Shown here one piece after another: positions 1 to 64,000 of a stretch of DNA of 64,000 bases (its first letter is position 1; each line of letters starts with the position of its first letter). The stretch spans positions 620,001 through 684,000 of the forward strand of contig NZ_RCDI01000003.1 in assembly GCF_003675875.1 (NCBI RefSeq), read 5' to 3'. The DNA is from Halostella limicola (GTDB taxonomy: Archaea > Halobacteriota > Halobacteria > Halobacteriales > Natronoarchaeaceae). The position numbers and the translations under genes are program-made. Below the pieces are notes generated by a model, which was not told the DNA's origin, searched no databases, and saw only the letters and a list, made by a program, of their open reading frames with translations.

Positions 1-336
1 GGCCGGGGTCGAGAGGTCCATCACGCCGTAGACGAACAGGACGACCACCGCGGCGACCACGCTCTGTAACGCGAGCTCGGCGAAGTCGACCGTCAGCCGA
101 ACCGGATCGTACTCCGGGTTGTCCTCGTCTTCCTCCTCGACGCGGAACCCGCTGCTTCGCGTGATGAACAGCACGATGCCGAGGCCGATCACGGCGTAGG
201 CGATCAGATGCGACGCCGGTCGCTGCCAGGCCAGCCACCACATCTCGACGGTGAGCAGTATCGTCACCCCGGAGACGACGAGCGCGCCGGTTATCCCCCG
301 TACCTGGTTGCGGACCACCAGACCGGTCGTCGTCAC
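1..336 (-). CDS. Integral membrane protein, DUF2391/TIGR02587-like (partial, 3' end off window)
   Basis: The frame is open from a GTG at 336 to the window edge, giving the first 112 residues of a membrane protein. It has two hydrophobic stretches at about residues 13-28 and 36-50, an acidic loop containing VEEEDEDNPEYDP, and a third hydrophobic segment (about 80-102). A purine-rich GAGAGGTGGG sits just before the GTG, and the same frame has a stop further upstream, so 336 is the natural start. The loop and helix pattern recalls the TIGR02587/DUF2391 haloarchaeal membrane family, but that is from memory and the function is unknown. The C-terminus is not seen. Confidence 0.6.
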   Translation of the reverse strand, partial: MTTTGLVVRNQVRGITGALVVSGVTILLTVEMWWLAWQRPASHLIAYAVIGLGIVLFITRSSGFRVEEEDEDNPEYDPVRLTVDFAELALQSVVAAVVVLFVYGVMDLSTPA

Positions 337-480
337 CGGTTCCCACCTCTCGCCGCGGACGTGGGCGTCGAGTGCATGGATCGGGGCCTACGACGGTCGC
401 GGCCTTCAAGGTACGACGCCGAGGGGCGCGGCGATCCGGCTCCGAGCGCTTTACCACGCTCGCGCTCGTTCGGTCGACCG

Positions 481-837
481 ATGACTGTCCCGCTCGCTCC
501 CCTCCACGCCGGACACGGGGATCCGGTTCCGAACGCCCTGCTCGGCGTCACGTTCGGGGCTTCCCTCGCAGTCGGGTTCCTCGCCGTGCTCGCCGACCGC
601 GACTCGGCCGCGAACTACGTCGCCGGCGCCGTCATCGCCTTCCTGACGGCGTTCGCCGTCGTCGAGAGGACGCCGCACACGAACCTGCTCGCGGACGTCC
701 CCCTCGTCGCGGCGCTCGCCCTAGCGGTGCCCGCCGTCCACCTCGCGGTCGCCGCGCGGCGGTCGAGCGCGCGGATCGGGTTCCTCGCGGTGCTGTACGC
801 CGGCCCGGTCGCGCTCGTCGCATACCTGATCGGCTGA
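481..837 (+). CDS. Small hypothetical membrane protein
   Basis: A 118-residue protein with three or four hydrophobic segments (about residues 17-37, 45-58, 68-88 and 97-117) separated by short Arg/Asp loops. The ATG at 481 is chosen because the open frame upstream of it encodes Arg/Pro-rich sequence unlike a haloarchaeal protein. I recognise no domain. It sits 43 bases before the acylase gene in the same direction, but that gene has its own TATA box, so they need not be cotranscribed. Confidence 0.6.
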   Translation: MTVPLAPLHAGHGDPVPNALLGVTFGASLAVGFLAVLADRDSAANYVAGAVIAFLTAFAVVERTPHTNLLADVPLVAALALAVPAVHLAVAARRSSARIGFLAVLYAGPVALVAYLIG

Positions 838-850
838 TCCGCCACCTCGG

Positions 851-860
851 ATTTATTATT
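851..860 (+). promoter_or_regulatory. TATA box of the acylase gene
   Basis: ATTTATTATT is centred about 26 bases before the ATG at 881. It predicts a leaderless transcript and favours 881 over the in-frame ATG at 872. Confidence 0.6.
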
Positions 861-880
861 CACCGCTCTCAGTGGGCGGT

Positions 881-3265
881 ATGAACGCCGATACGACCCG
901 CCGCGCGCTGCTCGGGGCGATCCTGGGCGGCGGCGTCGCCGCCGGTTCACTGTCGCCCGTTCGGGGCTATCTCGAACGGTTCGCACCGTTCTCCGGCGCG
1001 GCGTGGCGGCAGGCGACCGACGACCTGAACGGCACCGTCGAGAGCCCGCACGGGCCCGCCGAACTCCGGTACGACGACCGCGGCGTCCCCCACGTCACCG
1101 CCGACGACGAGCGCGCGCTCTACTTCGCCGCGGGCTACGCCGCGGCGGCCGACCGGCTGTTCCAGATGGACCTCCAGCGCCGGGTCATGGGCGGGGAGGT
1201 GTCGGCGGTCGTCGGCGACGCGGCGCTCGACTCCGACGAGTTCCACGTCCGGATGGACTTCGCGGGGGCCGCGGACGCGACGTGGGACCTCGTCCGCGAC
1301 ACCGACACCGGCCCCGTCGTAGCAGCGTACGCGGACGGCGTGAACGCGTACGTCGAGAACGAGGCCCTGCCGATGGAGTTCGGCCTCCTCGACTACGAGC
1401 CGGACCCCTGGAGGCCGGCGGACACGATGCTGATGGAAAAGCAGATATCGTGGACGCTGACCGGGAGCTTCGGCACGCTCCGGAAGGCGACCGCCGCGAG
1501 CGAACTCGGCGAGGAGGCCGCCGAGTCGCTGTATCCCGCGCGGCTCGACCACGACGTGCCGATCCTCCGGGAGCGCGGGAACCGCGAGGGTCGCGGCGAC
1601 GGCGACCGCGCCGACCGCGACGCTTCCGCCGTGTCGCCGGGCTCCGATCGCGGCGAGGTCGACGCCCCGCTCGTCGACTGGCTCGGGCGGTTCGAGTCGC
1701 CGCCGGGCGTCGGCTCCAACAGCTGGGTCGTGTCCGGCGAGCACACCGAGAGCGGCGCGCCGGTCGTCGCGAACGACCCGCACCTCTCCCTGATGGCCCC
1801 GCCGGTGTGGTACGAGATGCACCTCCGGGGCGACGGCGTAGACGTCCGCGGCGCGACGTTTCCAGGCGTCCCCTTCGTCGTCATCGGCGAGAACGACGCG
1901 GGGGCGTGGGGGTTCACGAACGTCGGCGCCGACGTGATCGACTTCTACGAGTACGAGACCGACGGCGAGACGTACCGCTACCGCGGCGAGGAGCGCGAGT
2001 TCGAGACCGAATCCCGCGAGATCAAGGTGGCCGACGGCGAGAACCGGGAGGTGACCGTCAAAAAGAGCGTCCACGGCCCGGTGATAGAGCGCGAGGGGTA
2101 CCGCGTCGGCGTCGCGTGGACGGGCCACGCGGCCACGCGAACGACGGTCGCCATCCGCGAGTACGCTCACAGCGAGGGCGTCGACGCCGTGCGCGAGGCG
2201 ACGCGGAAGTTCGACCTGCCCACGCAGAACCTCGTCTACGCCGACCGCGACGGCCGGACGCTGTATCAGGTGACCGGGCAGATCCCGATCCGCCGCGTCG
2301 ACGGCGAGGTCGTCCGCGGCGACCGGCTCTTCGACGGCTCCGCGGGCGAGGGCGAGTGGGACGGCTTCGAACCGTTCGCCGAGTCCTCGTGGGACGGGTT
2401 CGTCCCCTTCGAGGACAAGCCCGCGGCGGTCGACGCGGGCTACGTCGCCACCGCGAACCAGCGCGTCGCCGACGACCCCGAGTACTACCTCGGCGTCGAC
2501 TACGCCAGCCCCTACCGCGGCCGGCGGATCTACGACCGGCTGGACCGGCGGGCGGCGTCCGACGACCCCGTCACGCCGGCGTTCGTCGCCGACCTCCAGC
2601 GGGACTCTCGCGACGGCCGCGCGGCGGACCTCGTGCCGGAACTGGTCGGCGCGGCCGAGGGGCGAGAGGGCCTCGCCGACGCCGTCGACGCCCTGCGGGA
2701 CTGGGACTACCGGATGACGCCCGACTCCCGCGCCGCGCTCCTGTTCTCGCGCTGGTTCGACCGCTTCCGCGAGCGCGCCGTCGACCCCGTCCTCGACGGC
2801 ACGGATCTGGGAGAGGAGTACTACCCGCGGGACTGGGTCGTCGCGACGCTCCCCGACGAGGACCCGTGGTTCGGCGACGAGCGCCGGTCGGCCGCGATGG
2901 CGACCGCCCTCGCCGACGCCGTCGAGGCGACGGCCGCCGACGCTACCTACGGCGATGTGAACCACACCGGCGCGGTCACGCACCCGTTCGACCGCGACTT
3001 CCTGAACTACCCGGAGCACCCCACCGCCGGGTCCCGGCAGACGGTGAACAACTTCCGGGCCGAGTCCGCGGTCGGCAGCAGCTGGCGGATGATCTGCCCG
3101 ATGGCCGGCGACTCGCGCTGCGTCCTGCCCGGCGGCAACTCGGGGGACCCGCTCTCCGAGCACTACGACGACCAGCTACGGATGTGGGCGGACGGCGAGT
3201 ACCGCGAGATGGAACTGTCCGTCGACGGCGACCTCGCCGTCGCTTTCGAGGAGGGCGACGGATGA
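881..3265 (+). CDS. Penicillin acylase family protein (Ntn hydrolase, S45), Tat-exported
   Basis: A 794-residue protein of the penicillin/cephalosporin/AHL acylase family, which is made as a precursor and cuts itself into alpha and beta chains. The N-terminus (TTRRALLGAILGGG) is a twin-arginine signal, so it likely acts outside the membrane. The alpha-chain region has the YFAAGYAAAADRLFQMDL block typical of the family. A charged Arg/Asp linker (about 230-262) precedes GSNSW, where Ser279 would be the new N-terminal nucleophile, and NDPHL follows. The C-terminal part has VNHTGAVTHPF and the GGNSGDP block. Length fits the family. The substrate (beta-lactam, acyl-homoserine lactone or another amide) cannot be read from sequence. 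It overlaps the next gene by ATGA. Confidence 0.9.
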   Translation: MNADTTRRALLGAILGGGVAAGSLSPVRGYLERFAPFSGAAWRQATDDLNGTVESPHGPAELRYDDRGVPHVTADDERALYFAAGYAAAADRLFQMDLQRRVMGGEVSAVVGDAALDSDEFHVRMDFAGAADATWDLVRDTDTGPVVAAYADGVNAYVENEALPMEFGLLDYEPDPWRPADTMLMEKQISWTLTGSFGTLRKATAASELGEEAAESLYPARLDHDVPILRERGNREGRGDGDRADRDASAVSPGSDRGEVDAPLVDWLGRFESPPGVGSNSWVVSGEHTESGAPVVANDPHLSLMAPPVWYEMHLRGDGVDVRGATFPGVPFVVIGENDAGAWGFTNVGADVIDFYEYETDGETYRYRGEEREFETESREIKVADGENREVTVKKSVHGPVIEREGYRVGVAWTGHAATRTTVAIREYAHSEGVDAVREATRKFDLPTQNLVYADRDGRTLYQVTGQIPIRRVDGEVVRGDRLFDGSAGEGEWDGFEPFAESSWDGFVPFEDKPAAVDAGYVATANQRVADDPEYYLGVDYASPYRGRRIYDRLDRRAASDDPVTPAFVADLQRDSRDGRAADLVPELVGAAEGREGLADAVDALRDWDYRMTPDSRAALLFSRWFDRFRERAVDPVLDGTDLGEEYYPRDWVVATLPDEDPWFGDERRSAAMATALADAVEATAADATYGDVNHTGAVTHPFDRDFLNYPEHPTAGSRQTVNNFRAESAVGSSWRMICPMAGDSRCVLPGGNSGDPLSEHYDDQLRMWADGEYREMELSVDGDLAVAFEEGDG

Positions 3266-3603
3266 CTGCGGCGACCGACCGGCTCGCCGCGGTCCGGAGC
3301 GATCCGCGGAAGCGGGCCGGAGCGATCGCCGTCGGCGCGGTGCTGGGACTCGCCCTCGCGCAAGTCCACTGGGTCGGCTTCGTCCTCGGCGGCGCGCTGG
3401 TCGGCCTCGCCTCGCGGGACCTCCCGCGCGCGCTCGTCGCCGGCCTCGCGTTCGGCGTCGTCGCCGTGCTCGCGTTCGCCGCGCTACTCGCGGCGCGCGG
3501 TGCGCTCGGGGGCTACCTGAGTGCGGGACAACTGCTGTACGTCAGCGTGGCGATACCGCTTCTCGGCGGGACGCTCGGGTCGCTGGCACGGGGGAGCGTC
3601 TGA
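3262..3603 (+). CDS. Small membrane protein cotranscribed with acylase
   Basis: A 113-residue protein whose ATG overlaps the acylase stop codon (ATGA), so the two are almost certainly translated as a coupled pair. After a basic N-terminus (about residues 6-18) there are three or four hydrophobic helices at about 19-37, 37-47, 52-75 and 85-107, rich in Gly and Ala. I recognise no family. The context suggests a membrane partner of the exported hydrolase, but this is inference only. Confidence 0.7.
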   Translation: MTAATDRLAAVRSDPRKRAGAIAVGAVLGLALAQVHWVGFVLGGALVGLASRDLPRALVAGLAFGVVAVLAFAALLAARGALGGYLSAGQLLYVSVAIPLLGGTLGSLARGSV

Positions 3604-3629
3604 GGGGGCGCTCGTCGGGGACGTATCGG

Positions 3630-3637
3630 CAGAAAAA
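3630..3637 (-). terminator. Oligo-T terminator after metE pair
   Basis: On the minus strand a GCTTTTTCT run lies about 40 bases after the stop at 3676. Archaeal transcription often ends at such T tracts. Confidence 0.35.
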
Positions 3638-3675
3638 GCGCGTGAGATCCGAATCTCGGGCGGTGAGCCGACCGG

Positions 3676-4743
3676 TCAGTCGTCGGCGACGGCGCTCCGC
3701 CCGACCTCGATCTCGCCCTCGTCGAGTTCGGCCTCGACCTCGCGGGCCGCCTCGACCATCTTCGCCATCTTCTCGTAGGCGACCACGCGGGGGAGCAGCT
3801 TCAGGCCGCAGTCCGGGCTGACCACGAGCCGTTCCGGCGGGACGACCTCCAGACCCTTCTTGATGTTCTCCTTGATCTCCTCGACGGACTCGACCTCCGC
3901 GACGTGGACGTCGGTGACGCCCAGCGCGAGGTCGGCGGTGAACTCGGGGTCTTTGAACACGTCGAGCTGCTCGTACTCGCCGTTCGCGAGTTCGAGGTCG
4001 AACTCGTCGACCGGGAACTCGAGGATCTCGGGGTAGATGCGGAAGTAGTCGCCGTAGCAGACGTGCAGACCGATGCGTACGTCCTCCGGGATGTCGTCGA
4101 CGATGCGTTCCAGGCAGTCGCCGACGATTGCGTGGTCGTCCGGCGTCGTCGCGAGCGCCGGCTCGTCGATCTGGATGTAGCGAGCGCCGGCGTCGACGAG
4201 CTTCTCGATCTCCTCGTTGACCAGATCCGCGAGGTCGTTCGCGAGCGCGGCGTCGTCCTCGTAGGCCTCGTTGAAACACCACGAGGCGAGCGTGTACGGG
4301 CCGGTGATCGGCACCTTCACCGGCCGGTCGGCGACGCTGGCGGTGAACTCGTACTCGTCGACCAGCCAGGACTCGTCGTACTCCACGTCGTCGACGACGC
4401 TCGGCTTGTCGAAGGTGTTGTGCCCCCACACCTTGACGGGGCCCTTGAACTCGTAGCCCTCGATGCGGTCGGCGAAGAACTCGACCATCTCGTTGCGGCG
4501 CATCTCGCCGTCGACGACGACGTCGAGACCGGCGCGCTCGTGCTCCTTCGTGATGAGGCGTGAGCCGTCGTCCTTGGCCTCCTTCCAGGCGTCCTCGTCG
4601 AAGTCCGCGTCCTCGTCCTCGTAGAGGTCGCGGGCGCGGTCGAGCCACTTGGGCTTGGGGTAGCTGCCGACGACGGTCGTCAGGATGAAGTTGTCGTTCG
4701 GGTGATCGGCGGGGCGGAACTGATCCTTGTTCTCGTTAGTCAT
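3676..4743 (-). CDS. metE: Methionine synthase (cobalamin-independent), MetE C-terminal-type
   Basis: A 355-residue protein of the UROD/MetE-like superfamily, corresponding to the catalytic half of MetE that transfers a methyl group to homocysteine. Visible signatures are TTVVGSYPKP near the N-terminus, VPITGPYTLASW, IQIDEPAL, IGLHVCYGDY (His-x-Cys, zinc site) and VVSPDCGLK (second Cys). The start at 4743 follows an excellent AAGGAGGTGAAAGC ribosome site lying inside the end of the upstream gene, and its ATG overlaps that gene's TGA. It is shorter than bacterial MetE (about 750 residues), as in other archaea. The methyl donor in haloarchaea is not settled by sequence. Confidence 0.9.
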   Translation of the reverse strand: MTNENKDQFRPADHPNDNFILTTVVGSYPKPKWLDRARDLYEDEDADFDEDAWKEAKDDGSRLITKEHERAGLDVVVDGEMRRNEMVEFFADRIEGYEFKGPVKVWGHNTFDKPSVVDDVEYDESWLVDEYEFTASVADRPVKVPITGPYTLASWCFNEAYEDDAALANDLADLVNEEIEKLVDAGARYIQIDEPALATTPDDHAIVGDCLERIVDDIPEDVRIGLHVCYGDYFRIYPEILEFPVDEFDLELANGEYEQLDVFKDPEFTADLALGVTDVHVAEVESVEEIKENIKKGLEVVPPERLVVSPDCGLKLLPRVVAYEKMAKMVEAAREVEAELDEGEIEVGRSAVADD

Positions 4744-5735
4744 GCTTTCACCTCCTTGGCGGACGCGGCGTCCGCGAGCGCCTGCAGTTTCTGTTCGAAC
4801 TCGGAGTACGGCAGGTAGAACAGCTCCGTGTTCGCCGTCAGGTACGCCTTCTCGAAGTCGGCGCCGGGGGTCTGCTCGTTCACCCACTCGACGCGCTCGC
4901 GGATGGCGTCTGCCTCCTCCATCAGCGTGTTCTGGCCGTTCACGAGACCGAGCGCCACGTCGTCGGTCGCGCCGTACTCGTTGATGTTGTACAGGTTGTC
5001 CTCCTGGTTCGCGACGAAGTCGAAGCCGACGGCGTCGATATCGGCGTCCAGCAGGTGCGCGTACACCTTCTCGCCGAGCGCGCCCCAGTAGGTGTGGGCG
5101 ACGACGTCGGCGTCGACGGCGTTCGCCACGGCGTCGATGGCCTCGCTGGCGCGCTCGTCGACGCCGTCCTCGGGCGCGTTCTCGACGAGCGACGGCTCCA
5201 GCAGGAACAGCGTCTCGACGTCCGGGAACGCCTCGGCCTCGCCGGCGAGGAACTCGGCGACGGCGTCGAGGAACTCGGCCTCGTCGCCGTAGTGCTCGTC
5301 CGTCGCGAGGTCGGAAAGCGAGTACGGACCCGGGAGCACCGCCTGCAGGGAGTCGGTCTCCTCCGCGGCGGCCTCCAGTTCCGCGGCCACGTCGCCGTCG
5401 AACGTCAGGTCGCCCGTGACGACGGGGTCGCGGTAGAAGTTGTTGTTGTCGTAGTAGCGGACGATGCCGCGGGTCTCCACGTTGTCGTGGACCGCGAGCG
5501 GGTGCGCGAGCATGTCGTCCCAGCGCAGTTGCCCCTCGCCGATCAGGTCGAGGCCGGCGTCCCGCTGGAGTTGAACGACCTCCGCGCGCGCCTCCTCGTA
5601 CGTCTCGTTTATCTCCTCGCCCTCGTCGCCGCTGATGAGGTCGTGCTTCTGGTGGCCCTTCAGGTCGGAGAGCCTGTCTTTCGCCCAGTCCGGGAGCGGG
5701 AACAGCCCCGGGGACGTCGCTACGAGTTCCGTCAT
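4740..5735 (-). CDS. MetE-related methyltransferase, N-terminal-type partner
   Basis: A 331-residue UROD/MetE-superfamily protein and first gene of the two-gene methionine operon. Features are SPGLFPLPDW at the start, a VVQLQRDAGLDLIGEGQLRWDDM block, VLPGPYSLSDLA, LFLLEPSLV and a final FYLPYSEFEQKLQAL. The HxC/C zinc ligands seen in the partner are not conserved here (AHTYWG replaces LHVCYG), so it may be the folate/methyl-donor-binding or structural half rather than the homocysteine-binding half. A TATA box at 5762-5771 gives a leaderless start at 5735. Haloarchaeal genomes commonly carry this pair. Confidence 0.8.
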   Translation of the reverse strand: MTELVATSPGLFPLPDWAKDRLSDLKGHQKHDLISGDEGEEINETYEEARAEVVQLQRDAGLDLIGEGQLRWDDMLAHPLAVHDNVETRGIVRYYDNNNFYRDPVVTGDLTFDGDVAAELEAAAEETDSLQAVLPGPYSLSDLATDEHYGDEAEFLDAVAEFLAGEAEAFPDVETLFLLEPSLVENAPEDGVDERASEAIDAVANAVDADVVAHTYWGALGEKVYAHLLDADIDAVGFDFVANQEDNLYNINEYGATDDVALGLVNGQNTLMEEADAIRERVEWVNEQTPGADFEKAYLTANTELFYLPYSEFEQKLQALADAASAKEVKA

Positions 5736-5761
5736 TGGTACCCGACCCTACGAAATGACGC

Positions 5762-5771
5762 TGTTTAATAT
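5762..5771 (-). promoter_or_regulatory. TATA box of the methionine synthase operon
   Basis: The minus strand reads AATATTAAAC about 30 bases before the ATG at 5735, indicating a leaderless mRNA for the two-gene operon. Confidence 0.6.
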
Positions 5772-5863
5772 TTCCTATTCCTGTAAATGCGCCACAGTTA
5801 TGACAACGGTTCGCACGACCGGCGTCGTCCCCGGATCGGCGCGAAAACGAGTTCGACCGCCGT

Positions 5864-6460
5864 TCACTCGCGCGTCAGCGCCAGCACCGACAGCGTCTCG
5901 AACGGGTACGACTCCTCGACGACCGTCTCCGCGGCGAACCCGCGGTCGTTCGCCCGCGCGATCACCTCGTCGTACCCGGTGAGCGTGCTCACCAGCAGGA
6001 GGACGACGCCGCCGGGAGCCACCACCCGACCGACGGCGTCGACGAACGGGTCGACGACGGCCCGCCCCGTCTCGCCGCCCGACAGCGCCACCTCCATCCA
6101 GTCGTCGCGCTCGGCCGCCTCGTTCTCCGGGAGGTACGGCGGGTTGAACAGCACTGCGTCGAACGCGCCGTCGCGGAACGGCGCGACGAGGTCCGCCCGG
6201 ACCACGTCCACGTCGACGCCCTCGTTCGCGGCGCGCTCCCGGGCCTGCCGACAGGCGTGGGGGTTGAGGTCCGCGGCGACCACGTCCGCGCCGGTCTCGT
6301 CGGCCGCCGCGACGGCGACGTAGCCCGACCCCGTGCCGACCTCCAGGACGCGCTCGTCGCCGTCGAGGCGCTCGACGGCGGCCGTCGCGAGCAAGTGGGA
6401 GTCCTCCGCCGGCTGGTACACCTCGGTCTCGATCCCGCGGCGGTCGGCGAGGTCCGTCAC
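5864..6460 (-). CDS. HemK2/Mtq2-like class I methyltransferase
   Basis: A 198-residue SAM-dependent methyltransferase of the HemK/Mtq2 family, which methylates the Gln of the GGQ motif in release factors (archaeal aRF1). The N-terminus has VYQPAEDSHLLA, the typical entry loop. VLEVGTGSGYVAV (residues 38-50) is the SAM site and FNPPYLPE (105-112) is the NPPY catalytic motif for planar nitrogen methylation. The GTG at 6460 overlaps the mscS stop (GTGA), so it is translated as the last gene of the L21e-ksgA-mscS string. Bacterial-type PrmC would have an extra N-terminal helical domain, which is absent here. Confidence 0.85.
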   Translation of the reverse strand: MTDLADRRGIETEVYQPAEDSHLLATAAVERLDGDERVLEVGTGSGYVAVAAADETGADVVAADLNPHACRQARERAANEGVDVDVVRADLVAPFRDGAFDAVLFNPPYLPENEAAERDDWMEVALSGGETGRAVVDPFVDAVGRVVAPGGVVLLLVSTLTGYDEVIARANDRGFAAETVVEESYPFETLSVLALTRE

Positions 6461-7587
6461 TCTTCGCCCCCGTCCGGGGCCGTCGCCGTCGCCTCGCGGC
6501 GCTCGGCCATCCGGAACCCGCCGGTTTCCTCCCGCCCGGTGAGTTCGCGCTGCGGGAACGGGATCTTGATCCCCTCGTCCTCGAACGCGGTCTTGACGGC
6601 TTGGATGACCGACGTCCGCGCGCGCCACTTCCGCCGGGCGCTCGGGTTGTCGATCCAGAACCGAAGCCCGAGCAGCACCGAGGAGTCGTCGAACTCCTTG
6701 ACCACGACCTGCGGCGTCGGCACGGTGAGGATGTCGTCGACCTCGCCCATCGCCGCCTTCGCGACCTCCGAGGCGCGCTCCACGTCGGCGTCGTAGTCGA
6801 CGCCCACGTCCACCTCGATCCGGAGGCGGCCCTTCCGCGTGCGGTTGATGATCGTGTTCCCCGAGACGACGTCGTTGGGGATCATCACGTACTCCCCGTT
6901 GAACGTCTGGATGCGCGTGTTGACGATGGTGATGTCCGTGACGATCCCCTCCTCGTCCCCGATCTCGACCCAGTCGCCGATCTCGAACGGCCGGGCGAAC
7001 ATGAGGACGAACCCGGCGAGCATCGACCCGAGCGTCTGCCGGGCGGCCATACCGACGATGATGCCGAGGAACCCGGCCCCGACCAGCAGGCCGGAGAGGT
7101 TGAAGTTCCACACGCCGAGCACGACGATGATCCCGAGCGACCAGAGGACGACCTGCGTCAGTCGGAGCGTGATCTCCCGCTGGTGCTCGGAGACGGCGTG
7201 GCTGGAGTCCTGTAGCTCCGACAGCAGGCCCTTGGCGAACCGGACCAGGATGTGCGTTCCCACGAGCACGACCAGCGTGAACGCCGCGTTCGGGACCGCG
7301 TTGCTGCTCACGTTCAGCCGAGCGAACACCTCCCCGACCAGGTCCGCCTGCCCCCAGACCCCGACGCTCACCAGCGCGGCGGCGACGAACCCGACCACGA
7401 ACCCCAGCGTGGTGAGGGCGTCGGCGTAGATCGGCTTGATCCACTTGGTCAGCACCCCCTTCGTGTACCGCGACAGGCTGGCCGTCGTGACGACGAAGAG
7501 GAGACAGAGGAGCGTGACGGCTGTTCGCGCCCCGAGCGACTGGAAGACGTTCGATAGCTCGTTGACGGTCTGTACGACGCTAGCCAT
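6457..7587 (-). CDS. mscS: MscS-family mechanosensitive channel
   Basis: A 376-residue small-conductance mechanosensitive channel homologue. There are four hydrophobic segments in the first half. The MscS pore/beta block follows (GAGFLGIIVGMAARQTLGSMLAG, then FEIGDWVEIGDEEGIVTDITIVNTRI, then YVMIPNDVVSGNTIINRTR). The C-terminal alpha/beta cage ends in FPQRELTG. The role is probably osmotic-shock relief, a family inference. It overlaps ksgA by 8 bases upstream and the HemK-like gene by 4 bases downstream. Confidence 0.92.
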   Translation of the reverse strand: MASVVQTVNELSNVFQSLGARTAVTLLCLLFVVTTASLSRYTKGVLTKWIKPIYADALTTLGFVVGFVAAALVSVGVWGQADLVGEVFARLNVSSNAVPNAAFTLVVLVGTHILVRFAKGLLSELQDSSHAVSEHQREITLRLTQVVLWSLGIIVVLGVWNFNLSGLLVGAGFLGIIVGMAARQTLGSMLAGFVLMFARPFEIGDWVEIGDEEGIVTDITIVNTRIQTFNGEYVMIPNDVVSGNTIINRTRKGRLRIEVDVGVDYDADVERASEVAKAAMGEVDDILTVPTPQVVVKEFDDSSVLLGLRFWIDNPSARRKWRARTSVIQAVKTAFEDEGIKIPFPQRELTGREETGGFRMAERREATATAPDGGEE

Positions 7588-8422
7588 CGCCGTCCTCCAG
7601 CCCGACGTCCGCGGCGAGCGTCGCCAGCGCGGCGAACTCCGCCGGCGTGACGTTGCCCGCCCGCATGCTCATCAGTTCCTCGCCCGCCGCCTCGACGACG
7701 GCGTCGGGGTCGTCCAGCCCGGAGATGTGCGCCGTGTTCCGGACGGCGTTGCGCATCGTCTTCCGCCGCTGGGTGAACACTGCCTTCACGAACCGCAAGA
7801 AGAAGTCCGCGTCGTCGACCTCGTAGTCCGGGTCCCGCGGCGTCGTCCGGACGACCGCGCTCTCGACGTCCGGCGGCGGCGAGAACGCTTCCTTCGGCAC
7901 CGGTTCGACGACCTCGACGTCCGCGTAGTGCTGGGCGGACACCGACAGCCGGCCGTAGTCGTCGCTGCCGGGGGCCGCCGCCATCCGCTCGGCGAACTCC
8001 TTCTGGAACATCAAAACGAGCGGCTTCCCCTCGGGCAGCAGCCGGAACGCGATCTCGCTGGAGACGCCGTACGGGAGGTTCGACACCGACGCGGTGAACT
8101 CCGGCAGGTCGACCGACAGCGCGTCGCCCTCGATCACCGTCAGCCGCCCCGCATCGATCTCCTCGGCGAACTCCTCGCGCAGGAACTCGACGAGGCCGGG
8201 GTCGCGCTCCACCGCCGTGACGGTCTCGGCGACGCCTAACAGCCGGTCGGTCAGCGCGCCGGTCCCCGGGCCGATCTCCAAGACGTGTCCCGTATCGGCG
8301 CCCGCGTCGGTCGCGTACGACGGGAGCCGGTCGAGCACGCGGTCGTCGACCAGGAAGTGCTGGTCGCGGTCGGGGTTCCCCCTGACGCCGGCGCGGGCCA
8401 GCAGGCCGTCTGGGTCTCTCAT
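7580..8422 (-). CDS. ksgA: 16S rRNA dimethyladenosine transferase KsgA/RsmA
   Basis: A 280-residue enzyme that dimethylates the two adjacent adenines of helix 45 in 16S rRNA. Motifs: NPDRDQHFLVDD near the N-terminus, VLEIGPGTGALTDRLL (SAM motif I), VIEGDALSVDLPEF, and SNLPYGVSSEI (motif IV NLPY). The C-terminal part carries FTQRRKTMRNAVRN, the RNA-contacting helix. A TATA box (GGTTTTAAACC type) at 8448-8456 gives a near-leaderless start at 8422, so it has its own promoter as well as possible read-through from DUF655. Confidence 0.95.
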   Translation of the reverse strand: MRDPDGLLARAGVRGNPDRDQHFLVDDRVLDRLPSYATDAGADTGHVLEIGPGTGALTDRLLGVAETVTAVERDPGLVEFLREEFAEEIDAGRLTVIEGDALSVDLPEFTASVSNLPYGVSSEIAFRLLPEGKPLVLMFQKEFAERMAAAPGSDDYGRLSVSAQHYADVEVVEPVPKEAFSPPPDVESAVVRTTPRDPDYEVDDADFFLRFVKAVFTQRRKTMRNAVRNTAHISGLDDPDAVVEAAGEELMSMRAGNVTPAEFAALATLAADVGLEDGDG

Positions 8423-8447
8423 TCGGTTATCGCCCGGTAAGCAACGG

Positions 8448-8456
8448 ACGGTTTAA
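8448..8456 (-). promoter_or_regulatory. Internal TATA box before ksgA
   Basis: The minus strand reads GGTTTTAAACC about 30 bases before the ksgA ATG. Confidence 0.5.
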
Positions 8457-8508
8457 AACCCACCGGCCTGCGTTTGCCCGTCCGCACGCCGCGGCGCTTC
8501 GCGGATCC

Positions 8509-9099
8509 TTACTCCGCTCGCTCCTCGCGGCCGGCGAACGCGCGGTACTTCAGGTCGTCGTCCCGGATCTCCTCGAGGATGCGCTCGGTGAGCACGCCTT
8601 TCGGGTCGTGCAGTCCCGAGATGCGGTCCTCCAGGTCCTCGAAGCTCTCGAACCTCCCCCGCTTTCGCTCGTCTAACACGTTGTTGCGGAGCTTCTTCCC
8701 GATCCCCGGCAGCAGGTTGAGCTGGTGGAGACGGAGGGTGATCGGCTGGGCGTCGTTGTAGAAGTCGACGAACCGCTCCTCGTTCTCGGTGACGATGTCC
8801 TCGATGACGTACTCCAGTTCGGACTGCGCGCCGCCGGAGAGGTCCTCGTACTCGATCGTTCGGACGCGGTCGATCTCTTCGCGCTCCTCCCGGGGTTCGA
8901 CGACGACGCGGTCGCCGATGCTCGCGTCCGCGTCCTCCTCGAAGACGATCTCGAACAGTCGGAAGTCCGACTCGCCGACGGCGTAGGCAAGCGGCGGCTT
9001 CTGGTACTGCGGACGGTCGTCGTCGGCCCGGCCGTGCGGCAGGTAATCGAGCAACACCGCGTGACGGGGGCGGGAACCGTCGCTGTCGGAGTCGGTCAT
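8509..9099 (-). CDS. DUF655 family protein (helix-hairpin-helix, OB-like)
   Basis: A 196-residue protein of the archaeal DUF655 family. The N-terminal half is beta-rich (HAVLLDYLPHGRADD, IGDRVVVEPREER). The C-terminal half has a helix-hairpin-helix segment (LHQLNLLPGIGKKLRNNVL) that suggests nucleic-acid binding. It lies in the conserved archaeal order L21e-rpoF-DUF655-ksgA, which hints at RNA processing or ribosome work, but the biochemical role is not established as far as I know. It has its own TATA-like box near 9127-9134. Confidence 0.85.
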   Translation of the reverse strand: MTDSDSDGSRPRHAVLLDYLPHGRADDDRPQYQKPPLAYAVGESDFRLFEIVFEEDADASIGDRVVVEPREEREEIDRVRTIEYEDLSGGAQSELEYVIEDIVTENEERFVDFYNDAQPITLRLHQLNLLPGIGKKLRNNVLDERKRGRFESFEDLEDRISGLHDPKGVLTERILEEIRDDDLKYRAFAGREERAE

Positions 9100-9156
9100 A
9101 CTGACGTAGGGCTACGGCGACTGGCTACTTAAACAGTCGCCTGCCGAGAACGTTCG

Positions 9157-9513
9157 TCAGACGTACTTCGCCACGACGTTGAGGATGTCGTCGAGTTCGT
9201 CGCCCGACAGCGAGTAGCGCTGCTGGGCGAACACGGCGCGGAGTTCGTCGCGGTCCTGCGGCAGGAGGTCGGCGACCTTGTACGCGGTGGCCTCGTCGAC
9301 CTTCTCCAGTTCGAGCAGTTCCTCGACCAGTTCGCGGGACTCCTCCGGCGTGAGCAGGGCGAACCGGTTGACGTGTTCGATCGCGCGAGCGAGTTCGTAC
9401 CGCATCTCGCGGTCCTCGTCCGCGGCGCGGTCGGCCTCCACCTCGGCGAGCAGTTCCTTCGCCTCCGAGATGGTGAGGTGTTCTTCGTCTAACTTCTCTT
9501 TGAATATCGTCAT
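9157..9513 (-). CDS. rpoF: DNA-directed RNA polymerase subunit F (Rpo4)
   Basis: A 118-residue Rpb4/RpoF family subunit that pairs with Rpo7 to form the RNA polymerase stalk. It shows the family pattern: an N-terminal strand, the helix LTISEAKELLAEVE, and a C-terminal HRDC-like part (ATAYKVADLLPQDRDELRAVF...LDDILNVVAKYV). It begins 4 bases after the L21e stop codon, so the two are in one operon. Archaeal rpoF is classically found directly after rpl21e. Confidence 0.93.
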   Translation of the reverse strand: MTIFKEKLDEEHLTISEAKELLAEVEADRAADEDREMRYELARAIEHVNRFALLTPEESRELVEELLELEKVDEATAYKVADLLPQDRDELRAVFAQQRYSLSGDELDDILNVVAKYV

Positions 9514-9517
9514 CGCT

Positions 9518-9808
9518 CTACTGCTGGGCGCGGAGGTGCTGGGGCGCGACGATGAGCGTCTTCTCCTTGCCGCCGTCGTTGACGGCGACCTTGAAGCACC
9601 GGCCCTGCTTCCCCTCGACTTCGCCGGTCAGGCCGTCGAAGCGGGGGTGGAACCGACCGTCGTTCACGCTCGGGTCGATCTTGAGGTGGACCTTCTGGCC
9701 CGTCTCGAATTCCTGAATGGCGCGCTGGGGCGGCGAGGTCCCGCTCTCTCGGGGACTGTTCGAGAGTTTATTGCGAGTTTTCTTTCGGGGTCCGTTGGAG
9801 TTCGGCAT
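9518..9808 (-). CDS. rpl21e: Large ribosomal subunit protein eL21
   Basis: A 96-residue eL21 protein: [15 protein letters not shown] at the start, then [20 protein letters not shown] and [17 protein letters not shown], ending [10 protein letters not shown]. Unlike most proteins here its N-terminus is basic, as expected for an rRNA-binding extension. The ATG at 9808 lies about 30 bases after a TATA box (9837-9845). It leads the cluster rpl21e-rpoF-DUF655-ksgA-mscS-hemK. Confidence 0.95.
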
Positions 9809-9836
9809 AGTCGTGGGCACCTCTTGTCCTCTGACG

Positions 9837-9845
9837 GTTATAAAA
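9837..9845 (-). promoter_or_regulatory. TATA box of the rpl21e operon
   Basis: The minus strand reads CCTTTTATAACC 28-37 bases before the rpl21e ATG. The predicted leader is only a few bases long. Confidence 0.6.
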
Positions 9846-9946
9846 GGTGCGTTCCCGCCTCGTCGCGGACGAACGGCGCCCGTCGACGGCACGCGCGAGA
9901 CGGCGAGAGAGGTAACATTTTCCGCCGCCGGGGCGATACCCGAACC

Positions 9947-11113
9947 ATGTCCGAGGACGACGACTTCCGCTTCGAGACGCGCTCGATCCACGCCGGCCAA
10001 GAACCCGACGAGGAGACGGGGGCGCTGATGACGCCGATCCACGCCAACTCCACCTACGAGCAGGACGCGCCCGGCGAGCACCGCGGGTACGAGTACTCGC
10101 GGACGGGCAACCCCACGCGGACGGATCTCGAGGCGAACCTCGCCAGCCTGGAAAACGGCGAGTACGGCCGCTGTTTCTCCTCGGGGATGGGCTCTATCAA
10201 CACCGTCCTCAACCTCCTCGAAGCCGGCGACCACGTCGTCAGCGGCGAGGACATCTACGGCGGCACCCGCCGCATCTTCGACCAGGTGTACACGCAGTAC
10301 GACGTGGAGTTCACCTACGTCGACATGACCGACCTCGACGCCATCGAGGACGCCTTCCGCGAGGAGACGGAACTCCTCTGGCTGGAGACGCCGACCAACC
10401 CGCTCATGTCCATCGTCGACATCGAGGGCGCGGCCGAGGTCGCCCACGACCACGACGCCCTCTGCGCCATCGACAACACCTTCGCCACGCCGTACCTCCA
10501 GCGGCCGCTCGACCTCGGGGCCGACATCGTCTCCCACTCGCTCACGAAGTACCTCGGCGGCCACTCCGACGTGGTCGGCGGCGCGCTGATAACGAACGAC
10601 GAGGAGCTCGACGAGCGATTCGGCTTCTACCAGAACAGCGTCGGCGCGACGCCCGGGCCGCAGGAGTGCTTCCTCGTCCTCCGCGGCACCAAGACCCTGC
10701 CTGTGCGGATGGATCGGCACTGCGAGAACGCCCGCGAGCTAGCGCAGTGGCTGGACGGCCACGACGACGTCGACCGCGTGTACTACCCCGGACTGGAGTC
10801 TCATCCCGGCCACGACATCGCCGCGGAACAGATGGACGACTTCGGCGGCATGCTCTCGTTCGAACTCGAAGCGAGCCTGGAGGAGGCCGCGGAGTTCGTC
10901 TCGAACACGGAGGTGTTCACGCTAGCGGAGAGCCTCGGCGGCGTCGAGAGCCTCATCGAACAGCCGGCGACGATGACCCACGCCTCCATCCCGCCGGAGG
11001 AGCGCGAGGCCGCAGGGCTCTCCGACGGCCTCATCCGGGCGAGTGTAGGGATCGAGCACGTCGACGACATGAAGGCGGACCTCCAGCAGGCCATGGACGC
11101 GTCGATAGAGTAA
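9947..11113 (+). CDS. Cystathionine gamma-lyase/synthase family PLP enzyme
   Basis: A 388-residue Cys/Met-metabolism PLP-dependent enzyme. Signatures: YSRTGNPTR, the FSSGMGSI block, [23 protein letters not shown], and [17 protein letters not shown], in which Lys201 would hold PLP. The C-terminus has [17 protein letters not shown] and RASVGIEH, typical of the cystathionine gamma-lyase/gamma-synthase/methionine gamma-lyase group. Which reaction it catalyses cannot be decided from these motifs. It is about 5 kb from the MetE pair, consistent with a sulfur-amino-acid role but not linked by operon. Confidence 0.88.
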
Positions 11114-11410
11114 CGAACTGACGGTGGATCGGTCCGCGAGGGGGCGCGCCGTGCACCCGTCTCGGCCGGCCTCGCGGCGAGTCGTTAGGGCACGAGAAAT
11201 CTGGCCGCGATTTCGGTGATAAACCCTCGGCCGGCCACGCGGCTGAGTGAGCCCGCGCGAGCAAACTCGTGAGCGAGGGCGAGTGAGGGGAAGGGGGCGC
11301 TTCGAGCGTGTGCTGACGATCGCCGGTGTCCTCACGAGCGGAGTGAGCGAAGGCCCAGAGCGGCCCCGCCGCTCCGGTGGACGTAGAAAGGGCGACGAAA
11401 CCGCTGTCCT

Positions 11411-11429
11411 CAGAACGCTTCGCGTTCTG
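11411..11429. repeat. Perfect hairpin, 8-bp stem
   Basis: CAGAACGC, a TTC loop, then GCGTTCTG. Possible terminator for the PLP-enzyme gene or for EF-1 beta on the other strand. Confidence 0.5.
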
Positions 11430-11435
11430 ACGTAC

Positions 11436-11460
11436 TCGGAAATCGCAGCGCGATTTCCGA
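11436..11460. repeat. Perfect hairpin, 11-bp stem
   Basis: TCGGAAATCGC, an AGC loop, then GCGATTTCCGA, just downstream of the EF-1 beta stop on the minus strand. Confidence 0.5.
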
Positions 11461-11488
11461 CTGCCGAGCGATTTTCGAGGGCTTTCCC

Positions 11489-11755
11489 TTAGACGCGACC
11501 GACGTTCTCGACTTCGACGGACTCGACGCCGTCGACGTTACCGAACTCCTCCTCGACGGCCTCGGTGCCGCCGGCGTCGTCGGGGACGATCACCGTCGGG
11601 TAGAGGGCGACGAGACCGAACGCGACTTCGTCGCGCTCGACGCCGTTGATCTTCGCACCCTCGGGCAGGGAGTTTTCCAGACGCTCCTGGAGGTCGTCCA
11701 GGTCGACGTCGGGGCTCTGCGGCATGACCTTGATCTTGGCTGCGACTTTTCCCAT
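11489..11755 (-). CDS. ef1b: Elongation factor 1-beta (aEF-1B)
   Basis: An 88-residue guanine-nucleotide exchange factor for EF-1 alpha. It has the archaeal EF-1 beta fold of alternating strands and helices: [51 protein letters not shown], and the C-terminal [15 protein letters not shown]. Length is typical for archaea. The ATG at 11755 lies just 2 bases after the zinc-finger gene's stop, so the two form an operon. The open frame extends upstream, but that part overlaps the zinc-finger gene and is not expected to be translated. Confidence 0.93.
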
Positions 11756-11757
11756 TG

Positions 11758-11937
11758 TTACGGTCCCGTGAACCCGCAGTCCGGGCACTTGTAGAGGTTG
11801 CTCTGTTTGCGACACTTCGAACAGCGGTAGATCTGGCGCCCGCAGTCCGGGCACTTGAACGCAGCGGCGGTCGTCCCCGAGATGTTGATCCCGCAGGAGA
11901 CGCACTTCTGCGCTCGTTTCTGTTCCGATTCGCTCAT
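11758..11937 (-). CDS. Small zinc-finger protein, HVO_2753-like (59 aa)
   Basis: A 59-residue protein with four CxxC knuckles (CVSCG, CPDCG, CSKC, CPDCG), enough for two zinc sites. It closely matches what I recall of Haloferax volcanii HVO_2753, a structurally studied small zinc-finger protein encoded beside EF-1 beta. That protein was linked to swarming and biofilm traits. ATG 11937 is chosen for this length. A TTTTAA-type box about 25-30 bases upstream (11962-11970) supports a leaderless start. The eukaryotic-like location next to a translation factor suggests RNA or ribosome contact, which is inference. Confidence 0.88.
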
Positions 11938-12013
11938 ACACCCCTGTACCGCCCGCCCACTTTTAACCGTTGTTTTTCGCGCCGGCGGATCGCCGCCGGA
12001 TCGCGACGGGCGG

Positions 12014-12283
12014 TCACGATCCGCTCCAGTCGAAGTCGATGCTCCCGTCGTCGCGGAACTCATCGACCGTGACCTGCTCGAACGACTCCGACTTCTCCAC
12101 GGTGTCGCCGGCCGGGATGGTCACCTCGCTCGCGCGCTCGTAGTTGTCCTGTCCCGCGCGGACGTTCACCGTGATGGTGTCCGCCTGCTCGCTGTCGGTC
12201 GTGTTCTCGGCAGTGTAGGTCACGACGACGGTGCCGTTCTCGCCTTCCTCGTAGTCGAACTCCGGTATCTCGATGTCCGGCAT
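12014..12283 (-). CDS. Hypothetical small acidic beta-rich protein
   Basis: An 89-residue acidic protein. The central part ([28 protein letters not shown], then [17 protein letters not shown]) looks like one immunoglobulin-like/CARDB-type beta-sandwich module. There is no signal peptide or membrane anchor, so it may be cytosolic or a domain-sized remnant. The ATG at 12283 is the only credible start. I recognise no named family. Confidence 0.6.
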
Positions 12284-12361
12284 ACGGTTGACGGGCCACG
12301 CCGCGACGGGTAACTCTACCCGCTAGGCGGTGACCTGTCGCTCGCGGAGGAACCGACCGCG

Positions 12362-13603
12362 CTACAGCCCCAGCGCGAGCGGGCCGATCAGCACTCCCAT
12401 CAGGTGGACGCGGCGCGCGCCGAACCGGACCGGAAACAGTCCGAGGGCGGCGCTGGCGGCGAAGACGACCACGCCGACCGCGCCGGCGAACAACCACGAC
12501 AGCCCGACGAGCAGGCAGAGCACGCCGACAGAGAGCCGCCGGTAGTCGACGCGTCCGACGACGCGGAGGTAGCGGTCGCCGAGCGCCAAGACGAGGCAGA
12601 ACCCGGCGACGCTGCTCGCCAGCGTCGCCGCGACCAGCAACGGCAGGTTCAGCGGCGCGGAGACGTTCTCGAACGCGACGAGGACGCCGGTTCTGGGCTC
12701 GCCGATGGCGACGAGGGCGAACAGCGCGAACACCGTGTTCGCCGTGTTGACGCCGCTGGTCGCGACGACGTAGCCCCGATCCCCGGCCGCGCCGGGTGTC
12801 GCGGCGAGGACAGCGACCGCCGCAATGGCGCTGGAGACCCCCGGTAGGTAGCCGACGACCGCGCCGGCAAGCGCGCCCGCCGCAGCCATTCCGAAGACGG
12901 CCCTTCGCGGCGACGCCACGGCGGCGTCGGCCTGCTCCGGGACGCCAGCGCCGTCGAGCGCGTCGACGAGCACCGGCGCACCGAACAGGCCGGCGAACAG
13001 CGGGGTCAACATCCCCCCGGCCGCGAGGGGGGCCGCCGGCGAGAGATCGAGCGTGAGCCAGCCGAGGGCGGCGCTCGCCGCAAAGGCCGCGAGACCGACC
13101 GCGCCGGCGCGGAGCGTCGGTTCGGTCGCCACGAGGAGGACGACCACCGCCCCCAGCACGAGCGGGAGGCGTGCGCGAAGCACGGGGTACGCGGTCTCCA
13201 TTACCGCCGTCACGGGGAGTGCGAGCGGGAGCGCGACGGCTACGGCGAGACCGCTTCCCAGCGCCGAGAGCCGTATCGCCTCGCGACCCCGTCCCGCGAT
13301 GACGAGTCGGTGGCCCGGGAGCGCCGTCGCCGCCATCGCGGCGTCTGGGACGCCGAGCGCCAACGCGGGCACCGCGTCGAGGAACGTGTGGACCACGCCC
13401 GCCGAGAGCATGGCGACGCCAAGCAGGAGCGGCGGTCCCGGCGCGTCGGCGGCCGCGGCGGCGAGCACGAGCGCGAAGTTGTTCGCGTGCAGTCCCGGTG
13501 TCAGGCCGCTCGCCGTGCCGAGCGCGACGCCCGCGAGCACGAACCCGAGCACCGCCGCTGCGCGCTCGGGGGCCGCGACCACTCTGATGCCGAACCCTTC
13601 CAT
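12362..13603 (-). CDS. TctA-like (tripartite tricarboxylate transporter/DUF112) permease
   Basis: A 413-residue polytopic membrane protein with about 11-12 hydrophobic helices. It has two related Gly-Pro motifs, one per half: GTASGLTPGLHANN near the N-terminus and VGYLPGVSSAIAAV in the middle. This is the hallmark of the TctA/DUF112 permease family. No solute-binding protein or TctB-like gene is next to it, so the substrate is unknown. A GTG at 13609 two codons upstream is an alternative start. It ends about 80 bases before the hypothetical protein at 12283 but has no obvious functional tie to it. Confidence 0.75.
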   Translation of the reverse strand: MEGFGIRVVAAPERAAAVLGFVLAGVALGTASGLTPGLHANNFALVLAAAAADAPGPPLLLGVAMLSAGVVHTFLDAVPALALGVPDAAMAATALPGHRLVIAGRGREAIRLSALGSGLAVAVALPLALPVTAVMETAYPVLRARLPLVLGAVVVLLVATEPTLRAGAVGLAAFAASAALGWLTLDLSPAAPLAAGGMLTPLFAGLFGAPVLVDALDGAGVPEQADAAVASPRRAVFGMAAAGALAGAVVGYLPGVSSAIAAVAVLAATPGAAGDRGYVVATSGVNTANTVFALFALVAIGEPRTGVLVAFENVSAPLNLPLLVAATLASSVAGFCLVLALGDRYLRVVGRVDYRRLSVGVLCLLVGLSWLFAGAVGVVVFAASAALGLFPVRFGARRVHLMGVLIGPLALGL

Positions 13604-13694
13604 CGCCACGGCGTGGCCGCGGCTTCCGCCTTGAACGTTCGGACGCTCGACACTGACGCTCGGGAGAACAGCCCCGCCGCTCGCGAACTGGCGT

Positions 13695-13704
13695 CGAAAA
13701 AAGT
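13695..13704 (-). terminator. Oligo-T terminator after rpl12
   Basis: The minus strand reads CTTTTTTC (A-run at 13697-13702) about 25 bases past the L12 stop at 13725. This is a likely end for the L1-L10-L12 transcript. Confidence 0.5.
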
Positions 13705-13724
13705 GCGTAGGCTGCGAAACCGAC

Positions 13725-14081
13725 TTAGCCGAAGAGCTCGCCGAGGCCCTCGCCGCTGGCCTCGTCGTCGCCGTCGTCCTCGTCGTCGTCCTGCGTGTCC
13801 GGCAGTTCTTCCTCGGCTTCCTCTTCGTCGCCCTCGTCGGCGGCCTCCTCGTCGGCACCGCCCTCGGCGGCAGCGCCACCGGCTGCGGCGCCGCCCGCGG
13901 GCACCGCGGCGGCCTCCGCGACGGCCTCGTCGATGTCGACGTCCTCCAGCGCGGCCACGAGGGCCTTGACGCGGGATTCCTGCACGTCGACGCCGGCGGC
14001 CTCGAGGACGCCGGTCAGGTTGTCTTCGTTGATCTCTTCGCCAGTCTCGTTCAGGATGAGTGCTGCGTAAACGTATTCCAT
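13725..14081 (-). CDS. rpl12: Ribosomal protein P1 (archaeal L12)
   Basis: A 118-residue stalk protein. The N-terminal dimerisation domain is [33 protein letters not shown]. An Ala/Gly-rich hinge and a very acidic tail follow, with the C-terminal signature [10 protein letters not shown] that recruits translation factors. It begins 2 bases after the L10 stop. L10 (P0) carries a matching C-terminal peptide ([10 protein letters not shown]). Confidence 0.95.
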
Positions 14082-14083
14082 TG

Positions 14084-15136
14084 TTAGTCACCGAACATGT
14101 CGCCGAGTCCCTCAGCAGCGGCGTCGTCGTCATCGTCGTCGTCGTCCGCTTCGTCGCCGTCCTCCGCTTCGGGTTCGGCCTCGTCTTGGTCGTCAGTCGA
14201 TTCCTCTTCCGGCTCCGCCTCGGCAGACGCCGCGGGGGCCTCGACGCCCTGCAGTTCCTCCGGGAGCGCCTCCTCGTCGTCGATCTGGGCGGCGAGGGAA
14301 CGCACCTGTGCGTCCGCCTTGCTCACCAGGTCGTCGGCGAGGTCGGGGCTCTCGATCGCGGCCTGCAGGCCGAGGCTCTTGGCCTCGCCCGTGGCCTTCG
14401 CGACGAGCGTCGGGGCGGTCTGGGCGGTCGGGTACTCGGCGTTGACCGAGAGGTTCCGCGCCCGGGCCGCGGCCGTCGCCACGTCGCTGCGGTACTGCTC
14501 GACGTCGATGTCGAGGTCTTCGGGGTCGAACAGCACGCCCTCGGAGACGACGGCGCGCAGGTCGAGCCCGACTTCCTTCGGCTCGATGCCGAGTTCGCCC
14601 AGCACGTTCGCGAGGTCGCCGGAAACCTCCTCCCCGGCTTCGAGGACGGTGCTGTCCTCGGTGACGTGGATGGAGCCTTCCATGATGCGGGCCGCCGCGC
14701 CGACGTTCTGCAGTTCGCCGACGAACGGACCCGGGTCGACGCCCGTGTCACCCTCGGGGATGACGATGTCGTTGGGCGCGACCTCGCCCGCGCCGATGGG
14801 CGCGGGGGTCTTCGACGCCTCGAGTTCCTGGTACAGCCCGAACGGGTTGTCGTTCGTGCCGATGAGGCCGACCTGCCCCTCGAGGTGCTCGTTGAGGTCT
14901 TCGAGACCGCCGCCGACCTCGTCGAGCGCGCGCTTCAGCAGGGTGTTCCGGCTGACGCGCAGCTCCGCGCTGCCGTGCAGGTCGCGTCGCATGTCCTGCA
15001 GCTGGCGGCTGGGGATGCCGGCGATGTTGACGACGCCGACGCTCTCGTAGCCCTCGACGAGCTCGACGAGGTCGTCGACCTCCTCGCGCTTCCACTCGGG
15101 GAGGTTCTCCGTCTTGCGCTCCGCTCCGGCGCTCAT
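14084..15136 (-). CDS. rpl10: Ribosomal protein uL10 (P0)
   Basis: A 350-residue acidic stalk-base protein. Order: rRNA-binding domain ([21 protein letters not shown]...[12 protein letters not shown]), the archaeal insertion domain, the P1-binding helices, then an Asp/Glu-rich tail ending GLGDMFGD. The start at 15136 is preceded by AAGGAGGTGG inside the end of the L1 gene. It sits in the order L1-L10-L12, with L11 transcribed separately upstream. Confidence 0.95.
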
Positions 15137-15137
15137 C

Positions 15138-15776
15138 TCAGGCCACCTCCTTCGCGGGGCCCATCGTGGTCTTCACGTACACCGTGTCGATGTTGAGGGG
15201 GCCCTTCTCCAGGTCCGCGTGGAGGCGGCGGAGGATGACGTCGATGTTGTCGGCGATCTCCTCCGCGGACATGTCCTCCGCGCCGACGCGCGTGTGGAAG
15301 GTCCGGCGGTCGCCGCTGCGAAGCTGGACGGTGTTTTTCATTCGGTTGACCGTTTCGACGACGTCGTCGTCGGGGGACAGCGGCGTCGGCATCTTCCCTC
15401 GGGGGCCGAGGATGGTACCGAGGTAGCGACCGATGTCTTGCATCAGGCTCTCTTCGGCAATGAAGAAGTCGGTCTCCTCGGCGAGGTCCTTCGCCGCGTC
15501 GTCGTCGTCGCCCAGGTCGGCCAGTTGGTCGCCGTCGAGAACGTCGTCGGCGACGTCCTCGGCGCGGAGGGCTGTCTCGCCCTCCGCGAACACGACGATT
15601 CGCGTCTCTTGGCCCGTCCCGGACGGCAGGACGATACTTTCGTCTACACGGTTCGACGGTTCGTTAAGGTCTAGGTCGCGCAGGTTGATCGCGAGGTCTA
15701 CCGTTTCGCGGAAATTCCGCTCCGGGGAGTCCTCGAGTGCGCTGGATACTGCTTGCTCTATCTCCTGGTCTGCCAT
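15138..15776 (-). CDS. rpl1: Ribosomal protein uL1
   Basis: A 212-residue L1 protein that binds helices 76-78 of 23S rRNA and, in archaea, represses its own mRNA. Motifs: [38 protein letters not shown] and the C-terminal [18 protein letters not shown] strong GGAGGTGA ribosome site lies 3 bases before ATG 15776. The roughly 65-base leader contains a hairpin resembling the L1 rRNA site (see 15786-15812). Confidence 0.95.
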
Positions 15777-15785
15777 CGTTCACCT

Positions 15786-15812
15786 CCGTAGTACGCAGGA
15801 ATGCTCCTACGG
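15786..15812 (-). promoter_or_regulatory. Putative L1 autoregulatory site in the mRNA leader
   Basis: The minus-strand leader folds as a CCGTAG/CTACGG outer stem and a GCA/TGC inner stem. They are separated by an asymmetric loop with GAG on one side and GTA on the other. This stem-asymmetric loop-stem layout, placed just before the GGAGGTGA and ATG, resembles the L1-binding element of 23S rRNA and the leader I recall for the Halobacterium L1-L10-L12 mRNA. Confidence 0.5.
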
Positions 15813-15821
15813 GTCAGTGAA

Positions 15822-15836
15822 ACAGGCGAAGCCTGT
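15822..15836 (-). repeat. Second leader hairpin upstream of L1
   Basis: ACAGGC, a TTC loop, then GCCTGT: a perfect 6-bp hairpin near the predicted 5' end of the L1 operon mRNA. Confidence 0.4.
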
Positions 15837-15862
15837 CTCGTTCGGACAGTGGCCCATGGCGA

Positions 15863-15870
15863 ACTTAAAC
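15863..15870 (-). promoter_or_regulatory. TATA box of the L1-L10-L12 operon
   Basis: The minus strand reads GTTTAAGT. The predicted transcript start near 15841 leaves a leader of about 65 bases, unusually long for this genome. Confidence 0.5.
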
Positions 15871-15979
15871 CCGTCGAAGCGGTAGGAGGACTGCCCGGGC
15901 GGGAAATCCGGGACTGCGGGACATCCGAGCCCTGTTTCTCGCCCCCGCCAGTCTTTGCCGTCGCCGTCGTCCGTCGACC

Positions 15980-16744
15980 GTGTCGACGCACCTCTGGACG
16001 ACCGCGCCGCTCGCGCTGGCCCTCGCGTTCGTCCACGCCGCCGCGAAGCACCTCCGCCTCTCCGGGGTCGTACCGCGGAGCGGGTGGCTCTCCTTCGGCG
16101 GCGGGGTCTCGGTCGCGTACGTGTTCGTCCACGTCCTCCCGGAACTCGGCGCGGGACAGGTGGCGATCGAGGAGGCCCAGCACGCGCTCGTCGACGAACT
16201 AGCGTACCACGCGTACCTGATCGCTCTGGCCGGGTTCGCGCTCTTTCACGGGCTCGAACGCTGGGCCGTCCGCGCCCGAGGGGACGACGACGAGGCCGAC
16301 ACCGGGATCACGGTGCGAAGCGACGACGACGAGGACGGGAGCGGCAACCCCGTGTTCTGGGCGCACCTCCTCTCCTACGGCCTGCTGAACGCCATCATCG
16401 GCTACCTGCTGGTCGAGTACGCGACGAGCGGCGACAGCGCGCTCCTGTTCGCGGTCGCGATGGGGTTTCACTTCCTGATCAACGACGACAGCCTCCGCCG
16501 GCACCATCCCGGCGTGTACGACCGGACGGGCCGCTGGGTTCTCGCGGCGGCGGTGCTCGGCGGGTGGGGGTTCGCCGCCGTCGCCGACCTCACGCATCCC
16601 GCGCTGATGGCCGCGTTCGCCTTCGTCAGCGGCGGCGTCATCCTGAACGTGATCAAAGAAGAGCTCCCGACCGACCGGAAGAGCCGGTTCGACTACTTCC
16701 TGGTCGGGGCCGCGCTGTACGCCGGGCTGCTCGTCGTGCTGTGA
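15980..16744 (+). CDS. ZIP-like integral membrane protein
   Basis: A 254-residue membrane protein with about seven or eight hydrophobic helices. VFVHVLPELG matches the HxLPE motif of ZIP metal transporters. An acidic loop follows (about 108-122), then MGFHFLIND and GGVILNVIKEELP, placed where ZIP proteins carry metal-site residues. Assignment to the ZIP superfamily is probable but the second motif is degenerate, so transport of zinc or iron is uncertain. The start is GTG 15980. It is inserted between L1 and L11 on the opposite strand to the ribosomal genes. Confidence 0.6.
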   Translation: MSTHLWTTAPLALALAFVHAAAKHLRLSGVVPRSGWLSFGGGVSVAYVFVHVLPELGAGQVAIEEAQHALVDELAYHAYLIALAGFALFHGLERWAVRARGDDDEADTGITVRSDDDEDGSGNPVFWAHLLSYGLLNAIIGYLLVEYATSGDSALLFAVAMGFHFLINDDSLRRHHPGVYDRTGRWVLAAAVLGGWGFAAVADLTHPALMAAFAFVSGGVILNVIKEELPTDRKSRFDYFLVGAALYAGLLVVL

Positions 16745-16837
16745 GCGCCGTGGTCGGGTCGCGGTCGGAGAGCGACCGCAGTCGCGACGCTATCGGGTAT
16801 CGGCTACGACAGAACGAGGTGAAAACCGCCGCGGCGA

Positions 16838-17326
16838 TTACGCCGCCGCTTCGTCCGCGAAGTACTCGTCGTACTCGCCCGCGTCGATCCGTTCTTTGAA
16901 CTCGCGGGGGTTCTCGCCCTCGATGGTGACGCCCAGCGAGGTGCAGGTGCCCACGACCTCCTTCGCGGCGTTTTTCAGGTCGTACGAGAGCAGGTCGGGG
17001 TGTTTCTGCTCCGCGATCTGCATGACCTGCTCGACCGAGAGGTCGGCGACGAAGTTCTCCTGGGGTTCGCCACTGCCGGTCTCGAAGCCGGCCTCGTCCT
17101 TGATCAGTTCCGCCGTCGGGGGGACGCCGACTTCGATCTCGAAGGAGCCGTCGTCCTCGTACTCGACGGTGACGGGCACTTCCGTGCCGTCGAACGCTTC
17201 CGTCTGGTCGTTGATCTCGCCGACGACGGCCTGCACGTCCACAGGCGTCGGTCCGAGCTCGGGACCGAGCGGCGGGCCAGGGTTGGCCTGGCCGCCCGGA
17301 ACGAGCACTTCGATAGTACCAGCCAT
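16838..17326 (-). CDS. rpl11: Ribosomal protein uL11
   Basis: A 162-residue L11 protein binding the GTPase-associated centre of 23S rRNA. Motifs: VPGGQANPGPPLGPELGPTPVDVQ (N-terminal domain) and, in the C-terminal domain, VMQIAEQKHPDLLSYDLKNAAKEVVGTCTSLGVTI. ATG 17326 is preceded at the leaderless distance by the TATA box CTTAAAC (17350-17357), so L11 has its own promoter and is not part of the L1-L10-L12 transcript. Confidence 0.95.
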   Translation of the reverse strand: MAGTIEVLVPGGQANPGPPLGPELGPTPVDVQAVVGEINDQTEAFDGTEVPVTVEYEDDGSFEIEVGVPPTAELIKDEAGFETGSGEPQENFVADLSVEQVMQIAEQKHPDLLSYDLKNAAKEVVGTCTSLGVTIEGENPREFKERIDAGEYDEYFADEAAA

Positions 17327-17349
17327 ACGGGAAGGAACCGCCGGGTGAG

Positions 17350-17357
17350 GTTTAAGA
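17350..17357 (-). promoter_or_regulatory. TATA box of rpl11
   Basis: The minus strand reads TCTTAAACC about 27 bases before ATG 17326. Confidence 0.5.
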
Positions 17358-17413
17358 GTTGCTTTTCGCCCCCGCCCGCGGGGAGCGGTCACACCCTCCG
17401 TCGCGTCCGGCGC

Positions 17414-17719
17414 TCACTCACCCACCGCGTCGTCCCGCCACTCGCCGAACGCGGTGAGCACGTCCGCTTCCTCGAACCGTTCGACGCAGGGGACGTCGTA
17501 CGGGTGGGCCTCCTCGACGCGCTCGATCAGGTCACCGTACGCCTCGTCGGTCGTCTTCGCCAGCAGGATCACCTCCTCGTCCTCGTGTATCTCGCCCTCC
17601 CAGCGGTACGTCGACCGGCAGTCGACGCGGTTGACGCAGGCTGCGAGGTGCTCCTCGACGAGCGTCGACGCGAGATCGGCCGCGGCCTCGGGCGGCGCGG
17701 TGATGTACGCGGTCGGCAT
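17414..17719 (-). CDS. cutA: CutA1-like divalent-cation tolerance protein
   Basis: A 101-residue CutA1 homologue, a trimeric PII-like fold. Motifs: AYITAPPEAAADLASTLVEEHLAACVNRV, then YRWEGEIHEDEEVILLAKT and HPYDVPCVERF. These are the usual conserved blocks. The family was named for copper tolerance in E. coli, but its true role is unclear, so no metal function should be assumed. ATG 17719 gives the usual family length. Confidence 0.92.
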   Translation of the reverse strand: MPTAYITAPPEAAADLASTLVEEHLAACVNRVDCRSTYRWEGEIHEDEEVILLAKTTDEAYGDLIERVEEAHPYDVPCVERFEEADVLTAFGEWRDDAVGE

Positions 17720-17750
17720 GGCCGGCGGTTCGCCCGGTTCCGAAAAAAGC

Positions 17751-17933
17751 CTACTCCTCGAACGGCTTGAACGCGCCGTTGATGTCCCACTCGTGGATGC
17801 AGTAGGGGCTCCCGACCTTCCGTTCGCCGTCCTGCTCGCGGATGCGCCAGGTCTCGTCGTCGTCGTCCCAGTACTCGATGCGACCGCAGCGTTCGCACTC
17901 GCGGAGCGACGGGGTACGGAGTGCTGTGCCCAT
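17751..17933 (-). CDS. HEWD family small protein
   Basis: A 60-residue haloarchaeal small protein. It has one CxxC pair (ECERCGR), a third Cys further on (SPYCIHEWD) and the HEWDINGAF signature that gives the family its name. It may bind zinc with His as a fourth ligand. The role is unknown. ATG 17933 lies about 27 bases after a TATA box (TTATATAC, 17952-17962), so it is leaderless and independently transcribed. Confidence 0.8.
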   Translation of the reverse strand: MGTALRTPSLRECERCGRIEYWDDDDETWRIREQDGERKVGSPYCIHEWDINGAFKPFEE

Positions 17934-17951
17934 GGTCGATCCATCGATGTG

Positions 17952-17962
17952 GAAGTATATAA
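17952..17962 (-). promoter_or_regulatory. TATA box of the HEWD gene
   Basis: The minus strand reads GAATTATATAC 20-30 bases before ATG 17933. Confidence 0.5.
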
Positions 17963-18131
17963 TTCTATTATTCCGGCGGGTCCGCACCTTCGATTCCTCA
18001 AATCATTCGTCCGAAAGCGACGGTTCGATTCAGTCAGAACTGGACGAGCGTTGAATTGGTGGGCTGGAAACGACGGCGGCGTCCCCGCGACGACCCCCAT
18101 CTCGTTGTGCCTGCGCGTCGTAGCCGGGCCC

Positions 18132-18743
18132 ATGCCCTCCAGACGCGCGCTCATCGCGACGTTCGGATCGGCCGTGACCGCCCTCGTCGCCGGTTGCGCG
18201 GACGACGACGCGGACAGCGGTGACGCCGACGCTACGGACGACGGCAACGACAGCAACAGCGACGCCGGCGGCGGGTCCCTGCAGATCGTCTCCGACGCGT
18301 TCGAGGCCGGCGGCGAGTTCCCGGAGCGCCACACCTGCGACGGCGCGGACGAGTCCCCGCCGCTGTCGATCGAGGGGAGTCCCGACGACGCCGAGGCGCT
18401 CGCCCTCGTCCTCGACGACCCCGACGCCGGCGAGGAGCCGTTCGTCCACTGGCTGCTCTGGAACGTGCCGGCAGACTCGGGGGAGATCCCGGGCGGCCTC
18501 CCGCAGAGCGAGACAGTCGAGGAACTCGACGGCGCGCGACAGGGGACGAATGACTTCGGCGAGGTCGGCTACCGCGGTCCGTGTCCGCCGGAGGGCGACG
18601 ACGCGCACACGTATCGCTTCCGGGCGTACGCGCTGGCGTCGCCGCTCGGCGTCGAGGCCGGCGCAGAGACGGACCCGGTGCTGTCGGCAATCGAAGACCG
18701 GATGCTGACCAGCGCGCAGACTTCGGCCGACTACGAGCGGTGA
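18132..18743 (+). CDS. YbhB/YbcL (PEBP-like) lipoprotein
   Basis: A 203-residue protein of the phosphatidylethanolamine-binding/Raf-kinase-inhibitor-like family. The N-terminus MPSRRALIATFGSAVTALVAGC is a Tat lipoprotein signal with lipobox LVAGC. An Asp-rich linker follows (about 23-47). The PEBP core has FPERHTCDGADESPPL, LALVLDDPDAG, FVHWLLWNVPAD and the GYRGPCPPEGDDAHTYRFRAYAL block. It is likely anchored outside the membrane. The ligand is unknown. The open frame extends upstream, but the lipobox fixes the start at 18132. Confidence 0.9.
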   Translation: MPSRRALIATFGSAVTALVAGCADDDADSGDADATDDGNDSNSDAGGGSLQIVSDAFEAGGEFPERHTCDGADESPPLSIEGSPDDAEALALVLDDPDAGEEPFVHWLLWNVPADSGEIPGGLPQSETVEELDGARQGTNDFGEVGYRGPCPPEGDDAHTYRFRAYALASPLGVEAGAETDPVLSAIEDRMLTSAQTSADYER

Positions 18744-18756
18744 GGCCGACGCGCGG

Positions 18757-19110
18757 CTACTCCTCGACCACAGCGTCGTCCTCGACGTTGGGCGCGCCGA
18801 CTGCCAGCAGCGTCCCGTCCTCCGTCGCCGTGATCTGCCGCCATGCCTCCGGGTCGACGACGACGAAGTCGCCCGCCTCCATCGTCACCGTCTCGTCCTC
18901 CACCGCTATCTCGAACCGGCCGTCGATCGCGTAGTACAGTTCCTCCTGTTCCTCCTGCCGATGGCGGTTGTTCGACTCGCCCTCGGTGTAGGTCCAGACG
19001 CTGGGGCGCATCTTCTCGGGGCGCAGTTCGTAGCCGACGGCCTTCAGGCCGGGTTCGACGCCGTCGACGTCGTGCTCGTCGAGGTCGTCGAGGCTTGTCT
19101 TCTCGTACAT
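18757..19110 (-). CDS. Cupin domain protein
   Basis: A 117-residue single-domain cupin. Motif 1 is unusual (RHRQEEQEELYYAIDGRFEI; metal His/Glu positions partly present) and motif 2 is VVVDPEAWRQI, which lacks the usual His. Metal binding is therefore doubtful. It may be a sugar or small-ligand-binding cupin. Start 19110 is favoured over an ATG five codons upstream because an A+T-rich box lies about 27 bases before it. Confidence 0.8.
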   Translation of the reverse strand: MYEKTSLDDLDEHDVDGVEPGLKAVGYELRPEKMRPSVWTYTEGESNNRHRQEEQEELYYAIDGRFEIAVEDETVTMEAGDFVVVDPEAWRQITATEDGTLLAVGAPNVEDDAVVEE

Positions 19111-19189
19111 GGTCGCCGGTTCCACGTCTCGTCGGAAAAGTTCGGAGGTCGGCAGAGGCGGCGGTACCGGGGCGGACGGCGCGCCGCGC

Positions 19190-20026
19190 TCACCGGAACG
19201 TCGTGTCGCCGACCTGCTCGACGCCGGGGTAGTCGCCGTATCGGTCGAACGTCTCGGGGTCGTGGCCGTAGATAGCGTTCGGCTCGCGGTCGGCGACGAC
19301 CTCGCGGATCCGCGGGACCGCGACGTCGGCCCACATGCCGTGGTCCCAGTTGGCGCCCGGCTGGACCGTCTCGGGGAAGACGTTCCCCTCGCGAAAGGCG
19401 GCGTCGCCGACCAGAAACACCGGCTCCTCCAGTTCGGTGAAGACGAGGCCGATCATCCCCGGCGCGTGGCCGGGGAGGTGGACCCACTCGATTCCCGGGA
19501 CGACCTCGCCGCGGTCGCCCTCAACCGGCCGCCAGTCGAGGCCGTCGTGCGTGTAGTCCGCGGGCACCCACGCGCTCCGGTCGAGCGGGTCCTGAAAGAC
19601 GTTCCCTGCGTAGAACGCCCACTCGAGTTCGTCGCGGTGGGCGTACACCGGGACGTCCTCGTCGGCGAACAGCCGGAGGTTGCCGGCGTGGTCGTTGTGC
19701 AGGTGCGTCTGGACGACGGCGTCGACGTCGCCCGGCGCGAGCCCGACCTGCTCCAGGCGGTTCTCGAACAGGTGCTCCTCGTCGTGCGTCCACGGCACCG
19801 TCTCCTGCAGCCAGTCCGGCCAGTAGCCGTCCATCCCGTCCGGGTGACCGCCGGTGTCGACGACGACCGTGCGCTCGTCGTCCTCGTACACCAGCGAGAA
19901 CGTGGGGATCCGGATGAAGTCCATCTCCGACTCCGCGTTCGAGCGGGTAGCGAGGTTCTGCAGCGGGAAGTGAAACCGGACGTCGACCTCGAGATAACCG
20001 TGGTCGAGGAGGTACAGCTCGGGCAT
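19190..20026 (-). CDS. Metallo-beta-lactamase-fold hydrolase, AHL-lactonase-like
   Basis: A 278-residue MBL-fold protein. The metal motif THLHNDHAG (residues 107-115) is complete, with later ligands in LPGHAPG, VGDAAF and a final YGHDPE. The opening LYLLDHGYLEVD and overall layout match the N-acyl homoserine lactonase (AttM/AiiA) branch. Lactonase activity is a family inference, and other esterases share this layout. ATG 20026 sits about 28 bases after a TATA-like GGTATTT, so a leaderless start is likely. Confidence 0.85.
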   Translation of the reverse strand: MPELYLLDHGYLEVDVRFHFPLQNLATRSNAESEMDFIRIPTFSLVYEDDERTVVVDTGGHPDGMDGYWPDWLQETVPWTHDEEHLFENRLEQVGLAPGDVDAVVQTHLHNDHAGNLRLFADEDVPVYAHRDELEWAFYAGNVFQDPLDRSAWVPADYTHDGLDWRPVEGDRGEVVPGIEWVHLPGHAPGMIGLVFTELEEPVFLVGDAAFREGNVFPETVQPGANWDHGMWADVAVPRIREVVADREPNAIYGHDPETFDRYGDYPGVEQVGDTTFR

Positions 20027-20107
20027 GCTCGTTCGCTCCACCTATCCGGGCAAATACCTTTGGGGCAACGGCTTATGTCCGTGGCCGTTGCCAGTGCTCC
20101 CGTAACG

Positions 20108-20251
20108 ATGGAGAAGTGTCCAGTCTGTGGCGAGGAGCTCTACGAGGGGGAGGACGAACAGTACGTCACCGAGTACCAGGGTGAGCAGTTCCGCTTCTGC
20201 TCCGAGGACCACCGCGACGAGTTCGAGTCGTCGCCGGGCGAGTACACCTGA
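20108..20251 (+). CDS. YHS/TRASH-type small zinc protein (47 aa)
   Basis: A 47-residue protein: MEKCPVCGEELYEG, then FRFCSEDHRDEFESSPGEY. The CPVCG pair plus a downstream Cys and Asp/His match the YHS/TRASH metal-binding knuckle, often a metal-sensing or metallochaperone module. An in-frame ATG at 20075 would add 11 residues (MSVAVASAPVT). 20108 is preferred because it starts at the domain. The gene is divergent from the lactonase-like gene. Confidence 0.75.
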   Translation: MEKCPVCGEELYEGEDEQYVTEYQGEQFRFCSEDHRDEFESSPGEYT

Positions 20252-20291
20252 CCGGCGGTAATTTCAACTTGCCCGCCGTCGCGGGTCGGGT

Positions 20292-21587
20292 ATGGTCTAT
20301 CATGACATAGAGCGGTCGCCGAGAGACGACCTCCGCGACCTGCAGGGCGACCGTCTGGCCGACACCGTCCGCCGCGCGTACGAGAACGTACCGTTCTACC
20401 GCGACGCGCTGGACGACGCCGGCGTCGCCCCGGACGACGTCACCGACATCGACGACGTCGAACGTCTGCCGTTCACCACGAAGGAAGACTTCCGCGACGA
20501 GTACCCGGACGGCCTCTTCGCGGTCGACGACGAGGCGGTCCGCCGGATCCACGCCTCCTCCGGAACGACCGGGAAGCCGAAGATCGTTGCCTACACCGAG
20601 GGCGACCTCGAACTCTGGCGAGCGGTGATGGCGCGGTCGCTCGCCGCGGCGGGCGTCGAACCCGGCGACACCGTCCAGAACGCGTACGGCTACGGTCTCT
20701 TCACGGGCGGTCTGGGCTTTCACGACGGGGTCGAAGAACTCGGCGCGACCGTGATCCCGACCGGCGGCGGCAACACCGCCCAGCAGATCGAGATGCTGCA
20801 GGACCTGGAGAGCGACGCGTTCGCCTGCACGCCGTCGTACTGCCTCTACCTCGCCGAGCGGCTCGACGAGCGCGGGGTCGACCCCGCGGACCTCTCGGTG
20901 TCGACGGTGACCATCGGGGCGGAGCCGTTCACCGACCCGATGCGCGAGGCGATCGAGGACGCCCTCGACGTCACCGCCATCGACGTGTACGGCCTCTCCG
21001 AGATCATCGGTCCCGGCGTCTCGATCGAGTGCGAGGCGGCTCAGGACGGCCTGCACGTCTGGGAGGACCACTTCTACCCCGAGATCGTCGACCCGGACAC
21101 CGGCGAGGTGGTAGACGAGGGCGAGGAGGGAGAACTCGTCCTGACGACGCTCACGAAGGAGGCGCTGCCGGTCCTGCGCTACCGGACGGGGGACATCACC
21201 AGTCTCACCCGCGAGGAGTGCGACTGCGGCCGGACGCACGTCCGCATGGACAACGTCACCGGCCGGACCGACGACCTGCTCATCGTCCGCGGCGTCAACG
21301 TGTACGCCAGCCAGATAGAGTCGGTCGTGGTCGACGTGGACGACGTCGCGCCCCACTACCGCATCGACCTCGACCGGGAGGAGGGGCTGGACCGGCTGGC
21401 GATCACCGTGGAGCACGACCCGGCGTACGACGGCGACGCCGAAGCGCTCGAAGAACGGGTGCGCGACCGCCTCGACGAGACGCTCGCGCTCACTCCCGAC
21501 GACCTCTCCGTCGTCGGCCCCGGCGAGATAGAGCGGACCGAGGTCGGGAAGGTACAGCGGGTGTACGACCACCGCGACGACGTGTGA
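20292..21587 (+). CDS. paaK: Phenylacetate-CoA ligase-like adenylate-forming enzyme
   Basis: A 431-residue enzyme of the PaaK branch of acyl-CoA ligases. Order: RRAYENVPFYRDALDDAGV, FTTKEDFRDEYPDGL, the AMP-binding loop IHASSGTTGKPKIVAY, YGYGLFTGGLGFHDG, DVYGLSEIIGPGVSIEC, RYRTGDIT, and the C-terminal AMP-binding domain ending RTEVGKVQRVYD. It activates an aryl or acyl acid with ATP and CoA. The acid is not decided. No phenylacetate-degradation genes are beside it, so the gene symbol marks similarity only. Confidence 0.85.
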   Translation: MVYHDIERSPRDDLRDLQGDRLADTVRRAYENVPFYRDALDDAGVAPDDVTDIDDVERLPFTTKEDFRDEYPDGLFAVDDEAVRRIHASSGTTGKPKIVAYTEGDLELWRAVMARSLAAAGVEPGDTVQNAYGYGLFTGGLGFHDGVEELGATVIPTGGGNTAQQIEMLQDLESDAFACTPSYCLYLAERLDERGVDPADLSVSTVTIGAEPFTDPMREAIEDALDVTAIDVYGLSEIIGPGVSIECEAAQDGLHVWEDHFYPEIVDPDTGEVVDEGEEGELVLTTLTKEALPVLRYRTGDITSLTREECDCGRTHVRMDNVTGRTDDLLIVRGVNVYASQIESVVVDVDDVAPHYRIDLDREEGLDRLAITVEHDPAYDGDAEALEERVRDRLDETLALTPDDLSVVGPGEIERTEVGKVQRVYDHRDDV

Positions 21588-21755
21588 TCCCCGTCCGGAG
21601 GTTTATACCGCAGAACGGGACCAGCCCCGCCGTGCACTGATCCGCGCGGTGGCGGTCGAGGCGGGTGCACGGCGCACCGCACCGCGTTCCCCACGCGCCG
21701 TCTGTTCGCACTCCTGAGGCCCGAGCGTCGCGGCTCTCGGTCGACGGCCGCGAGG

Positions 21756-22259
21756 TCACCCCTCCGTGCCGACCTTCGCCCGCTCCAGCGTGTACACGTT
21801 CTCCGGGTGGCTCTCGTCGCCGATCTTCGTCTCGCTTTCGCCGGTCTGTTCGAACCCGTGGTGGTCGTAGAAGGCGTTCCCGAGCTCGTTCTCCGCGAGC
21901 ACCATCGCGCGGATGCGCTCGACGCCCTTCCCGAACAGCTCGTCGCGTACCGCCGCCAGCAGTTCGGCACCGACCCCCTCCCGTCGTCGCTCCGGGGCGA
22001 CGTACAGCCGGAGGAGGTCGCCCTCTTCTTCGTCCCAGACGACGTGGGCGAACCCGGCCACGCCGTCGTCGTCGGCGACGTATATCTCCGCGTCGTTCGC
22101 GTCGACCACCGACGTCAGCTTCTCCTCGGCGTACCAGTCGTCGACGGTGTCGTCTATCGTCTCCCGACTGACGAACTCGGGGTAGTCATGCTCCCAGGCG
22201 CGCTCCGCCACCCGATTGACGGCCTCGACGTCGCCGCCGGTCGCTGGACGGATCTCCAT
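21756..22259 (-). CDS. GNAT family N-acetyltransferase
   Basis: A 167-residue GNAT. MEIRPATGGDVEAVNRVAERAW is the usual opening. VAGFAHVVWDEEEGDLLRLYVAPERRREGVGAELLAAV contains the acetyl-CoA loop (RRREGVG). AMVLAENELGNAFYDHHGFE is motif B. It is probably a protein or small-molecule acetyltransferase with unknown acceptor. The gene stands alone, convergent with the CoA ligase. Confidence 0.9.
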   Translation of the reverse strand: MEIRPATGGDVEAVNRVAERAWEHDYPEFVSRETIDDTVDDWYAEEKLTSVVDANDAEIYVADDDGVAGFAHVVWDEEEGDLLRLYVAPERRREGVGAELLAAVRDELFGKGVERIRAMVLAENELGNAFYDHHGFEQTGESETKIGDESHPENVYTLERAKVGTEG

Positions 22260-22471
22260 GGTCGAATTTCGGGTAATAATCCGTTATCTTTTTCGCCGGA
22301 TGTCGGATCGCTGGGTGATCGGGGAGACGTTTGGACGGGCTTGTCCCAAGCTCCTTTAGTATAACACCGTATCGTTGACTCGGGGCGACATGGGGTGAGA
22401 CCGGGGCCGGTCAGGGCGACCGGAGGGGATGGGGGCGAACCATCCATCCGACGGAGAGGCGGAGCCACACA

Positions 22472-23077
22472 ATGTCACACCGAAGACACACCGAAACGCG
22501 GGCCGAGACGGGACAGGGGCATCCGACAAGCGCTCGTTCGATCGAGGTCGACGACTCGTCGACCTCGGAGACGAGAGAGGACGAGCTCGCGTGGCCGTTT
22601 CTCTCGCCCGCGATCACCGACTGTTCCGAGTGTCGACGCGGCCGACCGACGACGGTCTCCGGGGGGACGACCGTCCGTCAGGGGGGATCGGCAGACGCCG
22701 TGGGGGGCGACGCCGCGACGACTATCGAGTCCGACACCGGAACGGAATCGGTGCGACTCGAACCGGGCACCGTCGCGGCGCTGTACGCCGCGGTCGGTCC
22801 GGAAGCGGACCTCTTCACCGTTCACGTCCACGCCGATCCGGCCTACACCGTCCGCCTCAGAGGGCCGGACGGCGTCGTGAGCCGGACGATCAGCGCGACC
22901 GGGGGGTCGGGCGACAACGTGGGGGTCGTGACGTGGACGGTCGAAGCGCCGCCGCGGGGGCGGTGGACGGTCGAGGTCCGGGCACCGGCCGACGCTTCGC
23001 GCGAGCGAGTGTCGGTGACGTTCGGTACGCTGGCGGGGGACGGGGCAGTCGTACCATCGCCGGGTCCGAGCGAATAG
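22472..23077 (+). CDS. Hypothetical protein with C-terminal beta-rich domain
   Basis: A 201-residue predicted protein. The first 75 residues are low-complexity Ser/Thr/Arg/Asp sequence with one CxxC pair (SECR region). The remainder (about 85-190) is beta-rich with RLRGPDGVVSRTISATG and APPRGRWTVEVRAPADASRERVSVTFGT, like a pre-peptidase or adhesin-type sandwich. There is no signal peptide, which is odd for such a domain. This acidic frame is preferred over an overlapping Arg-rich frame. A TATA-like CTTTAGTATAAC at 22351-22362 would give a leader of about 85 bases. Confidence 0.45.
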   Translation: MSHRRHTETRAETGQGHPTSARSIEVDDSSTSETREDELAWPFLSPAITDCSECRRGRPTTVSGGTTVRQGGSADAVGGDAATTIESDTGTESVRLEPGTVAALYAAVGPEADLFTVHVHADPAYTVRLRGPDGVVSRTISATGGSGDNVGVVTWTVEAPPRGRWTVEVRAPADASRERVSVTFGTLAGDGAVVPSPGPSE

Positions 23078-23134
23078 TTTTTCTCGACGGTCGACACGCG
23101 ACGGCGGAGAAATAGCGAACGGCGAGCGCCGCCG

Positions 23135-24439
23135 TCAGAGCGGCGACTGCATCGTCGGCGTCAGCACGTCGTAGGGACCGAGGTCCTCGTCGGACTGCCA
23201 GGCCTGCTCGCCGGGCGTCTCGTGTTCGAGTTCGAGCACGGTCAGCCCCTTGCCGATGTCGCTGCCGAGGGTGTACGTCCGGGGACCGTCGACGGGGAGG
23301 TCCTCGGCCGTCCAGTACGCCGTCCCCTCGGGCGCGAACGCGGCGAGTTCCTCAGGCGCGGTCGGGTCCTCGATGCTGTACGCGCGGATGCCGCCCTCGT
23401 AGAACGAGGCGAACACCTTGTCCTCGCGGACGTCGAAGTTGTGGGAGGTCCGAACGGCGTCAGCGGGGTCGTCTGGCGCAGGAATGTAGCCGATATGTCC
23501 CTCGTAGGGGTTCGAGGGCGTGGAATCCGTCGAGAGATCGCTCGTGTCGAAGACGCGGATGCCGCCGTGATCACCGGGGATGACGGTGTCCTCGAACGGC
23601 CCGGGGAACGTCTCCGCGCCGACGAGCGTATAGTCGCCCGAGGGCGTCGGCTGGACGTAGTGGGCGTTCGTCTTCTCCCCGCCGAGATATCGCTCGTATC
23701 GCTCGGCCGTGTCCTCCGGCTGTTTTCCGGCGTCGTCGGCCGCGCCGAAGTGGGCGACCGCGGTCGGGTCCGTCGGATCGGACACGTCCGCGACGACCAC
23801 GCCGGCGTCCCAGAAGCACATGTACGCCAGGTCGTCCTGCACGTACAGGTCGTGGATTGGGTTGATCCCCGCCTCGGCCATGTCCTCGTGGGCGTCGCGA
23901 AGCATCCACGCGCCGCCGCTGCCACGCTCCTCGCCTTCGAGGCTCACGGGGTTCGCGGGGTCGGAGATGTCGACGATCACCATCCGCGAATGCGTGAAGT
24001 CGTCGTTGATGCAGAGGTACGCGTAGTCCCCCTGCAGGAAGCAGTTGTGGACGCCGCTGGCGGCCTCGTAGAACGACAGTTCTACCGGCGTCGCCGGGTC
24101 GCTCACGTCGTAGAACGTGACGCCGGGCGGGTCGCCGTCGTTTGCCAGCGCCGCCAGGTCGCCGTCGATTTTCACGTCGACGTTGTCCTCGCCCTGCGCG
24201 GTGGCGGTGCCGCCTAGCACCGGCAGCTCGGGGTCGCTCACGTCGACGGTGGCGATGGCCGTGCCGTTCGCGGAGTACGCCCAGTCCCCCTGGACGACCG
24301 CCTCGTGCGTGCCGGCGTCCAGCGCCTCGCCGGCGAGTTCGTACCGCCACTCCGAGGCCACGGCCGTGCCGCTCAGGATGCTGGTTCCGACGATCGATGC
24401 GCCAGTCGCCTTGATGAAGTCGCGTCTGTCGAAGGTCAT
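23135..24439 (-). CDS. Tat-exported LVIVD-repeat beta-propeller protein (second of pair)
   Basis: A 434-residue exported protein. MTFDRRDFIKATGASIVGTSIL is a clear Tat signal. The rest is a series of propeller blades of the LVIVD type, each ending like VTFYDVSDPATPVEL, MVIVDISDPANPVSL, GVVVADVSDPTDPTAVA, IRVFDTSD or IRAYSIEDPTAPEEL. Such propellers bind partner proteins or surface polymers. No enzymatic motif is seen. Its ATG overlaps the stop of the preceding LVIVD gene (ATGA), so it is the last gene of a three-gene operon starting with a subtilisin-like protease. Confidence 0.85.
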   Translation of the reverse strand: MTFDRRDFIKATGASIVGTSILSGTAVASEWRYELAGEALDAGTHEAVVQGDWAYSANGTAIATVDVSDPELPVLGGTATAQGEDNVDVKIDGDLAALANDGDPPGVTFYDVSDPATPVELSFYEAASGVHNCFLQGDYAYLCINDDFTHSRMVIVDISDPANPVSLEGEERGSGGAWMLRDAHEDMAEAGINPIHDLYVQDDLAYMCFWDAGVVVADVSDPTDPTAVAHFGAADDAGKQPEDTAERYERYLGGEKTNAHYVQPTPSGDYTLVGAETFPGPFEDTVIPGDHGGIRVFDTSDLSTDSTPSNPYEGHIGYIPAPDDPADAVRTSHNFDVREDKVFASFYEGGIRAYSIEDPTAPEELAAFAPEGTAYWTAEDLPVDGPRTYTLGSDIGKGLTVLELEHETPGEQAWQSDEDLGPYDVLTPTMQSPL

Positions 24440-26067
24440 GATCCGTCGTGAGTCGCGTCGGTCGGTACGCGGTGCGATTCGTCCTCCCGTGCGTCGGTCA
24501 GTCGCTCCAGCGCGCCGGCCGCGCGGTCGCGGTAGCGGTACAGGAGACCGCCGAGCGCCGCCGCGCCGACCCCGGCGGCCGCCGTCGACAGGTCGCTGTC
24601 CGGCTTGAACCGCATCGCGTACACGCCGGTGTTGACGTCCGAAGCGAACGTGACGCCGTTCTGTGCCACGGCGGCCCAGGTGAACGGCGCGGCGTGGTTC
24701 AGCCCCGTCATCTTCGAGTCCTCGGGCACGTCCGTCGCGGCCTGGAAGTACCCCTTCTCCGCGAGCGACCAGTCGCTCTCGTCGAGTTCGAGGAAGCGAG
24801 TCCCGCCGTGGTAGTGACCGACGTGGACGTAGCCGCCCTCGGTGACCTCGAAGTTGTGCGGGCTGAGCGTGTAGTCGCCGAACGTGACGTTCGACTGCCA
24901 GTCCCAGGTGTCGAGCCGGTCGACGTTGTCTGTCCCGTCGTAGCCGTCGTCGAGCCCGTCCGCGTCGAGCAGATAGAGGTAGCCCGACGAGCCGTCCTCT
25001 TGGCTCGGCGTCTCCTGGCCGGCGACGACGACGCGCTTGCCGTCGACGAACGTCGGCGAGGGCTCGCTGTAGTGGACGCGCTCGGCGGTGTGGTGCCCGA
25101 CAACGGAGAGGTCAGTCGGGTCCGAGGCGTCGAGCGCGAACAGCCCGGCGTCCCAGTAGGAGACGTACGCTACGGCGTGCTCCAGCCGCGGGTCGTCCTG
25201 CACGACGACGTCGTGGATGTACGTCCCGCCGTCGCCGACCACCTCGCCGTCGCCGAAGTCGCCCTCCCGGGTCCAGCGGTTGACCAGCAGGAGCGCGCCG
25301 GTGGCCCGGTCGAACTCGAAGACGTACATCCCGGCCGTCTCGTCGTCGACGTCCTTGATGGCGAACACGTAGTCGGTCCCGCCGATACGGTGGTGCCAGG
25401 CGTTGTGCGGCCCGGTCGTCCACTCGTCGTACCGCCCGACGACCGTCGGGTCGGTCGGGTCGGAGACGTCGACGGCCTCCAGCGCGCTCGCGCCGGCGCT
25501 GGTGTCCGTGTCGTCGTCGGTGCTCGGCGTCGGGTCCGTCTCCTCGAACAGCGCGGTGAGCGGCTGCTTCGAGAGGAAGACGTAGTCCCCGTCGCCGCTG
25601 ACCTTCACGTCCATCACCGCGGCGGCGTCGTTGTCGTTGCGCAGGAACGAGACGACCTCCAGTTCGGCGTCGTCGAGGTCGCTGGCGTTCTCCGCGGCGT
25701 TGAACTCGGAGATGTCCAGTATCGCGAGGCCGCGGTTGTTCGTCGGGTCCTTCGAGGAGAAGACGCTGACGTACGCGTAGTCGCCGCGCGTCCGTATCTC
25801 CGAGAGGCCGCCGTAGTGGGGGTCGGTGGCGCTCCCGCTCTCGCTCGACGGCCCCACGTCGCCGAGGCTGTGGTAGTCAAGCAGTTCGACGTTGCCGGTG
25901 TCGCCGTGGACGCTGGCGTCCGTGTGGTCGTGGTCGCCATCGTCGCTGGTGCTGTCGGTCGACCCCTTGTCATGCGCGCTCCCGACGCCGGCCGAGGCAG
26001 CGAGCGCCGCGGCCGTCGCGCTCACTTTCAGCACGGCGCGGCGGGAGGTGAGGCGACGGTCACTCAT
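24436..26067 (-). CDS. Tat-exported, membrane-anchored LVIVD-repeat protein (first of pair)
   Basis: A 543-residue protein. MSDRRLTSRRAVLKVSATAAALAAS is a Tat signal, followed by a His/Asp-rich linker (HDKG...HDHTDAS). The body consists of LVIVD-type blades such as YVSVFSSKDPTNNRGLAILD, ALEAVDVSDPTDPTVVG, LFALDASDPTDLSVVG and TRFLELDESDWSLAE. Near the C-terminus a hydrophobic stretch (about residues 499-513, AAAGVGAAALGGLLY) followed by basic residues looks like a membrane anchor, which the second LVIVD protein lacks. The ATG lies 8 bases inside the protease gene, so translation is coupled. Confidence 0.85.
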   Translation of the reverse strand: MSDRRLTSRRAVLKVSATAAALAASAGVGSAHDKGSTDSTSDDGDHDHTDASVHGDTGNVELLDYHSLGDVGPSSESGSATDPHYGGLSEIRTRGDYAYVSVFSSKDPTNNRGLAILDISEFNAAENASDLDDAELEVVSFLRNDNDAAAVMDVKVSGDGDYVFLSKQPLTALFEETDPTPSTDDDTDTSAGASALEAVDVSDPTDPTVVGRYDEWTTGPHNAWHHRIGGTDYVFAIKDVDDETAGMYVFEFDRATGALLLVNRWTREGDFGDGEVVGDGGTYIHDVVVQDDPRLEHAVAYVSYWDAGLFALDASDPTDLSVVGHHTAERVHYSEPSPTFVDGKRVVVAGQETPSQEDGSSGYLYLLDADGLDDGYDGTDNVDRLDTWDWQSNVTFGDYTLSPHNFEVTEGGYVHVGHYHGGTRFLELDESDWSLAEKGYFQAATDVPEDSKMTGLNHAAPFTWAAVAQNGVTFASDVNTGVYAMRFKPDSDLSTAAAGVGAAALGGLLYRYRDRAAGALERLTDAREDESHRVPTDATHDGS

Positions 26068-27856
26068 CGACGAGCTTCACCTCGCCGAACGTCGCGAGGT
26101 CGCCGTCTTCGGCGCGCGCCACCGCCTCGTACGCGTCGACGAACCCGGCCCCGATGTTCCACGGGGTGTAGCCGTCGTGGACGTCCTCGGCCTCCGCCTC
26201 GATCGTGTTCAGCACCTCGATCGGGTCCGGCGATTCGCCGACGTTCTGCCGGTAGGCGTCGACGACGAGCGTCGCCACGCCGGCGGTGACTGGACACGAC
26301 ATGCTCGTGCCGCTGATGCGGCCGTACCACTCCTCGGTGTCCTCGGCGTACGCCTGCAGTGGGTCGGTCGGTTCGAGCGTGCTCATCACGAGGTTGCCGT
26401 TCGCGCCGACGCCGTTGCGGTACAGCCCCATCGGGTGGACGTTGCGGTCGATGCCCTCGTAGGCGGTGAACTCGATACCGTAGTCCGCCGCGACGTTGGC
26501 GAACGGCCGCACCTCGAAGTAGTACGTCGTCCCGCCCTCGATCGGTCCCGACAGCTCCTCGGGGTGGTTCAGGGTCGCGCTGGAGGCAACCACCTCGCCG
26601 TCGGGACTCCCCTCGTGGAGGTAGAAATCGAGGTCCTCGGCGCTCGGGTCCCAGGACAGGGTGGCTTCGACGTAGCCGGCCTTGCTCGGGGCGTCCCACT
26701 CGTGGTACTCGCTCTCGTCGACGGCCACGGTCCCGGAGAACGACCCGGAGCCGATCTCCTCGTCGGTCTTGTCCGCCGCGCGGTACTCGCGGAGGTTATC
26801 GAGCGCCTTCTTGCGCTTGTAGTTCGTCGCGCCGTCGTAGTCCGGGGTGCGCCCGCGCGAGGAGAAGTCCGTCACGGCCTTCTCGTCGTCCGTCGCGGCG
26901 ACGCTCAACACGTTCGGAGCCTTCGCGTAGTCGTTGAGCGTGTTCGGGTCCGGCCCGGCGTTCCCCGCGGAGAACAGCGCGAGGATGCCCTCCTGCGTCG
27001 CGTGCCAGGAAGCGACGTTCAGCGCGTCGTCGGGGTTGAAGTCGTCGCCCGAGGACGTGCCGTAGGAGTTCGACACCACTTGCACGTCAGTCTCGCCGGC
27101 CCGCTTCCGAGCGATCATGTGGTCGAACGCGGCGACGGCGTACAGGATGAAAAGCGCCGCGCCCGCGGAGTACACCGTCAGCGTGGAGTCGGGCGCCATC
27201 CCGCGGTACTCGCCGTCGCTCTGGGTCCCGTCGCCCGAGACGCTCCCGCTGGTGTGGGTGCCGTGGCCGTTGTCGTCGGTGTCGACGTCGCCGACCTCCT
27301 CCCACTGGATGTCGTTCTCCAGCGGGTCGCCGACCCAGCGCCAGTTGGCGGCGAGGGTCCCGTCGAGGTCGGGGTGGTCGCCGTCGACGCCGCTGTCGAT
27401 GACCACCGTATGAACGCTCTCGCCGGTGTAGCCGAGGTCCAATTGCACTTCGTCCGCGCGCGTGTTCTCGCGGGAGTCGTCGTTGTGGTAGTCGAGTTCG
27501 ACGTTCGCCTGGACGTACCGCACGTCCGTCCAGTCGGCGATCGTCTCGATCTGGTTTCCGGTGAGTTCGGCGTACCCGACCGGCAGCACCTCGAACTTGT
27601 GGTAGCCGTTCGCCAGATCGAGATGTCGGAGCCGATCGACGTCGTCGTTCTCGTCAAATACGACGAGTGTCTCCTGCAACGAGTCGTCTGTCGGATCGAG
27701 GGCGTCGTCGACGGTCGTCCCGTGGTCGGCGCGGCCCACGCCCGCGTAGGGGAGTAGCGACGCCGCGCCGGCCGCGCCCGTGGTCCGCAGGATACGCCGT
27801 CGCGAGGCGGTCAGCGGGCCGTCCGTTTCGTCACGATCGTTGGATGGTAATTGCAT
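26060..27856 (-). CDS. Subtilisin-like serine protease (halolysin type), Tat-exported
   Basis: A 598-residue S8 protease. The Tat motif SRRRILRTTGAAGAASLL lies at residues 18-35. A propeptide follows (about 45-120, containing YHKFEVLPVGYAELTG). The catalytic triad is Asp154 (VVIDSGVDGDH), His198 (NGHGTHTSG) and Ser518 (ISGTSMSCP), with Asn299 (SAGNAG) for the oxyanion hole. A beta-rich segment at about 365-467 resembles a PPC (pre-peptidase C-terminal) domain and is inserted between the oxyanion Asn and the catalytic Ser. There is no C-terminal extension after the protease fold. It is first gene of the operon with two LVIVD proteins, with a TATA-like box at 27880-27889. Confidence 0.93.
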   Translation of the reverse strand: MQLPSNDRDETDGPLTASRRRILRTTGAAGAASLLPYAGVGRADHGTTVDDALDPTDDSLQETLVVFDENDDVDRLRHLDLANGYHKFEVLPVGYAELTGNQIETIADWTDVRYVQANVELDYHNDDSRENTRADEVQLDLGYTGESVHTVVIDSGVDGDHPDLDGTLAANWRWVGDPLENDIQWEEVGDVDTDDNGHGTHTSGSVSGDGTQSDGEYRGMAPDSTLTVYSAGAALFILYAVAAFDHMIARKRAGETDVQVVSNSYGTSSGDDFNPDDALNVASWHATQEGILALFSAGNAGPDPNTLNDYAKAPNVLSVAATDDEKAVTDFSSRGRTPDYDGATNYKRKKALDNLREYRAADKTDEEIGSGSFSGTVAVDESEYHEWDAPSKAGYVEATLSWDPSAEDLDFYLHEGSPDGEVVASSATLNHPEELSGPIEGGTTYYFEVRPFANVAADYGIEFTAYEGIDRNVHPMGLYRNGVGANGNLVMSTLEPTDPLQAYAEDTEEWYGRISGTSMSCPVTAGVATLVVDAYRQNVGESPDPIEVLNTIEAEAEDVHDGYTPWNIGAGFVDAYEAVARAEDGDLATFGEVKLVDE

Positions 27857-27879
27857 CGCGACGGGACGTTCGACGATAC

Positions 27880-27889
27880 GTTTAGAAAG
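27880..27889 (-). promoter_or_regulatory. TATA-like box of the protease-LVIVD operon
   Basis: The minus strand reads CTTTCTAAAC 25-33 bases before ATG 27856. An A+T-rich tract (TTAGATATTAACATAA, about 27910-27925) lies further upstream. Confidence 0.4.
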
Positions 27890-27992
27890 CGTACTGCCAA
27901 AATGATGGGGTTATGTTAATATCTAACAGGTATCGAGATGATCGAACGGACAGAGCGGTAGAATAATCCGTCCGAGTCGATCCGACGCCGAC

Positions 27993-28451
27993 TCAGTCGA
28001 AATCCGGCAGGTCGTCCGGGGCGTCGTAGTCCGCCTCCCAGTCGACGTACTCGTCTTTCAGCACCTCGCTGACGACCTGCCCGAGTTCCGTCAGGCCGGC
28101 GTTGATCGCGGAGACGGTGCCCCACGAGTCGAGGTCGGGGTGGTACTCGCGTTCGCGCCAGTCCTCCGGGATGCCCGGCGCGTGATAGCCGACCCTGTCC
28201 GCGAAGTCGTCCCAGAAGAAGTCGTACTCGCGGAACAGCCCCATCTCGAGCGCGATGTCGAACTCCGACTCGTCCATGTCCGCGCGCTCGCTCCACGCGT
28301 CGAAGGCGTCCTCCCAGGCGCCCTCCTTCAGGAACCCCTCCAGTTCGTCCCGTCGGTAGTCGGTGTTGCCGGTGACGTCGACGTCGTCGTACTCCTCGGG
28401 GTCCGTCTCCTGCAGTTCGGGCGGGTCGGGCGCGTCCGCGTCGAGAGTCAT
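27993..28451 (-). CDS. Hypothetical acidic protein
   Basis: A 152-residue, very acidic, soluble protein with many Trp and Tyr (FDAWSERADMDESEFDIALEMGLFREYDFFWDDF, DEYVDWEADYDAPDD). It is predicted helical with no signal or membrane segment. It looks like a conserved haloarchaeal protein of unknown function, but I cannot name a family. It is an upstream neighbour of the protease operon on the same strand with its own gap of about 135 bases, so cotranscription is uncertain. Confidence 0.65.
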   Translation of the reverse strand: MTLDADAPDPPELQETDPEEYDDVDVTGNTDYRRDELEGFLKEGAWEDAFDAWSERADMDESEFDIALEMGLFREYDFFWDDFADRVGYHAPGIPEDWREREYHPDLDSWGTVSAINAGLTELGQVVSEVLKDEYVDWEADYDAPDDLPDFD

Positions 28452-28499
28452 GCTCGTCGGTTCGGCGGCGCGGAGAATAGTACTGTCGCTGTCCCCGCT

Positions 28500-28940
28500 T
28501 CACCCGTCGAGTTCCGCCATCGCGTCGTCGCGGAGTCGCCGCCCCTCCTCGGTTTCGACGGTCAGTTCGGGGACCGAGACGGGCGTCCGATCGTCGTCGA
28601 TCGCGACGTAGACGAAGTACGACTCCGTGGTGAGTTCGCGCTCGCCGGTGCGCAGGTCCTCGCGGTAGGTCCGCAGGCGCACCTTCACGCTCGTCTCCCC
28701 GGTGTCGTAGACGTAGGCCTCGATGAGCGCGGTGTCGCCGACGTAGATGGGCCGCCGGAAGTTCATCTCGTTCACGCGGGCCGTGACGCAGGTCTCGCCC
28801 GAGAAGCGCATCGCCGCCATCGCCCCGACCTCGTCCATCCACTTCATCACGTTGCCCCCGTGGACGGTGTCTAAGTTGTTCGCGTGGTGGGGCTGGATCA
28901 TCTCGCGGTTCTCGATGAACGTCTCCATCAGGCTCGGCAT
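28500..28940 (-). CDS. Hotdog-fold acyl-CoA thioesterase
   Basis: A 146-residue YciA/acyl-CoA hydrolase-type thioesterase. Motifs: MIQPHHANNLDTVHGGNVMKWMDEVGAMAA (the NxxxxxHGG block with catalytic Asp/Glu), FRRPIYVGDTALIEAYVYDTGETSVKVRL and YFVYVAIDDD. It hydrolyses acyl-CoA esters in the cytosol. Substrate length is unknown. It ends about 50 bases before the acidic hypothetical gene on the same strand. Confidence 0.92.
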   Translation of the reverse strand: MPSLMETFIENREMIQPHHANNLDTVHGGNVMKWMDEVGAMAAMRFSGETCVTARVNEMNFRRPIYVGDTALIEAYVYDTGETSVKVRLRTYREDLRTGERELTTESYFVYVAIDDDRTPVSVPELTVETEEGRRLRDDAMAELDG

Positions 28941-29152
28941 GGCCGGGACTTGCCGCGGCCGCGGGATGACAGTATCGACTCGTCGCGCCGGTCCCTCCCG
29001 TCGCGTCGCACCCGTCTCGACGTCTCGGTCTCCGCGGTCCAGTTGGCCGATTCCTCCCGGAGCCGCGACCGCCGCCGCGCTCGCCCGAACGAGACGCGCT
29101 CGCGGCGCGTCGCTCCGACAACGGTAAAAGCCGCGCCCCAGTATCGACGGCC

Positions 29153-30478
29153 ATGAGTGACGAAGCGGAGTCGGCGACGTCCCTCCAGTCGTCGCACCCG
29201 CCCTCCGGCGAGGGCCGGGTTCAGGTCGTCGGGACGGCGCACGTCTCCGCCGACAGCGTAACGGAGGTCGAGCGGACCATCGAGGAGGAGCGACCGGACG
29301 TGGTTGCGGTGGAACTCGACGAGGGGCGGTACAAACAGATGCGGGGCGAGGGCGGCAAGGGCGACGACCTGGAGGCCCGCGACCTGCTGCGCGGCAACAC
29401 GGTGTTTCAGTTCCTCGCGTACTGGATGCTCTCGTACGTGCAGACCCGGCTCGGCGACCGGTTCGACATCGAACCCGGGGCCGACATGAAGGCGGCCGTC
29501 GACGCCGCCGAGGAGCGCGGCATCGGCGTCGCGCTCGTGGACCGGAACATCCAGGTGACGATCCAGCGCTTCTGGCGCCGGATGACGTTCCTCGAGAAGC
29601 TGAAGATGATCGGTAGCCTCTTTCTCGGCGTCCTCGGCTTCGGCGGCGAGCCGGAGGACGAGTTCGAGATGGAGGACATCACCGACGCCGACGTGGTGAC
29701 CGCCATGATCGAGGAGTTCCGCCGGTTCAGCCCCGGCGGGGCCGAGGCGCTCATCGACGAGCGCGACGCGTTCATCGCGCACAAGCTGCTCGCGCTCCGC
29801 GAGCAGGGGTATCACGTCGTCGCCGTCGTCGGCGCCGGCCACCGGGCCGGCATCGAGGGCTATCTCAGAGCCCCGGAGACGCTCCCGCCGATGGAGAGCC
29901 TCGTCGGCACCCAGTCGCGGAAGTGGTTCTCCCCGTTCAAGCTGCTCGGCTACGTGTTCACCCTCGGGTTCCTCGCCTTCTTCTTCCTGCTGGTCATGGC
30001 CGGCGTGAAGGACACCTTCCTGCTGAAGCTGTTCGCCGCCTGGTTCCTGTTCAACGGCTTCTTCTCGTTCACGCTGGCAAAACTCGCCGGCGCGCGCTGG
30101 ACGAGCGCGGGCGTCGGCGGCGCCGTCGCGTGGCTCACGAGCGTCAACCCGCTGCTCGCACCGGGCTGGTTCGCGGGCTACATGGAGCTTCGCCACCGAC
30201 CGGTCGACCTCGGCGACATCGGCACGCTGAACACGATCCTCAGCGACGAGGAGAGCCCCATCCGCGACCTGATCGGCCGGATGTTTCAGGTGCCGCTGTT
30301 CCGGCTCATCATGGTCGTCGCGCTCACGAACGTCGGGAGCATGGTGGCCAGCTTCCTCTTTCCCTTCACCGTTCTGCCGTGGCTGGCCCCGGAGATCGGG
30401 GGCGTCAGCGGCGTCATGGACCAGCTGATCCAGGGTGCGGAAAACAGCGCGGAACTCATCTGGGGACTGTTCCGATAA
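29153..30478 (+). CDS. TraB/PrgY family membrane protein
   Basis: A 441-residue TraB-family protein (named from the enterococcal pheromone-shutdown factor and related to GumN/Tiki folds). The soluble N-terminal domain has VVGTAHVSADSVTEVERTI, DVVAVELDEGRYKQM, IGVALVDRNIQVT and VVGAGHRAGIEGYL, matching the GxxH...E pattern of putative metalloproteases. The C-terminal half has four or five membrane helices. Archaeal TraB function is unknown. Its TAA overlaps the ATG of the following M50 protease by one base, so the two are coupled. Confidence 0.9.
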   Translation: MSDEAESATSLQSSHPPSGEGRVQVVGTAHVSADSVTEVERTIEEERPDVVAVELDEGRYKQMRGEGGKGDDLEARDLLRGNTVFQFLAYWMLSYVQTRLGDRFDIEPGADMKAAVDAAEERGIGVALVDRNIQVTIQRFWRRMTFLEKLKMIGSLFLGVLGFGGEPEDEFEMEDITDADVVTAMIEEFRRFSPGGAEALIDERDAFIAHKLLALREQGYHVVAVVGAGHRAGIEGYLRAPETLPPMESLVGTQSRKWFSPFKLLGYVFTLGFLAFFFLLVMAGVKDTFLLKLFAAWFLFNGFFSFTLAKLAGARWTSAGVGGAVAWLTSVNPLLAPGWFAGYMELRHRPVDLGDIGTLNTILSDEESPIRDLIGRMFQVPLFRLIMVVALTNVGSMVASFLFPFTVLPWLAPEIGGVSGVMDQLIQGAENSAELIWGLFR

Positions 30479-31074
30479 TGCAGTTCAGCAGCCGCGAACT
30501 CCTCGACCTCGGCGCGGCGTGGGTGGCGCTCGGCGTCGCCTTCACGTTCTTCTTCGAACCCGCGGCACGCGCGATGGACGTGGGGGCCATCGCCTCCTTC
30601 CTGCCCGTGAGCATGGGCACCGTCGGCGTCGCCTTCCTGCTGCACGAGCTCGCACACAAGGTCGTCGCCGTCCGGTTCGGCCAGATAGCCGAGTTCCGCG
30701 CGGACTACGGGATGCTGTTCGTCGCCATCATGAGCGGCCTCGCGGGCTTCCTGTTCGCCGCGCCCGGCGCGGTCCACCACCGCGGCCGGATCACGCTGCG
30801 GGAGAACGGCCTCATCTCGCTTGCCGGCCCCGTCACGAACATCCTGCTGATGGCGCCGTTCGGCGCGCTGGCGCTGTCGGGCGTCGACGCGCTCGTCGGC
30901 GTCGGCACGCTCGGCGTCGGCATCAACGGCTTCCTCGCGGCGTTCAACATGATCCCCTACGGTCCGCTGGACGGCAAAACTGTCCTGAAGTGGAACAAGG
31001 CGGTCTACCTCCTCGTGTTCCTGCCGAGCGCGGCGTTCGTCGTCTGGATCTTCGTCGGGACGCCCGGGTTCTGA
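30478..31074 (+). CDS. Site-2-protease (M50) family membrane metalloprotease
   Basis: A 198-residue polytopic protein. The zinc motif is LLHELAHKVVAVRFG (HExxH at about residues 58-62), and the third ligand motif is NMIPYGPLDGKTVLKW (N-x2-P-x2-P-L-D-G). It has five or six hydrophobic segments. The family performs intramembrane proteolysis. There is no PDZ or CBS domain. Start 30478 shares one base with the TraB stop codon. The pairing with TraB suggests that they act on the same membrane substrate, which is inference. Confidence 0.9.
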   Translation: MQFSSRELLDLGAAWVALGVAFTFFFEPAARAMDVGAIASFLPVSMGTVGVAFLLHELAHKVVAVRFGQIAEFRADYGMLFVAIMSGLAGFLFAAPGAVHHRGRITLRENGLISLAGPVTNILLMAPFGALALSGVDALVGVGTLGVGINGFLAAFNMIPYGPLDGKTVLKWNKAVYLLVFLPSAAFVVWIFVGTPGF

Positions 31075-31100
31075 GGGCCGTGCCGCCGACACCGTTTCGC

Positions 31101-31403
31101 TTACTTCGCCGTCACCCACGTCAGAAAGAGGAGCGCGACGAGCTGCATCGCTCGGAGGACGGCCACGGCGCTCTGGACCGTCGGGTCGCCGGAGTACAGC
31201 ATCCGCGTGCTGAAAAAGAAGTAGATCGCCGTCGCGTTCTCGAGTAGCATCACGCTCCCGAAGGCGATCAGGCCGAGGATCAGCGGCGTCCGGAACGTCC
31301 GGTAGTTCCGCACCCAGACGGCCGTCAGGCCGGCCAGAAGGAGGATGTTGACCCCCGAGAGCGCGCTCGCGACCATGATCTCGGTGCCCATCGCCACTGT
31401 CAC
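31101..31403 (-). CDS. Small membrane protein downstream of HTH gene
   Basis: A protein of about 100 residues with three or four hydrophobic helices (ASALSGVNILLLAGLTAVWV, LILGLIAFGSVMLLENATAIYFFF, VLRAMQLVALLFLTWV). Three in-frame starts compete: GTG 31403, GTG 31397 and ATG 31391. A GGAGGG motif sits just before 31403. It begins 25 bases after the winged-helix gene's stop and is probably cotranscribed with it. Similar HTH plus small-membrane pairs are frequent in haloarchaea. Function unknown. Confidence 0.7.
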   Translation of the reverse strand: MTVAMGTEIMVASALSGVNILLLAGLTAVWVRNYRTFRTPLILGLIAFGSVMLLENATAIYFFFSTRMLYSGDPTVQSAVAVLRAMQLVALLFLTWVTAK

Positions 31404-31428
31404 TCGCCCTCCGTTGACGTCTGCATTA

Positions 31429-31704
31429 TCACTCCACCTGTTCGATGATCTCCTCGAACTCCTCGCGGTGGCGCTCGAAGCGGTCGGTCAGGAAGTACAG
31501 CTTCCCGTAGTCGTTCTCGCCGGGTTCGACGACGTCGTGTTCCTCAAGCATGTCGAGGTGGTGTCTGACCGTGTTGTAGTCCGCGTCGATCGCCTTCGCG
31601 AGCCGGTTCGCGTTCCGCGGGCGCTCCGAGAGCGCGCGGACGATCCGCGCCCTGTTCTCGCCGCCGCGTGTGCCGGCGAAGAGATACCAGAGCGCCTGCT
31701 CCAT
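31429..31704 (-). CDS. Winged-helix transcription regulator (ArsR-like)
   Basis: A 91-residue winged-helix protein: FAGTRGGENRARIVRALSERPRNANRLAKAIDADYNTVRHHLDMLEEHDVV holds the HTH, then a wing (YGKLYFLTDRF) and an acidic C-terminal helix. There are no Cys residues, so it is not a metal-thiolate ArsR sensor. It probably regulates itself and the membrane gene that follows. Confidence 0.88.
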   Translation of the reverse strand: MEQALWYLFAGTRGGENRARIVRALSERPRNANRLAKAIDADYNTVRHHLDMLEEHDVVEPGENDYGKLYFLTDRFERHREEFEEIIEQVE

Positions 31705-31740
31705 CTCCGTTTCCCCACGTGTCGGAGCGAATATAAAGGT

Positions 31741-33258
31741 TCACCGTTCGGCCTCGACGGTCCGGGACACCCACCCCGTCGCGCCGCTGGGGAACGAGTC
31801 GGACTCCTCCCGTGGCTGCACGTCTCCGTTCCCGTCGATCGCCCGGACGACGACCTCCTGCGAGCCCTCGGGCTCGAACTCGTGGGCCCACTGCCGCCAC
31901 ACGTCGTCGCCGGGGAGCGGCTCCGACAGCGTCGCCTCGGTCCAGGTGTCGCCGCCGTCGGTCGAGACCTCCACGGTTTCGACGCCGCGCGTGCCCGCGT
32001 ACGCGTGACCGCCGACCTGCACGGTGCCGTCGTCGCGGTGGTTCACGGCGTGGAGCTTGGCGACGGTCTCGACCGGGCCGGTTCCGTGCCACCCGCGCTC
32101 CTCCCAGTAGCCCTCGGCCTCCTCGTCAAGCACCTCGATCTCGGTGACCCACTTCACGTTTATCTCGCCCCAGTGGCCGGGGATCAGCGTCCGCACGGGG
32201 TGGCCGTGGCCCTTCGGGAGCTCCGTGCCGTTCATGCCGTAGGCCAGGAAGCCGGTCTGGAGGGCCGAAATCGGGAACACCTGGTAGTAGTCGTCGGCCG
32301 CGTGCAGGCGGACGCATTCGCAGCCGCCCCCCGGCCCGGCCTGCTCCAGCAGGGGCGCGACCGGCGTCCCGGTCCAGAGGGCGTTGTCCATCTTCTGCCC
32401 GTTCAGCGCCTCTCCGACGCACCGGAGGGTGACGAACCGGTGCTCCGTCTCCATCGCCTGCAGTTCGTCGAAGTCGATCTCCACCTCCTCCTCGACCTCG
32501 CCGGTGACGGTCAGCGACCAGTTGTCCTTCTCGACGGTGGGGTCGAAGTTGCTGTAGTCGACCTCGTAGAACTCGTCGCTGACCAGTCCCTCGATGCCGC
32601 CGACCGCGAGCGACTGCTCCTCGGCGGTCGCGAGGAGGTCCTCGGTATCGGCCGCCTCCTCGGCGTCGAGTTCCTCCGGCTCGACGGTCGGGGCTCGTTG
32701 CGTCCCGACCGCGGTGCCCACCGCCGCGATCCCGAGAAGGGACCCGACCGAGCCGAGCACCCGGCGCCGGCGCTCCGACACGGTCGACGGCGCGCCGGTC
32801 GCCCGCTCGGCGACCGGGACCGCCGCGGCGGGCGCGGCGATCGCGACGGCCGAGAGGGGCGGCGTCCCCAGCCCCGACGCGAGTCCCAGCGCGAGCAGGC
32901 CGCTGCCGGCGACGCCGGGGAGGAGCCGGTCCGTCCGGCGCGCGACCGCGACGCCCGCGAGGCCCGCCAGCGCGAAGAGGCCGACCGAGACCGCGATCGC
33001 TCCGGCCAGCAGTAGCTGGTGCCCCAGATCGCCAAGCTCCTCGATGGCGAACGCCACGAGCGCGTTCGGCGACAGTTCGCGGAGGATCCCTTCGGTCGCC
33101 GCGCCGACGAAGTCGGGCGTGAACCCGGTGACCGCGTACGACCCCGCGACCGAGGCGACCCCGCCCGCGGCGGCGACGGCGAGCGCAGCGCCGTGGTTCC
33201 GCACGCCGTCAACGGCGCGAGTGAGGGACCGCGTCGTCCGAGAAGGTGGTGGAGCCAT
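31741..33258 (-). CDS. Sulfite oxidase-like molybdopterin enzyme with N-terminal membrane domain
   Basis: A 505-residue protein. Four or five hydrophobic helices occupy about residues 20-190. The oxidoreductase molybdopterin domain follows, with the Mo-ligand Cys in RFVTLRCVGEALNGQ and later GHPVRTLIPGHWGEINVKW. The C-terminal Mo-co dimerisation domain has HAVNHRDDGTVQVGGHAYAG and GWVSRTVEAER. The active site likely faces outside, as in other membrane-anchored members. Substrate (sulfite or another oxo-acceptor) is unknown. ATG 33258 is favoured over one 15 codons upstream by a TATA-like GGTTTAC about 29 bases before it. Confidence 0.85.
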   Translation of the reverse strand: MAPPPSRTTRSLTRAVDGVRNHGAALAVAAAGGVASVAGSYAVTGFTPDFVGAATEGILRELSPNALVAFAIEELGDLGHQLLLAGAIAVSVGLFALAGLAGVAVARRTDRLLPGVAGSGLLALGLASGLGTPPLSAVAIAAPAAAVPVAERATGAPSTVSERRRRVLGSVGSLLGIAAVGTAVGTQRAPTVEPEELDAEEAADTEDLLATAEEQSLAVGGIEGLVSDEFYEVDYSNFDPTVEKDNWSLTVTGEVEEEVEIDFDELQAMETEHRFVTLRCVGEALNGQKMDNALWTGTPVAPLLEQAGPGGGCECVRLHAADDYYQVFPISALQTGFLAYGMNGTELPKGHGHPVRTLIPGHWGEINVKWVTEIEVLDEEAEGYWEERGWHGTGPVETVAKLHAVNHRDDGTVQVGGHAYAGTRGVETVEVSTDGGDTWTEATLSEPLPGDDVWRQWAHEFEPEGSQEVVVRAIDGNGDVQPREESDSFPSGATGWVSRTVEAER

Positions 33259-33381
33259 TGCTCGTGCAGGAGGTGGTGCGGTACGGGTAAACCGGTTTTT
33301 CAAACTCCGGCCCCAGTGGTTCTAGAATTCGTTCCGATTCAGACCGGTGGCCTTTTGCTCGCGCCGGAAGCGCTATCCGGT

Positions 33382-34353
33382 ATGACCGAGGAGGACTCCG
33401 AGGAACTGACCTACGCCGACGCGGGCGTGGACATCGAGGCGAGCGAGGACGCCACGTCGGCGCTGCTGTCGGCGTTCGGCGACGTGGAGGGGTACGCCGG
33501 ACTGCTCGACATCGGCGACCGCTACCTCGCGCTCGCCACCGACGGCGTCGGGACGAAGCTGCTCGTCGCCGAGGCGCTCGGCGACTACTCGACGGTCGGC
33601 ATCGACTGCATCGCGATGAACGCCAACGACCTCGTCGCGGCGGGGGTCGACCCCGTCGCGTTCGTGGACTACATCGCCATCGACGAGCCCGACGACGAGT
33701 TCACCGAGCAGGTCGGCGAGGGGCTCGCGGCGGGGACCGAGGAGGCCGGAATCGCCCTGCTCGGCGGCGAGACGGCGGTGATGCCCGAGGTGGTGAAGGG
33801 CCTCGACCTCGCGGGCACCTGCGCGGGGCTCGCGCCGAAGGAGGCCATCTTCGACGGCGAGGCCGAGCCGGGCGACGCGCTCGTGGGCTTCCCGTCCAGC
33901 GGCATCCACTCCAACGGCCTGACGCTGGCCCGAAAGGCCGTCACCCGCGACCACGAGTACGCCGACCCGTTCCTGCCGAACCCGGACCGCTCCATCGGCG
34001 AGGAACTGCTGGAGCCGACGCGCATCTACGCGTACCTGCTCGACGACCTGCGCGCGGCCGACGCCCGCGCCGCGGCCCACGTCACCGGCGGCGGCTGGAC
34101 CAACCTCGAACGGATGGGCGAACACCGCTACGAGATCACGGACCCGCTCCCCGCACAGGACGTGTTCGCGTTCGTGCAGGAGGAGGGCAACGTCTCGGAC
34201 GAGGAGATGCACCGCACGTTCAACATGGGCACCGGCTTCGTCGCCGCCGTGCCGCCCGAGAAGGCGGAGGCCCTCGCGGACGCGACGGACGGCCGCGTTA
34301 TCGGCGCCGTCGAGGACGGCGAGGGCGTCTCGATCCGCGGCCTGACGCTGTAG
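33382..34353 (+). CDS. purM: Phosphoribosylformylglycinamidine cyclo-ligase (AIR synthase)
   Basis: A 323-residue PurM catalysing the fifth step of purine synthesis (FGAM to AIR with ATP). Motifs: LTYADAGVDIEA, LATDGVGTKLLVAEAL, DCIAMNANDLVAAGVDPVAFVDYIA, LLGGETAVMPEVV, VGFPSSGIHSNGLTLAR, HVTGGGWTNLERM and FNMGTGFVAAV. Length is typical. The gene stands alone, with no purine operon beside it, as is common in haloarchaea. ATG 33382 begins just ahead of the conserved region. Confidence 0.95.
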   Translation: MTEEDSEELTYADAGVDIEASEDATSALLSAFGDVEGYAGLLDIGDRYLALATDGVGTKLLVAEALGDYSTVGIDCIAMNANDLVAAGVDPVAFVDYIAIDEPDDEFTEQVGEGLAAGTEEAGIALLGGETAVMPEVVKGLDLAGTCAGLAPKEAIFDGEAEPGDALVGFPSSGIHSNGLTLARKAVTRDHEYADPFLPNPDRSIGEELLEPTRIYAYLLDDLRAADARAAAHVTGGGWTNLERMGEHRYEITDPLPAQDVFAFVQEEGNVSDEEMHRTFNMGTGFVAAVPPEKAEALADATDGRVIGAVEDGEGVSIRGLTL

Positions 34354-34360
34354 CCGGCCG

Positions 34361-35743
34361 CTAAATGCTCCGGAGGACGACCTCGTCGTCGTCGACCCGG
34401 TCTATCTGCTCGGTGCTGACCGCGTAGGCGTCGTCCTCGTCGCCCCACCCGAACTTCGCCTTGATGCGGTCGGTGATGCCCGCTTCGGGGGTGACGTACA
34501 CTCTCCCCGCCTCCACCTCCGACACCACGCCGACGTCGGTGCCCTGCTCGTCGATGACCGTCTTGCCGACGTCGTCGTCCGACAGCTCGACCGCGGTGCC
34601 GACGGGCTCCCCCTCGGCGTACTCGTCGTCCATACCGGCGGCCTCGCCCGTCTCGTCCTCGGCGCGTTCGTCCACGTCGGCGGTCGCGCCGCTCTGGTCG
34701 ATGGCGCGCTCGTCGCCCGTGCGGGCAGTCGTCCCGGCAGCGTCGGTCTCTCGCTCGGTCGTCGCCTCCGCCGTCACGACGGGGACCGCGTCCTCCTCGA
34801 CGATGCTCGTCTCCGTGCGGGTCGACTCCGTCACGTCGCTCGCGAGCCGGTCGGACCCGTCCAGGACGTAGGTGTTCCGGTACTCGTCGGCGACCTCCTC
34901 CTCGAAGACGGTGCGCCGGACGAACTCGGTCTCGACGACGTCGCCCTCCAGCATCCTGCTTTCCAGGACCTCGGCGTTTATCGAGTCGTCCTCGACGTCC
35001 CGGACACCGACGACGTCGCTCTCGAGCAACTGGCGCTCGACGCCCTCCACGTCGACGGACGTCTCCACGGCGTCGGTCTCGACCGTGTCGCTCTCCACCA
35101 CGTCGCTGTCCACGACCTCGCTCTCGACGACGACGCGCTCGTACTCCTCGCGGGTCACGTCGCGGACCTCCTCCACATCGACTTCGAGCAGGAGGTCCTC
35201 CTGGTGCATCGGGAGCGTTTCGTCGTCCTCGGCGTCGATCGTCTCCCCCTCGACGAACGTCGTGTCGATGACGTTGCGAGCCGCGACCTCGCTGTCTATC
35301 ACCCTGCTCTCCAGGAGTTCGGTGTCGACGACCTCGCTCTCTATCGTCTCGCTCTCGACGACCTCCGTCTCGACGACCGTCGTCTCGACGATCTCGGTCT
35401 CGACGGTCTCGCCCTCCAGGAGCGCGTCCTCGACGGCGTCGCTCTCCATCGCCGCCCGCTCGACGGCGTCCTCGTGTTCGACCAGCCGGTACTCGTCCCG
35501 GTCGTCGCGGTAGAGGAAGACGAGGTCCCGCTCCTCCAGCGTCTCGCCGACGCGGTTCCACTCGAGTTCCTCGTGTTCGTCGCTCGCGTCCTCGGGTCGG
35601 TGGAAGTCGACGTCGTGCTCCTCGCCGGCGTCGCCGCGGCGTCGTCGGTACGGCCTGTACCCGCGCTCCTCGCTCCAGTCACGGATGGCGTTCGGGTCTC
35701 TCGTCGCGTTCCACGTGTCGTCGGCGGTTCGGTCGTTGCTCAT
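34361..35743 (-). CDS. Acidic pentad-repeat protein with C-terminal PRC-barrel-like domain
   Basis: A 460-residue acidic protein. A short Arg-rich patch (about 28-36) lies near the N-terminus. Residues about 94-172 and 203-285 are arrays of a degenerate five-residue repeat, [VIL][ED][ST]x[VIT] (for example VVETE, VVESE, TIESE, VVDTE). A low-complexity Thr/Glu/Asp linker follows (about 305-375). The C-terminus (378-460: ELSDDDVGKTVIDEQGTDVGVVSEVEAGRVYVTP...) resembles a PRC-barrel. The pentad arrays could form a beta-solenoid. PRC plus repetitive beta regions recall YsnF/DUF2382 stress proteins, but that match is uncertain. Function unknown. Confidence 0.75.
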   Translation of the reverse strand: MSNDRTADDTWNATRDPNAIRDWSEERGYRPYRRRRGDAGEEHDVDFHRPEDASDEHEELEWNRVGETLEERDLVFLYRDDRDEYRLVEHEDAVERAAMESDAVEDALLEGETVETEIVETTVVETEVVESETIESEVVDTELLESRVIDSEVAARNVIDTTFVEGETIDAEDDETLPMHQEDLLLEVDVEEVRDVTREEYERVVVESEVVDSDVVESDTVETDAVETSVDVEGVERQLLESDVVGVRDVEDDSINAEVLESRMLEGDVVETEFVRRTVFEEEVADEYRNTYVLDGSDRLASDVTESTRTETSIVEEDAVPVVTAEATTERETDAAGTTARTGDERAIDQSGATADVDERAEDETGEAAGMDDEYAEGEPVGTAVELSDDDVGKTVIDEQGTDVGVVSEVEAGRVYVTPEAGITDRIKAKFGWGDEDDAYAVSTEQIDRVDDDEVVLRSI

Positions 35744-35872
35744 GTTCCCACCCGTTCGATCTAGCGTCGTCTCCGCACTTAGCCGTGGGGCGAGCTGTCA
35801 CGGGCCGTTCCTGTCGATCCGGCTTCACCGGGCGCTGTCGAGACGTGGGAGCGAACGGCGGCGAAGCGGTCC

Positions 35873-36412
35873 TCAGGAGAGCCGCGCGGCCAGGTCGGCC
35901 TCGGTCACGATGCCGACGGTCTCGCCGTCCTCGGTCACCATCACGGCCTTGTAGTGGTCGAGGAGGCTGCTGATCTCGTCCAGCGTCGCGTTCTTCGAGA
36001 CCGTCGGGAAGCTCTCGCTCATGAACTCGCGGACGGGCTCGCCGCGGGCCTCCTCGTCGACGTGGACGAGGTCGCTCTGGCTGATGCTCCCGACCGGGAT
36101 GCCCTCCTGGATGACGGGGAGCTGCGAGTACGCCTCGTCCTCCATCTTCCCCACGGCGTCCCGGAGCTCGTCGTCCGGGGCGACGTGGATCACGGTCTCG
36201 TGCATCAGGTCCTCGGCGCGGACGATGCCGCCCTCCGCGGCCTCCAGGGCGTTGACGATGCGGCGGAGCGTCGACAGTCGCGGGTCGACGTCGCCGCCCT
36301 CGATCCGGGCGATGAGCGGCTGGGACACCTCGGCACGGTCCGCGAGCTCGCTCTGCGTCAACCCCAGTTCGTTCCGCCGCTCCCGCAGGTCTGCCGGCGT
36401 CGGGAGTTCCAT
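35873..36412 (-). CDS. XRE-type HTH plus CBS-pair transcription regulator
   Basis: A 179-residue regulator. The N-terminal helix-turn-helix (LTQSELADRAEVSQPLIARIEGGDVDPRLSTLRRIVNAL) is followed by two CBS motifs (about 65-125 and 126-179). These contain MHETVIHVAPDDELRDAVGKM and MSESFPTVSKNATLDEI. CBS pairs bind adenine nucleotides such as AMP or SAM, so the protein may sense energy or methyl status. The TATA box of its own promoter is flanked by two ACCTTTGG copies, suggesting autoregulation. Confidence 0.92.
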   Translation of the reverse strand: MELPTPADLRERRNELGLTQSELADRAEVSQPLIARIEGGDVDPRLSTLRRIVNALEAAEGGIVRAEDLMHETVIHVAPDDELRDAVGKMEDEAYSQLPVIQEGIPVGSISQSDLVHVDEEARGEPVREFMSESFPTVSKNATLDEISSLLDHYKAVMVTEDGETVGIVTEADLAARLS

Positions 36413-36423
36413 GCCGCTACATT

Positions 36424-36450
36424 ACCTTTGGTTATAAAATAAACCTTTGG
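36424..36450 (-). promoter_or_regulatory. Promoter of XRE-CBS gene with flanking direct repeats
   Basis: A TTATTTTATAA TATA element (minus strand) is bracketed by two exact copies of the octamer CCAAAGGT (plus-strand ACCTTTGG at 36424-36431 and 36443-36450). The copies are 19 bases apart, almost two helical turns. The gene starts at 36412. The layout fits a repressor binding on both sides of TBP. Confidence 0.55.
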
Positions 36451-36822
36451 TCACTCGCCGGTTTCGAGTTCCTCCTCGTCCTCGTACTCGATCGTCTCGA
36501 CCACGGAGAGCGGGACGTCGCGGAGCGCGCCGCCGACCTCGCTCTTGGCGATGCGCTGGGCGTGCTCCTGGCTGTCCGCGTTGAACACCTTCATCTCCAG
36601 CACGAGGCCGACCAGCGCCGTGTCCGCCGCGATGAACGCGGAGTCGAACGGCTCGCCGCAGGCGGGACACCCCGTCGCGCCGACGTCGACCTCGACGTAG
36701 TCCATGTCCTGCTCGTTCAGCCGCTTGCCCGCTTCGCTGACGGCGACGCCGATGGCGTCGTCGACGGCTTCGACGTCGCGAACCAACCACGCGGCCTCCA
36801 TCACAACGAGATAGTTGCTCAT
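36451..36822 (-). CDS. DUF555 family protein
   Basis: A 123-residue protein of the archaeal DUF555 family. [36 protein letters not shown] is the opening. A single CPACGEPF pair in [16 protein letters not shown] may form half a zinc site. [36 protein letters not shown] follows. Function unknown. It lies directly upstream of the XRE-CBS gene on the same strand, but the latter has its own TATA box abutting this stop codon. Confidence 0.85.
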
Positions 36823-37148
36823 ACCTACGGGTCCGGCCCGGAGGGTTTCCTGCTTTGCGGTTCGGCCCGCGTATCGGCCGGCGGCCGCTCCGCCGCGCGA
36901 CTCGGCCGCGACGGGGTCCGGCGGCGCGCACGTCAAGGCGATAATCCTCGTAACTTATGAGAATCGCCGGCGTGAGCGAGGCGGTACGTAGGGTTCGCGG
37001 CGGCCGAAACTGTCAGTTCGCTTTCTCCGGAGCAACCGCAGTTGAATCGCACGACTGCGCCGGGGTGAATCTGAGTTATCGATCAGTATGAAATCCATAT
37101 TGGGGAAAAGCTTTTATATGCCGTCGCACTGGGAACGGCTGAAGTCCA
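36823..37148. other. Intergenic region between divergent genes
   Basis: I see no credible gene in these 326 bases. The right end holds the promoter of the small membrane protein (37112-37119). The middle has an A+T-richer patch (GGCGATAATCCTCGTAACTTATGAG, around 36936-36960) without a clear function. Confidence 0.4.
37112..37119 (+). promoter_or_regulatory. TATA box of the 60-aa membrane protein
   Basis: TTTTATAT, about 30 bases before ATG 37149, giving a leader of fewer than ten bases. Confidence 0.6.
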
Positions 37149-37331
37149 ATGATACAACGGGTGTACCGAAGTACCCTGTTCGCCCTGTACCAGATCAGCC
37201 TCGCGCTCGGCATCCTCCTCATGCCGTTCGCGCTCGCGATGAACCGCGCCGGCGTGACCCTCCCGGTCCACCGAGTCGTCGAGAACCTCGGCGACGCCTA
37301 CGAGAGCGCGCAGTCGGAGGCCCACGCGTAA
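37149..37331 (+). CDS. Small single-span membrane protein (60 aa)
   Basis: A 60-residue protein. A basic N-terminus (MIQRVYR) and one long hydrophobic helix (STLFALYQISLALGILLMPFALAM, residues 8-31) are followed by an amphipathic tail (HRVVENLGDAYESAQSEA). A well-placed TATA box supports expression. I recognise a conserved haloarchaeal look but no family. It lies 68 bases before the proteasome gene, which has its own promoter. Confidence 0.7.
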   Translation: MIQRVYRSTLFALYQISLALGILLMPFALAMNRAGVTLPVHRVVENLGDAYESAQSEAHA

Positions 37332-37366
37332 TCGTCCGCGAGCGACGCCCCGCGACCGAACGTTGC

Positions 37367-37376
37367 ACTTTTTATG
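37367..37376 (+). promoter_or_regulatory. TATA box of psmB
   Basis: ACTTTTTATG, about 28 bases before ATG 37400, indicating a leaderless transcript. Confidence 0.55.
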
Positions 37377-37399
37377 CGTCCGGGCTGTAAGCCCCGCCA

Positions 37400-38134
37400 A
37401 TGCGTACGCCGAGACACGATTCCGAGTTCTCGCGGAACCGCGAGCGGCTCTCCGAGGACCCCGTCGGTCCCTTCGAACCGGAGGTCGGGTCGCTCCCCGA
37501 AAACTCCTTCACCACCGAGGAGCTGGACAACGTGAACAAGACGGGGACGACGACGATCGGGCTGACGACCGCGGACGGCGTCGTCGTCGCGACGGACATG
37601 CGCGCCAACCTCGGCGGCCGGTTCGTCTCGAACAAGAACGTCCAGAAGGTCGAGCAGATCCACCCCACTGCAGCCCTCACCCTCGTCGGCTCGGTCGGCG
37701 GCGCGCAGTCGTTCATCAGTAACCTCCGCGCGGAGTCGAACCTCTACGAGGCGCGCCGGGGCGAGCCGATGAGCATCCACGCGCTGGCGACGCTCGCGGG
37801 CAACTTCGCCCGCGGCGGCCCCTTCTTCGCTATCAACCCGATTCTGGGCGGGGTCGACGACGAGGGCCACCACGTCTACAGCATCGACCCCGCCGGCGGC
37901 GTCGTCAAGGACGACTACACCGTCACCGGCTCCGGCATGCAGGTCGCCTACGGCCTCCTCGAACAGGAGTACGAGGAAGGTCTCTCCAACGACGAGGCCC
38001 GCTCCGTCGCCGCCCGCGCCATCCGGAACGCCGCGGAGCGCGACACCGGCTCCGGCAACGGCGTCTACCTCGCGACGATCACGAGCGACGGCGTCGACAT
38101 CCAGGGCCACAAGGACTTCGACGACGTCGTGTAG
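37400..38134 (+). CDS. psmB: Proteasome subunit beta
   Basis: A 244-residue 20S proteasome beta subunit. A 49-residue propeptide ends NVNKTG, and autocleavage would expose Thr50 (TTTIGLTTADGVVVATD) as the N-terminal nucleophile. Other blocks: FVSNKNVQKVEQIHP, LTLVGSVGGAQSF, FFAINPILGGVDDEGHHVYSIDPAGG and GSGMQVAYGLLE. It degrades unfolded proteins with the alpha ring and PAN ATPases encoded elsewhere. Length and propeptide are typical of haloarchaea. Confidence 0.96.
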   Translation: MRTPRHDSEFSRNRERLSEDPVGPFEPEVGSLPENSFTTEELDNVNKTGTTTIGLTTADGVVVATDMRANLGGRFVSNKNVQKVEQIHPTAALTLVGSVGGAQSFISNLRAESNLYEARRGEPMSIHALATLAGNFARGGPFFAINPILGGVDDEGHHVYSIDPAGGVVKDDYTVTGSGMQVAYGLLEQEYEEGLSNDEARSVAARAIRNAAERDTGSGNGVYLATITSDGVDIQGHKDFDDVV

Positions 38135-38194
38135 ACGGGCCGGCGCCGTAGCATCGAACGACACTTTTTGTAGGAACGCGCCGAACGACGGCGC

Positions 38195-39424
38195 ATGAAG
38201 ACGATCAAGGACAGCGTCCACGACCACATCGAGGTGGACGGCGTGGCGCGGGCGCTTCTGGACACGCCCGAGGTCCAGCGGCTCCGGCGGATCAAGCAGC
38301 TGGGCACCGTCTCTCTGGTCTATCCTTCCGCGAACCACACCCGCTTCGAGCACAGCCTCGGGGTGTACCACCTCGCCTGCCAGGCGCTCTCCCAGCTCGG
38401 CGTCGAGGGGCGACAGAAGGCCCGCGTCGAGGCCGCCGCCGTCCTCCACGACGTGGGGCACTGTCCCTACAGCCACAACGTCGAGGACCTGATCCATCGC
38501 CGGACCGGGAAGTACCACGACGACGTCCACGACCTCATCGCCGACGGCGCGGTCGGCGACGTGCTCCGCGACCACGACATCTCGCCGGCGACCGTGGCGG
38601 ACCTGGTTGCCGGCGAGGGCCGGTTCGGGCAGGTCGTCTCCGGGGAACTGGACGTGGACCGGATGGACTACCTCGTGCGGGACGCCCACCACACCGGCGT
38701 CCCCTACGGCACCATCGACCACGGCCGACTCGTGCGCGAACTCACCTTCGTCGACGGCGAACTCGTGCTCGCGGAGGGGAACGTCCAAGCCGCGGAGAGC
38801 CTGCTCGTCGCGCGGGCGCTGATGAACCCGACCGTCTACAGCCACCACGTGGCCCGGATCAGCAAGTCGATGCTCCGCCGGGCGACCGAGCGCCTGCTGG
38901 AGGCGGGCGACGTCACGGCCGAGGAGCTCCGCCGGATGGACGACCCGGGCCTCCTCGTCGCGCTCCGCGAGACCGAGGCGACCGCGCCGGCCGCCCGACG
39001 GCTCTGCGAGCGGGACCTGTTCAAGCGCGCGCTGTGGGTCGAACTGGACGACGTCCCCGACGGCGTCATCGCGGCGTCCCACGACGAGATCCGCGAGTAC
39101 GAGCGCGAGATCGCCGACGCGGCGGACGTGGACCGCGACCGCGTCATCCTCGACGTGCCCGACCGCCCGACCATGACGGAGTCGTCGACGCGGGTGGTCG
39201 TCGCCGGCGAGATCCGCCGCCTCGACGAGCAGTCGCCGCTCGTGGAGGCGCTCCGGGCCGCTCAGCGCTCGCAGTGGCGCTGCGGGGTGTACGTCCCCGA
39301 GGGCCTCACGGGTCGCGTCGGGCGGGCGGCGGTCGAGACCCTGGGGCTGGACATCGACGGCGCGCTGGTCAACGAGCGCCGGAGCGGGTGGAACGCCCGC
39401 CTCGACGAGTTCGGCGACCGGTGA
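38195..39424 (+). CDS. HD superfamily phosphohydrolase
   Basis: A 409-residue HD-domain protein of the SAMHD1/dGTPase-like branch. Motifs: KTIKDSVHDHIEVDG, RLRRIKQLGTVSLVYPSANHTRFEHSLGVYHLA, then the HD metal site AAAVLHDVGHCPYSHNVE, and VSGELDVDRMDYLVRDAHHTGVPYG with later ligands. Archaeal relatives are often nucleotide phosphohydrolases, but the substrate here is unknown. A TATA-like CACTTTTTGT lies about 27 bases before ATG 38195. Confidence 0.92.
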   Translation: MKTIKDSVHDHIEVDGVARALLDTPEVQRLRRIKQLGTVSLVYPSANHTRFEHSLGVYHLACQALSQLGVEGRQKARVEAAAVLHDVGHCPYSHNVEDLIHRRTGKYHDDVHDLIADGAVGDVLRDHDISPATVADLVAGEGRFGQVVSGELDVDRMDYLVRDAHHTGVPYGTIDHGRLVRELTFVDGELVLAEGNVQAAESLLVARALMNPTVYSHHVARISKSMLRRATERLLEAGDVTAEELRRMDDPGLLVALRETEATAPAARRLCERDLFKRALWVELDDVPDGVIAASHDEIREYEREIADAADVDRDRVILDVPDRPTMTESSTRVVVAGEIRRLDEQSPLVEALRAAQRSQWRCGVYVPEGLTGRVGRAAVETLGLDIDGALVNERRSGWNARLDEFGDR

Positions 39425-39517
39425 GGGGACGGCGGAAGCGTCGTCCACCGTCGTCGCCCGGGTGACCGATCGACCCGAGGCGAGGGACTCAATACGGAGT
39501 CCTCTCAACCGGGTACC

Positions 39518-40531
39518 ATGGAAATAGAGGGCACGATACTCCGCGGCCGCGAGTTCGAACCCGTCGAGGGACGGGTCGTCGTCGAAGACGGCGAGATCAC
39601 CGCCGTCGAGGAGGCGTCAGTCGACGGCGACGCCGTCGTGCTACCGGCGTTCGTCAACGCTCACACGCATCTCGGCGACTCGATCGCCAAGGAAGCGGGC
39701 GGGGGCCTCACGCTGGAGGAACTGGTCGCGCCGCCGGACGGACTGAAACACCGCCTGCTCCGCGCGGCCGACCGCGCCGAACTGGTCGAGGGGATGCGCC
39801 GCTCCCTGCGGTTCATGCGAGAGAGCGGCACGGCCGCCACCATCGAGTTCCGCGAGGGCGACGTCGAGGGCGTCGAGATGATCCGCGAGGCTGCCGACGG
39901 ACTGGACATCGACCCCGTCGTGCTCGGCCGGGAGTCGGTCGCCGCGATGGAGGCGGCGGACGGCTTCGGCGCGAGCGGCGCGAACGACGCGAACTTCGGC
40001 CGCGAGCGCGAGGCGACGCGGGCGGCGGGGAAGCTGTTCGGCATCCACGCCGGCGAGGTCGACGCCTCGGACATCCACCCCGCGATGGACCTCGATCCGG
40101 ACTTCCTCGTCCACATGGTCCACCCCGAACCGGTCCACCTGGAGCGGCTCGCGGACAGCGAGACTCCCGTCGTGCTCTGTCCGCGGTCGAACGTGGTCAC
40201 CGACGTGGGGCTCCCGCCAGTCGACGAACTGCGCGAGCGGACGACGCTCGCGCTCGGTACGGACAACGTCATGACGAACAGCCCGTCGATGTTCCGCGAG
40301 ATGGCGTTCGCGTCGAAGCTGTTCGACCTCCCCGCCGCGGAGGTGCTGCGGATGGCGACGGTCAACGGCGCGGAGATAGCGGGCCTGAACTGCGGCGTCG
40401 TCGAGCCCGGACGGGACGCGAAACTGCTCGTCCTCGACGGCGACTCGGACAACCTCGCCGGCGCGCGGGACCTCCTCCGCGCAGTCGTCCGCCGGGCCGG
40501 CACCGCGGACGTCGAGCGCGTGGTGCTGTAG
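39518..40531 (+). CDS. Amidohydrolase family protein (cytosine deaminase-like)
   Basis: A 337-residue metal-dependent amidohydrolase. Motifs: VVLPAFVNAHTHLGDS (HxH metal site), FGIHAGEVDASDI (His ligand), LVHMVHPEPVHLERL, VVLCPRSNV and LALGTDNVMTNSPSMFREM (Asp ligand), then VNGAEIAGLNCGVVEPGRDAKLLVLDG. The layout fits the SsnA/TRZ/ATZ or guanine/cytosine-deaminase type. It is shorter than many relatives (about 430), so the exact substrate is open. Confidence 0.88.
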   Translation: MEIEGTILRGREFEPVEGRVVVEDGEITAVEEASVDGDAVVLPAFVNAHTHLGDSIAKEAGGGLTLEELVAPPDGLKHRLLRAADRAELVEGMRRSLRFMRESGTAATIEFREGDVEGVEMIREAADGLDIDPVVLGRESVAAMEAADGFGASGANDANFGREREATRAAGKLFGIHAGEVDASDIHPAMDLDPDFLVHMVHPEPVHLERLADSETPVVLCPRSNVVTDVGLPPVDELRERTTLALGTDNVMTNSPSMFREMAFASKLFDLPAAEVLRMATVNGAEIAGLNCGVVEPGRDAKLLVLDGDSDNLAGARDLLRAVVRRAGTADVERVVL

Positions 40532-40574
40532 CGGCGCTGCGACCGCGCCGCGGAGTGCCCCGCCGGGGGTGGGT

Positions 40575-40583
40575 TTTTATAAT
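40575..40583 (+). promoter_or_regulatory. TATA box of uspA
   Basis: TTTTTATAATC, 28-37 bases before ATG 40612. It favours that start over the in-frame ATG at 40594. Confidence 0.55.
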
Positions 40584-40611
40584 CGCAAAACATATGCCAA
40601 CGCATACCACG

Positions 40612-41124
40612 ATGTACGACCGTATCCTCGTCCCGACGGACGGGTCCGAAGGCGTCGAGCGCGCCGTCGAACACGCGACCGACCTCGCCGCCGCACACGG
40701 GGCGAGCCTGCACGCGGTGTACGTCGTGAACACGGCGAGCTACGGCACCCTGCCGATGGAGACGTCGTGGGAGGGAGTCGCCGACATGCTACGCGACGAG
40801 GGGCAGGCGGCGGTCGACCGCGTGAAGGCGATAGCCGCGGAGAAGGACGTTCCGGTGGAAGCGGCGCTGGTCGACGGGACGCCGAGCAAGGAGATCGTCC
40901 GCTACGCCGAGAGCAACGGCTGCGACCTGATAGTCATGGGAACGCACGGGCGCGGCGGCATCGACCGCCTGCTCCTCGGTAGCGTCGCGGAGCGCGTCGT
41001 CCGCTCCTCGGACGTGCCGGTACTGACGGTCCGCGTCGGCGAGCGCGAGGGCGAGGTGCCGGAGGAGTCCGGCGAGGGCGAGCCGGCGAACGGCGGCAGT
41101 TCCCCCGCACGAATCGGGGAGTGA
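40612..41124 (+). CDS. Universal stress protein UspA family
   Basis: A 170-residue UspA domain: MYDRILVPTDGSEGVERAVEHATDLAA, GTPSKEIVRYAESNGCDLIVMGTHGRGGIDRLLLGSVAERVVRSSDVPVLTV. The G2xG9xGS-type ATP loop is complete, so it is likely an ATP-binding member. An acidic Gly/Ser tail (about 143-170) follows. The next gene's GTG overlaps its TGA (GTGA). Confidence 0.92.
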   Translation: MYDRILVPTDGSEGVERAVEHATDLAAAHGASLHAVYVVNTASYGTLPMETSWEGVADMLRDEGQAAVDRVKAIAAEKDVPVEAALVDGTPSKEIVRYAESNGCDLIVMGTHGRGGIDRLLLGSVAERVVRSSDVPVLTVRVGEREGEVPEESGEGEPANGGSSPARIGE

Positions 41125-41560
41125 GCGGATCGCGCTTGTCCCGTCGGAGCCTCGTGAACGTACTGCTCGGCCGATCGCGGAGCGCCGCGGCTTCCGTCGT
41201 CGAAGCCGTCGGCGGTAACGAGCGCCGGCGCATTATCGCGTCTCTCGCCGTCCCGCTCCTGTTCTGGCTGGCGGTCGAACGGGCGGCGAACCTCGGCGCT
41301 CTACCGCTCGTCGCCGCCGCGGGGTTGGCCGCGTTCCTCTACACGCGGACGACGGCCCGGGCGACGCTGGCGGCCGCGGCCTACGGGACCGGCCTGCTGC
41401 TGGTCGGCGTCTTTCTGCTCCCCTGCTCCAGGTGTACCTGACCGCGGCCACGGGAAGCACGGAGTCGCTCGGAGCCGCCGCTGCGAGACTCTCCGGGTGG
41501 CTCCTGATGGGAACCCTCGCGGTCGTACTCGGCGTCCGGCTCCGCAAAGCCGAGCGGTGA
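41121..41560 (+). pseudogene. Small membrane protein gene interrupted by a one-base frameshift
   Basis: GTG 41121 overlaps the uspA stop. The frame encodes two or three hydrophobic helices (IASLAVPLLFWLAVERAANL, LPLVAAAGLAAFLY, AAAYGTGLLLVGVFLLP) and stops at 41441 right after a CCCC run (41420-41423). If one C were added there, the frame would continue as LLQVYLTAATGSTE... through another helix (LSGWLLMGTLAVVLGVRL) to a TGA at 41558. That would give a 146-residue, four-helix protein. This is either a true recent frameshift or a sequencing error in a C run. Confidence 0.65.
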
Positions 41561-41627
41561 ACCGTATTCACAGGCCGAAAGCGTTTATCTCCCCAGACAC
41601 AGAATATAACGATCATAGGGGAACGAT

Positions 41628-41678
41628 ATGCGAAAAACGAACCAAGGGGCGCAATACGAGGGCAGCGGCAGTGAGTGA
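41628..41678 (+). CDS. Possible leaderless micro-ORF (16 aa) overlapping the next gene
   Basis: ATG 41628 opens a 16-codon frame (MRKTNQGAQYEGSGSE) and lies at the transcript start expected from the TATA element at 41602-41610. Its TGA at 41676-41678 falls just after the GTG of the following gene (41671), so ribosomes finishing here could reinitiate. No protein function is implied. Confidence 0.35.
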   Translation: MRKTNQGAQYEGSGSE

Positions 41679-42039
41679 GACGGAACCGGACTGGATCACC
41701 ACGCTGAGGGAGAAACTGGGCGAGGAGCTTCGGGTGGCCGTCGAGTACGACGAATCGGGATACGTCTCCAGGTACCTCCGCGACGATCTGGAGGAGGAGT
41801 ACACTCTGGCGGAACTCGACGAGATCCGGCAGGAACTGATCGTTCTCATGCTCGGTAAAGACCGGATCGAGGAGTTCGCGAACGTGGGGGAGTTCGTCGC
41901 GCTCACCTACTGGATGGACCGCGCGATCATCTATCACTTCCCGGAGACAGAGTCGTTCTACGGCCGCGTCGTGAGCGTCGAACCGTCGGCGGAGTCGGTG
42001 CGCGAGGAGATATTCGAGGCGTGCAGTCCGAAGGCGTAA
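41671..42039 (+). CDS. Conserved hypothetical haloarchaeal protein
   Basis: A 122-residue acidic helical protein: DWITTLREKLGEELRVAVEYDESGYVSRYLRDDLEEEYTLAELDEIRQELIV, then a less polar part (ALTYWMDRAIIYHFPETESFYGRVVSVEP). It resembles small haloarchaeal proteins encoded near signalling genes (I recall a DUF7522-type family, unverified). The only in-frame start near the conserved region is GTG 41671, about 40 bases downstream of the expected transcript start. That is unusual in this genome. G+C is lower than in the neighbours. Confidence 0.6.
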   Translation: MSETEPDWITTLREKLGEELRVAVEYDESGYVSRYLRDDLEEEYTLAELDEIRQELIVLMLGKDRIEEFANVGEFVALTYWMDRAIIYHFPETESFYGRVVSVEPSAESVREEIFEACSPKA

Positions 42040-42104
42040 CCGCGTATACCCGATAATTAGCGATCCGGGGAAACGTTTTTTGAAGAATTCGGAGAGAACG
42101 AACT

Positions 42105-42635
42105 GTGTCGACGATCATTGGATGCACGCTTCCCGACCCGTATTACAGTACTGTCGAGTCCATTCGAGACGAACTAGTAGAGACGTTCGGCGTCGACGAG
42201 TACGCCAACCCGTTCCCGCACTTTACGCTGTATCCGCTGGGCGATGACGTGGATATCACAGCGGTTGTAACCGCCGTCGAGGAGGCGACGGAAGATCGGT
42301 GTCCGTTCACAGTGCACACCGATGGGATCGGTCTCTTCCCCCAGAACGTCGTCTGGCTCCCCGTCGCTAAATCTCCCGAGCTCGCGGGCCTCCAGTCCGA
42401 CGTCGTACGGGCGGTCGAGAGTTTCGGACCGCCACCGGTCCCGTATTACGAACCGCACCGGTGGTTCCCACACGTCGGCTTCGCAGTCGGCGAAGACGAT
42501 GAGCAAACCGGCGACATCGTCGAATTCCTGCTGGACTACGATCTCGAGTGGGAGTTCACCGTCGATAACGTCACGATCACTCGACCGCCCGCCGAGGGCG
42601 AAAAATACGAAGTGATGGCGTCTATCGATCTGTGA
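42105..42635 (+). CDS. 2'-5' RNA ligase family (2H phosphoesterase) protein
   Basis: A 176-residue 2H phosphoesterase-superfamily protein with both catalytic motifs: HFTLYPL (residues about 39-45) and HVGFAVG (about 125-131). Members are 2'-5' RNA ligases or cyclic phosphodiesterases acting on RNA ends or nucleotide cyclic phosphates. The start is GTG 42105. A TTTTTTGAA element about 30 bases upstream may be the TATA region. Base composition is visibly less G+C-rich than the flanks, suggesting recent acquisition. Confidence 0.8.
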   Translation: MSTIIGCTLPDPYYSTVESIRDELVETFGVDEYANPFPHFTLYPLGDDVDITAVVTAVEEATEDRCPFTVHTDGIGLFPQNVVWLPVAKSPELAGLQSDVVRAVESFGPPPVPYYEPHRWFPHVGFAVGEDDEQTGDIVEFLLDYDLEWEFTVDNVTITRPPAEGEKYEVMASIDL

Positions 42636-42842
42636 AGAGGCCGTAATCAGCAGACCGGTCGTCTCGACCGCTGAGGGTCCCACGGGGCCGACTGGTTCAA
42701 AACGGCCCGTCACCGGTGCAACCTGAAGGGATTATCCCGCTTGCCCACCGAGGGCCTGTATGCAGTGGTGCGACCAGCCACCGGGGTCGGGCGGGAACGA
42801 GGGTGTGAGAGCCCGGAACCGATGCGCGGAGGGGAAAGTGGC

Positions 42843-43496
42843 GTGACCGACGACCGCCTCCCGGCCGAACACCTCTCGCCGCTCGCCGCGCTCGTCGACG
42901 AGGTCCTCGCGGGCGTTGACTACGAGATGGCCGCTGCCACTGAGGCCATCGACGACGCTGTCCCCGGCTACGGCGGCCTCTTCGATCCGGCGACCGCCGA
43001 GGACGAGTTGCGTCCCGCGCTCGAAAGCCTGCTGGAGTCGGGACTCAGCCGGCCGCCCGTCCCCGACCCGACGAGCGACAGGTTCGTCCTGTACGTCGAC
43101 GGCAGTTCCCGCGGTAACCCCGGCCCCGCAGGAGCGGGCGCCGTCATCATGGACGCCGCGGAGGACCAACTCGCCCGTCTCGGTCGCCCCGTCGGCTCCC
43201 GAACGGGGAACAACACCGCCGAGTACGTCGCCCTCCAGCTCGGGCTCTCCGAACTCTTAGCCCGCTACGAGCCGCGCAGGCTGGAAGTGCGCATCGATTC
43301 AATGACCGTCATCCGCGACGTCTGGGGCGGCGACGCCCCGACGGAATCGGGGGTCGAGACGTACAGCGAGGCCGTCGCAGCGGCGCTGTCGAGCGTCCCG
43401 GAACACCGGTACACGCACCTGGCCGACAGCGACCCGAATCCCGCCGACGCGCTGGCGACCGTGGGCGCCGATATCGCGGCCTTTGGACCTGGATAG
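42843..43496 (+). CDS. rnhA: Ribonuclease HI family protein
   Basis: A 217-residue archaeal type-1 RNase H. A helical N-terminal extension (about 1-75, LSPLAALVDEVLAGVDYEM...) precedes the RNase H fold. The four acidic catalytic residues are present: Asp86 (YVDGSSRGNPGPAGAG), Glu127 (NNTAEYVAL), Asp152 (VRIDSM) and Asp202 (NPADALA). It cleaves RNA in RNA-DNA hybrids. The N-terminal extension and size fit haloarchaeal RNase HI. GTG 42843 has a GGAGGGG about 10 bases before it; ATG 42822 is an alternative. Confidence 0.88.
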   Translation: MTDDRLPAEHLSPLAALVDEVLAGVDYEMAAATEAIDDAVPGYGGLFDPATAEDELRPALESLLESGLSRPPVPDPTSDRFVLYVDGSSRGNPGPAGAGAVIMDAAEDQLARLGRPVGSRTGNNTAEYVALQLGLSELLARYEPRRLEVRIDSMTVIRDVWGGDAPTESGVETYSEAVAAALSSVPEHRYTHLADSDPNPADALATVGADIAAFGPG

Positions 43497-43690
43497 GAGA
43501 GTCACGCACCGGAAGACCCGAATACCCGCCCCCGTCGGAATCCGCAGAAGCTACTCGAACCCGACTGACTTCGCTCTCTATCCGAGAACGCGTCACCGAG
43601 GGGTCTCTCTATTCCTGCTGAACCTGCCGGAAACGTGTTCCATACCGTCTTCCAAACTCGTCCATTCGCGGCAGTGCTCTTTCGGTACGG

Positions 43691-43867
43691 TCAGTCGCCC
43701 GCAAGCGCGTCGGCGAGGTCGACGGCGACGACCGCGATGGCGTCCCGGGCGCGGTCGACGCCGCGGAGCGTCATGAAGCCGTGGACCATTGGCCCGTAGT
43801 TCTCGTAGCGCGTGGGGACGCCGTCGCGGAGCGGGTCAACCCCGGCGGTGACGACCGTCGTAAGGGG
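43691..43867 (-). pseudogene. Remnant of an HSL-type alpha/beta hydrolase (acetyl esterase) gene
   Basis: Only the last 58 residues survive. TTVVTAGVDPLRDG carries the catalytic-Asp motif and YENYGPMVHGFMTLRG the catalytic-His motif of hormone-sensitive-lipase-like esterases. The usual dozen residues between DPLRDEG and the final GVP are missing (DGVPTRYENY), so there is an internal in-frame deletion. The entire N-terminal part with the nucleophile Ser is gone. Upstream the frame runs into the end of birA as unrelated Arg-rich sequence. Confidence 0.7.
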
Positions 43868-43892
43868 CCCCGGCGCGCGTCGCCGGCGACCC

Positions 43893-44819
43893 CTACCGCG
43901 GCCGCAGGTGCTCGCAGTCGCCCGCGTGGACGCGGCGCCGTCCGTCATCGGTCTCGACGACGAGCGACCCGGGGAACTCCACGTCGACGGCCTCGCCGAC
44001 CACGTCGCCGGTCGGCGTCTCGACGCGGACCTCCTCGCCGAGGGTCAGCGCGTGCTCGCGCCACGCGTCGAGCACCGCGTCGGGGTCGTCGACGAGGGCC
44101 GAGAACTCCTCCAGCAGGCGCTGGACGAACGCGCGGCGGTCGACGTCGCCCGCCTTCTCGCGGACGCTCGTGCCCTGGTCGGGGAGGTCCGCGGCGTCGA
44201 CGTTCGCGTTCACGCCGACGCCGACGACCACCCAGTTGACGCGGTCGGCCTCGCCCTCCATCTCGGTGAGGATGCCCGCGAGCTTGCCGCCGTCGTCGGC
44301 CGAGAGCACGTCGTTGGGCCACTTGATGCCGGCGTCGACGCCCGCCTCGCGGAGGGCGCGGGTCGTCGCCACCGCCGCGGCCAGCGTCACGAGCGGCACG
44401 TGCGCGGGCGGCAGTTCCGGCCGGACGACGACGCTCAGCCAGACGCCGCCGGACGGCGAGGACCACTCTCTGTCGAGGCGGCCCTTGCTGTGGGTCTGCT
44501 CGTCGGCGAGCACGACCACGTCGCTCGCCCCCTCGGCGGCGAGGGCGCGGGCGCGGTCGTTCGTGCTGTCGATCGCGTCGTGGTACTCCACCTCGTAGGG
44601 CGCGTCGAGCCCGTGCTCGACCGCCGTCCCGCCGTAGTCGGGGACGCCCGTCAGCCGGTAACCGTCGCCGTCGCTCTCGATCGCGAACCCCTCCTCGCGG
44701 AGGGCGTCGACGTGCTTCCAGACGGCGGCGCGGGAGACGTCGAGGCGGTCGGCGAGGTCGGGCCCGGTGACGGGACCGTCGTCGAGCGCGCACAGCACCG
44801 CCCGGCGAGTGTCGTTCAT
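43893..44819 (-). CDS. birA: Biotin-protein ligase / biotin operon repressor BirA
   Basis: A 308-residue bifunctional BirA. The N-terminal winged helix (ALDDGPVTGPDLADRLDVSRAAVWKHVDALREEGF, residues 11-45) is followed by the ligase domain: STNDRA (85), the biotinyl-AMP loop HSKGRLDREWSSPSGGVWLSV (110-130), IKWPNDVL (165-172), GKLAGILTE and VVGVGVNAN. A C-terminal SH3-like domain ends the protein (LTLGEEVRVET...GSLVVETDDG). It attaches biotin to acyl-CoA carboxylase carriers and may repress biotin genes. Confidence 0.95.
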   Translation of the reverse strand: MNDTRRAVLCALDDGPVTGPDLADRLDVSRAAVWKHVDALREEGFAIESDGDGYRLTGVPDYGGTAVEHGLDAPYEVEYHDAIDSTNDRARALAAEGASDVVVLADEQTHSKGRLDREWSSPSGGVWLSVVVRPELPPAHVPLVTLAAAVATTRALREAGVDAGIKWPNDVLSADDGGKLAGILTEMEGEADRVNWVVVGVGVNANVDAADLPDQGTSVREKAGDVDRRAFVQRLLEEFSALVDDPDAVLDAWREHALTLGEEVRVETPTGDVVGEAVDVEFPGSLVVETDDGRRRVHAGDCEHLRPR

Positions 44820-44925
44820 GGGCGGTGGTACTGGCGTGGAGGACTTGAATCCCCGAGAGAACGGTCGGGGCCATCCGAGAACCGAGGTCGAAACCGCGGC
44901 CCGCGGTCGCCGGCGTCGCTGGGCG

Positions 44926-45120
44926 CTACTTGAACGGACAGAGCGTCTCGACCTGGTCGCGGGCGTAGCCGGCGGCGAAGCCGGCCGCGCCGCCGACGCC
45001 CGCGCCGACGCCGCCGGCGACGGGGCCGAACGGCTTCCCGAGCTTGGCGCCGGTTTTTGCGCCCTTCGCGGCACCTTCGTTCGCGTGCGATCCGGACGAA
45101 CCGAACGGTCCAATCGGCAT
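44926..45120 (-). CDS. Small Gly-rich protein (64 aa)
   Basis: A 64-residue protein: MPIGPFGSSGSHANEGAAKGAKTGAKLGKPFGPVAGGVGAGVGGAAGFAAGYARDQVETLCPFK. The text is Gly/Ala-rich with a weakly hydrophobic middle resembling glycine-zipper segments, and it ends in CPFK. It begins 35 bases after the hxlR stop on the same strand and could be cotranscribed with it. Function unknown. Confidence 0.55.
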   Translation of the reverse strand: MPIGPFGSSGSHANEGAAKGAKTGAKLGKPFGPVAGGVGAGVGGAAGFAAGYARDQVETLCPFK

Positions 45121-45155
45121 GGCTACTTCGGCGGTCGTCCGCCGGGACCGTAACT

Positions 45156-45497
45156 CTACTCCCCCTCCAGCCACTCCGCCGCCCACGCCTCTATCTCGTC
45201 GAAGACGGGACAGAGCGACCGGCCCTTGTCCGTGAGGCTGTAGTACGTGGCGACGGGGGCGTCCTCTTCGAGGCGTCGCGTGACGAACCCGAGGTCGGTC
45301 AGGTCGTCGAGCACGCGGGAGAGCGTTCGGGAGTTAGCGCCCGTCGACCGCTTGAGCTCGTTGAACCGCTTCTCGCCGTCCTGGAGGTCGTGGAGGACGA
45401 TCAGCCGCCACTGCGAGCCGATCTGCTCCAGGGACTCGACGACGTCGCACGCGCTCTCGTTTTTCTCTTCGGGGGAGGGAGTTCGTTCCAGAGACAT
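45156..45497 (-). CDS. HxlR-type winged-helix regulator
   Basis: A 113-residue HxlR-family regulator. ACDVVESLEQIGSQWRLIVLHDLQDGEKRFNELKRSTGANSRTLSRVLDDLTDLGFVTRR is the winged-helix core, and YYSLTDKGRSL is the wing end. A single Cys near the N-terminus (SACDVV) is at the position used for redox or electrophile sensing in HxlR/YodB relatives. A second Cys lies in SLCPVF. It is divergent from doxX with a shared promoter and symmetric operator (45502-45561), so it most likely regulates both. Confidence 0.92.
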   Translation of the reverse strand: MSLERTPSPEEKNESACDVVESLEQIGSQWRLIVLHDLQDGEKRFNELKRSTGANSRTLSRVLDDLTDLGFVTRRLEEDAPVATYYSLTDKGRSLCPVFDEIEAWAAEWLEGE

Positions 45498-45501
45498 CGG
45501 T

Positions 45502-45561
45502 GTTACCTGCTTACCCCTCCGTCCGGGAATTCCTAAAAGGTTCGCGTTCGTACCAGGTAAC
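45502..45561. promoter_or_regulatory. Bidirectional hxlR/doxX promoter with inverted-repeat operator
   Basis: The octamer GTTACCTG at 45502-45509 is mirrored exactly by CAGGTAAC at 45554-45561. Midway lies CCTAAAAGG (45532-45540), a nearly symmetric TATA element usable in both directions. Each octamer lies where the transcript in its direction should start, so a bound HxlR dimer would block both promoters. Confidence 0.6.
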
Positions 45562-45564
45562 GTG

Positions 45565-45636
45565 ATGAAACCAGATACCACGACGATAGTGCAGTCCGGG
45601 ACGACGACGGCCTCCGGCCACGGAGGTGACGCCTGA
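45565..45636 (+). CDS. Micro-ORF (23 aa) overlapping doxX start
   Basis: ATG 45565 lies at the transcript start expected from the TATA element and encodes MKPDTTTIVQSGTTTASGHGGDA. Its TGA (45634-45636) overlaps the doxX ATG. The doxX ribosome site GGAGGTGA is inside it. It is probably a translated leader that feeds ribosomes to doxX. Confidence 0.5.
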   Translation: MKPDTTTIVQSGTTTASGHGGDA

Positions 45637-46052
45637 TGGCACTGGAACTCACCGCCGTCGGCGATATCGTCTTCCTCGTCGCCAGGCTCCTGTTCGGCGG
45701 CGTCCTCGCGTTCATGGGGCTGAACCACTTCATGGACACCGACGCTATGGCGGGGTACGCTGAGTCCAAGGGCGTCCCCGCGCCCCGACTGTCCGTCCTC
45801 GCCAGCGGCGGCACGCTGATCTTCGGCGGCCTCCTCGTCGCGCTCGGCCTCTTCCCCGCTATCGGCGCGGGGGCGCTCGCGGCGTTCTTCCTCGTCGCCA
45901 CGCCGAAGATGCACGATTTCTGGACCGTCGACGACCCGCAGGCGCAGCAAAACGAGATGACCCACTTCCTGAAGAACGCCGTCCTGCTGGCCGCGTCGCT
46001 GGCGCTGCTGGCGCTCGGCGGTCAGGCGTGGCCCTACGCGGTCGGTCTCTGA
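45636..46052 (+). CDS. DoxX family membrane protein
   Basis: A 138-residue DoxX/DoxD-like protein with four helices: VFLVARLLFGGVLAFMGLNHFM, PRLSVLASGGTLIFGGLLVALGLFPAIGAGALAAFFLVATP, then HDFWTVDDPQAQQNEMTHFLKNAVLLAASLALLALGG. The KN-containing last helix and HDFW loop are family features. Members work with thiol/quinone redox. It is divergent from the HxlR regulator, a common redox-stress pairing. It starts with a strong GGAGGTGA motif inside an upstream micro-ORF. Confidence 0.92.
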   Translation: MALELTAVGDIVFLVARLLFGGVLAFMGLNHFMDTDAMAGYAESKGVPAPRLSVLASGGTLIFGGLLVALGLFPAIGAGALAAFFLVATPKMHDFWTVDDPQAQQNEMTHFLKNAVLLAASLALLALGGQAWPYAVGL

Positions 46053-46111
46053 GCCGGTAAGGCCCGCGTCCCCCGGTGATCTGAGACGGTAACACCCGCG
46101 TCCTCCGCAGA
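46048..46111. repeat. Imperfect 32-bp tandem duplication at the doxX 3' end
   Basis: Two copies of a TCTGAG..CGGTAA..CCCGCGTCC.CC unit lie head to tail (46048-46079 and 46080-46111). The first contains the doxX stop codon. Confidence 0.45.
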
Positions 46112-46241
46112 TGAGTCCCTTCGCGATCCAGTGTGGCCTCTGAGCGACGACCGCGCGGACCCCGACGGCCGCACCGACGAAAACCCCGTCGCCCTTGCTC
46201 GCTCCTCCACGCTTTTGCCGCCCTCTTCCGTACGCGGCGAC

Positions 46242-47216
46242 ATGGAGTACACGACGCTCGGGTCGACCGGGATGGAGGTCAGCCGCATCTGTCTCGGCTG
46301 CATGAGCTTCGGGACGAGCGACTGGCGCGAGTGGGTGTTAGACGAGGAGGAGAGCCTGGACCTGATCGACCGCGCGATCGACCTCGGAATCAACTTCTTC
46401 GACACGGCCAACATGTACTCCGAGGGCGAGAGCGAGCGCGTCCTCGGGACGGCTCTGGAAGGACGGCGCGACGAGGCCGTCGTCGCGACGAAGGGCTACT
46501 TCCGGATGGACGAGGACGACCCCAACTCCGGCGGCCTCTCGCGGAAGGCCATCGAGCAGGAGCTGTCGAACAGCCTCGACAGGCTCGGGATGGAGACGAT
46601 CGACCTCTACCAGATCCACCGCTGGGACGACGACACCCCCATCGAGACGACGATGCGGGCGCTCGACGACGCGGTCCGCCGCGGGCAGGTGCGCTACCTG
46701 GGTGCGAGTTCGATGTGGGCGTACCAGTTCATGGACGCCCTGCGGACGAGCGAGCGCCTCGGTCTCGACCGGTTCGCGACGATGCAGAACCACTACAACC
46801 TCCTGTACCGGGAGGAGGAGCGCGAGATGCTCCCGCTGTGCGAACAGGAGGGCGTCGGGGTCATCCCGTGGAGTCCGCTCGCGCGGGGCTATCTCACCCG
46901 GCCGCACGAGGAGTTCGACGCGACGACCCGCGGCGAGACCGACGACTACGCCCGCGAGCACCCCTACTTCGAGGGCGGCGGGAAGGCGGTGAACGAGCGC
47001 GTCGCCGACCTGGCGGACGACCGCAACGCGACGATGGCCCAGATCGCGCTCGCGTGGGTGCTTCACCAGGACGCCGTCGACGCGCCCATCGTCGGCACGA
47101 CCAGCGTCGAACACCTCGAAGACGCCGTCGAGGCCGTCGAGATATCGCTGTCGGACGACGAGCTGGAGTACCTCGAAGAGCCGTACGAGCCGGTGCGGGT
47201 CTCCGGCCACGAGTGA
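46242..47216 (+). CDS. Aldo/keto reductase
   Basis: A 324-residue AKR: MEYTTLGSTGMEVSRICLGCMSFGT, INFFDTANMYSEGESERVLGTAL (catalytic Asp and Tyr), ATKGYF (Lys), LDRLGMETIDLYQIHRWDDDTPIE (His), LGASSMWAYQ, YNLLYREEEREMLPLCEQEGVGVIPWSPLARGYLTRP and PIVGTTSVEHLEDAV (NADP site). The catalytic tetrad is complete. Closest in style to the YajO/AKR11-like group. Substrate unknown. The long upstream open frame is discounted because the family begins at this ATG. Confidence 0.93.
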   Translation: MEYTTLGSTGMEVSRICLGCMSFGTSDWREWVLDEEESLDLIDRAIDLGINFFDTANMYSEGESERVLGTALEGRRDEAVVATKGYFRMDEDDPNSGGLSRKAIEQELSNSLDRLGMETIDLYQIHRWDDDTPIETTMRALDDAVRRGQVRYLGASSMWAYQFMDALRTSERLGLDRFATMQNHYNLLYREEEREMLPLCEQEGVGVIPWSPLARGYLTRPHEEFDATTRGETDDYAREHPYFEGGGKAVNERVADLADDRNATMAQIALAWVLHQDAVDAPIVGTTSVEHLEDAVEAVEISLSDDELEYLEEPYEPVRVSGHE

Positions 47217-47282
47217 GGCCGGTCGTCGCCCGCGCCGTCCGGGCGTTCCCGCTATCTTAGGCCGACCAAAACCCTTTTGACT

Positions 47283-47296
47283 TTAGGTGTACCTAA
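47283..47296 (+). promoter_or_regulatory. Iron-box-like palindrome (TTAGGT-GT-ACCTAA) upstream of small acidic gene
   Basis: A perfect 6-bp inverted repeat with 2-base spacer lies 9 bases before ATG 47306, between a TATA-like AAACCCTTTTG (about 47268-47279) and the expected transcript start. TTAGGT/ACCTAA arms match the outer arms of the DtxR/IdeR consensus (TTAGGTTAG..CTAACCTAA). A DtxR/SirR-type metal repressor is therefore the first candidate. Confidence 0.5.
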
Positions 47297-47305
47297 TCTC
47301 CGGTA

Positions 47306-47485
47306 ATGGCAGTCCACAGTAGTTCGGACCCCGAAGAACCCGCCGCGGACGAGAGAGTCGTCGAGGAGCCCGACGAGACGCTGGTGGCCGCACACGAGAC
47401 CTGTCCGGGCCGCACCGTGTTCACCGAGGACGACAACACGGACGCCTGGATCGCGACCGACCTGACGGTCGAACTCGAGCGGTAA
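47306..47485 (+). CDS. Small acidic protein (59 aa)
   Basis: A 59-residue protein, MAVHSSSDPEEPAADERVV..., with 16 acidic residues, one Cys (HETCPGRTVF) and a C-terminal beta-hairpin-like DAWIATDLTVELER. It resembles the very small acidic proteins common in haloarchaea (DUF7331-like, unverified). A promoter with an iron-box-like palindrome sits directly upstream, and DpsA is the next gene downstream (convergent), hinting at a metal-response role. No function can be assigned. Confidence 0.6.
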   Translation: MAVHSSSDPEEPAADERVVEEPDETLVAAHETCPGRTVFTEDDNTDAWIATDLTVELER

Positions 47486-47610
47486 CCGCGACCTCCTCTT
47501 CCCGACTCCGCTCCGCGCGCAGTACACTCCCGGTCACCGTCGAGTCTCTCCGCCGGGTCACTTCTAGATCGGCGGGTCCGCAAGCGGGTCGAGCGCGACA
47601 TAGGGGATCG

Positions 47611-47626
47611 ATCACTGGGGAGTGAT
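47611..47626. repeat. Short hairpin, possible shared terminator
   Basis: ATCACT-GGGG-AGTGAT between the small acidic gene and the convergent dpsA gene. The rest of this 288-base gap shows no gene. Confidence 0.3.
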
Positions 47627-47773
47627 AACAAACCACGTCCAGAGTTTCCGACTCGGAAAACGGCCCCGCTATCCTTTCACTGCCCGCGGAGCGTTCCCGC
47701 CGCTACGCGTCGCGGCCGGTCGAAAAACGGAATCGCGGCCCGATGCCGGTACGCGGTCGTCGTGCGGACGGCC

Positions 47774-48307
47774 CTACCAGTTCTTCAGGGAGTCGTGCTC
47801 GAGGTAGTGTTCGATGTGGTGAGCGATCTCCTCGGTCTCGACGAGCTGCTCGCGGAGCATCTGGGCCGTCGCGTGGTCGCCGAGGTTCTCGGCGAGCTCG
47901 ATGTGGTCGCGCATCGTCTCGATGATGTCGCCGTACATCTCCAGGTCGTTCTCCATCGAGGTGCGCGCGTCGTAGACGTCCTCACCCTCGGGCTCGACGG
48001 GCGCGTGCTCTTCGAGGTCGGACATCCCGCTGATCGGGACGCCGCCCAGCGCCTGCACGCGCTCGGCCTGCTCGTCGGCGGCCACCTCGGCGATCTCGTA
48101 GGCCTCCTCGAAGAACTCGTGGAGCGCCTCGAACTCCGAGCCGACGACGTTCCAGTGGTGCTTCTTCAGCTGGTGGTAGAGGACGTACGACGCGGCGAGG
48201 TCGGTGTTCAGCGCGTCGATTATCTGCTCTGCCTTCTCCTCGTCGAGGCGGAGGGCGTTCTCTTCGACTGTACCGGCCTCTCGGAGGACGGATTCCTGAG
48301 TGCTCAT
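47774..48307 (-). CDS. dpsA: DpsA, ferritin-like DNA-protecting protein
   Basis: A 177-residue Dps protein: LDEEKAEQIIDALNTDLAASYVLYHQLKKHHWNVVGSEFEALHEFFEEAYEIAEVAADEQAERVQALGGVP carries the inter-subunit ferroxidase residues (HHWNV, HxxxD/E). A four-helix bundle follows, ending IEHYLEHDSLKNW. It stores iron and limits oxidative damage, and haloarchaeal DpsA is well characterised. ATG 48307 is favoured over one two codons upstream because the TATA box CTTTAAGT (48334-48341) is at leaderless distance. Confidence 0.94.
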   Translation of the reverse strand: MSTQESVLREAGTVEENALRLDEEKAEQIIDALNTDLAASYVLYHQLKKHHWNVVGSEFEALHEFFEEAYEIAEVAADEQAERVQALGGVPISGMSDLEEHAPVEPEGEDVYDARTSMENDLEMYGDIIETMRDHIELAENLGDHATAQMLREQLVETEEIAHHIEHYLEHDSLKNW

Positions 48308-48333
48308 GGTCACTTCAGTGTACGCTCCGATCC

Positions 48334-48341
48334 TACTTAAA
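48334..48341 (-). promoter_or_regulatory. TATA box of dpsA
   Basis: The minus strand reads CTTTAAGT about 29 bases before ATG 48307. Confidence 0.5.
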
Positions 48342-48492
48342 GATTATCTCTCCACTAACAGTTTTTCGGGTAACCTAAAGAAAATCTCTCGTTCCGTGTT
48401 CGAAGTTTACCAGTTTTGGTAGTTCGGTCCGCCGGCCGCGCCTCCTCCGGCGACGGCAAAATATAGCTTCCAGGGGGGCGTAGTTCGACGCG

Positions 48493-49143
48493 ATGGGCGT
48501 CGTCGCGGAGTTCACGGTCGACGATCCGGACCTCCTGCTGAAGGAAGCGCTCGCCGCAGTCCCGGAGATGACCGTCACGATCGAGCAGGACACCGCGAGC
48601 CGCGACGGGCTCCCGATCTTCTACTTCTGGGCGTCCGGCGGCGATTTCGCGGCGTTCGAGGCGGCCCTCGACCGCGACGACGACGTCGCCGAGTACGAGA
48701 TCCTCGAGACCATCGAGGACCGGCGAATGTACCGCGTCGGGTTCTCCCGCGCCTCCTTCTACGACGCCTATCGCGAGTCGACCGCGACCTTCCTGTCTCT
48801 GACCGGCTCCCATCGCGGGTGGCGACTCCAGATGCGGTTCCCCGACCGCGAGTCGCTGCGCCGGTACCGCCAGAGCTACGAGGAAGAAGGGGTCTCGTTC
48901 GTCGTCCACCGCCTGTACACGGACACTGGCGGCCCGGGCGACGAGTACGGCCTCACCGACAAGCAGCGGCGGGCGCTCGCGCTCGCCCACCGGGAGGGGT
49001 ACTTCTCCCAGCCGCGAGAGGTGACGCTGGAGGACCTGGCGGCCGATCTGGACATTTCCCCGCAGGCGGTGTCCGCCAGGCTCCAGCGGGGGATGGACGC
49101 GCTGCTCGCGGCGACCATCGACGACGAGGACTTGAAGGATTGA
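48493..49143 (+). CDS. Bat-type HTH-10 transcription regulator
   Basis: A 216-residue regulator of the bacterio-opsin-activator (Bat) class. The N-terminal part (about 1-155) is the Bat sensor-like beta-rich region (VAEFTVDDPDLLLKEALAAVPEMTVTIEQD, MYRVGFSRASFYDAYRESTATFLSL). The C-terminal HTH_10 is LTDKQRRALALAHREGYFSQPREVTLEDLAADLDISPQAVSARLQRGMDALL. It has no PAS or GAF domain. A TATA-like AAAATATAG (48457-48466) gives a near-leaderless start. Targets unknown. Confidence 0.93.
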   Translation: MGVVAEFTVDDPDLLLKEALAAVPEMTVTIEQDTASRDGLPIFYFWASGGDFAAFEAALDRDDDVAEYEILETIEDRRMYRVGFSRASFYDAYRESTATFLSLTGSHRGWRLQMRFPDRESLRRYRQSYEEEGVSFVVHRLYTDTGGPGDEYGLTDKQRRALALAHREGYFSQPREVTLEDLAADLDISPQAVSARLQRGMDALLAATIDDEDLKD

Positions 49144-49190
49144 ACTGGCAACCCTCGAAGGAAGGCCCCTGCCGGCCGTATTCGGCTTCG

Positions 49191-49517
49191 ATGGACCTTC
49201 CGAACGACCGCGGTCCCGACGGCGCGACCTCCGAGGTCGACGGGACCTTCCGGATCCGCGACCCGGACGACGTCGTCGAGCGCCGCTACGACCGGTCGGA
49301 CGCGCGGCCGGTGCCGACGATAGTCGTCGACGCGGTCGCCGAGGCTGCGGGCGCGGACCCGCTCGATCTCACGCCGCTCGTGGCGACGATCGACACCGAC
49401 GCGCTCGACGCTCTCTTCCGGTCCGCGTCCCGGGACGCCGTCCTCTCCTTCGAGCACGACGGTTGCCGGGTGACCGTCTCCGGCGAGGGGCGTATCGTCG
49501 TCGCGCCGGGGCGGTGA
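49191..49517 (+). CDS. HalOD1-type output domain protein
   Basis: A 108-residue protein. RRYDRSDARPVPTIVVDAVAEAAGADPLDLTPLVATIDTDALDALFRSASRDAVLSFEHDGCRVTVSGEGRIVV matches the HalOD1 haloarchaeal output domain (alternating helix and beta-hairpin, often joined to response regulators). Here it stands alone 48 bases after the Bat-type regulator and may work with it. Function is inferred only from family context. Confidence 0.8.
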   Translation: MDLPNDRGPDGATSEVDGTFRIRDPDDVVERRYDRSDARPVPTIVVDAVAEAAGADPLDLTPLVATIDTDALDALFRSASRDAVLSFEHDGCRVTVSGEGRIVVAPGR

Positions 49518-49578
49518 CGGCCCCGCCCACACGGGGAGCGACGGATCGCTGAAGTGCCGCCGCGCTACAGGTGACTCT

Positions 49579-50358
49579 ATGAACGTCCGCAGGGGGTTCG
49601 TCTCGCAGGTCGGCATGGGCGAGGAACTGTTCGACCGCGCGGCGGCCGCGGGGTACGACCACGTCGAACTGATGCTGGACGGCGACTGGTCGCGCGAGGC
49701 GCTGGAAACCGCCCCCGAGCGCGTCGCAGACCCGCTTGACGAGCACGGCCTCGACCTGCTGGTCCACCTGCCGTTCGGCGGGTTCGACGTCGGGTCGCCC
49801 CACCCGAAGGTCAGGGAGGGGTCGGTCGCCGAACTCGCCGCGTGCATCGAGACTGCGGGCGAACTGGGCGCGGAGAAGGCCGTCCTCCACGCGGAGTCGA
49901 CCGCCTGGAAGCCGGTCGTCGGCGACGACGAGCGGATCGACCTCGTCGTCGACTCAGTCCGCGAACTCATCGACGTCGCCGACGACGCCGGGGTCGAGAT
50001 CTGCGCGGAGAACATCCCCCGCGCCACCCCGAGCATTCATCAGTTCGACCGCCTCTTCGAGGAGACCGAGGTCTCGATGACGGTCGACACGGGGCACGCG
50101 CGCATGGACGGCGTCGACGCTGGCGGCGTCGCGTCGATGGTCCGGGAGCGCCCGGAGCGGATCTCGCACTTCCACCTCAACGACACCCGCGTGGCCGACG
50201 ACGAACATCTCCCCTTCGGCGCGGGCACCATCGACTTCGGCCGGATCTTTGAGGCTCTCCGCGGCGTCGGCTGGGAGGGGACGCTCTCGCTCGAAGTGTT
50301 CACGCTCGACTACGGCTACGTCGCGGAGAGCCTCGACCGACTCGACGCCCTGCTGTAG
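49579..50358 (+). CDS. Sugar phosphate isomerase/epimerase-like TIM barrel
   Basis: A 259-residue xylose-isomerase-like (AP endonuclease family 2) TIM barrel: AAAAGYDHVELMLDG, VHLPFGGFDVGSPHPKVREGSVAELAACIETAGELGAEKAVLHAEST, GVEICAENIPRATPSIHQF, MTVDTGHARMDGVD, ISHFHLNDTRVADDEHLPFGAGTIDFGRIFEAL. Metal-binding Glu/Asp/His positions are present. It is followed about 80 bases later by a PfkB kinase in the same direction, so a sugar pathway is plausible. The substrate is unknown. Confidence 0.88.
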   Translation: MNVRRGFVSQVGMGEELFDRAAAAGYDHVELMLDGDWSREALETAPERVADPLDEHGLDLLVHLPFGGFDVGSPHPKVREGSVAELAACIETAGELGAEKAVLHAESTAWKPVVGDDERIDLVVDSVRELIDVADDAGVEICAENIPRATPSIHQFDRLFEETEVSMTVDTGHARMDGVDAGGVASMVRERPERISHFHLNDTRVADDEHLPFGAGTIDFGRIFEALRGVGWEGTLSLEVFTLDYGYVAESLDRLDALL

Positions 50359-50437
50359 GGTCGCCGGCCGGACGCGCGGTCGGTTCCCCGCGGTCGTCTC
50401 CGGCAGTACTATCTGCGATAATCACCCACAGACGGCC

Positions 50438-51385
50438 ATGAGCCACGACGTTCTCGTCGCTGGGGAGACGCTCGTCGACTTCATCCCCGACGCCCCCGGC
50501 GCGCTCGACGAGATCGACGCGTTTGCCCGCCGCGCGGGCGGCGCGCCCGCGAACGTCGCCGTCGCGCTGGCGCGACTCGACGAGGCGCCGCTGTTCTGGA
50601 CCCGCGTCGGCGCGGACCCGTTCGGCGACTTCCTCGCGGATACGCTCTCTGAGTACGGGGTGCCCGACCGGTTCGTCGAACGGGACCCGAGCGCCAAGAC
50701 CACGCTCGCGTTCGTCACCCACGACGAGGACGCGGACCGGTCGTTCTCCTTCTACCGCGACGGCACCGCCGACACGCGCATGCAGTCGGGGGCGGTCCCC
50801 GACGACGCGCTCGACAGCGTCGAGTGGGTCCACGTCGGCGGCGTCACGCTGGCGGACGAACCGAGCCGAACGGCGACGCTGGACCTCACGGAACGGGCGG
50901 CCGAGCGGGGCTGTACCGTGTCGTTCGACCCCAACGCGCGCCCCGAACTCTGGGGGAGCGACGCCGAGTTCGAGACGGTCGCGGGGTGGGCGCTTGCGGA
51001 GACGAACGTCCTCAAGGCGACGCCCGCGGAGCTGCGGGCACTGGGCGTCGCGGGCGACGACCCCGAGGCGCTCGCCCGCAACGCCTGCGACGAGGGCCCC
51101 CACACCGTCCTCCTGACCCTCGGCGGCGAGGGCGCGCTCGCCGTCGCCACGGACGAGGCCCCCTGGAGCGGAACGGCCCGCCACGCGGGCTATTCGGTGG
51201 ATCCCGTGGACACGACCGGCGCCGGCGACGCCTTCACGGCCGGCGCCATCGCTGCGCTCGCCGACAGACGCGGCCTCGACGAGGCGCTCGCGTTCGCCAA
51301 CGCGGTCGCCGCCACCACGACGACGGCGAAGGGCGCGATGGCCGCGCTCCCCGACCGCGAGTCGGTCGGCGCGGTGCGGGATTAG
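50438..51385 (+). CDS. PfkB family carbohydrate kinase
   Basis: A 315-residue PfkB kinase (fructokinase/KDG-kinase style): MSHDVLVAGETLVDFIPD, FARRAGGAPANVAVALARLDE (motif 1), WTRVGADPFGDFLADTL, FYRDGTADTRM, VSFDPNARPELW, VLLTLGGEGALAV and the catalytic PVDTTGAGDAFTAGAIAAL (Asp base in GAGD). Sugar specificity cannot be read. Its TAG overlaps the stop of the convergent MFS gene. Confidence 0.92.
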   Translation: MSHDVLVAGETLVDFIPDAPGALDEIDAFARRAGGAPANVAVALARLDEAPLFWTRVGADPFGDFLADTLSEYGVPDRFVERDPSAKTTLAFVTHDEDADRSFSFYRDGTADTRMQSGAVPDDALDSVEWVHVGGVTLADEPSRTATLDLTERAAERGCTVSFDPNARPELWGSDAEFETVAGWALAETNVLKATPAELRALGVAGDDPEALARNACDEGPHTVLLTLGGEGALAVATDEAPWSGTARHAGYSVDPVDTTGAGDAFTAGAIAALADRRGLDEALAFANAVAATTTTAKGAMAALPDRESVGAVRD

Positions 51386-52686
51386 TCCTCAGTCGGCGAC
51401 CCGAGAGGCGAGGTCGCCGTTCCCGGGGCGAGCGCGACGAGCACCGCGCCGACGGCGACCAGCGCCGCGGCAGCGCCGAAGGTGAAGACGTAGCCGTGGG
51501 CCGTCGCCGCCCACCCGCCGAGGGCGCTCCCGACGCCGCCGCCGAGGCTCGACAGCGCGGCGTACGCCCCCAGCGCGTCCCCGCGGGCGGTCGCCGGCGC
51601 CAGCCGCGTGACGAGTCCGGCGGCGGTCACGGCGATGATCGCCCAGGTGACGCCCACGATCGCGAACAGCGGGGACTGGACGGCGAGGGCCGCCGGCGGG
51701 ACGAGCGCCAGCCCGACCAGCCCGACCGCGGGGAACGCCCCGGCCCGCGCGACGAGCGCGACCGTCTGGAGACGGCGGGGGTCGTACCGCGTCGAGAGCG
51801 CGCCGGCACGGGCGTAGAACGCGGCCGACCCCGCGCTCGAGAGGACGAACAGCGCGAACACCTCGCCGGTCGAGAACGACTCCTCGGCGAGGTAGGCGGG
51901 GAGCGGCCCGAAGAACGTCGAGAACCCGACGAAACACAGCGTCAGCGCGACGAGGTAGGCGCCGAGCCCCGAGCGGAGCCGTCCGGAGAGGCGCCGGCGG
52001 TCGAACGACCGCAGCGACCAGTACACCCGCCCCGGGCCGAACGGCACCGCGCGGAACGTCCGCCCCGTCGTCCGCGCGAACTTGCGGTAGACGCGGGCGA
52101 AGCGACGCTCCGACACGGTGGACTTCTCGGGGTACCAGTACGCGACGACGGCGAGGCCGAGGAGCGCCGCCGCGGCCGACAGGAGGAAGAACTGCCGCTG
52201 GGCGGTGACGGCGTCGGTCCGCGTCCCCGCGGCGCCGGTCCACAGTGCCCCGGCGAGCAGTCCGAGCAGCCATCCGTACCCCTGATAGTGATTCAGGCGG
52301 CCGAGCACCCGCTCCCACTCCGCCTCGGGGACACCGTCGACGACGATCAGCGAGAGCACCGGCGCGGCGGCCGCGACCACGAACCACAGCGCCGCGTTGG
52401 CCAGAAGCAGCGCGAAGGGGGACCGCAGGAAGGGGATCGCGGCGAGGACGACGGCCGTCGCGGCCAGCGCCGTCGCGACGAACACGCGACGGCGACCGGT
52501 CCGGGACGCGAGCCGTCCCCAGATGATCGCGCCCGGAACGCCCGCGAACGCAGCGGTCGACGCCATCAGGCCGACCAGGAGCGCGTCGGCGCCCTGTTCC
52601 AGCGCGTACAGGGGCACGAGCAGCGACGCCGCCCCGACGGCGGCGTACCCGGTTCCCCATCCGTACAGCCAGCGATCGCCGGTCAT
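51382..52686 (-). CDS. MFS transporter
   Basis: A 434-residue major facilitator with about 12 helices. WGTGYAAVGAASLLVPLYALEQGADALLVGLMASTAAFAGVPGAIIWGRLASRTGRRRVF carries the loop 2-3 motif A. A central Arg-rich loop is followed by the second six-helix half (YLVALTLCFVGFSTFFGPLPAYL...). The substrate is unknown. It is convergent with the kinase gene, with a four-base overlap of the stop codons. Confidence 0.92.
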   Translation of the reverse strand: MTGDRWLYGWGTGYAAVGAASLLVPLYALEQGADALLVGLMASTAAFAGVPGAIIWGRLASRTGRRRVFVATALAATAVVLAAIPFLRSPFALLLANAALWFVVAAAAPVLSLIVVDGVPEAEWERVLGRLNHYQGYGWLLGLLAGALWTGAAGTRTDAVTAQRQFFLLSAAAALLGLAVVAYWYPEKSTVSERRFARVYRKFARTTGRTFRAVPFGPGRVYWSLRSFDRRRLSGRLRSGLGAYLVALTLCFVGFSTFFGPLPAYLAEESFSTGEVFALFVLSSAGSAAFYARAGALSTRYDPRRLQTVALVARAGAFPAVGLVGLALVPPAALAVQSPLFAIVGVTWAIIAVTAAGLVTRLAPATARGDALGAYAALSSLGGGVGSALGGWAATAHGYVFTFGAAAALVAVGAVLVALAPGTATSPLGSPTED

Positions 52687-52804
52687 TGTGCCTACCTCGC
52701 ACCGCTGATACTTCAGTACCGCGACAGTGGCGCTACTCGCTGCCCGCGCGTCAGGCGGACGTTATCACCGATCGTTTTTGTTTACGCGGAGTGATTCAAA
52801 GGGT

Positions 52805-53281
52805 ATGCATCCGACAGCCGAACGATTCGCAGAGCGGGCGCGCGAGGAGCACGGTCTCGACGTCGACGTGACGGAGTTCCCCGAGGGGACGAAGACCGCG
52901 GAGGACGCCGCGGACGCCGTCGGATGCGACGTGGACCAGATCGTCAAAAGCATCGTCATGCAGGCGGACGGCGACGTCGTCGTCGCCCTCACGAGCGGCG
53001 CGAACCGCGTCAGCGAGGAGCGACTGGCGGCGCACGCGGACGTCCCCGCCGACGCCGTGGAACCGGCAGCCCCCGCCATCGTCAAGGACCGTCTGGGCTG
53101 GTCCATCGGCGGCGTGCCGCCGGTGTGTCACGACGAGGATGTCCCCGTCCTCTTCGACGACACCTTCGAGAACTACGACACGGTGTGGGCGGCCGCGGGC
53201 ACCCCCGACGCGGTGTTTCCGATCGCCCCGGAGCAACTGCTCATCGAGAGCGGCGCGACAGTCGTCGACGTCACCGAGTGA
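52805..53281 (+). CDS. YbaK/EbsC-type aminoacyl-tRNA deacylase
   Basis: A 158-residue YbaK/ProX-like deacylase: VTEFPEGTKTAEDAADAVGCDVDQIVKSIVMQADGDVVVALTSGANRVSEERLAA has the catalytic Lys (IVKSI). VKDRLGWSIGGVPPVCHDEDVPVLFDDTFENYDTVWAAAGTPDAVFPI has the GG(x)PP loop. It edits mischarged tRNA, the exact tRNA being unknown. A GTTTACG TATA-like element lies 27-35 bases before ATG 52805. It is convergent with the next gene, overlapping by 11 bases. Confidence 0.92.
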   Translation: MHPTAERFAERAREEHGLDVDVTEFPEGTKTAEDAADAVGCDVDQIVKSIVMQADGDVVVALTSGANRVSEERLAAHADVPADAVEPAAPAIVKDRLGWSIGGVPPVCHDEDVPVLFDDTFENYDTVWAAAGTPDAVFPIAPEQLLIESGATVVDVTE

Positions 53282-54980
53282 GCGCGCCGTCGGCGCCGTC
53301 CGTGGCGTTCGTCGCGTTCGAACCGCTCCCGGCGTCCGAGTCAGCAGTTCCATCGACGCCGTCCCGCCCGAGCGAGACGAGACGGTCCCCCTCGGCGCCG
53401 ACGTACAGGCGCCGGTTCGCCGGCGTCGGCGGCGTGACGAGGCGGGCCGGCAGGGACGCGGTCCAGCGCTCGCTCCCGTCGTCGACGGCGAGCGCGGTCA
53501 CGCCGCCGTCGAGTGGCACGTACGCCGTCCGTCCCGCGACGGTCGGCCCCGCCCCGACGCCGACGGTCGCTCGGCGAGTCCAGCGCTCGCTCCCGTCCTC
53601 GGGGGAGAGGGCGTGGACCGTCCCGCGCGTACCGGTCCCGTCGCCGCTGTCGCCCTCTTCGTCGATCAGGTCGACGCCCTCGTAGGCGGTCGCGCAGGCG
53701 ACGACGGCGTCGTCGGCGATAGCCAGCGAACGCGGGAGCGCGGGCGCGGCGAGATCGGCATTCCAGTCCGGTTCGCCGGTCTCGGCGTCGACCGCGACGA
53801 CCCTGCCGACCGATTCGCCCCCGTCGGTCACGCGCGCGGAGAGGTACACAACGCCGTCGTCGAGGGCGGGGGCGGAGACGTCGCCCGCGGACTCCCCGAC
53901 CGACTGCTCCCACCGCACCGACCCGTCCGCGAGCGACAGCGCGAGCAGGGTCCCGTCCGCCCGCGTGGCGTAGACGATCTCCCGCCCGACCGCGGGGGCG
54001 ACCGGGACGGACCCGCCGGCGTCCCGGGACCAGCGGACCGACCCGACCTCGGCGGCCAACGCGTGGACCGTCCCCCCGCCGTCGCCGCGGCGGCGGGTGC
54101 CGACGACCACCGTCGCGCCGTCGTCGACCGTCGCGAGGGCGGGGGCGGCGTCCACCGGCCCGTCGACGGACCGCGACCAGCGGGACTCCCCGGATTCGGC
54201 GTTCACGGCGTAGACGGTCCCGCCCGCGCTGGCCGCGAAGACGGTGCCGGCGCCGTCGCCGGCGCTCGTCCTGACCGCCGGCGTTCCGAGGATCCTGTCG
54301 TCGGCCTCGAACGTCCAGCGCTCGCTCCCGCTCTCGGCGTCGACGGCCCGGACGGCGCCGTCAGGGCTCCCGACGTACGCCGACCCCTCGACGATCGCCG
54401 GCGCGCCGGTCGCGCCCTCTCTGGCCCACTGCACGCTCGGGGCGTCGCGTGGGCCGCGCCCGACGGGCGACCGGGCCGTGTTGGCGGCGTCGAAGGCGAA
54501 CTGCGGCCAGGCCGAGGCGGCCGTGCCGACCTCGTTCACCGTCGTCTCGTCGTGGCGCACCGACACCCGCCCGGGCAGGCCGCCCTCGAAGGAGACCGTC
54601 GCGGTGTACTCGATGGTGGTGAGACACTGCGCGCAGACCTCCGCGTCCTCGCGCTCGAACGTCCGGACGGCGACCGAGAGCGCGTCGGCCTCGGCGTCGT
54701 AGGTCGCGTCCGCGAGTTCGGCGGTGTAGCAGGCGTTCGGGGCGGTGGCCGCGCCCTCGACGACGACCCGGCTCTCGGACTCGTCGGTCTGGACCGTCGC
54801 CCGCTGGCTCCCGTTGCCGCAGCCCTGGTCGCGTATCTCGAAGGCGGTGTCGGTGATCGCCGGCGGGGACGCGCCGACGGTCGCCGCTCCGGTGGTCCCC
54901 AGCCCGTCGACGCCGAAGTAGCCGGCCACGGCGCCTCCGAGACAGGCGGAGCCGGCCTTCAGGAGGGTTCTTCGTCTCAT
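53271..54980 (-). CDS. Tat-exported PQQ-like beta-propeller protein
   Basis: A 569-residue exported protein. MRRRTLLKAGSACLGGAVAGYF is a Tat signal. A beta-rich domain with two CxxC-like Cys (DAEVCAQCLTT) spans about 40-155. An eight-bladed PQQ-like propeller follows, with blades such as GAVRAVDAESGSERWTFEA, GTVYAVNAESGESRWSRSV, GTVHALAAEVGSVRWSRDA and GTVHALSPEDGSERWTRRA. No dehydrogenase active-site residues are evident, so it is more likely a scaffold (BamB-like) than an enzyme. The C-terminal tail is Asn/Ser-rich. Confidence 0.9.
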   Translation of the reverse strand: MRRRTLLKAGSACLGGAVAGYFGVDGLGTTGAATVGASPPAITDTAFEIRDQGCGNGSQRATVQTDESESRVVVEGAATAPNACYTAELADATYDAEADALSVAVRTFEREDAEVCAQCLTTIEYTATVSFEGGLPGRVSVRHDETTVNEVGTAASAWPQFAFDAANTARSPVGRGPRDAPSVQWAREGATGAPAIVEGSAYVGSPDGAVRAVDAESGSERWTFEADDRILGTPAVRTSAGDGAGTVFAASAGGTVYAVNAESGESRWSRSVDGPVDAAPALATVDDGATVVVGTRRRGDGGGTVHALAAEVGSVRWSRDAGGSVPVAPAVGREIVYATRADGTLLALSLADGSVRWEQSVGESAGDVSAPALDDGVVYLSARVTDGGESVGRVVAVDAETGEPDWNADLAAPALPRSLAIADDAVVACATAYEGVDLIDEEGDSGDGTGTRGTVHALSPEDGSERWTRRATVGVGAGPTVAGRTAYVPLDGGVTALAVDDGSERWTASLPARLVTPPTPANRRLYVGAEGDRLVSLGRDGVDGTADSDAGSGSNATNATDGADGALTR

Positions 54981-55103
54981 ATCCGGGGCCTCAACGACCG
55001 GCCTAAAGTCCTTTCGGGCGTGGCGACGTGTCCCACGAGAGGAGTTTTCACCGAGCGGGAAGAGTCGGGCCTTTATTCATCCGCCCTGTCGTACCTCCGA
55101 ACG

Positions 55104-57206
55104 ATGGGATCGCTATCTGAACTGTTTGCGCCCGAAAGCGTCGCCGTAATCGGCGCCACCGACCGCGAGGGGTCGGTCGGTCGGGCCATCCTCACGAATC
55201 TCCGCGACGACTTCGACGGTCGGATCGTCCCGGTGAACCCCAGCCGGGAGTCGGTGCTCGGCTTCGACTGCTACCCGGACGTCGGGAGCGTCCCGGACGG
55301 GCCGCCCGGCCTCGCGGTCGTGGTCGTCCCGCCGGGCGTCGTCGTCGACGCCGTCCGCGAGGCCGGCGAGACCGGTGTCCGGAACGTCGTCGTCATCACC
55401 GCCGGGTTCAGCGAGACCGGCAGCGATGGGGCCGCCCGGGAGCGCGACCTCGTCGCCGTCGCCGAGGAGTACGACCTGAACCTGGTCGGCCCGAACAGCC
55501 TCGGTGTGATGAGCACGCCCGTCGGGATGAACGCCACGTTCGGTCCCGAGAACGCGCAGTCTGGCTCGCTCTCCTTCATGAGCCAGTCCGGGGCGTTCAT
55601 CACGGCCGTGCTCGACTGGGCCAACGACCAGGACATCGGCTTCAAGGACGTCGTCTCGCTCGGCAACGAGGCCGTCCTCGACGAGACCGACCTGATCGAC
55701 CACTGGGGCGACGACCCCGACACCGACGTGATCATCGGCTACCTCGAAGGGATCGACGACGGGCAGGCGTTCATCGAGACCGCCCGCGAGGTGACCGACG
55801 ACACGCCGATCGTCCTCGTGAAGTCCGGCCGCACCGATGCCGGCGCACAGGCCGCCTCCTCGCACACCGGCTCTATCGCCGGGAGCGACGAGGCGTACGA
55901 GGCCGGCCTCGAACAGGCCGGCGTCCAGCGCGTCGAGTCGGTGCAGGAGCTGTTCGACTACGCCCGCGCGCTGTCCGGCCAGCCGCTCCCCGAGAGCGAC
56001 GACGTGGCCGTCGTGACGAACGCCGGCGGCCCCGGCGTGATGGCGACCGACGCCATCGGCGACTCGCGGCTCTCGCTGGCCTCCTTCTCCGACGGCACCA
56101 TCGATGCGCTGCAGGACGCGCTGCCCGACGAGGCGAACGTGTACAACCCGGTCGACACCATCGGGGACGCCGACGTTGAGCGCTTCCGCGAGGCCATCGA
56201 CGTGGCCCTCGGCGACGGCGGCGTCGGCGCGGCGGTGGTCGTCTCCGCGCCCACGGCCGTCCTCGACTTCGACGACCTCGCGGAGGCCGTCGTCGACCTG
56301 CAGGCGAAACACGGCAAGCCCGTCGTCACCTGCCTGATGGGCGGCGAGAGCACCGAGTCCGCCGCCGGGATCCTCCGGGAGACCGGCATCCCGAACTACT
56401 TCGACCCCGCCCGGGGCGTCCGCAGCCTCGAAGCGCTCTCGGAGTACCGGGACGTCCGCGAGAGCGAGGTCGAGGAGCCGACCGCGTTCGACGTCGACCG
56501 CGAGCGCGCCCGGGAGATCCTCGAACGCGCCGAGGACCGCGGCGACAACCGCCTCGGCGTGGAGGCGATGGGGCTGCTCGACGCGTACGGTATCCCCACG
56601 CCCGAGGGCGACGTAGTCGACGCGCCGGAGGACGCCGTCGCCGTCGCGCAGGCGATCGACGGCCCCGTCGTGATGAAGATCGTCAGCCCGGACATCCTCC
56701 ACAAGTCCGACATCGGCGGCGTCAAGGTCGGCGTGGAGAACGAGGACGTGTACGACGCCTACGAGGACCTCGTGACCCGGGCGCGGAACTACCAGCCCGA
56801 CGCGAACGTCCTCGGCGTACAGGTCCAGGAGATGGTCGACCTCGAGGAAGGCACCGAGACGATCGTCGGGATGAACCGCGACCCGCAGTTCGGGCCGCTC
56901 GTGCTGTTCGGCCTCGGCGGCATCTTCGTCGAGGTCATCGAGGACACGACGGTCCGGGTCGCGCCGCTGGGGCGCGACGAGGCCGAAGCGATGGTCGACG
57001 AGATCAAGGCCGCGCCGCTGCTGCGCGGTGCTCGCGGGCGCACGCCCGCAGACGAGGACGCCGTGGTCGAGACGATCCAGCGCCTCTCGCAGCTCGTGAC
57101 CGACTTCCCGGCGATACTCGAACTCGACATCAACCCGCTCGTCGCCGGCCCCGACGGGGCCCGGGCGGTCGACATCAGACTCACCGTAGACACCGACAAG
57201 CTATGA
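55104..57206 (+). CDS. acd: Acetate--CoA ligase (ADP-forming), fused alpha-beta
   Basis: A 700-residue acyl-CoA synthetase (NDP-forming). Order: CoA-binding Rossmann domain (MGSLSELFAPESVAVIGATDREGSVGRAILTNL), succinyl-CoA-ligase-like domain with the phosphorylated His254 in AASSHTGSIAGSDEAYEA, VVTNAGGPGVMATDAI, then the ATP-grasp domain (GLLDAYGIPTPEGDVVDAPEDAV...VVMKIVSPDILHKSDIGGVKVGV). The enzyme makes acetate plus ATP from acetyl-CoA and ADP. Single-chain forms are typical of haloarchaea. Its TGA overlaps the ATG of the DRTGG gene. Confidence 0.94.
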   Translation: MGSLSELFAPESVAVIGATDREGSVGRAILTNLRDDFDGRIVPVNPSRESVLGFDCYPDVGSVPDGPPGLAVVVVPPGVVVDAVREAGETGVRNVVVITAGFSETGSDGAARERDLVAVAEEYDLNLVGPNSLGVMSTPVGMNATFGPENAQSGSLSFMSQSGAFITAVLDWANDQDIGFKDVVSLGNEAVLDETDLIDHWGDDPDTDVIIGYLEGIDDGQAFIETAREVTDDTPIVLVKSGRTDAGAQAASSHTGSIAGSDEAYEAGLEQAGVQRVESVQELFDYARALSGQPLPESDDVAVVTNAGGPGVMATDAIGDSRLSLASFSDGTIDALQDALPDEANVYNPVDTIGDADVERFREAIDVALGDGGVGAAVVVSAPTAVLDFDDLAEAVVDLQAKHGKPVVTCLMGGESTESAAGILRETGIPNYFDPARGVRSLEALSEYRDVRESEVEEPTAFDVDRERAREILERAEDRGDNRLGVEAMGLLDAYGIPTPEGDVVDAPEDAVAVAQAIDGPVVMKIVSPDILHKSDIGGVKVGVENEDVYDAYEDLVTRARNYQPDANVLGVQVQEMVDLEEGTETIVGMNRDPQFGPLVLFGLGGIFVEVIEDTTVRVAPLGRDEAEAMVDEIKAAPLLRGARGRTPADEDAVVETIQRLSQLVTDFPAILELDINPLVAGPDGARAVDIRLTVDTDKL

Positions 57207-58264
57207 CTCACGCAACGCTCGTCACGTCGATCCACGAAAGTACCGGCAAGACCGCCATCACGCTCGCGCTCGCGCAACACGCCGCCGAGGCGGGGGAGGA
57301 GGTGGGCTACATGAAGCCGAAGGGCACTCGCCTGCAGAGCAACGTCGGCAAGACCCTGGACGAGGACCCGATGCTGGCCCGCGACGTGCTCGGCCTCGAC
57401 GCCGAGATGCACCAGATGGAGCCGATCGTCTACTCGCCGACGTTCGTCGAGCAGGCGATCCGCGGCAAGGAGGACCCCGACGAGCTCCGGGAAATCGTCG
57501 CGGAGCAGTTCGCGGCGATCGCGGAGGGGAAAGACCACATGTTCGTCGAGGGCGGCGGCAGCCTCACCACCGGCGGGATCATCGACCTCACCGACGACGC
57601 GGTCGCGGAGGTCGTCGACGCGCAGGTCGTCCTCGTGGCCACCTACGAGCGACCGACCGACGTCGACGACGTCCTCGCCGCGGCCGACCGCCTCGGCGAC
57701 CGCCTCGGCGGCGTCGTGTTCAACCTCGTCGCCGACGCCGACTACGACGAACTGGAGACCGACGTCGTGCCGTTCCTCGAAGGGCGGGGCGTCCCCGTCA
57801 TGGGCGTCCTCCCCCGCGAGCGCGACCTCGCCGGCGTCACCGTCGGCGACCTCGCGGACGAGCTCGCGGCCGAGGTGCTCACGGACGTCCCCACCGACGA
57901 GTACGTCGAGCGCTTCAGCGTCGGCGCCATGAGTTCGAACGAGGCGCTCCGGCACTTCCGGCGGACGAAAGACGCCGCGGTCATCACCGGCGGCGACCGC
58001 GCTGACATCCACACCGCGGCGCTGGAAGCGCCGGGCGTGAAGTGCCTGATCCTCACCGGCGGCCACCGCCCCTCGGGCGCGGTCGTCGGGAAGGCCTCTG
58101 AGAAGGGCGTGCCGATCCTGCTCGTGCAGACGGACACGCTGACGACGGTCGACCGCGCCGAGGACGTCGTCCGCTCCGGGCGCACCCGCGACGCGGCGAC
58201 CGTCGACGCGATGCGGGCCCTCCTGACCGACCACGCCGACGTGGACGGCCTGCTGGGGCACTGA
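57203..58264 (+). CDS. BioD-like/DRTGG domain protein (phosphotransacetylase-related)
   Basis: A 353-residue protein resembling the N-terminal regulatory part of long phosphotransacetylases. The first 220 residues are a dethiobiotin-synthetase-like P-loop domain (SIHESTGKTAITLALAQHA; HMFVEGGGSLTTGGIIDLTDD). A DRTGG domain follows (VERFSVGAMSSNEALRHFRRTKDAAVITGGDRADIHTAAL...GVKCLILTGGHRPSGAVVGKA). The catalytic Pta domain is absent. Translational coupling (ATGA) to the ADP-forming acetyl-CoA synthetase suggests that it regulates that enzyme, which is inference. Confidence 0.88.
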   Translation: MTHATLVTSIHESTGKTAITLALAQHAAEAGEEVGYMKPKGTRLQSNVGKTLDEDPMLARDVLGLDAEMHQMEPIVYSPTFVEQAIRGKEDPDELREIVAEQFAAIAEGKDHMFVEGGGSLTTGGIIDLTDDAVAEVVDAQVVLVATYERPTDVDDVLAAADRLGDRLGGVVFNLVADADYDELETDVVPFLEGRGVPVMGVLPRERDLAGVTVGDLADELAAEVLTDVPTDEYVERFSVGAMSSNEALRHFRRTKDAAVITGGDRADIHTAALEAPGVKCLILTGGHRPSGAVVGKASEKGVPILLVQTDTLTTVDRAEDVVRSGRTRDAATVDAMRALLTDHADVDGLLGH

Positions 58265-58352
58265 CGGCGACCGCAAAGCGATCGGCGGGCCGAGTGCCCG
58301 GTCTCGGCCGCTGATCGCAAGGAATACGCCCGCCGCGGCGGTACCGGCGACC

Positions 58353-58997
58353 ATGCGACCACAGGCCGTCTACTTCAACCTCGACCTGACGCTCACGCGG
58401 ATGGAGCGGCCGTTCGACGCGCTCGTCGTCGAGACGCTCCAGCGCGCGGACGTGCCCGACCCGGAGATCGATCCGACGCGGCACTCGAACCTGTTTTTCG
58501 ACCGCTTTCTCGACCTCGTCCCCGAGCCGATGGCCGGCGCGTACGAGGCCTACTTCGACGAACTCGACGCCGAGGTCGAGATGGATCCCGCTGAGGCCGC
58601 GGGAGTCCAGAAGCAACTGGAGGTCGACGCGGTCCGCCCCGCGGTCGACGACCTCCCCGCCCTGATCGAGGCGATCGGCGAGGAGTTCCCCGTCGGCGTC
58701 CTCACCAGCGGCCTCCCGGACCTCCAGCGCGCCAAGCTGGAGAAGCTGGGCGTCCTCGACGCGCTCGACGACGTCGCTATCTCCTACGAACTCGACGCGA
58801 CGAAGGAGAGCGGCGACCTCTTCGCGGCCGCCGAGGGCCGCCTCGGGGACGAGGAGTCGGCGTCCGGGGCGTACGTCTACGTCTCGAACCACGACTCGGA
58901 CGTCGAGGCGGCGGAGGCGGCCGGGTGGACCGCGGTGCGAGCCGAGGCGGCAGACCTCGCGGACGATCCGGTCGGGTTCCTCGACGACGCGCTGTGA
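58353..58997 (+). CDS. HAD superfamily hydrolase
   Basis: A 214-residue HAD protein: AVYFNLDLTLTRMERPFDALV holds motif I with a non-standard NLDLTLT (the usual first Asp nucleophile is Asn, then Asp), VGVLTSGLPDLQRAKLEKLGVLDALDDVAISYELDATKESGDLF holds motifs II and III, and YVSNHDSDVEAAEAAGW is motif IV. The Asn at the nucleophile position may reduce or alter phosphatase activity, so activity is uncertain. Confidence 0.85.
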   Translation: MRPQAVYFNLDLTLTRMERPFDALVVETLQRADVPDPEIDPTRHSNLFFDRFLDLVPEPMAGAYEAYFDELDAEVEMDPAEAAGVQKQLEVDAVRPAVDDLPALIEAIGEEFPVGVLTSGLPDLQRAKLEKLGVLDALDDVAISYELDATKESGDLFAAAEGRLGDEESASGAYVYVSNHDSDVEAAEAAGWTAVRAEAADLADDPVGFLDDAL

Positions 58998-59063
58998 CGG
59001 CACCCGGGTAGCGAACCGCCGGTGGGCCGACGCCTTTACTACGCGGCGTCCGAACCCCCCGTT

Positions 59064-59396
59064 ATGAACGATCCCGGACAGGTCGGCGCCCTGTACGCTC
59101 TCGGGCTCCCGCCGTCGCCGACGCACGTCCTGTTGCTCGCGACGTTCGCCGTCCTCGCGATCGCGCTCCCGCTGTCGGTCATCGCCGCGCTCGGGTTCCG
59201 CGACGCGCCGTTCGGGGCGATGCTGAAACCGCTCCCCGTCCTGATCGTCGCGAACCTCGCGGTGATCGTCCCGAGCATCCTGCGGGTCGAGATCGGCGCC
59301 GTCGCGTACCTCGCCCTGTCGTCGCTCACCGTGGCGGCGGCGCTGATCGCGGCGGTCAACGGCATCCTCCTCCTGACCGAGCGGAGGCCGGTCTGA
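59064..59396 (+). CDS. Small membrane protein (first of three-gene string)
   Basis: A 110-residue protein with three hydrophobic helices (THVLLLATFAVLAIALPLSVIAAL, PLPVLIVANLAVIVPSIL, VAYLALSSLTVAAALIAAVNGILLL). It ends one base before the next gene's ATG, so the two are coupled. I recognise no family. Small paired membrane proteins of this kind recur near haloarchaeal regulators. Confidence 0.7.
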   Translation: MNDPGQVGALYALGLPPSPTHVLLLATFAVLAIALPLSVIAALGFRDAPFGAMLKPLPVLIVANLAVIVPSILRVEIGAVAYLALSSLTVAAALIAAVNGILLLTERRPV

Positions 59397-59397
59397 G

Positions 59398-59763
59398 ATG
59401 GCGACGCTCGTCGAACTGGGCTTCCTGCTCAACGCGGCCCTGTTGCTGCTGACGTCCGCCCTGCTCGTCTACCCGCTGGTCACCCACGCCCGGAACGTCG
59501 CCTACACCGTCGGGGTCGTGCTCCTCGCGCTCAGCCTCTTTCTCTTCACCGTCGCCTACGCGCTGGGCGTCCTCGGACTCTGGACGCTGGCCGGCCGGAC
59601 GGGCATCCACTTCGTCGCCGCGCTGTCGCTGGCGGCGGGCGTCTGGCGGTTCGCGCGGGAGTTCGTCGACCTCGACGCCGACTCGTTCGGCCCCGCGACG
59701 TCCGATGCCGCTCGCGGCGCGTCCGAGGGTGAAACGGACGGCGACGAGGCGACCTTCACGTAG
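59398..59763 (+). CDS. Small membrane protein (second of three-gene string)
   Basis: A 121-residue protein with three helices (LGFLLNAALLLLTSALLVYPLV, VAYTVGVVLLALSLFLFTVAYALGVL, GIHFVAALSLAAGVWRFAREFV) and an acidic Ser/Asp tail (about 90-121). It lies one base after one membrane gene and seven bases before the DUF7504-like gene. Function unknown; it may form a membrane complex with its neighbour. Confidence 0.7.
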   Translation: MATLVELGFLLNAALLLLTSALLVYPLVTHARNVAYTVGVVLLALSLFLFTVAYALGVLGLWTLAGRTGIHFVAALSLAAGVWRFAREFVDLDADSFGPATSDAARGASEGETDGDEATFT

Positions 59764-59770
59764 GGATTCG

Positions 59771-60325
59771 ATGGCGCGGACGACGACTGACGGGGACGGC
59801 GAGCGGACGGTCTCGGTCGATCCGGGGACGCAGTGTCTGGTCGGCGTGCCGTCGATGCGGTCGCCGCTCGATTACCTCCCACGGTCCGCGTTCGAGAACC
59901 TGCTCGTCGTCTCGACCACGCGGCCGCCGAGCGCGGTCGAGCGGACCGTCCGCGCCCGCAGCGGGGACCCGGAGAACGTCGGCGTCGTCCCGGTGTCGGG
60001 GTCGGCCGTCGACTACGACGGGCCCCTCTGGGTGGCGGACGTCGTCGGGCCGACGGACCTGACGGGCGTCGACGCGCGCTTCGCCGACGCCGTCCGCTAC
60101 GTCGAACCGGGCGAGGGCTGGGTCGCGTTCGACAACGTCAACGTGTTGCTCATGTACGCCCGGGCGGACAACGTCTACCAGCTCGTTTCGGCCGTCGCCT
60201 CCCGGTCCCGGAAGCGAAACGCCCGCGGTGTCTTCGCGGTCGTCCCCGGTGCGGTGACCGAGAGCACACACGACCGGTTTCGCGAGCCGTTCGACGCCGA
60301 ACTCCGATTGGCCCGCCGGGAGTGA
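59771..60325 (+). CDS. DUF7504-like haloarchaeal protein (RecA/KaiC-fold remnant)
   Basis: A 184-residue protein: QCLVGVPSMRSPLDYLPRSAFENLLVVSTTRPPSAVERTVR, VGVVPVSGSAVDYDGPLWVADVVGPTDLTGVDARFADAVRYVEPGEGWVAFDNVNVLLMYA, SAVASRSRKRNARGVFAVVPGAVTESTHDRFREPFDAELRL. The strand-helix order and FDNVNVLLMY Walker-B-like block suggest a degraded RecA/KaiC fold without a P-loop, as I recall for DUF7504. It is the third gene of a string with two small membrane proteins, and a signalling role is likely but unproven. Confidence 0.65.
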   Translation: MARTTTDGDGERTVSVDPGTQCLVGVPSMRSPLDYLPRSAFENLLVVSTTRPPSAVERTVRARSGDPENVGVVPVSGSAVDYDGPLWVADVVGPTDLTGVDARFADAVRYVEPGEGWVAFDNVNVLLMYARADNVYQLVSAVASRSRKRNARGVFAVVPGAVTESTHDRFREPFDAELRLARRE

Positions 60326-60416
60326 GAAGCGGACCGCTCGACGGTGTGGGACGACGTTCACATCGTCGGCGAGAAGGGCGAATATCGCCGCTCGCGTCGC
60401 TCGCGACGTAGTTCAA

Positions 60417-60518
60417 CTGAAAAGCGGACGGAGCCACCGAAGGGGGCTCTATCCCGCTCCGTCGAGCCGACCCGGGCAAGTCGGCCCGACGTTTGCCGGT
60501 TGTCAGAGGCACCCCGGC
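60417..60518 (-). ncRNA. Candidate small RNA
   Basis: On the minus strand, GTTATAATA (60541-60549) could drive a transcript starting near 60518. The predicted RNA contains a GCCGAC/GTCGGC hairpin and then an 8-bp GACGGAGC/GCTCCGTC stem that closes just before a CGCTTTT tract (60420-60423 region), an apparent terminator. No open frame of size is present. Confidence 0.35.
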
Positions 60519-60585
60519 ACCTACCAACAACCACCGCATCTATTATAACATCACCTTCCGAACCGCCACGCAGCGCGTGATTCGA

Positions 60586-60595
60586 GGTATATAAG
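60586..60595 (+). promoter_or_regulatory. Strong TATA box of the aminotransferase gene
   Basis: GGTATATAAG. The predicted transcript start near 60620 leaves a leader of about 65 bases before ATG 60688. Confidence 0.55.
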
Positions 60596-60687
60596 ATTTT
60601 TCGCCGAGGTCGTCTTCGGTCGCCCGGCTCAGCGACCCACTGCATCGCGACGGAAACACTGAACCCGGACGCGCGGGGATCGGTAGT

Positions 60688-61788
60688 ATGGTTCCCACCG
60701 TCGAGTACATCGAGTGGATTCGGGGCCGGCCCGGCGCCGTCGCTCACGATCTGGGATCGAGCGGGCTGTTCGCCGCGCCGTCGGAATCCGGCGTCGTTCC
60801 CGAGCGGTTAGGGGATCTGTCCCACCCCGAGGGCGGTCCGTGCCTCCGGGACCGAATCGCGGAGCGGTACGGGGTCGACCGGGACGGCGTCCTCCTCACG
60901 GCGGGCGCGACGACGGCGAACGCCGCAGCGGCCGTCGCGGCCGCGGACCGGAACGGGGGTGAGAGCGCCCACTCGGCGCTCGTGGAAAAGCCGGCGTACG
61001 AGCCGCTCGTCGACAGTCCGCGGCTGTTCGGCATCGACGTCGACCGGTTCCGCCGCCAGCCCGACTCCGAGTACGCCCTGGAACCGCAGCGGGTGGCGGG
61101 CGCGGCGACCGAGGACACGGCGTTCGTGACGGTGACCAACCGGCACAACCCCTCCGGGAGATTGGCCGACCGCGAGACGCTCGCGGCGGTCGCGGAGGCC
61201 GCCGCCGGCGAGGACGCCGCGCTGCTCGTCGACGAGGTGTACGCGCCCTACGTCCTGGAGGGCGACGGCCCGTTCGGCGGCGTCACCGCGGCCGGCCTTC
61301 CGAACACCGCGATCACGGGGTCGCTGACGAAGTTCTTCGGTCTAGAGGGGCTGTGCCTGGGGTGGGTCGTCGGCGACCCGGCGATCGTCGGCGCCGCCCG
61401 CTCCGCCGCGACGCACTTCGCCAGTCCCGCGGATCCGAGCGTCGCCCTCGCGGAACGGGCGTTCGAACACGTGGACGACCTGGTCGCGGACGGTCGGGAG
61501 CGAGTCGCCGCCAACCACGACCTCCTCGCGGCGTTCGTCGACGAGCGCGACGACCTCGACGGGCGAGTGTTCCCGGGCGCCACGTACGCCTTCCTCGACC
61601 CGCACGGCGTCGACGGGCCGACGGTCGCAGAGGCGGCGCTGGAGCGGGACCTGCTGGTCGTCCCCGGCCGCTTCTTCGAGGACGACGCGCGGATCCGGGT
61701 GAGCCTCGGTCGCGATCCCGAGCGGATGCGCGCGGCGCTCGACGTCCTCGGCGCGACGCTCGACGACGTCGCCGGGGCGAGCGTCTGA
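60688..61788 (+). CDS. Class I/II PLP-dependent aminotransferase
   Basis: A 366-residue fold-type I PLP enzyme: VLLTAGATTANAAAAVAAADR, VEKPAYEPLVDSPRLFGIDVDRF, VTVTNRHNPSGRLADRETLAAVAE (Asn-His-Asn-Pro substrate loop), AALLVDEVYAPYV (Asp/Tyr for PLP), AITGSLTKFFGLEGLCLGWVVGD (Lys Schiff base in SLTKFFG) and RIRVSLGRDPERM (carboxylate Arg). It could be an aminotransferase or a CobD-like decarboxylase; the motifs do not decide. Confidence 0.87.
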   Translation: MVPTVEYIEWIRGRPGAVAHDLGSSGLFAAPSESGVVPERLGDLSHPEGGPCLRDRIAERYGVDRDGVLLTAGATTANAAAAVAAADRNGGESAHSALVEKPAYEPLVDSPRLFGIDVDRFRRQPDSEYALEPQRVAGAATEDTAFVTVTNRHNPSGRLADRETLAAVAEAAAGEDAALLVDEVYAPYVLEGDGPFGGVTAAGLPNTAITGSLTKFFGLEGLCLGWVVGDPAIVGAARSAATHFASPADPSVALAERAFEHVDDLVADGRERVAANHDLLAAFVDERDDLDGRVFPGATYAFLDPHGVDGPTVAEAALERDLLVVPGRFFEDDARIRVSLGRDPERMRAALDVLGATLDDVAGASV

Positions 61789-61804
61789 CCAACAATTAAG
61801 GTAC

Positions 61805-61820
61805 GTCCGGTACACCGGAC
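61805..61820 (+). promoter_or_regulatory. Palindrome in the PRC-barrel (cdpB-like) promoter
   Basis: GTCCGGT-AC-ACCGGAC is a perfect 7-bp inverted repeat placed between a TATA-like CAATTAAGG (61793-61801) and ATG 61825. This is a likely operator for a dimeric (ribbon-helix-helix or winged-helix) regulator. Confidence 0.55.
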
Positions 61821-61824
61821 CTGT

Positions 61825-62118
61825 ATGGACGACACGCCCCAAGAGATCACCGCGCTGGTGGGCCGGGAGGTGTACTCGAACAACGGCGTCTTCGTCGGCG
61901 AAGTCGAGGACGTCCGTCTCGACCTCGACACGGAGATAGTCACCGGCCTCGCGCTGCACGAACTGAACTCCGACGTCTTCGGCGCCATCGACGGCGACGC
62001 CCGCGGCGTCATCATCCCCTACCGCTGGGTGCAGGCGGTCGGCGACGTCATCCTGATCAACGACGTCATCGAGCGCATCCGCCGGCCCGAAGACGAGGAA
62101 GAAGAGGCAGTCGCCTAG
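61825..62118 (+). CDS. PRC-barrel domain protein, CdpB-like
   Basis: A 97-residue stand-alone PRC-barrel: TALVGREVYSNNGVFVGEVEDVRLDLDTEIVTGLALHELNSDVF, then RGVIIPYRWVQAVGDVILINDVIERI. Size and sequence fit the archaeal CdpB1/CdpB2 proteins that link SepF to the FtsZ division ring in haloarchaea (from memory). There is an acidic tail. A leaderless start at 61825 fits the upstream TATA element. The 3' end overlaps the convergent DHH gene by four bases. Confidence 0.85.
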   Translation: MDDTPQEITALVGREVYSNNGVFVGEVEDVRLDLDTEIVTGLALHELNSDVFGAIDGDARGVIIPYRWVQAVGDVILINDVIERIRRPEDEEEEAVA

Positions 62119-63569
62119 GAGCCGTTCCCGCTCTCTCCGCTCTCGACGCCCATCGCGTCGAACAGTTTCCGCTTCACCGCTTCCTCCGTCAACTGGAGGA
62201 GCGTGTCACGGTTCTCCTCGTTGGTCTCGATGCCCGTGAAGATGCCCAGCGGGATCTCCGCGCTGGCCTGCGTCGAGTGGCCCGCGGCCTCGCCGATCTC
62301 CGCGTAGGCGTCGGCGAGCACCTTCCCGATGTTCATGCGGATGTCCTTCGAGCGCGCGGCGAGGTAGATGGTGTCGTCGGCGATGCCGAAGACGGCGGTC
62401 GTCGTGATCCCCTCCAGGTTCAGGAGGTGCTGGGCCGCCTGCGAGAGGGCGTCGCGGTCACGGATGAACCCGGCGTTCGAGACGAGGTGGCTCCCCTGCA
62501 CCTCGCGGTTGGTGATCGCCTCCGCGAGCACGTCGAGCGTCTCCGGGGACATGCTCGGCGACTCGACCTGCTCTAAGGTGTCGTGGTTCGCGAACGGATA
62601 GAGGTACGCCGCGGCCGTCAGGTCCGCGGGCGTCGTGTCCCGCTTGAAGTCGAGCGTCTCCGCCCGGATGCCGTACAGCAGCGCGGTGGCGACTTCCTCG
62701 CCGACGTTCATGTCGAACTCCTGAATGTACTTCGTCAGGATCGTCGAGGTGGAGGACATGTTCGGGCGCACGTCGACGAACTCCGCGTCGTAGTCCTCGT
62801 CGGGCTCGTAGTGGTCGATGAGCACGTCGACCGCGAGGTCGTGGGTCACCTCGGAGGCCTTGGCGTGGTCGACGAGCGCGACCGTGTCGTACGCGTCGAA
62901 GTCCTCGATGTCGTTCCAGTTGTGGAGCTCGATCCCCAGCAAGTTGACGAACGCCCGGTTCTCCTGGTGGCCGATGTCGCCGAGATAGAGGATGTCCGCC
63001 TCGACGTCGAGGTGCTCCGCGATCGCCTGCAGCGCCGCCGCGCTCGCGATCGAGTCGGGGTCGGGGTTGTCGTGGGTGAGGATCGCCACGCGATCTTTCG
63101 TGTCGGTCAGCACGTCGCTCAGCTGCCGGGCCTTGTACTCCAGTTCGCCCGTCTCCAGCGAGCGGAGCGCGGAGTCCGCGATGACCGCCGAGGGGTTGAT
63201 GACGTGGTCGGCGCCCAGTTCGGTCAGCTCGTCGCTGGAGACCGGGTCGCTGGCCCGGACGACGACGAAGTGGTCGGCCTCCTGCTCGCGGATGTTCGAC
63301 ACCGCCGCCTTGTTCGCCTCCACGTCGGAGGACATGATGAGGATGACGTCGCGGTCGTCGACCATCTCGGCGACCGAGCCGTCGCTGATGTCCGCCTGCT
63401 GGGCGTTGAGGTCCTGGTCGCGCAGCGCCTCGACTCGCCCCGGGTCCTTGTCGATGATGAGTACGTCCTTCCCCTGGTCGACGAGTTCCTCGGCGACCGC
63501 GTGACCGACGCTCCCGCAACCGAGGATAGCGTACGTCGAGATCGAGGAGATAGCGACCCCAGTGTTCAT
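62115..63569 (-). CDS. TrkA-N / DHH phosphoesterase fusion protein
   Basis: A 484-residue protein. The N-terminal Rossmann NAD-binding TrkA-N domain is YAILGCGSVGHAVAEELVDQGKDVLIIDKDPGRVEALRDQ (about 13-55). A DHH phosphoesterase domain follows (AILTHDNPDPDSIASAAALQAIAEHL, motif I; TVALVDHAK, motif II; LIDHYEPD, motif III). A DHHA1 domain follows (GESAGHSTQASAEIPLG-like GHSTQA motif). Relatives hydrolyse cyclic-di-AMP, pApA or short RNA, so this may degrade a nucleotide second messenger. ATG 63569 follows a GTTAAGT TATA-like element by about 28 bases. Confidence 0.9.
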   Translation of the reverse strand: MNTGVAISSISTYAILGCGSVGHAVAEELVDQGKDVLIIDKDPGRVEALRDQDLNAQQADISDGSVAEMVDDRDVILIMSSDVEANKAAVSNIREQEADHFVVVRASDPVSSDELTELGADHVINPSAVIADSALRSLETGELEYKARQLSDVLTDTKDRVAILTHDNPDPDSIASAAALQAIAEHLDVEADILYLGDIGHQENRAFVNLLGIELHNWNDIEDFDAYDTVALVDHAKASEVTHDLAVDVLIDHYEPDEDYDAEFVDVRPNMSSTSTILTKYIQEFDMNVGEEVATALLYGIRAETLDFKRDTTPADLTAAAYLYPFANHDTLEQVESPSMSPETLDVLAEAITNREVQGSHLVSNAGFIRDRDALSQAAQHLLNLEGITTTAVFGIADDTIYLAARSKDIRMNIGKVLADAYAEIGEAAGHSTQASAEIPLGIFTGIETNEENRDTLLQLTEEAVKRKLFDAMGVESGESGNGS

Positions 63570-63771
63570 TTGCCAGACCTTTATCTCGGACCACACTTAA
63601 CGGTCCCGACCCGTCGCTCCAACGGCGATTCCGGCCGGATCCACCGTCTCGGGACTTCGGTGCCGACGCGCCGATCTCCTTCCGAACCGCATCGCCCGAT
63701 CGCGACGCGGCCGCGGTGCGAGCGGCGATCCGATCCTGTTTTATCCCTCGCACGTAACTCGGTGGATAGTG

Positions 63772-63831
63772 ATGCGCGCCGACGATCCCCCTCGGGGACC
63801 GCCGCGCGCGGAGGTCAAACCGTGCTTCTAA
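63772..63831 (+). CDS. Micro-ORF (19 aa) overlapping zinc-ribbon gene
   Basis: ATG 63772 lies at the transcript start predicted by TTTTATCC (63739-63746) and encodes MRADDPPRGPPRAEVKPCF. It contains the GGAGGTCA ribosome site of the next gene and ends 10 bases inside it. Probably a translated leader. Confidence 0.4.
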   Translation: MRADDPPRGPPRAEVKPCF

Positions 63832-63968
63832 AACGAATGAAACGTCTCCTCGCCGACGATGCCGAAGTGCTCCACGAGTGCCGGCGGTGCGGCGCGTCGC
63901 TCGACTCCGACGAGGACGCCTGTTCGGAGTGCGGTTCGACCGATTTCGAGCGATTCGAGATCCGCTGA
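63822..63968 (+). CDS. Tiny zinc-ribbon protein (48 aa)
   Basis: A 48-residue protein, start GTG 63822 (or ATG 63837): MLLKRMKRLLADDAEVLHECRRCGASLDSDEDACSECGSTDFERFEIR. Two CxxC pairs (CRRC and CSEC) make one zinc ribbon, with a basic/amphipathic N-terminal helix. Such mini-ribbons are abundant in haloarchaea and mostly uncharacterised. A GGAGGTC ribosome site lies at 63811-63817. Confidence 0.7.
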   Translation: MLLKRMKRLLADDAEVLHECRRCGASLDSDEDACSECGSTDFERFEIR

Positions 63969-64000
63969 CCCTGGTCCCGTCGCCGACTCCCCGCCCGCAT

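Follow-up and report, generated by a model that had tools for sequence, protein, structure and literature searches.

The LVIVD repeat received its name in 2004 (PMC2447325); in the literature that we searched, we found no activity assigned to it. In Haloferax volcanii, HVO_0405 is a substrate of archaeosortase and has an LVIVD domain at its N-terminus (PMC7157517). Two seven-bladed propeller proteins serve as further points of comparison. SELENBP1 is copper-dependent and has conserved His/Asp/Glu ligands in its central cavity (PMC10362175), and the 2016 structure paper on the haloalkylphosphorus hydrolase and phosphotriesterase Sb-PTE names, in its title, a seven-bladed propeller with a binuclear metal centre. 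A literature search gave no paper joining LVIVD proteins and proteases among the matches listed. Here we describe, from computational analysis, a locus of Halostella limicola in which a subtilase of family S8 is encoded together with two LVIVD propellers, LV1 and LV2.

The window, by which we mean the whole stretch of 64,000 nucleotides that was analysed, contains three overlapping open reading frames on its minus strand in the order S8, LV1, LV2 (Table 1). A sequence-only reading of this DNA had proposed three genes with Tat signals overlapping head to tail by 8 and 4 bases, and both the coordinates and the twin-arginine motifs were confirmed. All three proteins begin with an RR motif followed by a hydrophobic stretch, the pattern that defines Tat substrates, and RR was present in 63 of 63 aligned LVIVD proteins; the Pfam TAT matches on S8 and LV2 were below the cut-off. 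The length of the 8-base overlap between the S8 and LV1 genes was kept in relatives (L093/L212, L213 and L237), and in another archaeon (L213) the order S8-LV1-LV2 was intact and followed by a second LV2 copy, the two copies being 77% and 56% identical to the LV2 of the window. Because the overlap is kept and the gene order recurs, the three genes have not come together by chance. The overlaps also suggest that S8, LV1 and LV2 are translated together. Converging on LV2 from the plus strand is a 201-aa open reading frame (22472-23077), the second half of which looks like a PPC-type beta domain.

Table 1. Features of the S8-LV1-LV2 locus, in window coordinates
Feature	Coordinates	Strand	Description
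S8 subtilase	26060..27856	-	598 aa; signal of RR/Tat type, propeptide-like N-terminal region and catalytic domain
PPC-like beta insert of the S8 catalytic domain	26435..26779	-	about residues 360-474
S8/LV1 overlap	26060..26067	-	8 bases, ATGAGTGA
LV1	24436..26067	-	543 aa; Tat-type exported seven-bladed LVIVD propeller
LV1 His/Asp-rich N-terminal stretch	25894..25974	-	residues 32-58, predicted disordered
LV1 weak Ala/Gly-rich hydrophobic C-terminal segment	24508..24597	-	about residues 491-520; possible membrane anchor
LV1/LV2 overlap	24436..24439	-	4 bases, ATGA
LV2	23135..24439	-	434 aa; Tat-type exported seven-bladed LVIVD propeller, without anchor

The earlier identification of one S8 protease and two LVIVD propellers was borne out by Pfam. 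The protease scored 109.5 bits against PF00082 (cut-off 21.8) and has the Asp/His/Ser triad of Peptidase S8, with all catalytic residues present (D154, H198, N299 and S518), and it looks like an active endoprotease. The PPC-like insert lies between the regions of the catalytic Asn and Ser, and short S8 relatives of about 487 aa show a gap at residues 360-474, i.e. they do not have the insert; its assignment as PPC was made by inspection, with no Pfam match to the window protein in this region. Of 293 genomes of the order, 50 had relatives of the window S8 type. In one locus (L117:9013-11301, plus strand), a single open frame encodes both an S8 protease and, at residues 614-745, a dCTP deaminase-like domain; this is either a fusion or a sequencing artefact.

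LV1 and LV2 scored 40.6 and 57.5 bits, respectively, against PF08309 (gathering cut-off 20.2). Neither reached the 100-bit threshold of the Choice-of-anchor B family (TIGR04312), for which LV2 scored 46.9 bits and LV1 gave no match. The predicted structure of LV2 (mean pLDDT 85.0) has seven four-stranded blades, the LV1 model (mean pLDDT 75.8) has a similar seven-bladed architecture, and the profiles of the two proteins align across the whole propeller. LV1 forms a separate subfamily, found in 22 of the same 293 genomes and thus rarer than LV2-like proteins, which were found in 196. The His/Asp-rich stretch of LV1 had been read as a linker, but it directly follows the signal and precedes the propeller, and so does not connect propeller and anchor; H32 is conserved in 18 of 21 sequences. 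The membrane anchor that had been proposed for LV1 can be kept only as a candidate. A weak hydrophobic segment is indeed present near the C-terminus, but its best 19-residue hydropathy is 1.2, the helix predicted at 501-530 has a pLDDT of about 35-45, and an equivalent is lacking in about half of the relatives.

The S8 type and LV1 were counted in the same 293 genomes. The window S8 type was present in 21 of the 22 genomes with LV1, compared to 3.8 expected (hypergeometric p about 2e-17, a statistic that ignores phylogeny). With S8 genes taken from the Pfam lists of these genomes, 13 of the 22 LV1 genes had a same-strand S8 gene no more than 6 kb away, compared to about 0.3 expected at an assumed density of about ten S8 genes in 4 Mb and a reach of 5 kb. 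These adjacency counts also ignore phylogeny, and we therefore give the spread instead: the 13 linked LV1 genes came from eight genera and six families, with varying gene orders (reversed in G050). In a second collection of 33 LV1 loci, from organisms that partly belong to the first sample and include Haladaptatus, Halomarina, Natronococcus, Natronomonas, Halorarius and Haloglomus, 16 had a same-strand S8 gene within 5 kb. Among the other LVIVD genes of the same genomes, 4 of the 27 listed had a same-strand S8 gene nearby, and these four were LV2 and relatives sharing 52-76% identity with it. In 20 neighbourhoods of widespread LVIVD genes, no S8 gene was recognised by a profile tuned to the window S8 type. 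The prediction that S8 and LVIVD genes are neighbours more often than by chance therefore held. A functional link between the window S8 type and LVIVD proteins is well supported, and both the operon and the link are real and recurrent.

Other arrangements were seen around LV1. Tandem arrays of LV1-type genes with no protease neighbour within the stretch examined were found in four loci (L223:9989-18660, and also L224, L226 and L232). In five loci (L227, L230 and L238 from Natronococcus, and L095 and L102), large PAS/GAF regulators of the BAT/HTH_10 (bacterio-opsin activator) type lay beside LV1/S8, the assignment having been made by Pfam in L230, L095 and L102.

In several relatives the cluster around LV1 is enlarged by a second and larger S8 type, by tandem S8 copies and by an M14 zinc carboxypeptidase (L099, L100, L101, L111 and also L227 from Natronococcus). 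The order is S8-LV1-M14 in L099, with a 4-base overlap of LV1 and M14, and S8-S8-M14-LV1 in L101. An iterated S8 profile had drifted into LVIVD proteins, and in this way a C-terminal domain shared between the long S8, M14 and LV1 proteins was found; the S8 profile used covers the catalytic domain only. The shared domain comprises about 120 residues, has no Pfam family and carries the motif FTGGQTNQVD...RDxxPxxW...YFAEAP...YTFGP (L099, L100, L101, L111 and L192-L206). It occurs in 28 of the 293 genomes. Classified carriers in the neighbourhood loci were S8, M14 or LV1 proteins, and ten further carriers given to Pfam were S15 dipeptidyl-peptidases, M14 carboxypeptidases and purple acid phosphatases, a classification that leaves out a few short, fragmentary or unscanned carriers. 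Among the carriers identified, LV1 is the only one without an assigned enzymatic domain, the others being exported hydrolases. The domain probably marks proteins for a common surface or secretion fate, and it offers a handle on the sorting or retention of extracellular digestive enzymes in haloarchaea. No match to it was found in the window's own genome, where S8, LV1 and LV2 have no such domain, so this evidence concerns the family of LV1 and not the window copy directly. The sequence-only reading had coupled the propellers to the protease as guides of substrate, restraints or targets. The coupling stands on the co-occurrence in 21 of 22 genomes, the clustering and the shared domain, but none of the three roles gained specific support.

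A set of conserved residues was found in register in the LV1 and LV2 profiles, namely E46, D88, H131, H196, H260, E276, H333 and W376 in LV2 and E90, D153, H221, H285, H332, E352, H404 and W464 in LV1. In the models, all of these except E276 and E352 are placed at or next to the start of an innermost strand, mostly one per blade, and E276/E352 comes a little further on than the third histidine. All four histidines, the Asp, the Glu at E276/E352 and the Trp were invariant in 39 LV2-type and 22 LV1-type sequences (61 in two alignments), and the Glu of the first blade was found in 37 of 39 LV2-type sequences (Asp in the other two) and in 21 of 22 LV1-type sequences. The pattern resembles that of a metal site at the channel mouth of a propeller, the proximity of the residues being judged from their position in the strand order of the models. 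Both LV1 and LV2 would thus be candidate metal-binding proteins.

Single-sequence searches of the PDB with LV1 and LV2 gave weak matches only, and profiles were needed to find more distant relatives. The LV2-type profile matched Sb-PTE (5HRM/5IOJ) with E=5e-11, compared to about 0.3 for the next matches, and the C-terminal half of the profile alone gave E=4e-9. A Foldseek search with the LV2 model had 5HRM as its top match (3e-13, compared to 2e-10 for the next), and a VIA-align search listed mostly WD40 propellers at tied Z scores, which carries no information about function. Judged by its profile, LV2 is homologous to Sb-PTE of Sphingobium sp. TCM1. In the alignment, H131 and H333 of LV2 stand opposite His258 and His475 of Sb-PTE, and by inspection H196 faces His317 (5IOJ numbering); the C-terminal-half profile paired this Sb-PTE protein with LV2 in another register, placing a second blade against one and the same histidine, and the repeats thus leave the register ambiguous. 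We take His258, His317 and His475 to be among the metal ligands of Sb-PTE. Significant homology together with the seven-bladed fold, as expected of a propeller hydrolase of the Sb-PTE type, was found for LV2 only. The LV1 profile alone gave no match to Sb-PTE, and the fold matches of the LV1 model were generic propellers, with Sb-PTE absent among the 50 listed, so the connection of LV1 to Sb-PTE runs via LV2. The earlier statement that LVIVD proteins have no known activity holds for the Pfam repeat as named, but LV2 has a characterised enzyme as a sequence relative.

We consider it about an even chance that the operon's products are a co-expressed set of extracellular hydrolases, the propellers being predicted metalloenzymes. 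S8, LV1 and LV2 would be produced together and exported by Tat, S8 would cut proteins outside the cell, LV1 may be weakly held at the membrane and LV2 would be free. At the mouth of the central channel, LV1 and LV2 would each have a metal site of four His with Asp/Glu. They would most likely be metal-dependent hydrolases acting on material that is processed by the same digestion machinery at the surface, perhaps at ester or phosphoester bonds. In relatives the set is enlarged by the second S8 type and the M14 carboxypeptidase. That the propellers are enzymes in their own right is suggested because they have a conserved metal-type site, because of the homology to a binuclear metal hydrolase and because LV1, among the carriers identified, shares its C-terminal domain only with hydrolases. 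We infer both the hydrolase chemistry of the propellers and the physical cooperation of the set.

The metal could be copper. The propellers would then be copper-binding oxidoreductases or copper-handling proteins, and the link to the protease would reflect oxidative or metal processing at the surface, a reading that we regard as unlikely although the gene neighbourhoods give it some basis. Nine of the 22 LV1 genes had no S8 gene nearby, and several of these were near a copper-type ATPase instead. In L103 (6217-8781), a CopA-type ATPase with two HMA domains was identified by Pfam with LV1 directly behind it, and a neighbour of the same length (854 aa) is likewise placed beside LV1 in L104 and L105, the Pfam identification being from L103 only. 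CopA-type genes were found within about 0.6-6 kb in further loci. A CopA-type gene also lies near LV1 in L221, L222 and L228, and in the lineages of these loci, as in those of L103, L104 and L105, LV1 is not beside S8. Triplets of LV2-related LVIVD genes adjoin a multicopper oxidase gene in L129 and L147 (by Pfam) and in L131 (by position); L147 is from the window's own genome (C2:559000-578500), with the oxidase gene followed by three LVIVD genes at 5019-11141. The conserved His directly after the LV1 signal would also fit copper binding, as would the precedent of copper-dependent SELENBP1, a seven-bladed propeller with His/Asp/Glu ligands (PMC10362175). However, the CopA profile used recognised no copper genes in the protease-linked loci, and the LV proteins gave no match to PF05694 (SBP56) at E<=10, their similarity to SBP56 being weak and short compared to the strong similarity to Sb-PTE. 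Tested as the closest relative, SBP56 gave a weak partial match.

Seven-bladed propellers are common interaction platforms. LV1 and LV2 could accordingly be non-catalytic partners of the protease, serving as docking platform, substrate presenter, inhibitor or target. The WD40 chains that fill the VIA-align list are in line with such a role, and a complex would fit the tight gene coupling and the C-terminal domain that LV1 has in common with S8 and M14. We doubt this reading, since the four His, the Asp and the Glu are invariant in all 39 and 22 proteins, many of which have no S8 neighbour, and a pure scaffold is hard to reconcile with such invariance; the homology of LV2 to the enzyme Sb-PTE also stands against it. 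Mere co-expression of exported scavenging proteins under one regulator, with no shared substrate or complex, could explain why BAT/HTH_10 regulators are placed among or next to these genes in several relatives and why some LV1 genes are solitary or in LV1-only arrays, but it is highly improbable given that LV1 nearly always occurs with the window S8 type (21 of 22 genomes) and that members of the set have the C-terminal domain in common.

The reading of the propellers as hydrolases can be extended, more tentatively and at somewhat less than an even chance, to haloarchaeal LVIVD propellers in general. These would be exported metalloenzymes with a four-histidine site of the binuclear type, and LV1 would be the enzyme partner in a so far undescribed system of digestion at the cell surface, with one C-terminal domain shared by its subtilases, carboxypeptidases, dipeptidyl-peptidases and phosphatases. 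The conserved metal-type site, the metallohydrolase homology and the protease context together make LVIVD a testable enzyme family, and LV2-like proteins are present in 196 of the 293 sampled haloarchaeal genomes.

Compared to known systems, the window S8 resembles exported subtilases of family S8 in its Tat-type signal, triad and propeptide-like region, and differs from them in the PPC-like insert inside the catalytic domain and in being of a type regularly accompanied by LV1 genes. LV1 and LV2 belong to the same repeat family (PF08309) as HVO_0405, and LV1 differs from the LVIVD proteins of about 490 aa that are widespread in haloarchaea and had no S8 neighbour in the 20 control loci. SBP56/SELENBP1 methanethiol oxidase is also a seven-bladed propeller with conserved His/Asp/Glu residues, but the LV proteins lack PF05694 and match its profile only briefly and weakly. 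Sb-PTE is bacterial and about 14% identical to LV2, with sequence fragments that fall below the Pfam LVIVD cut-off, but it shares with LV2 the profile homology, the top fold match and the seven-bladed propeller.
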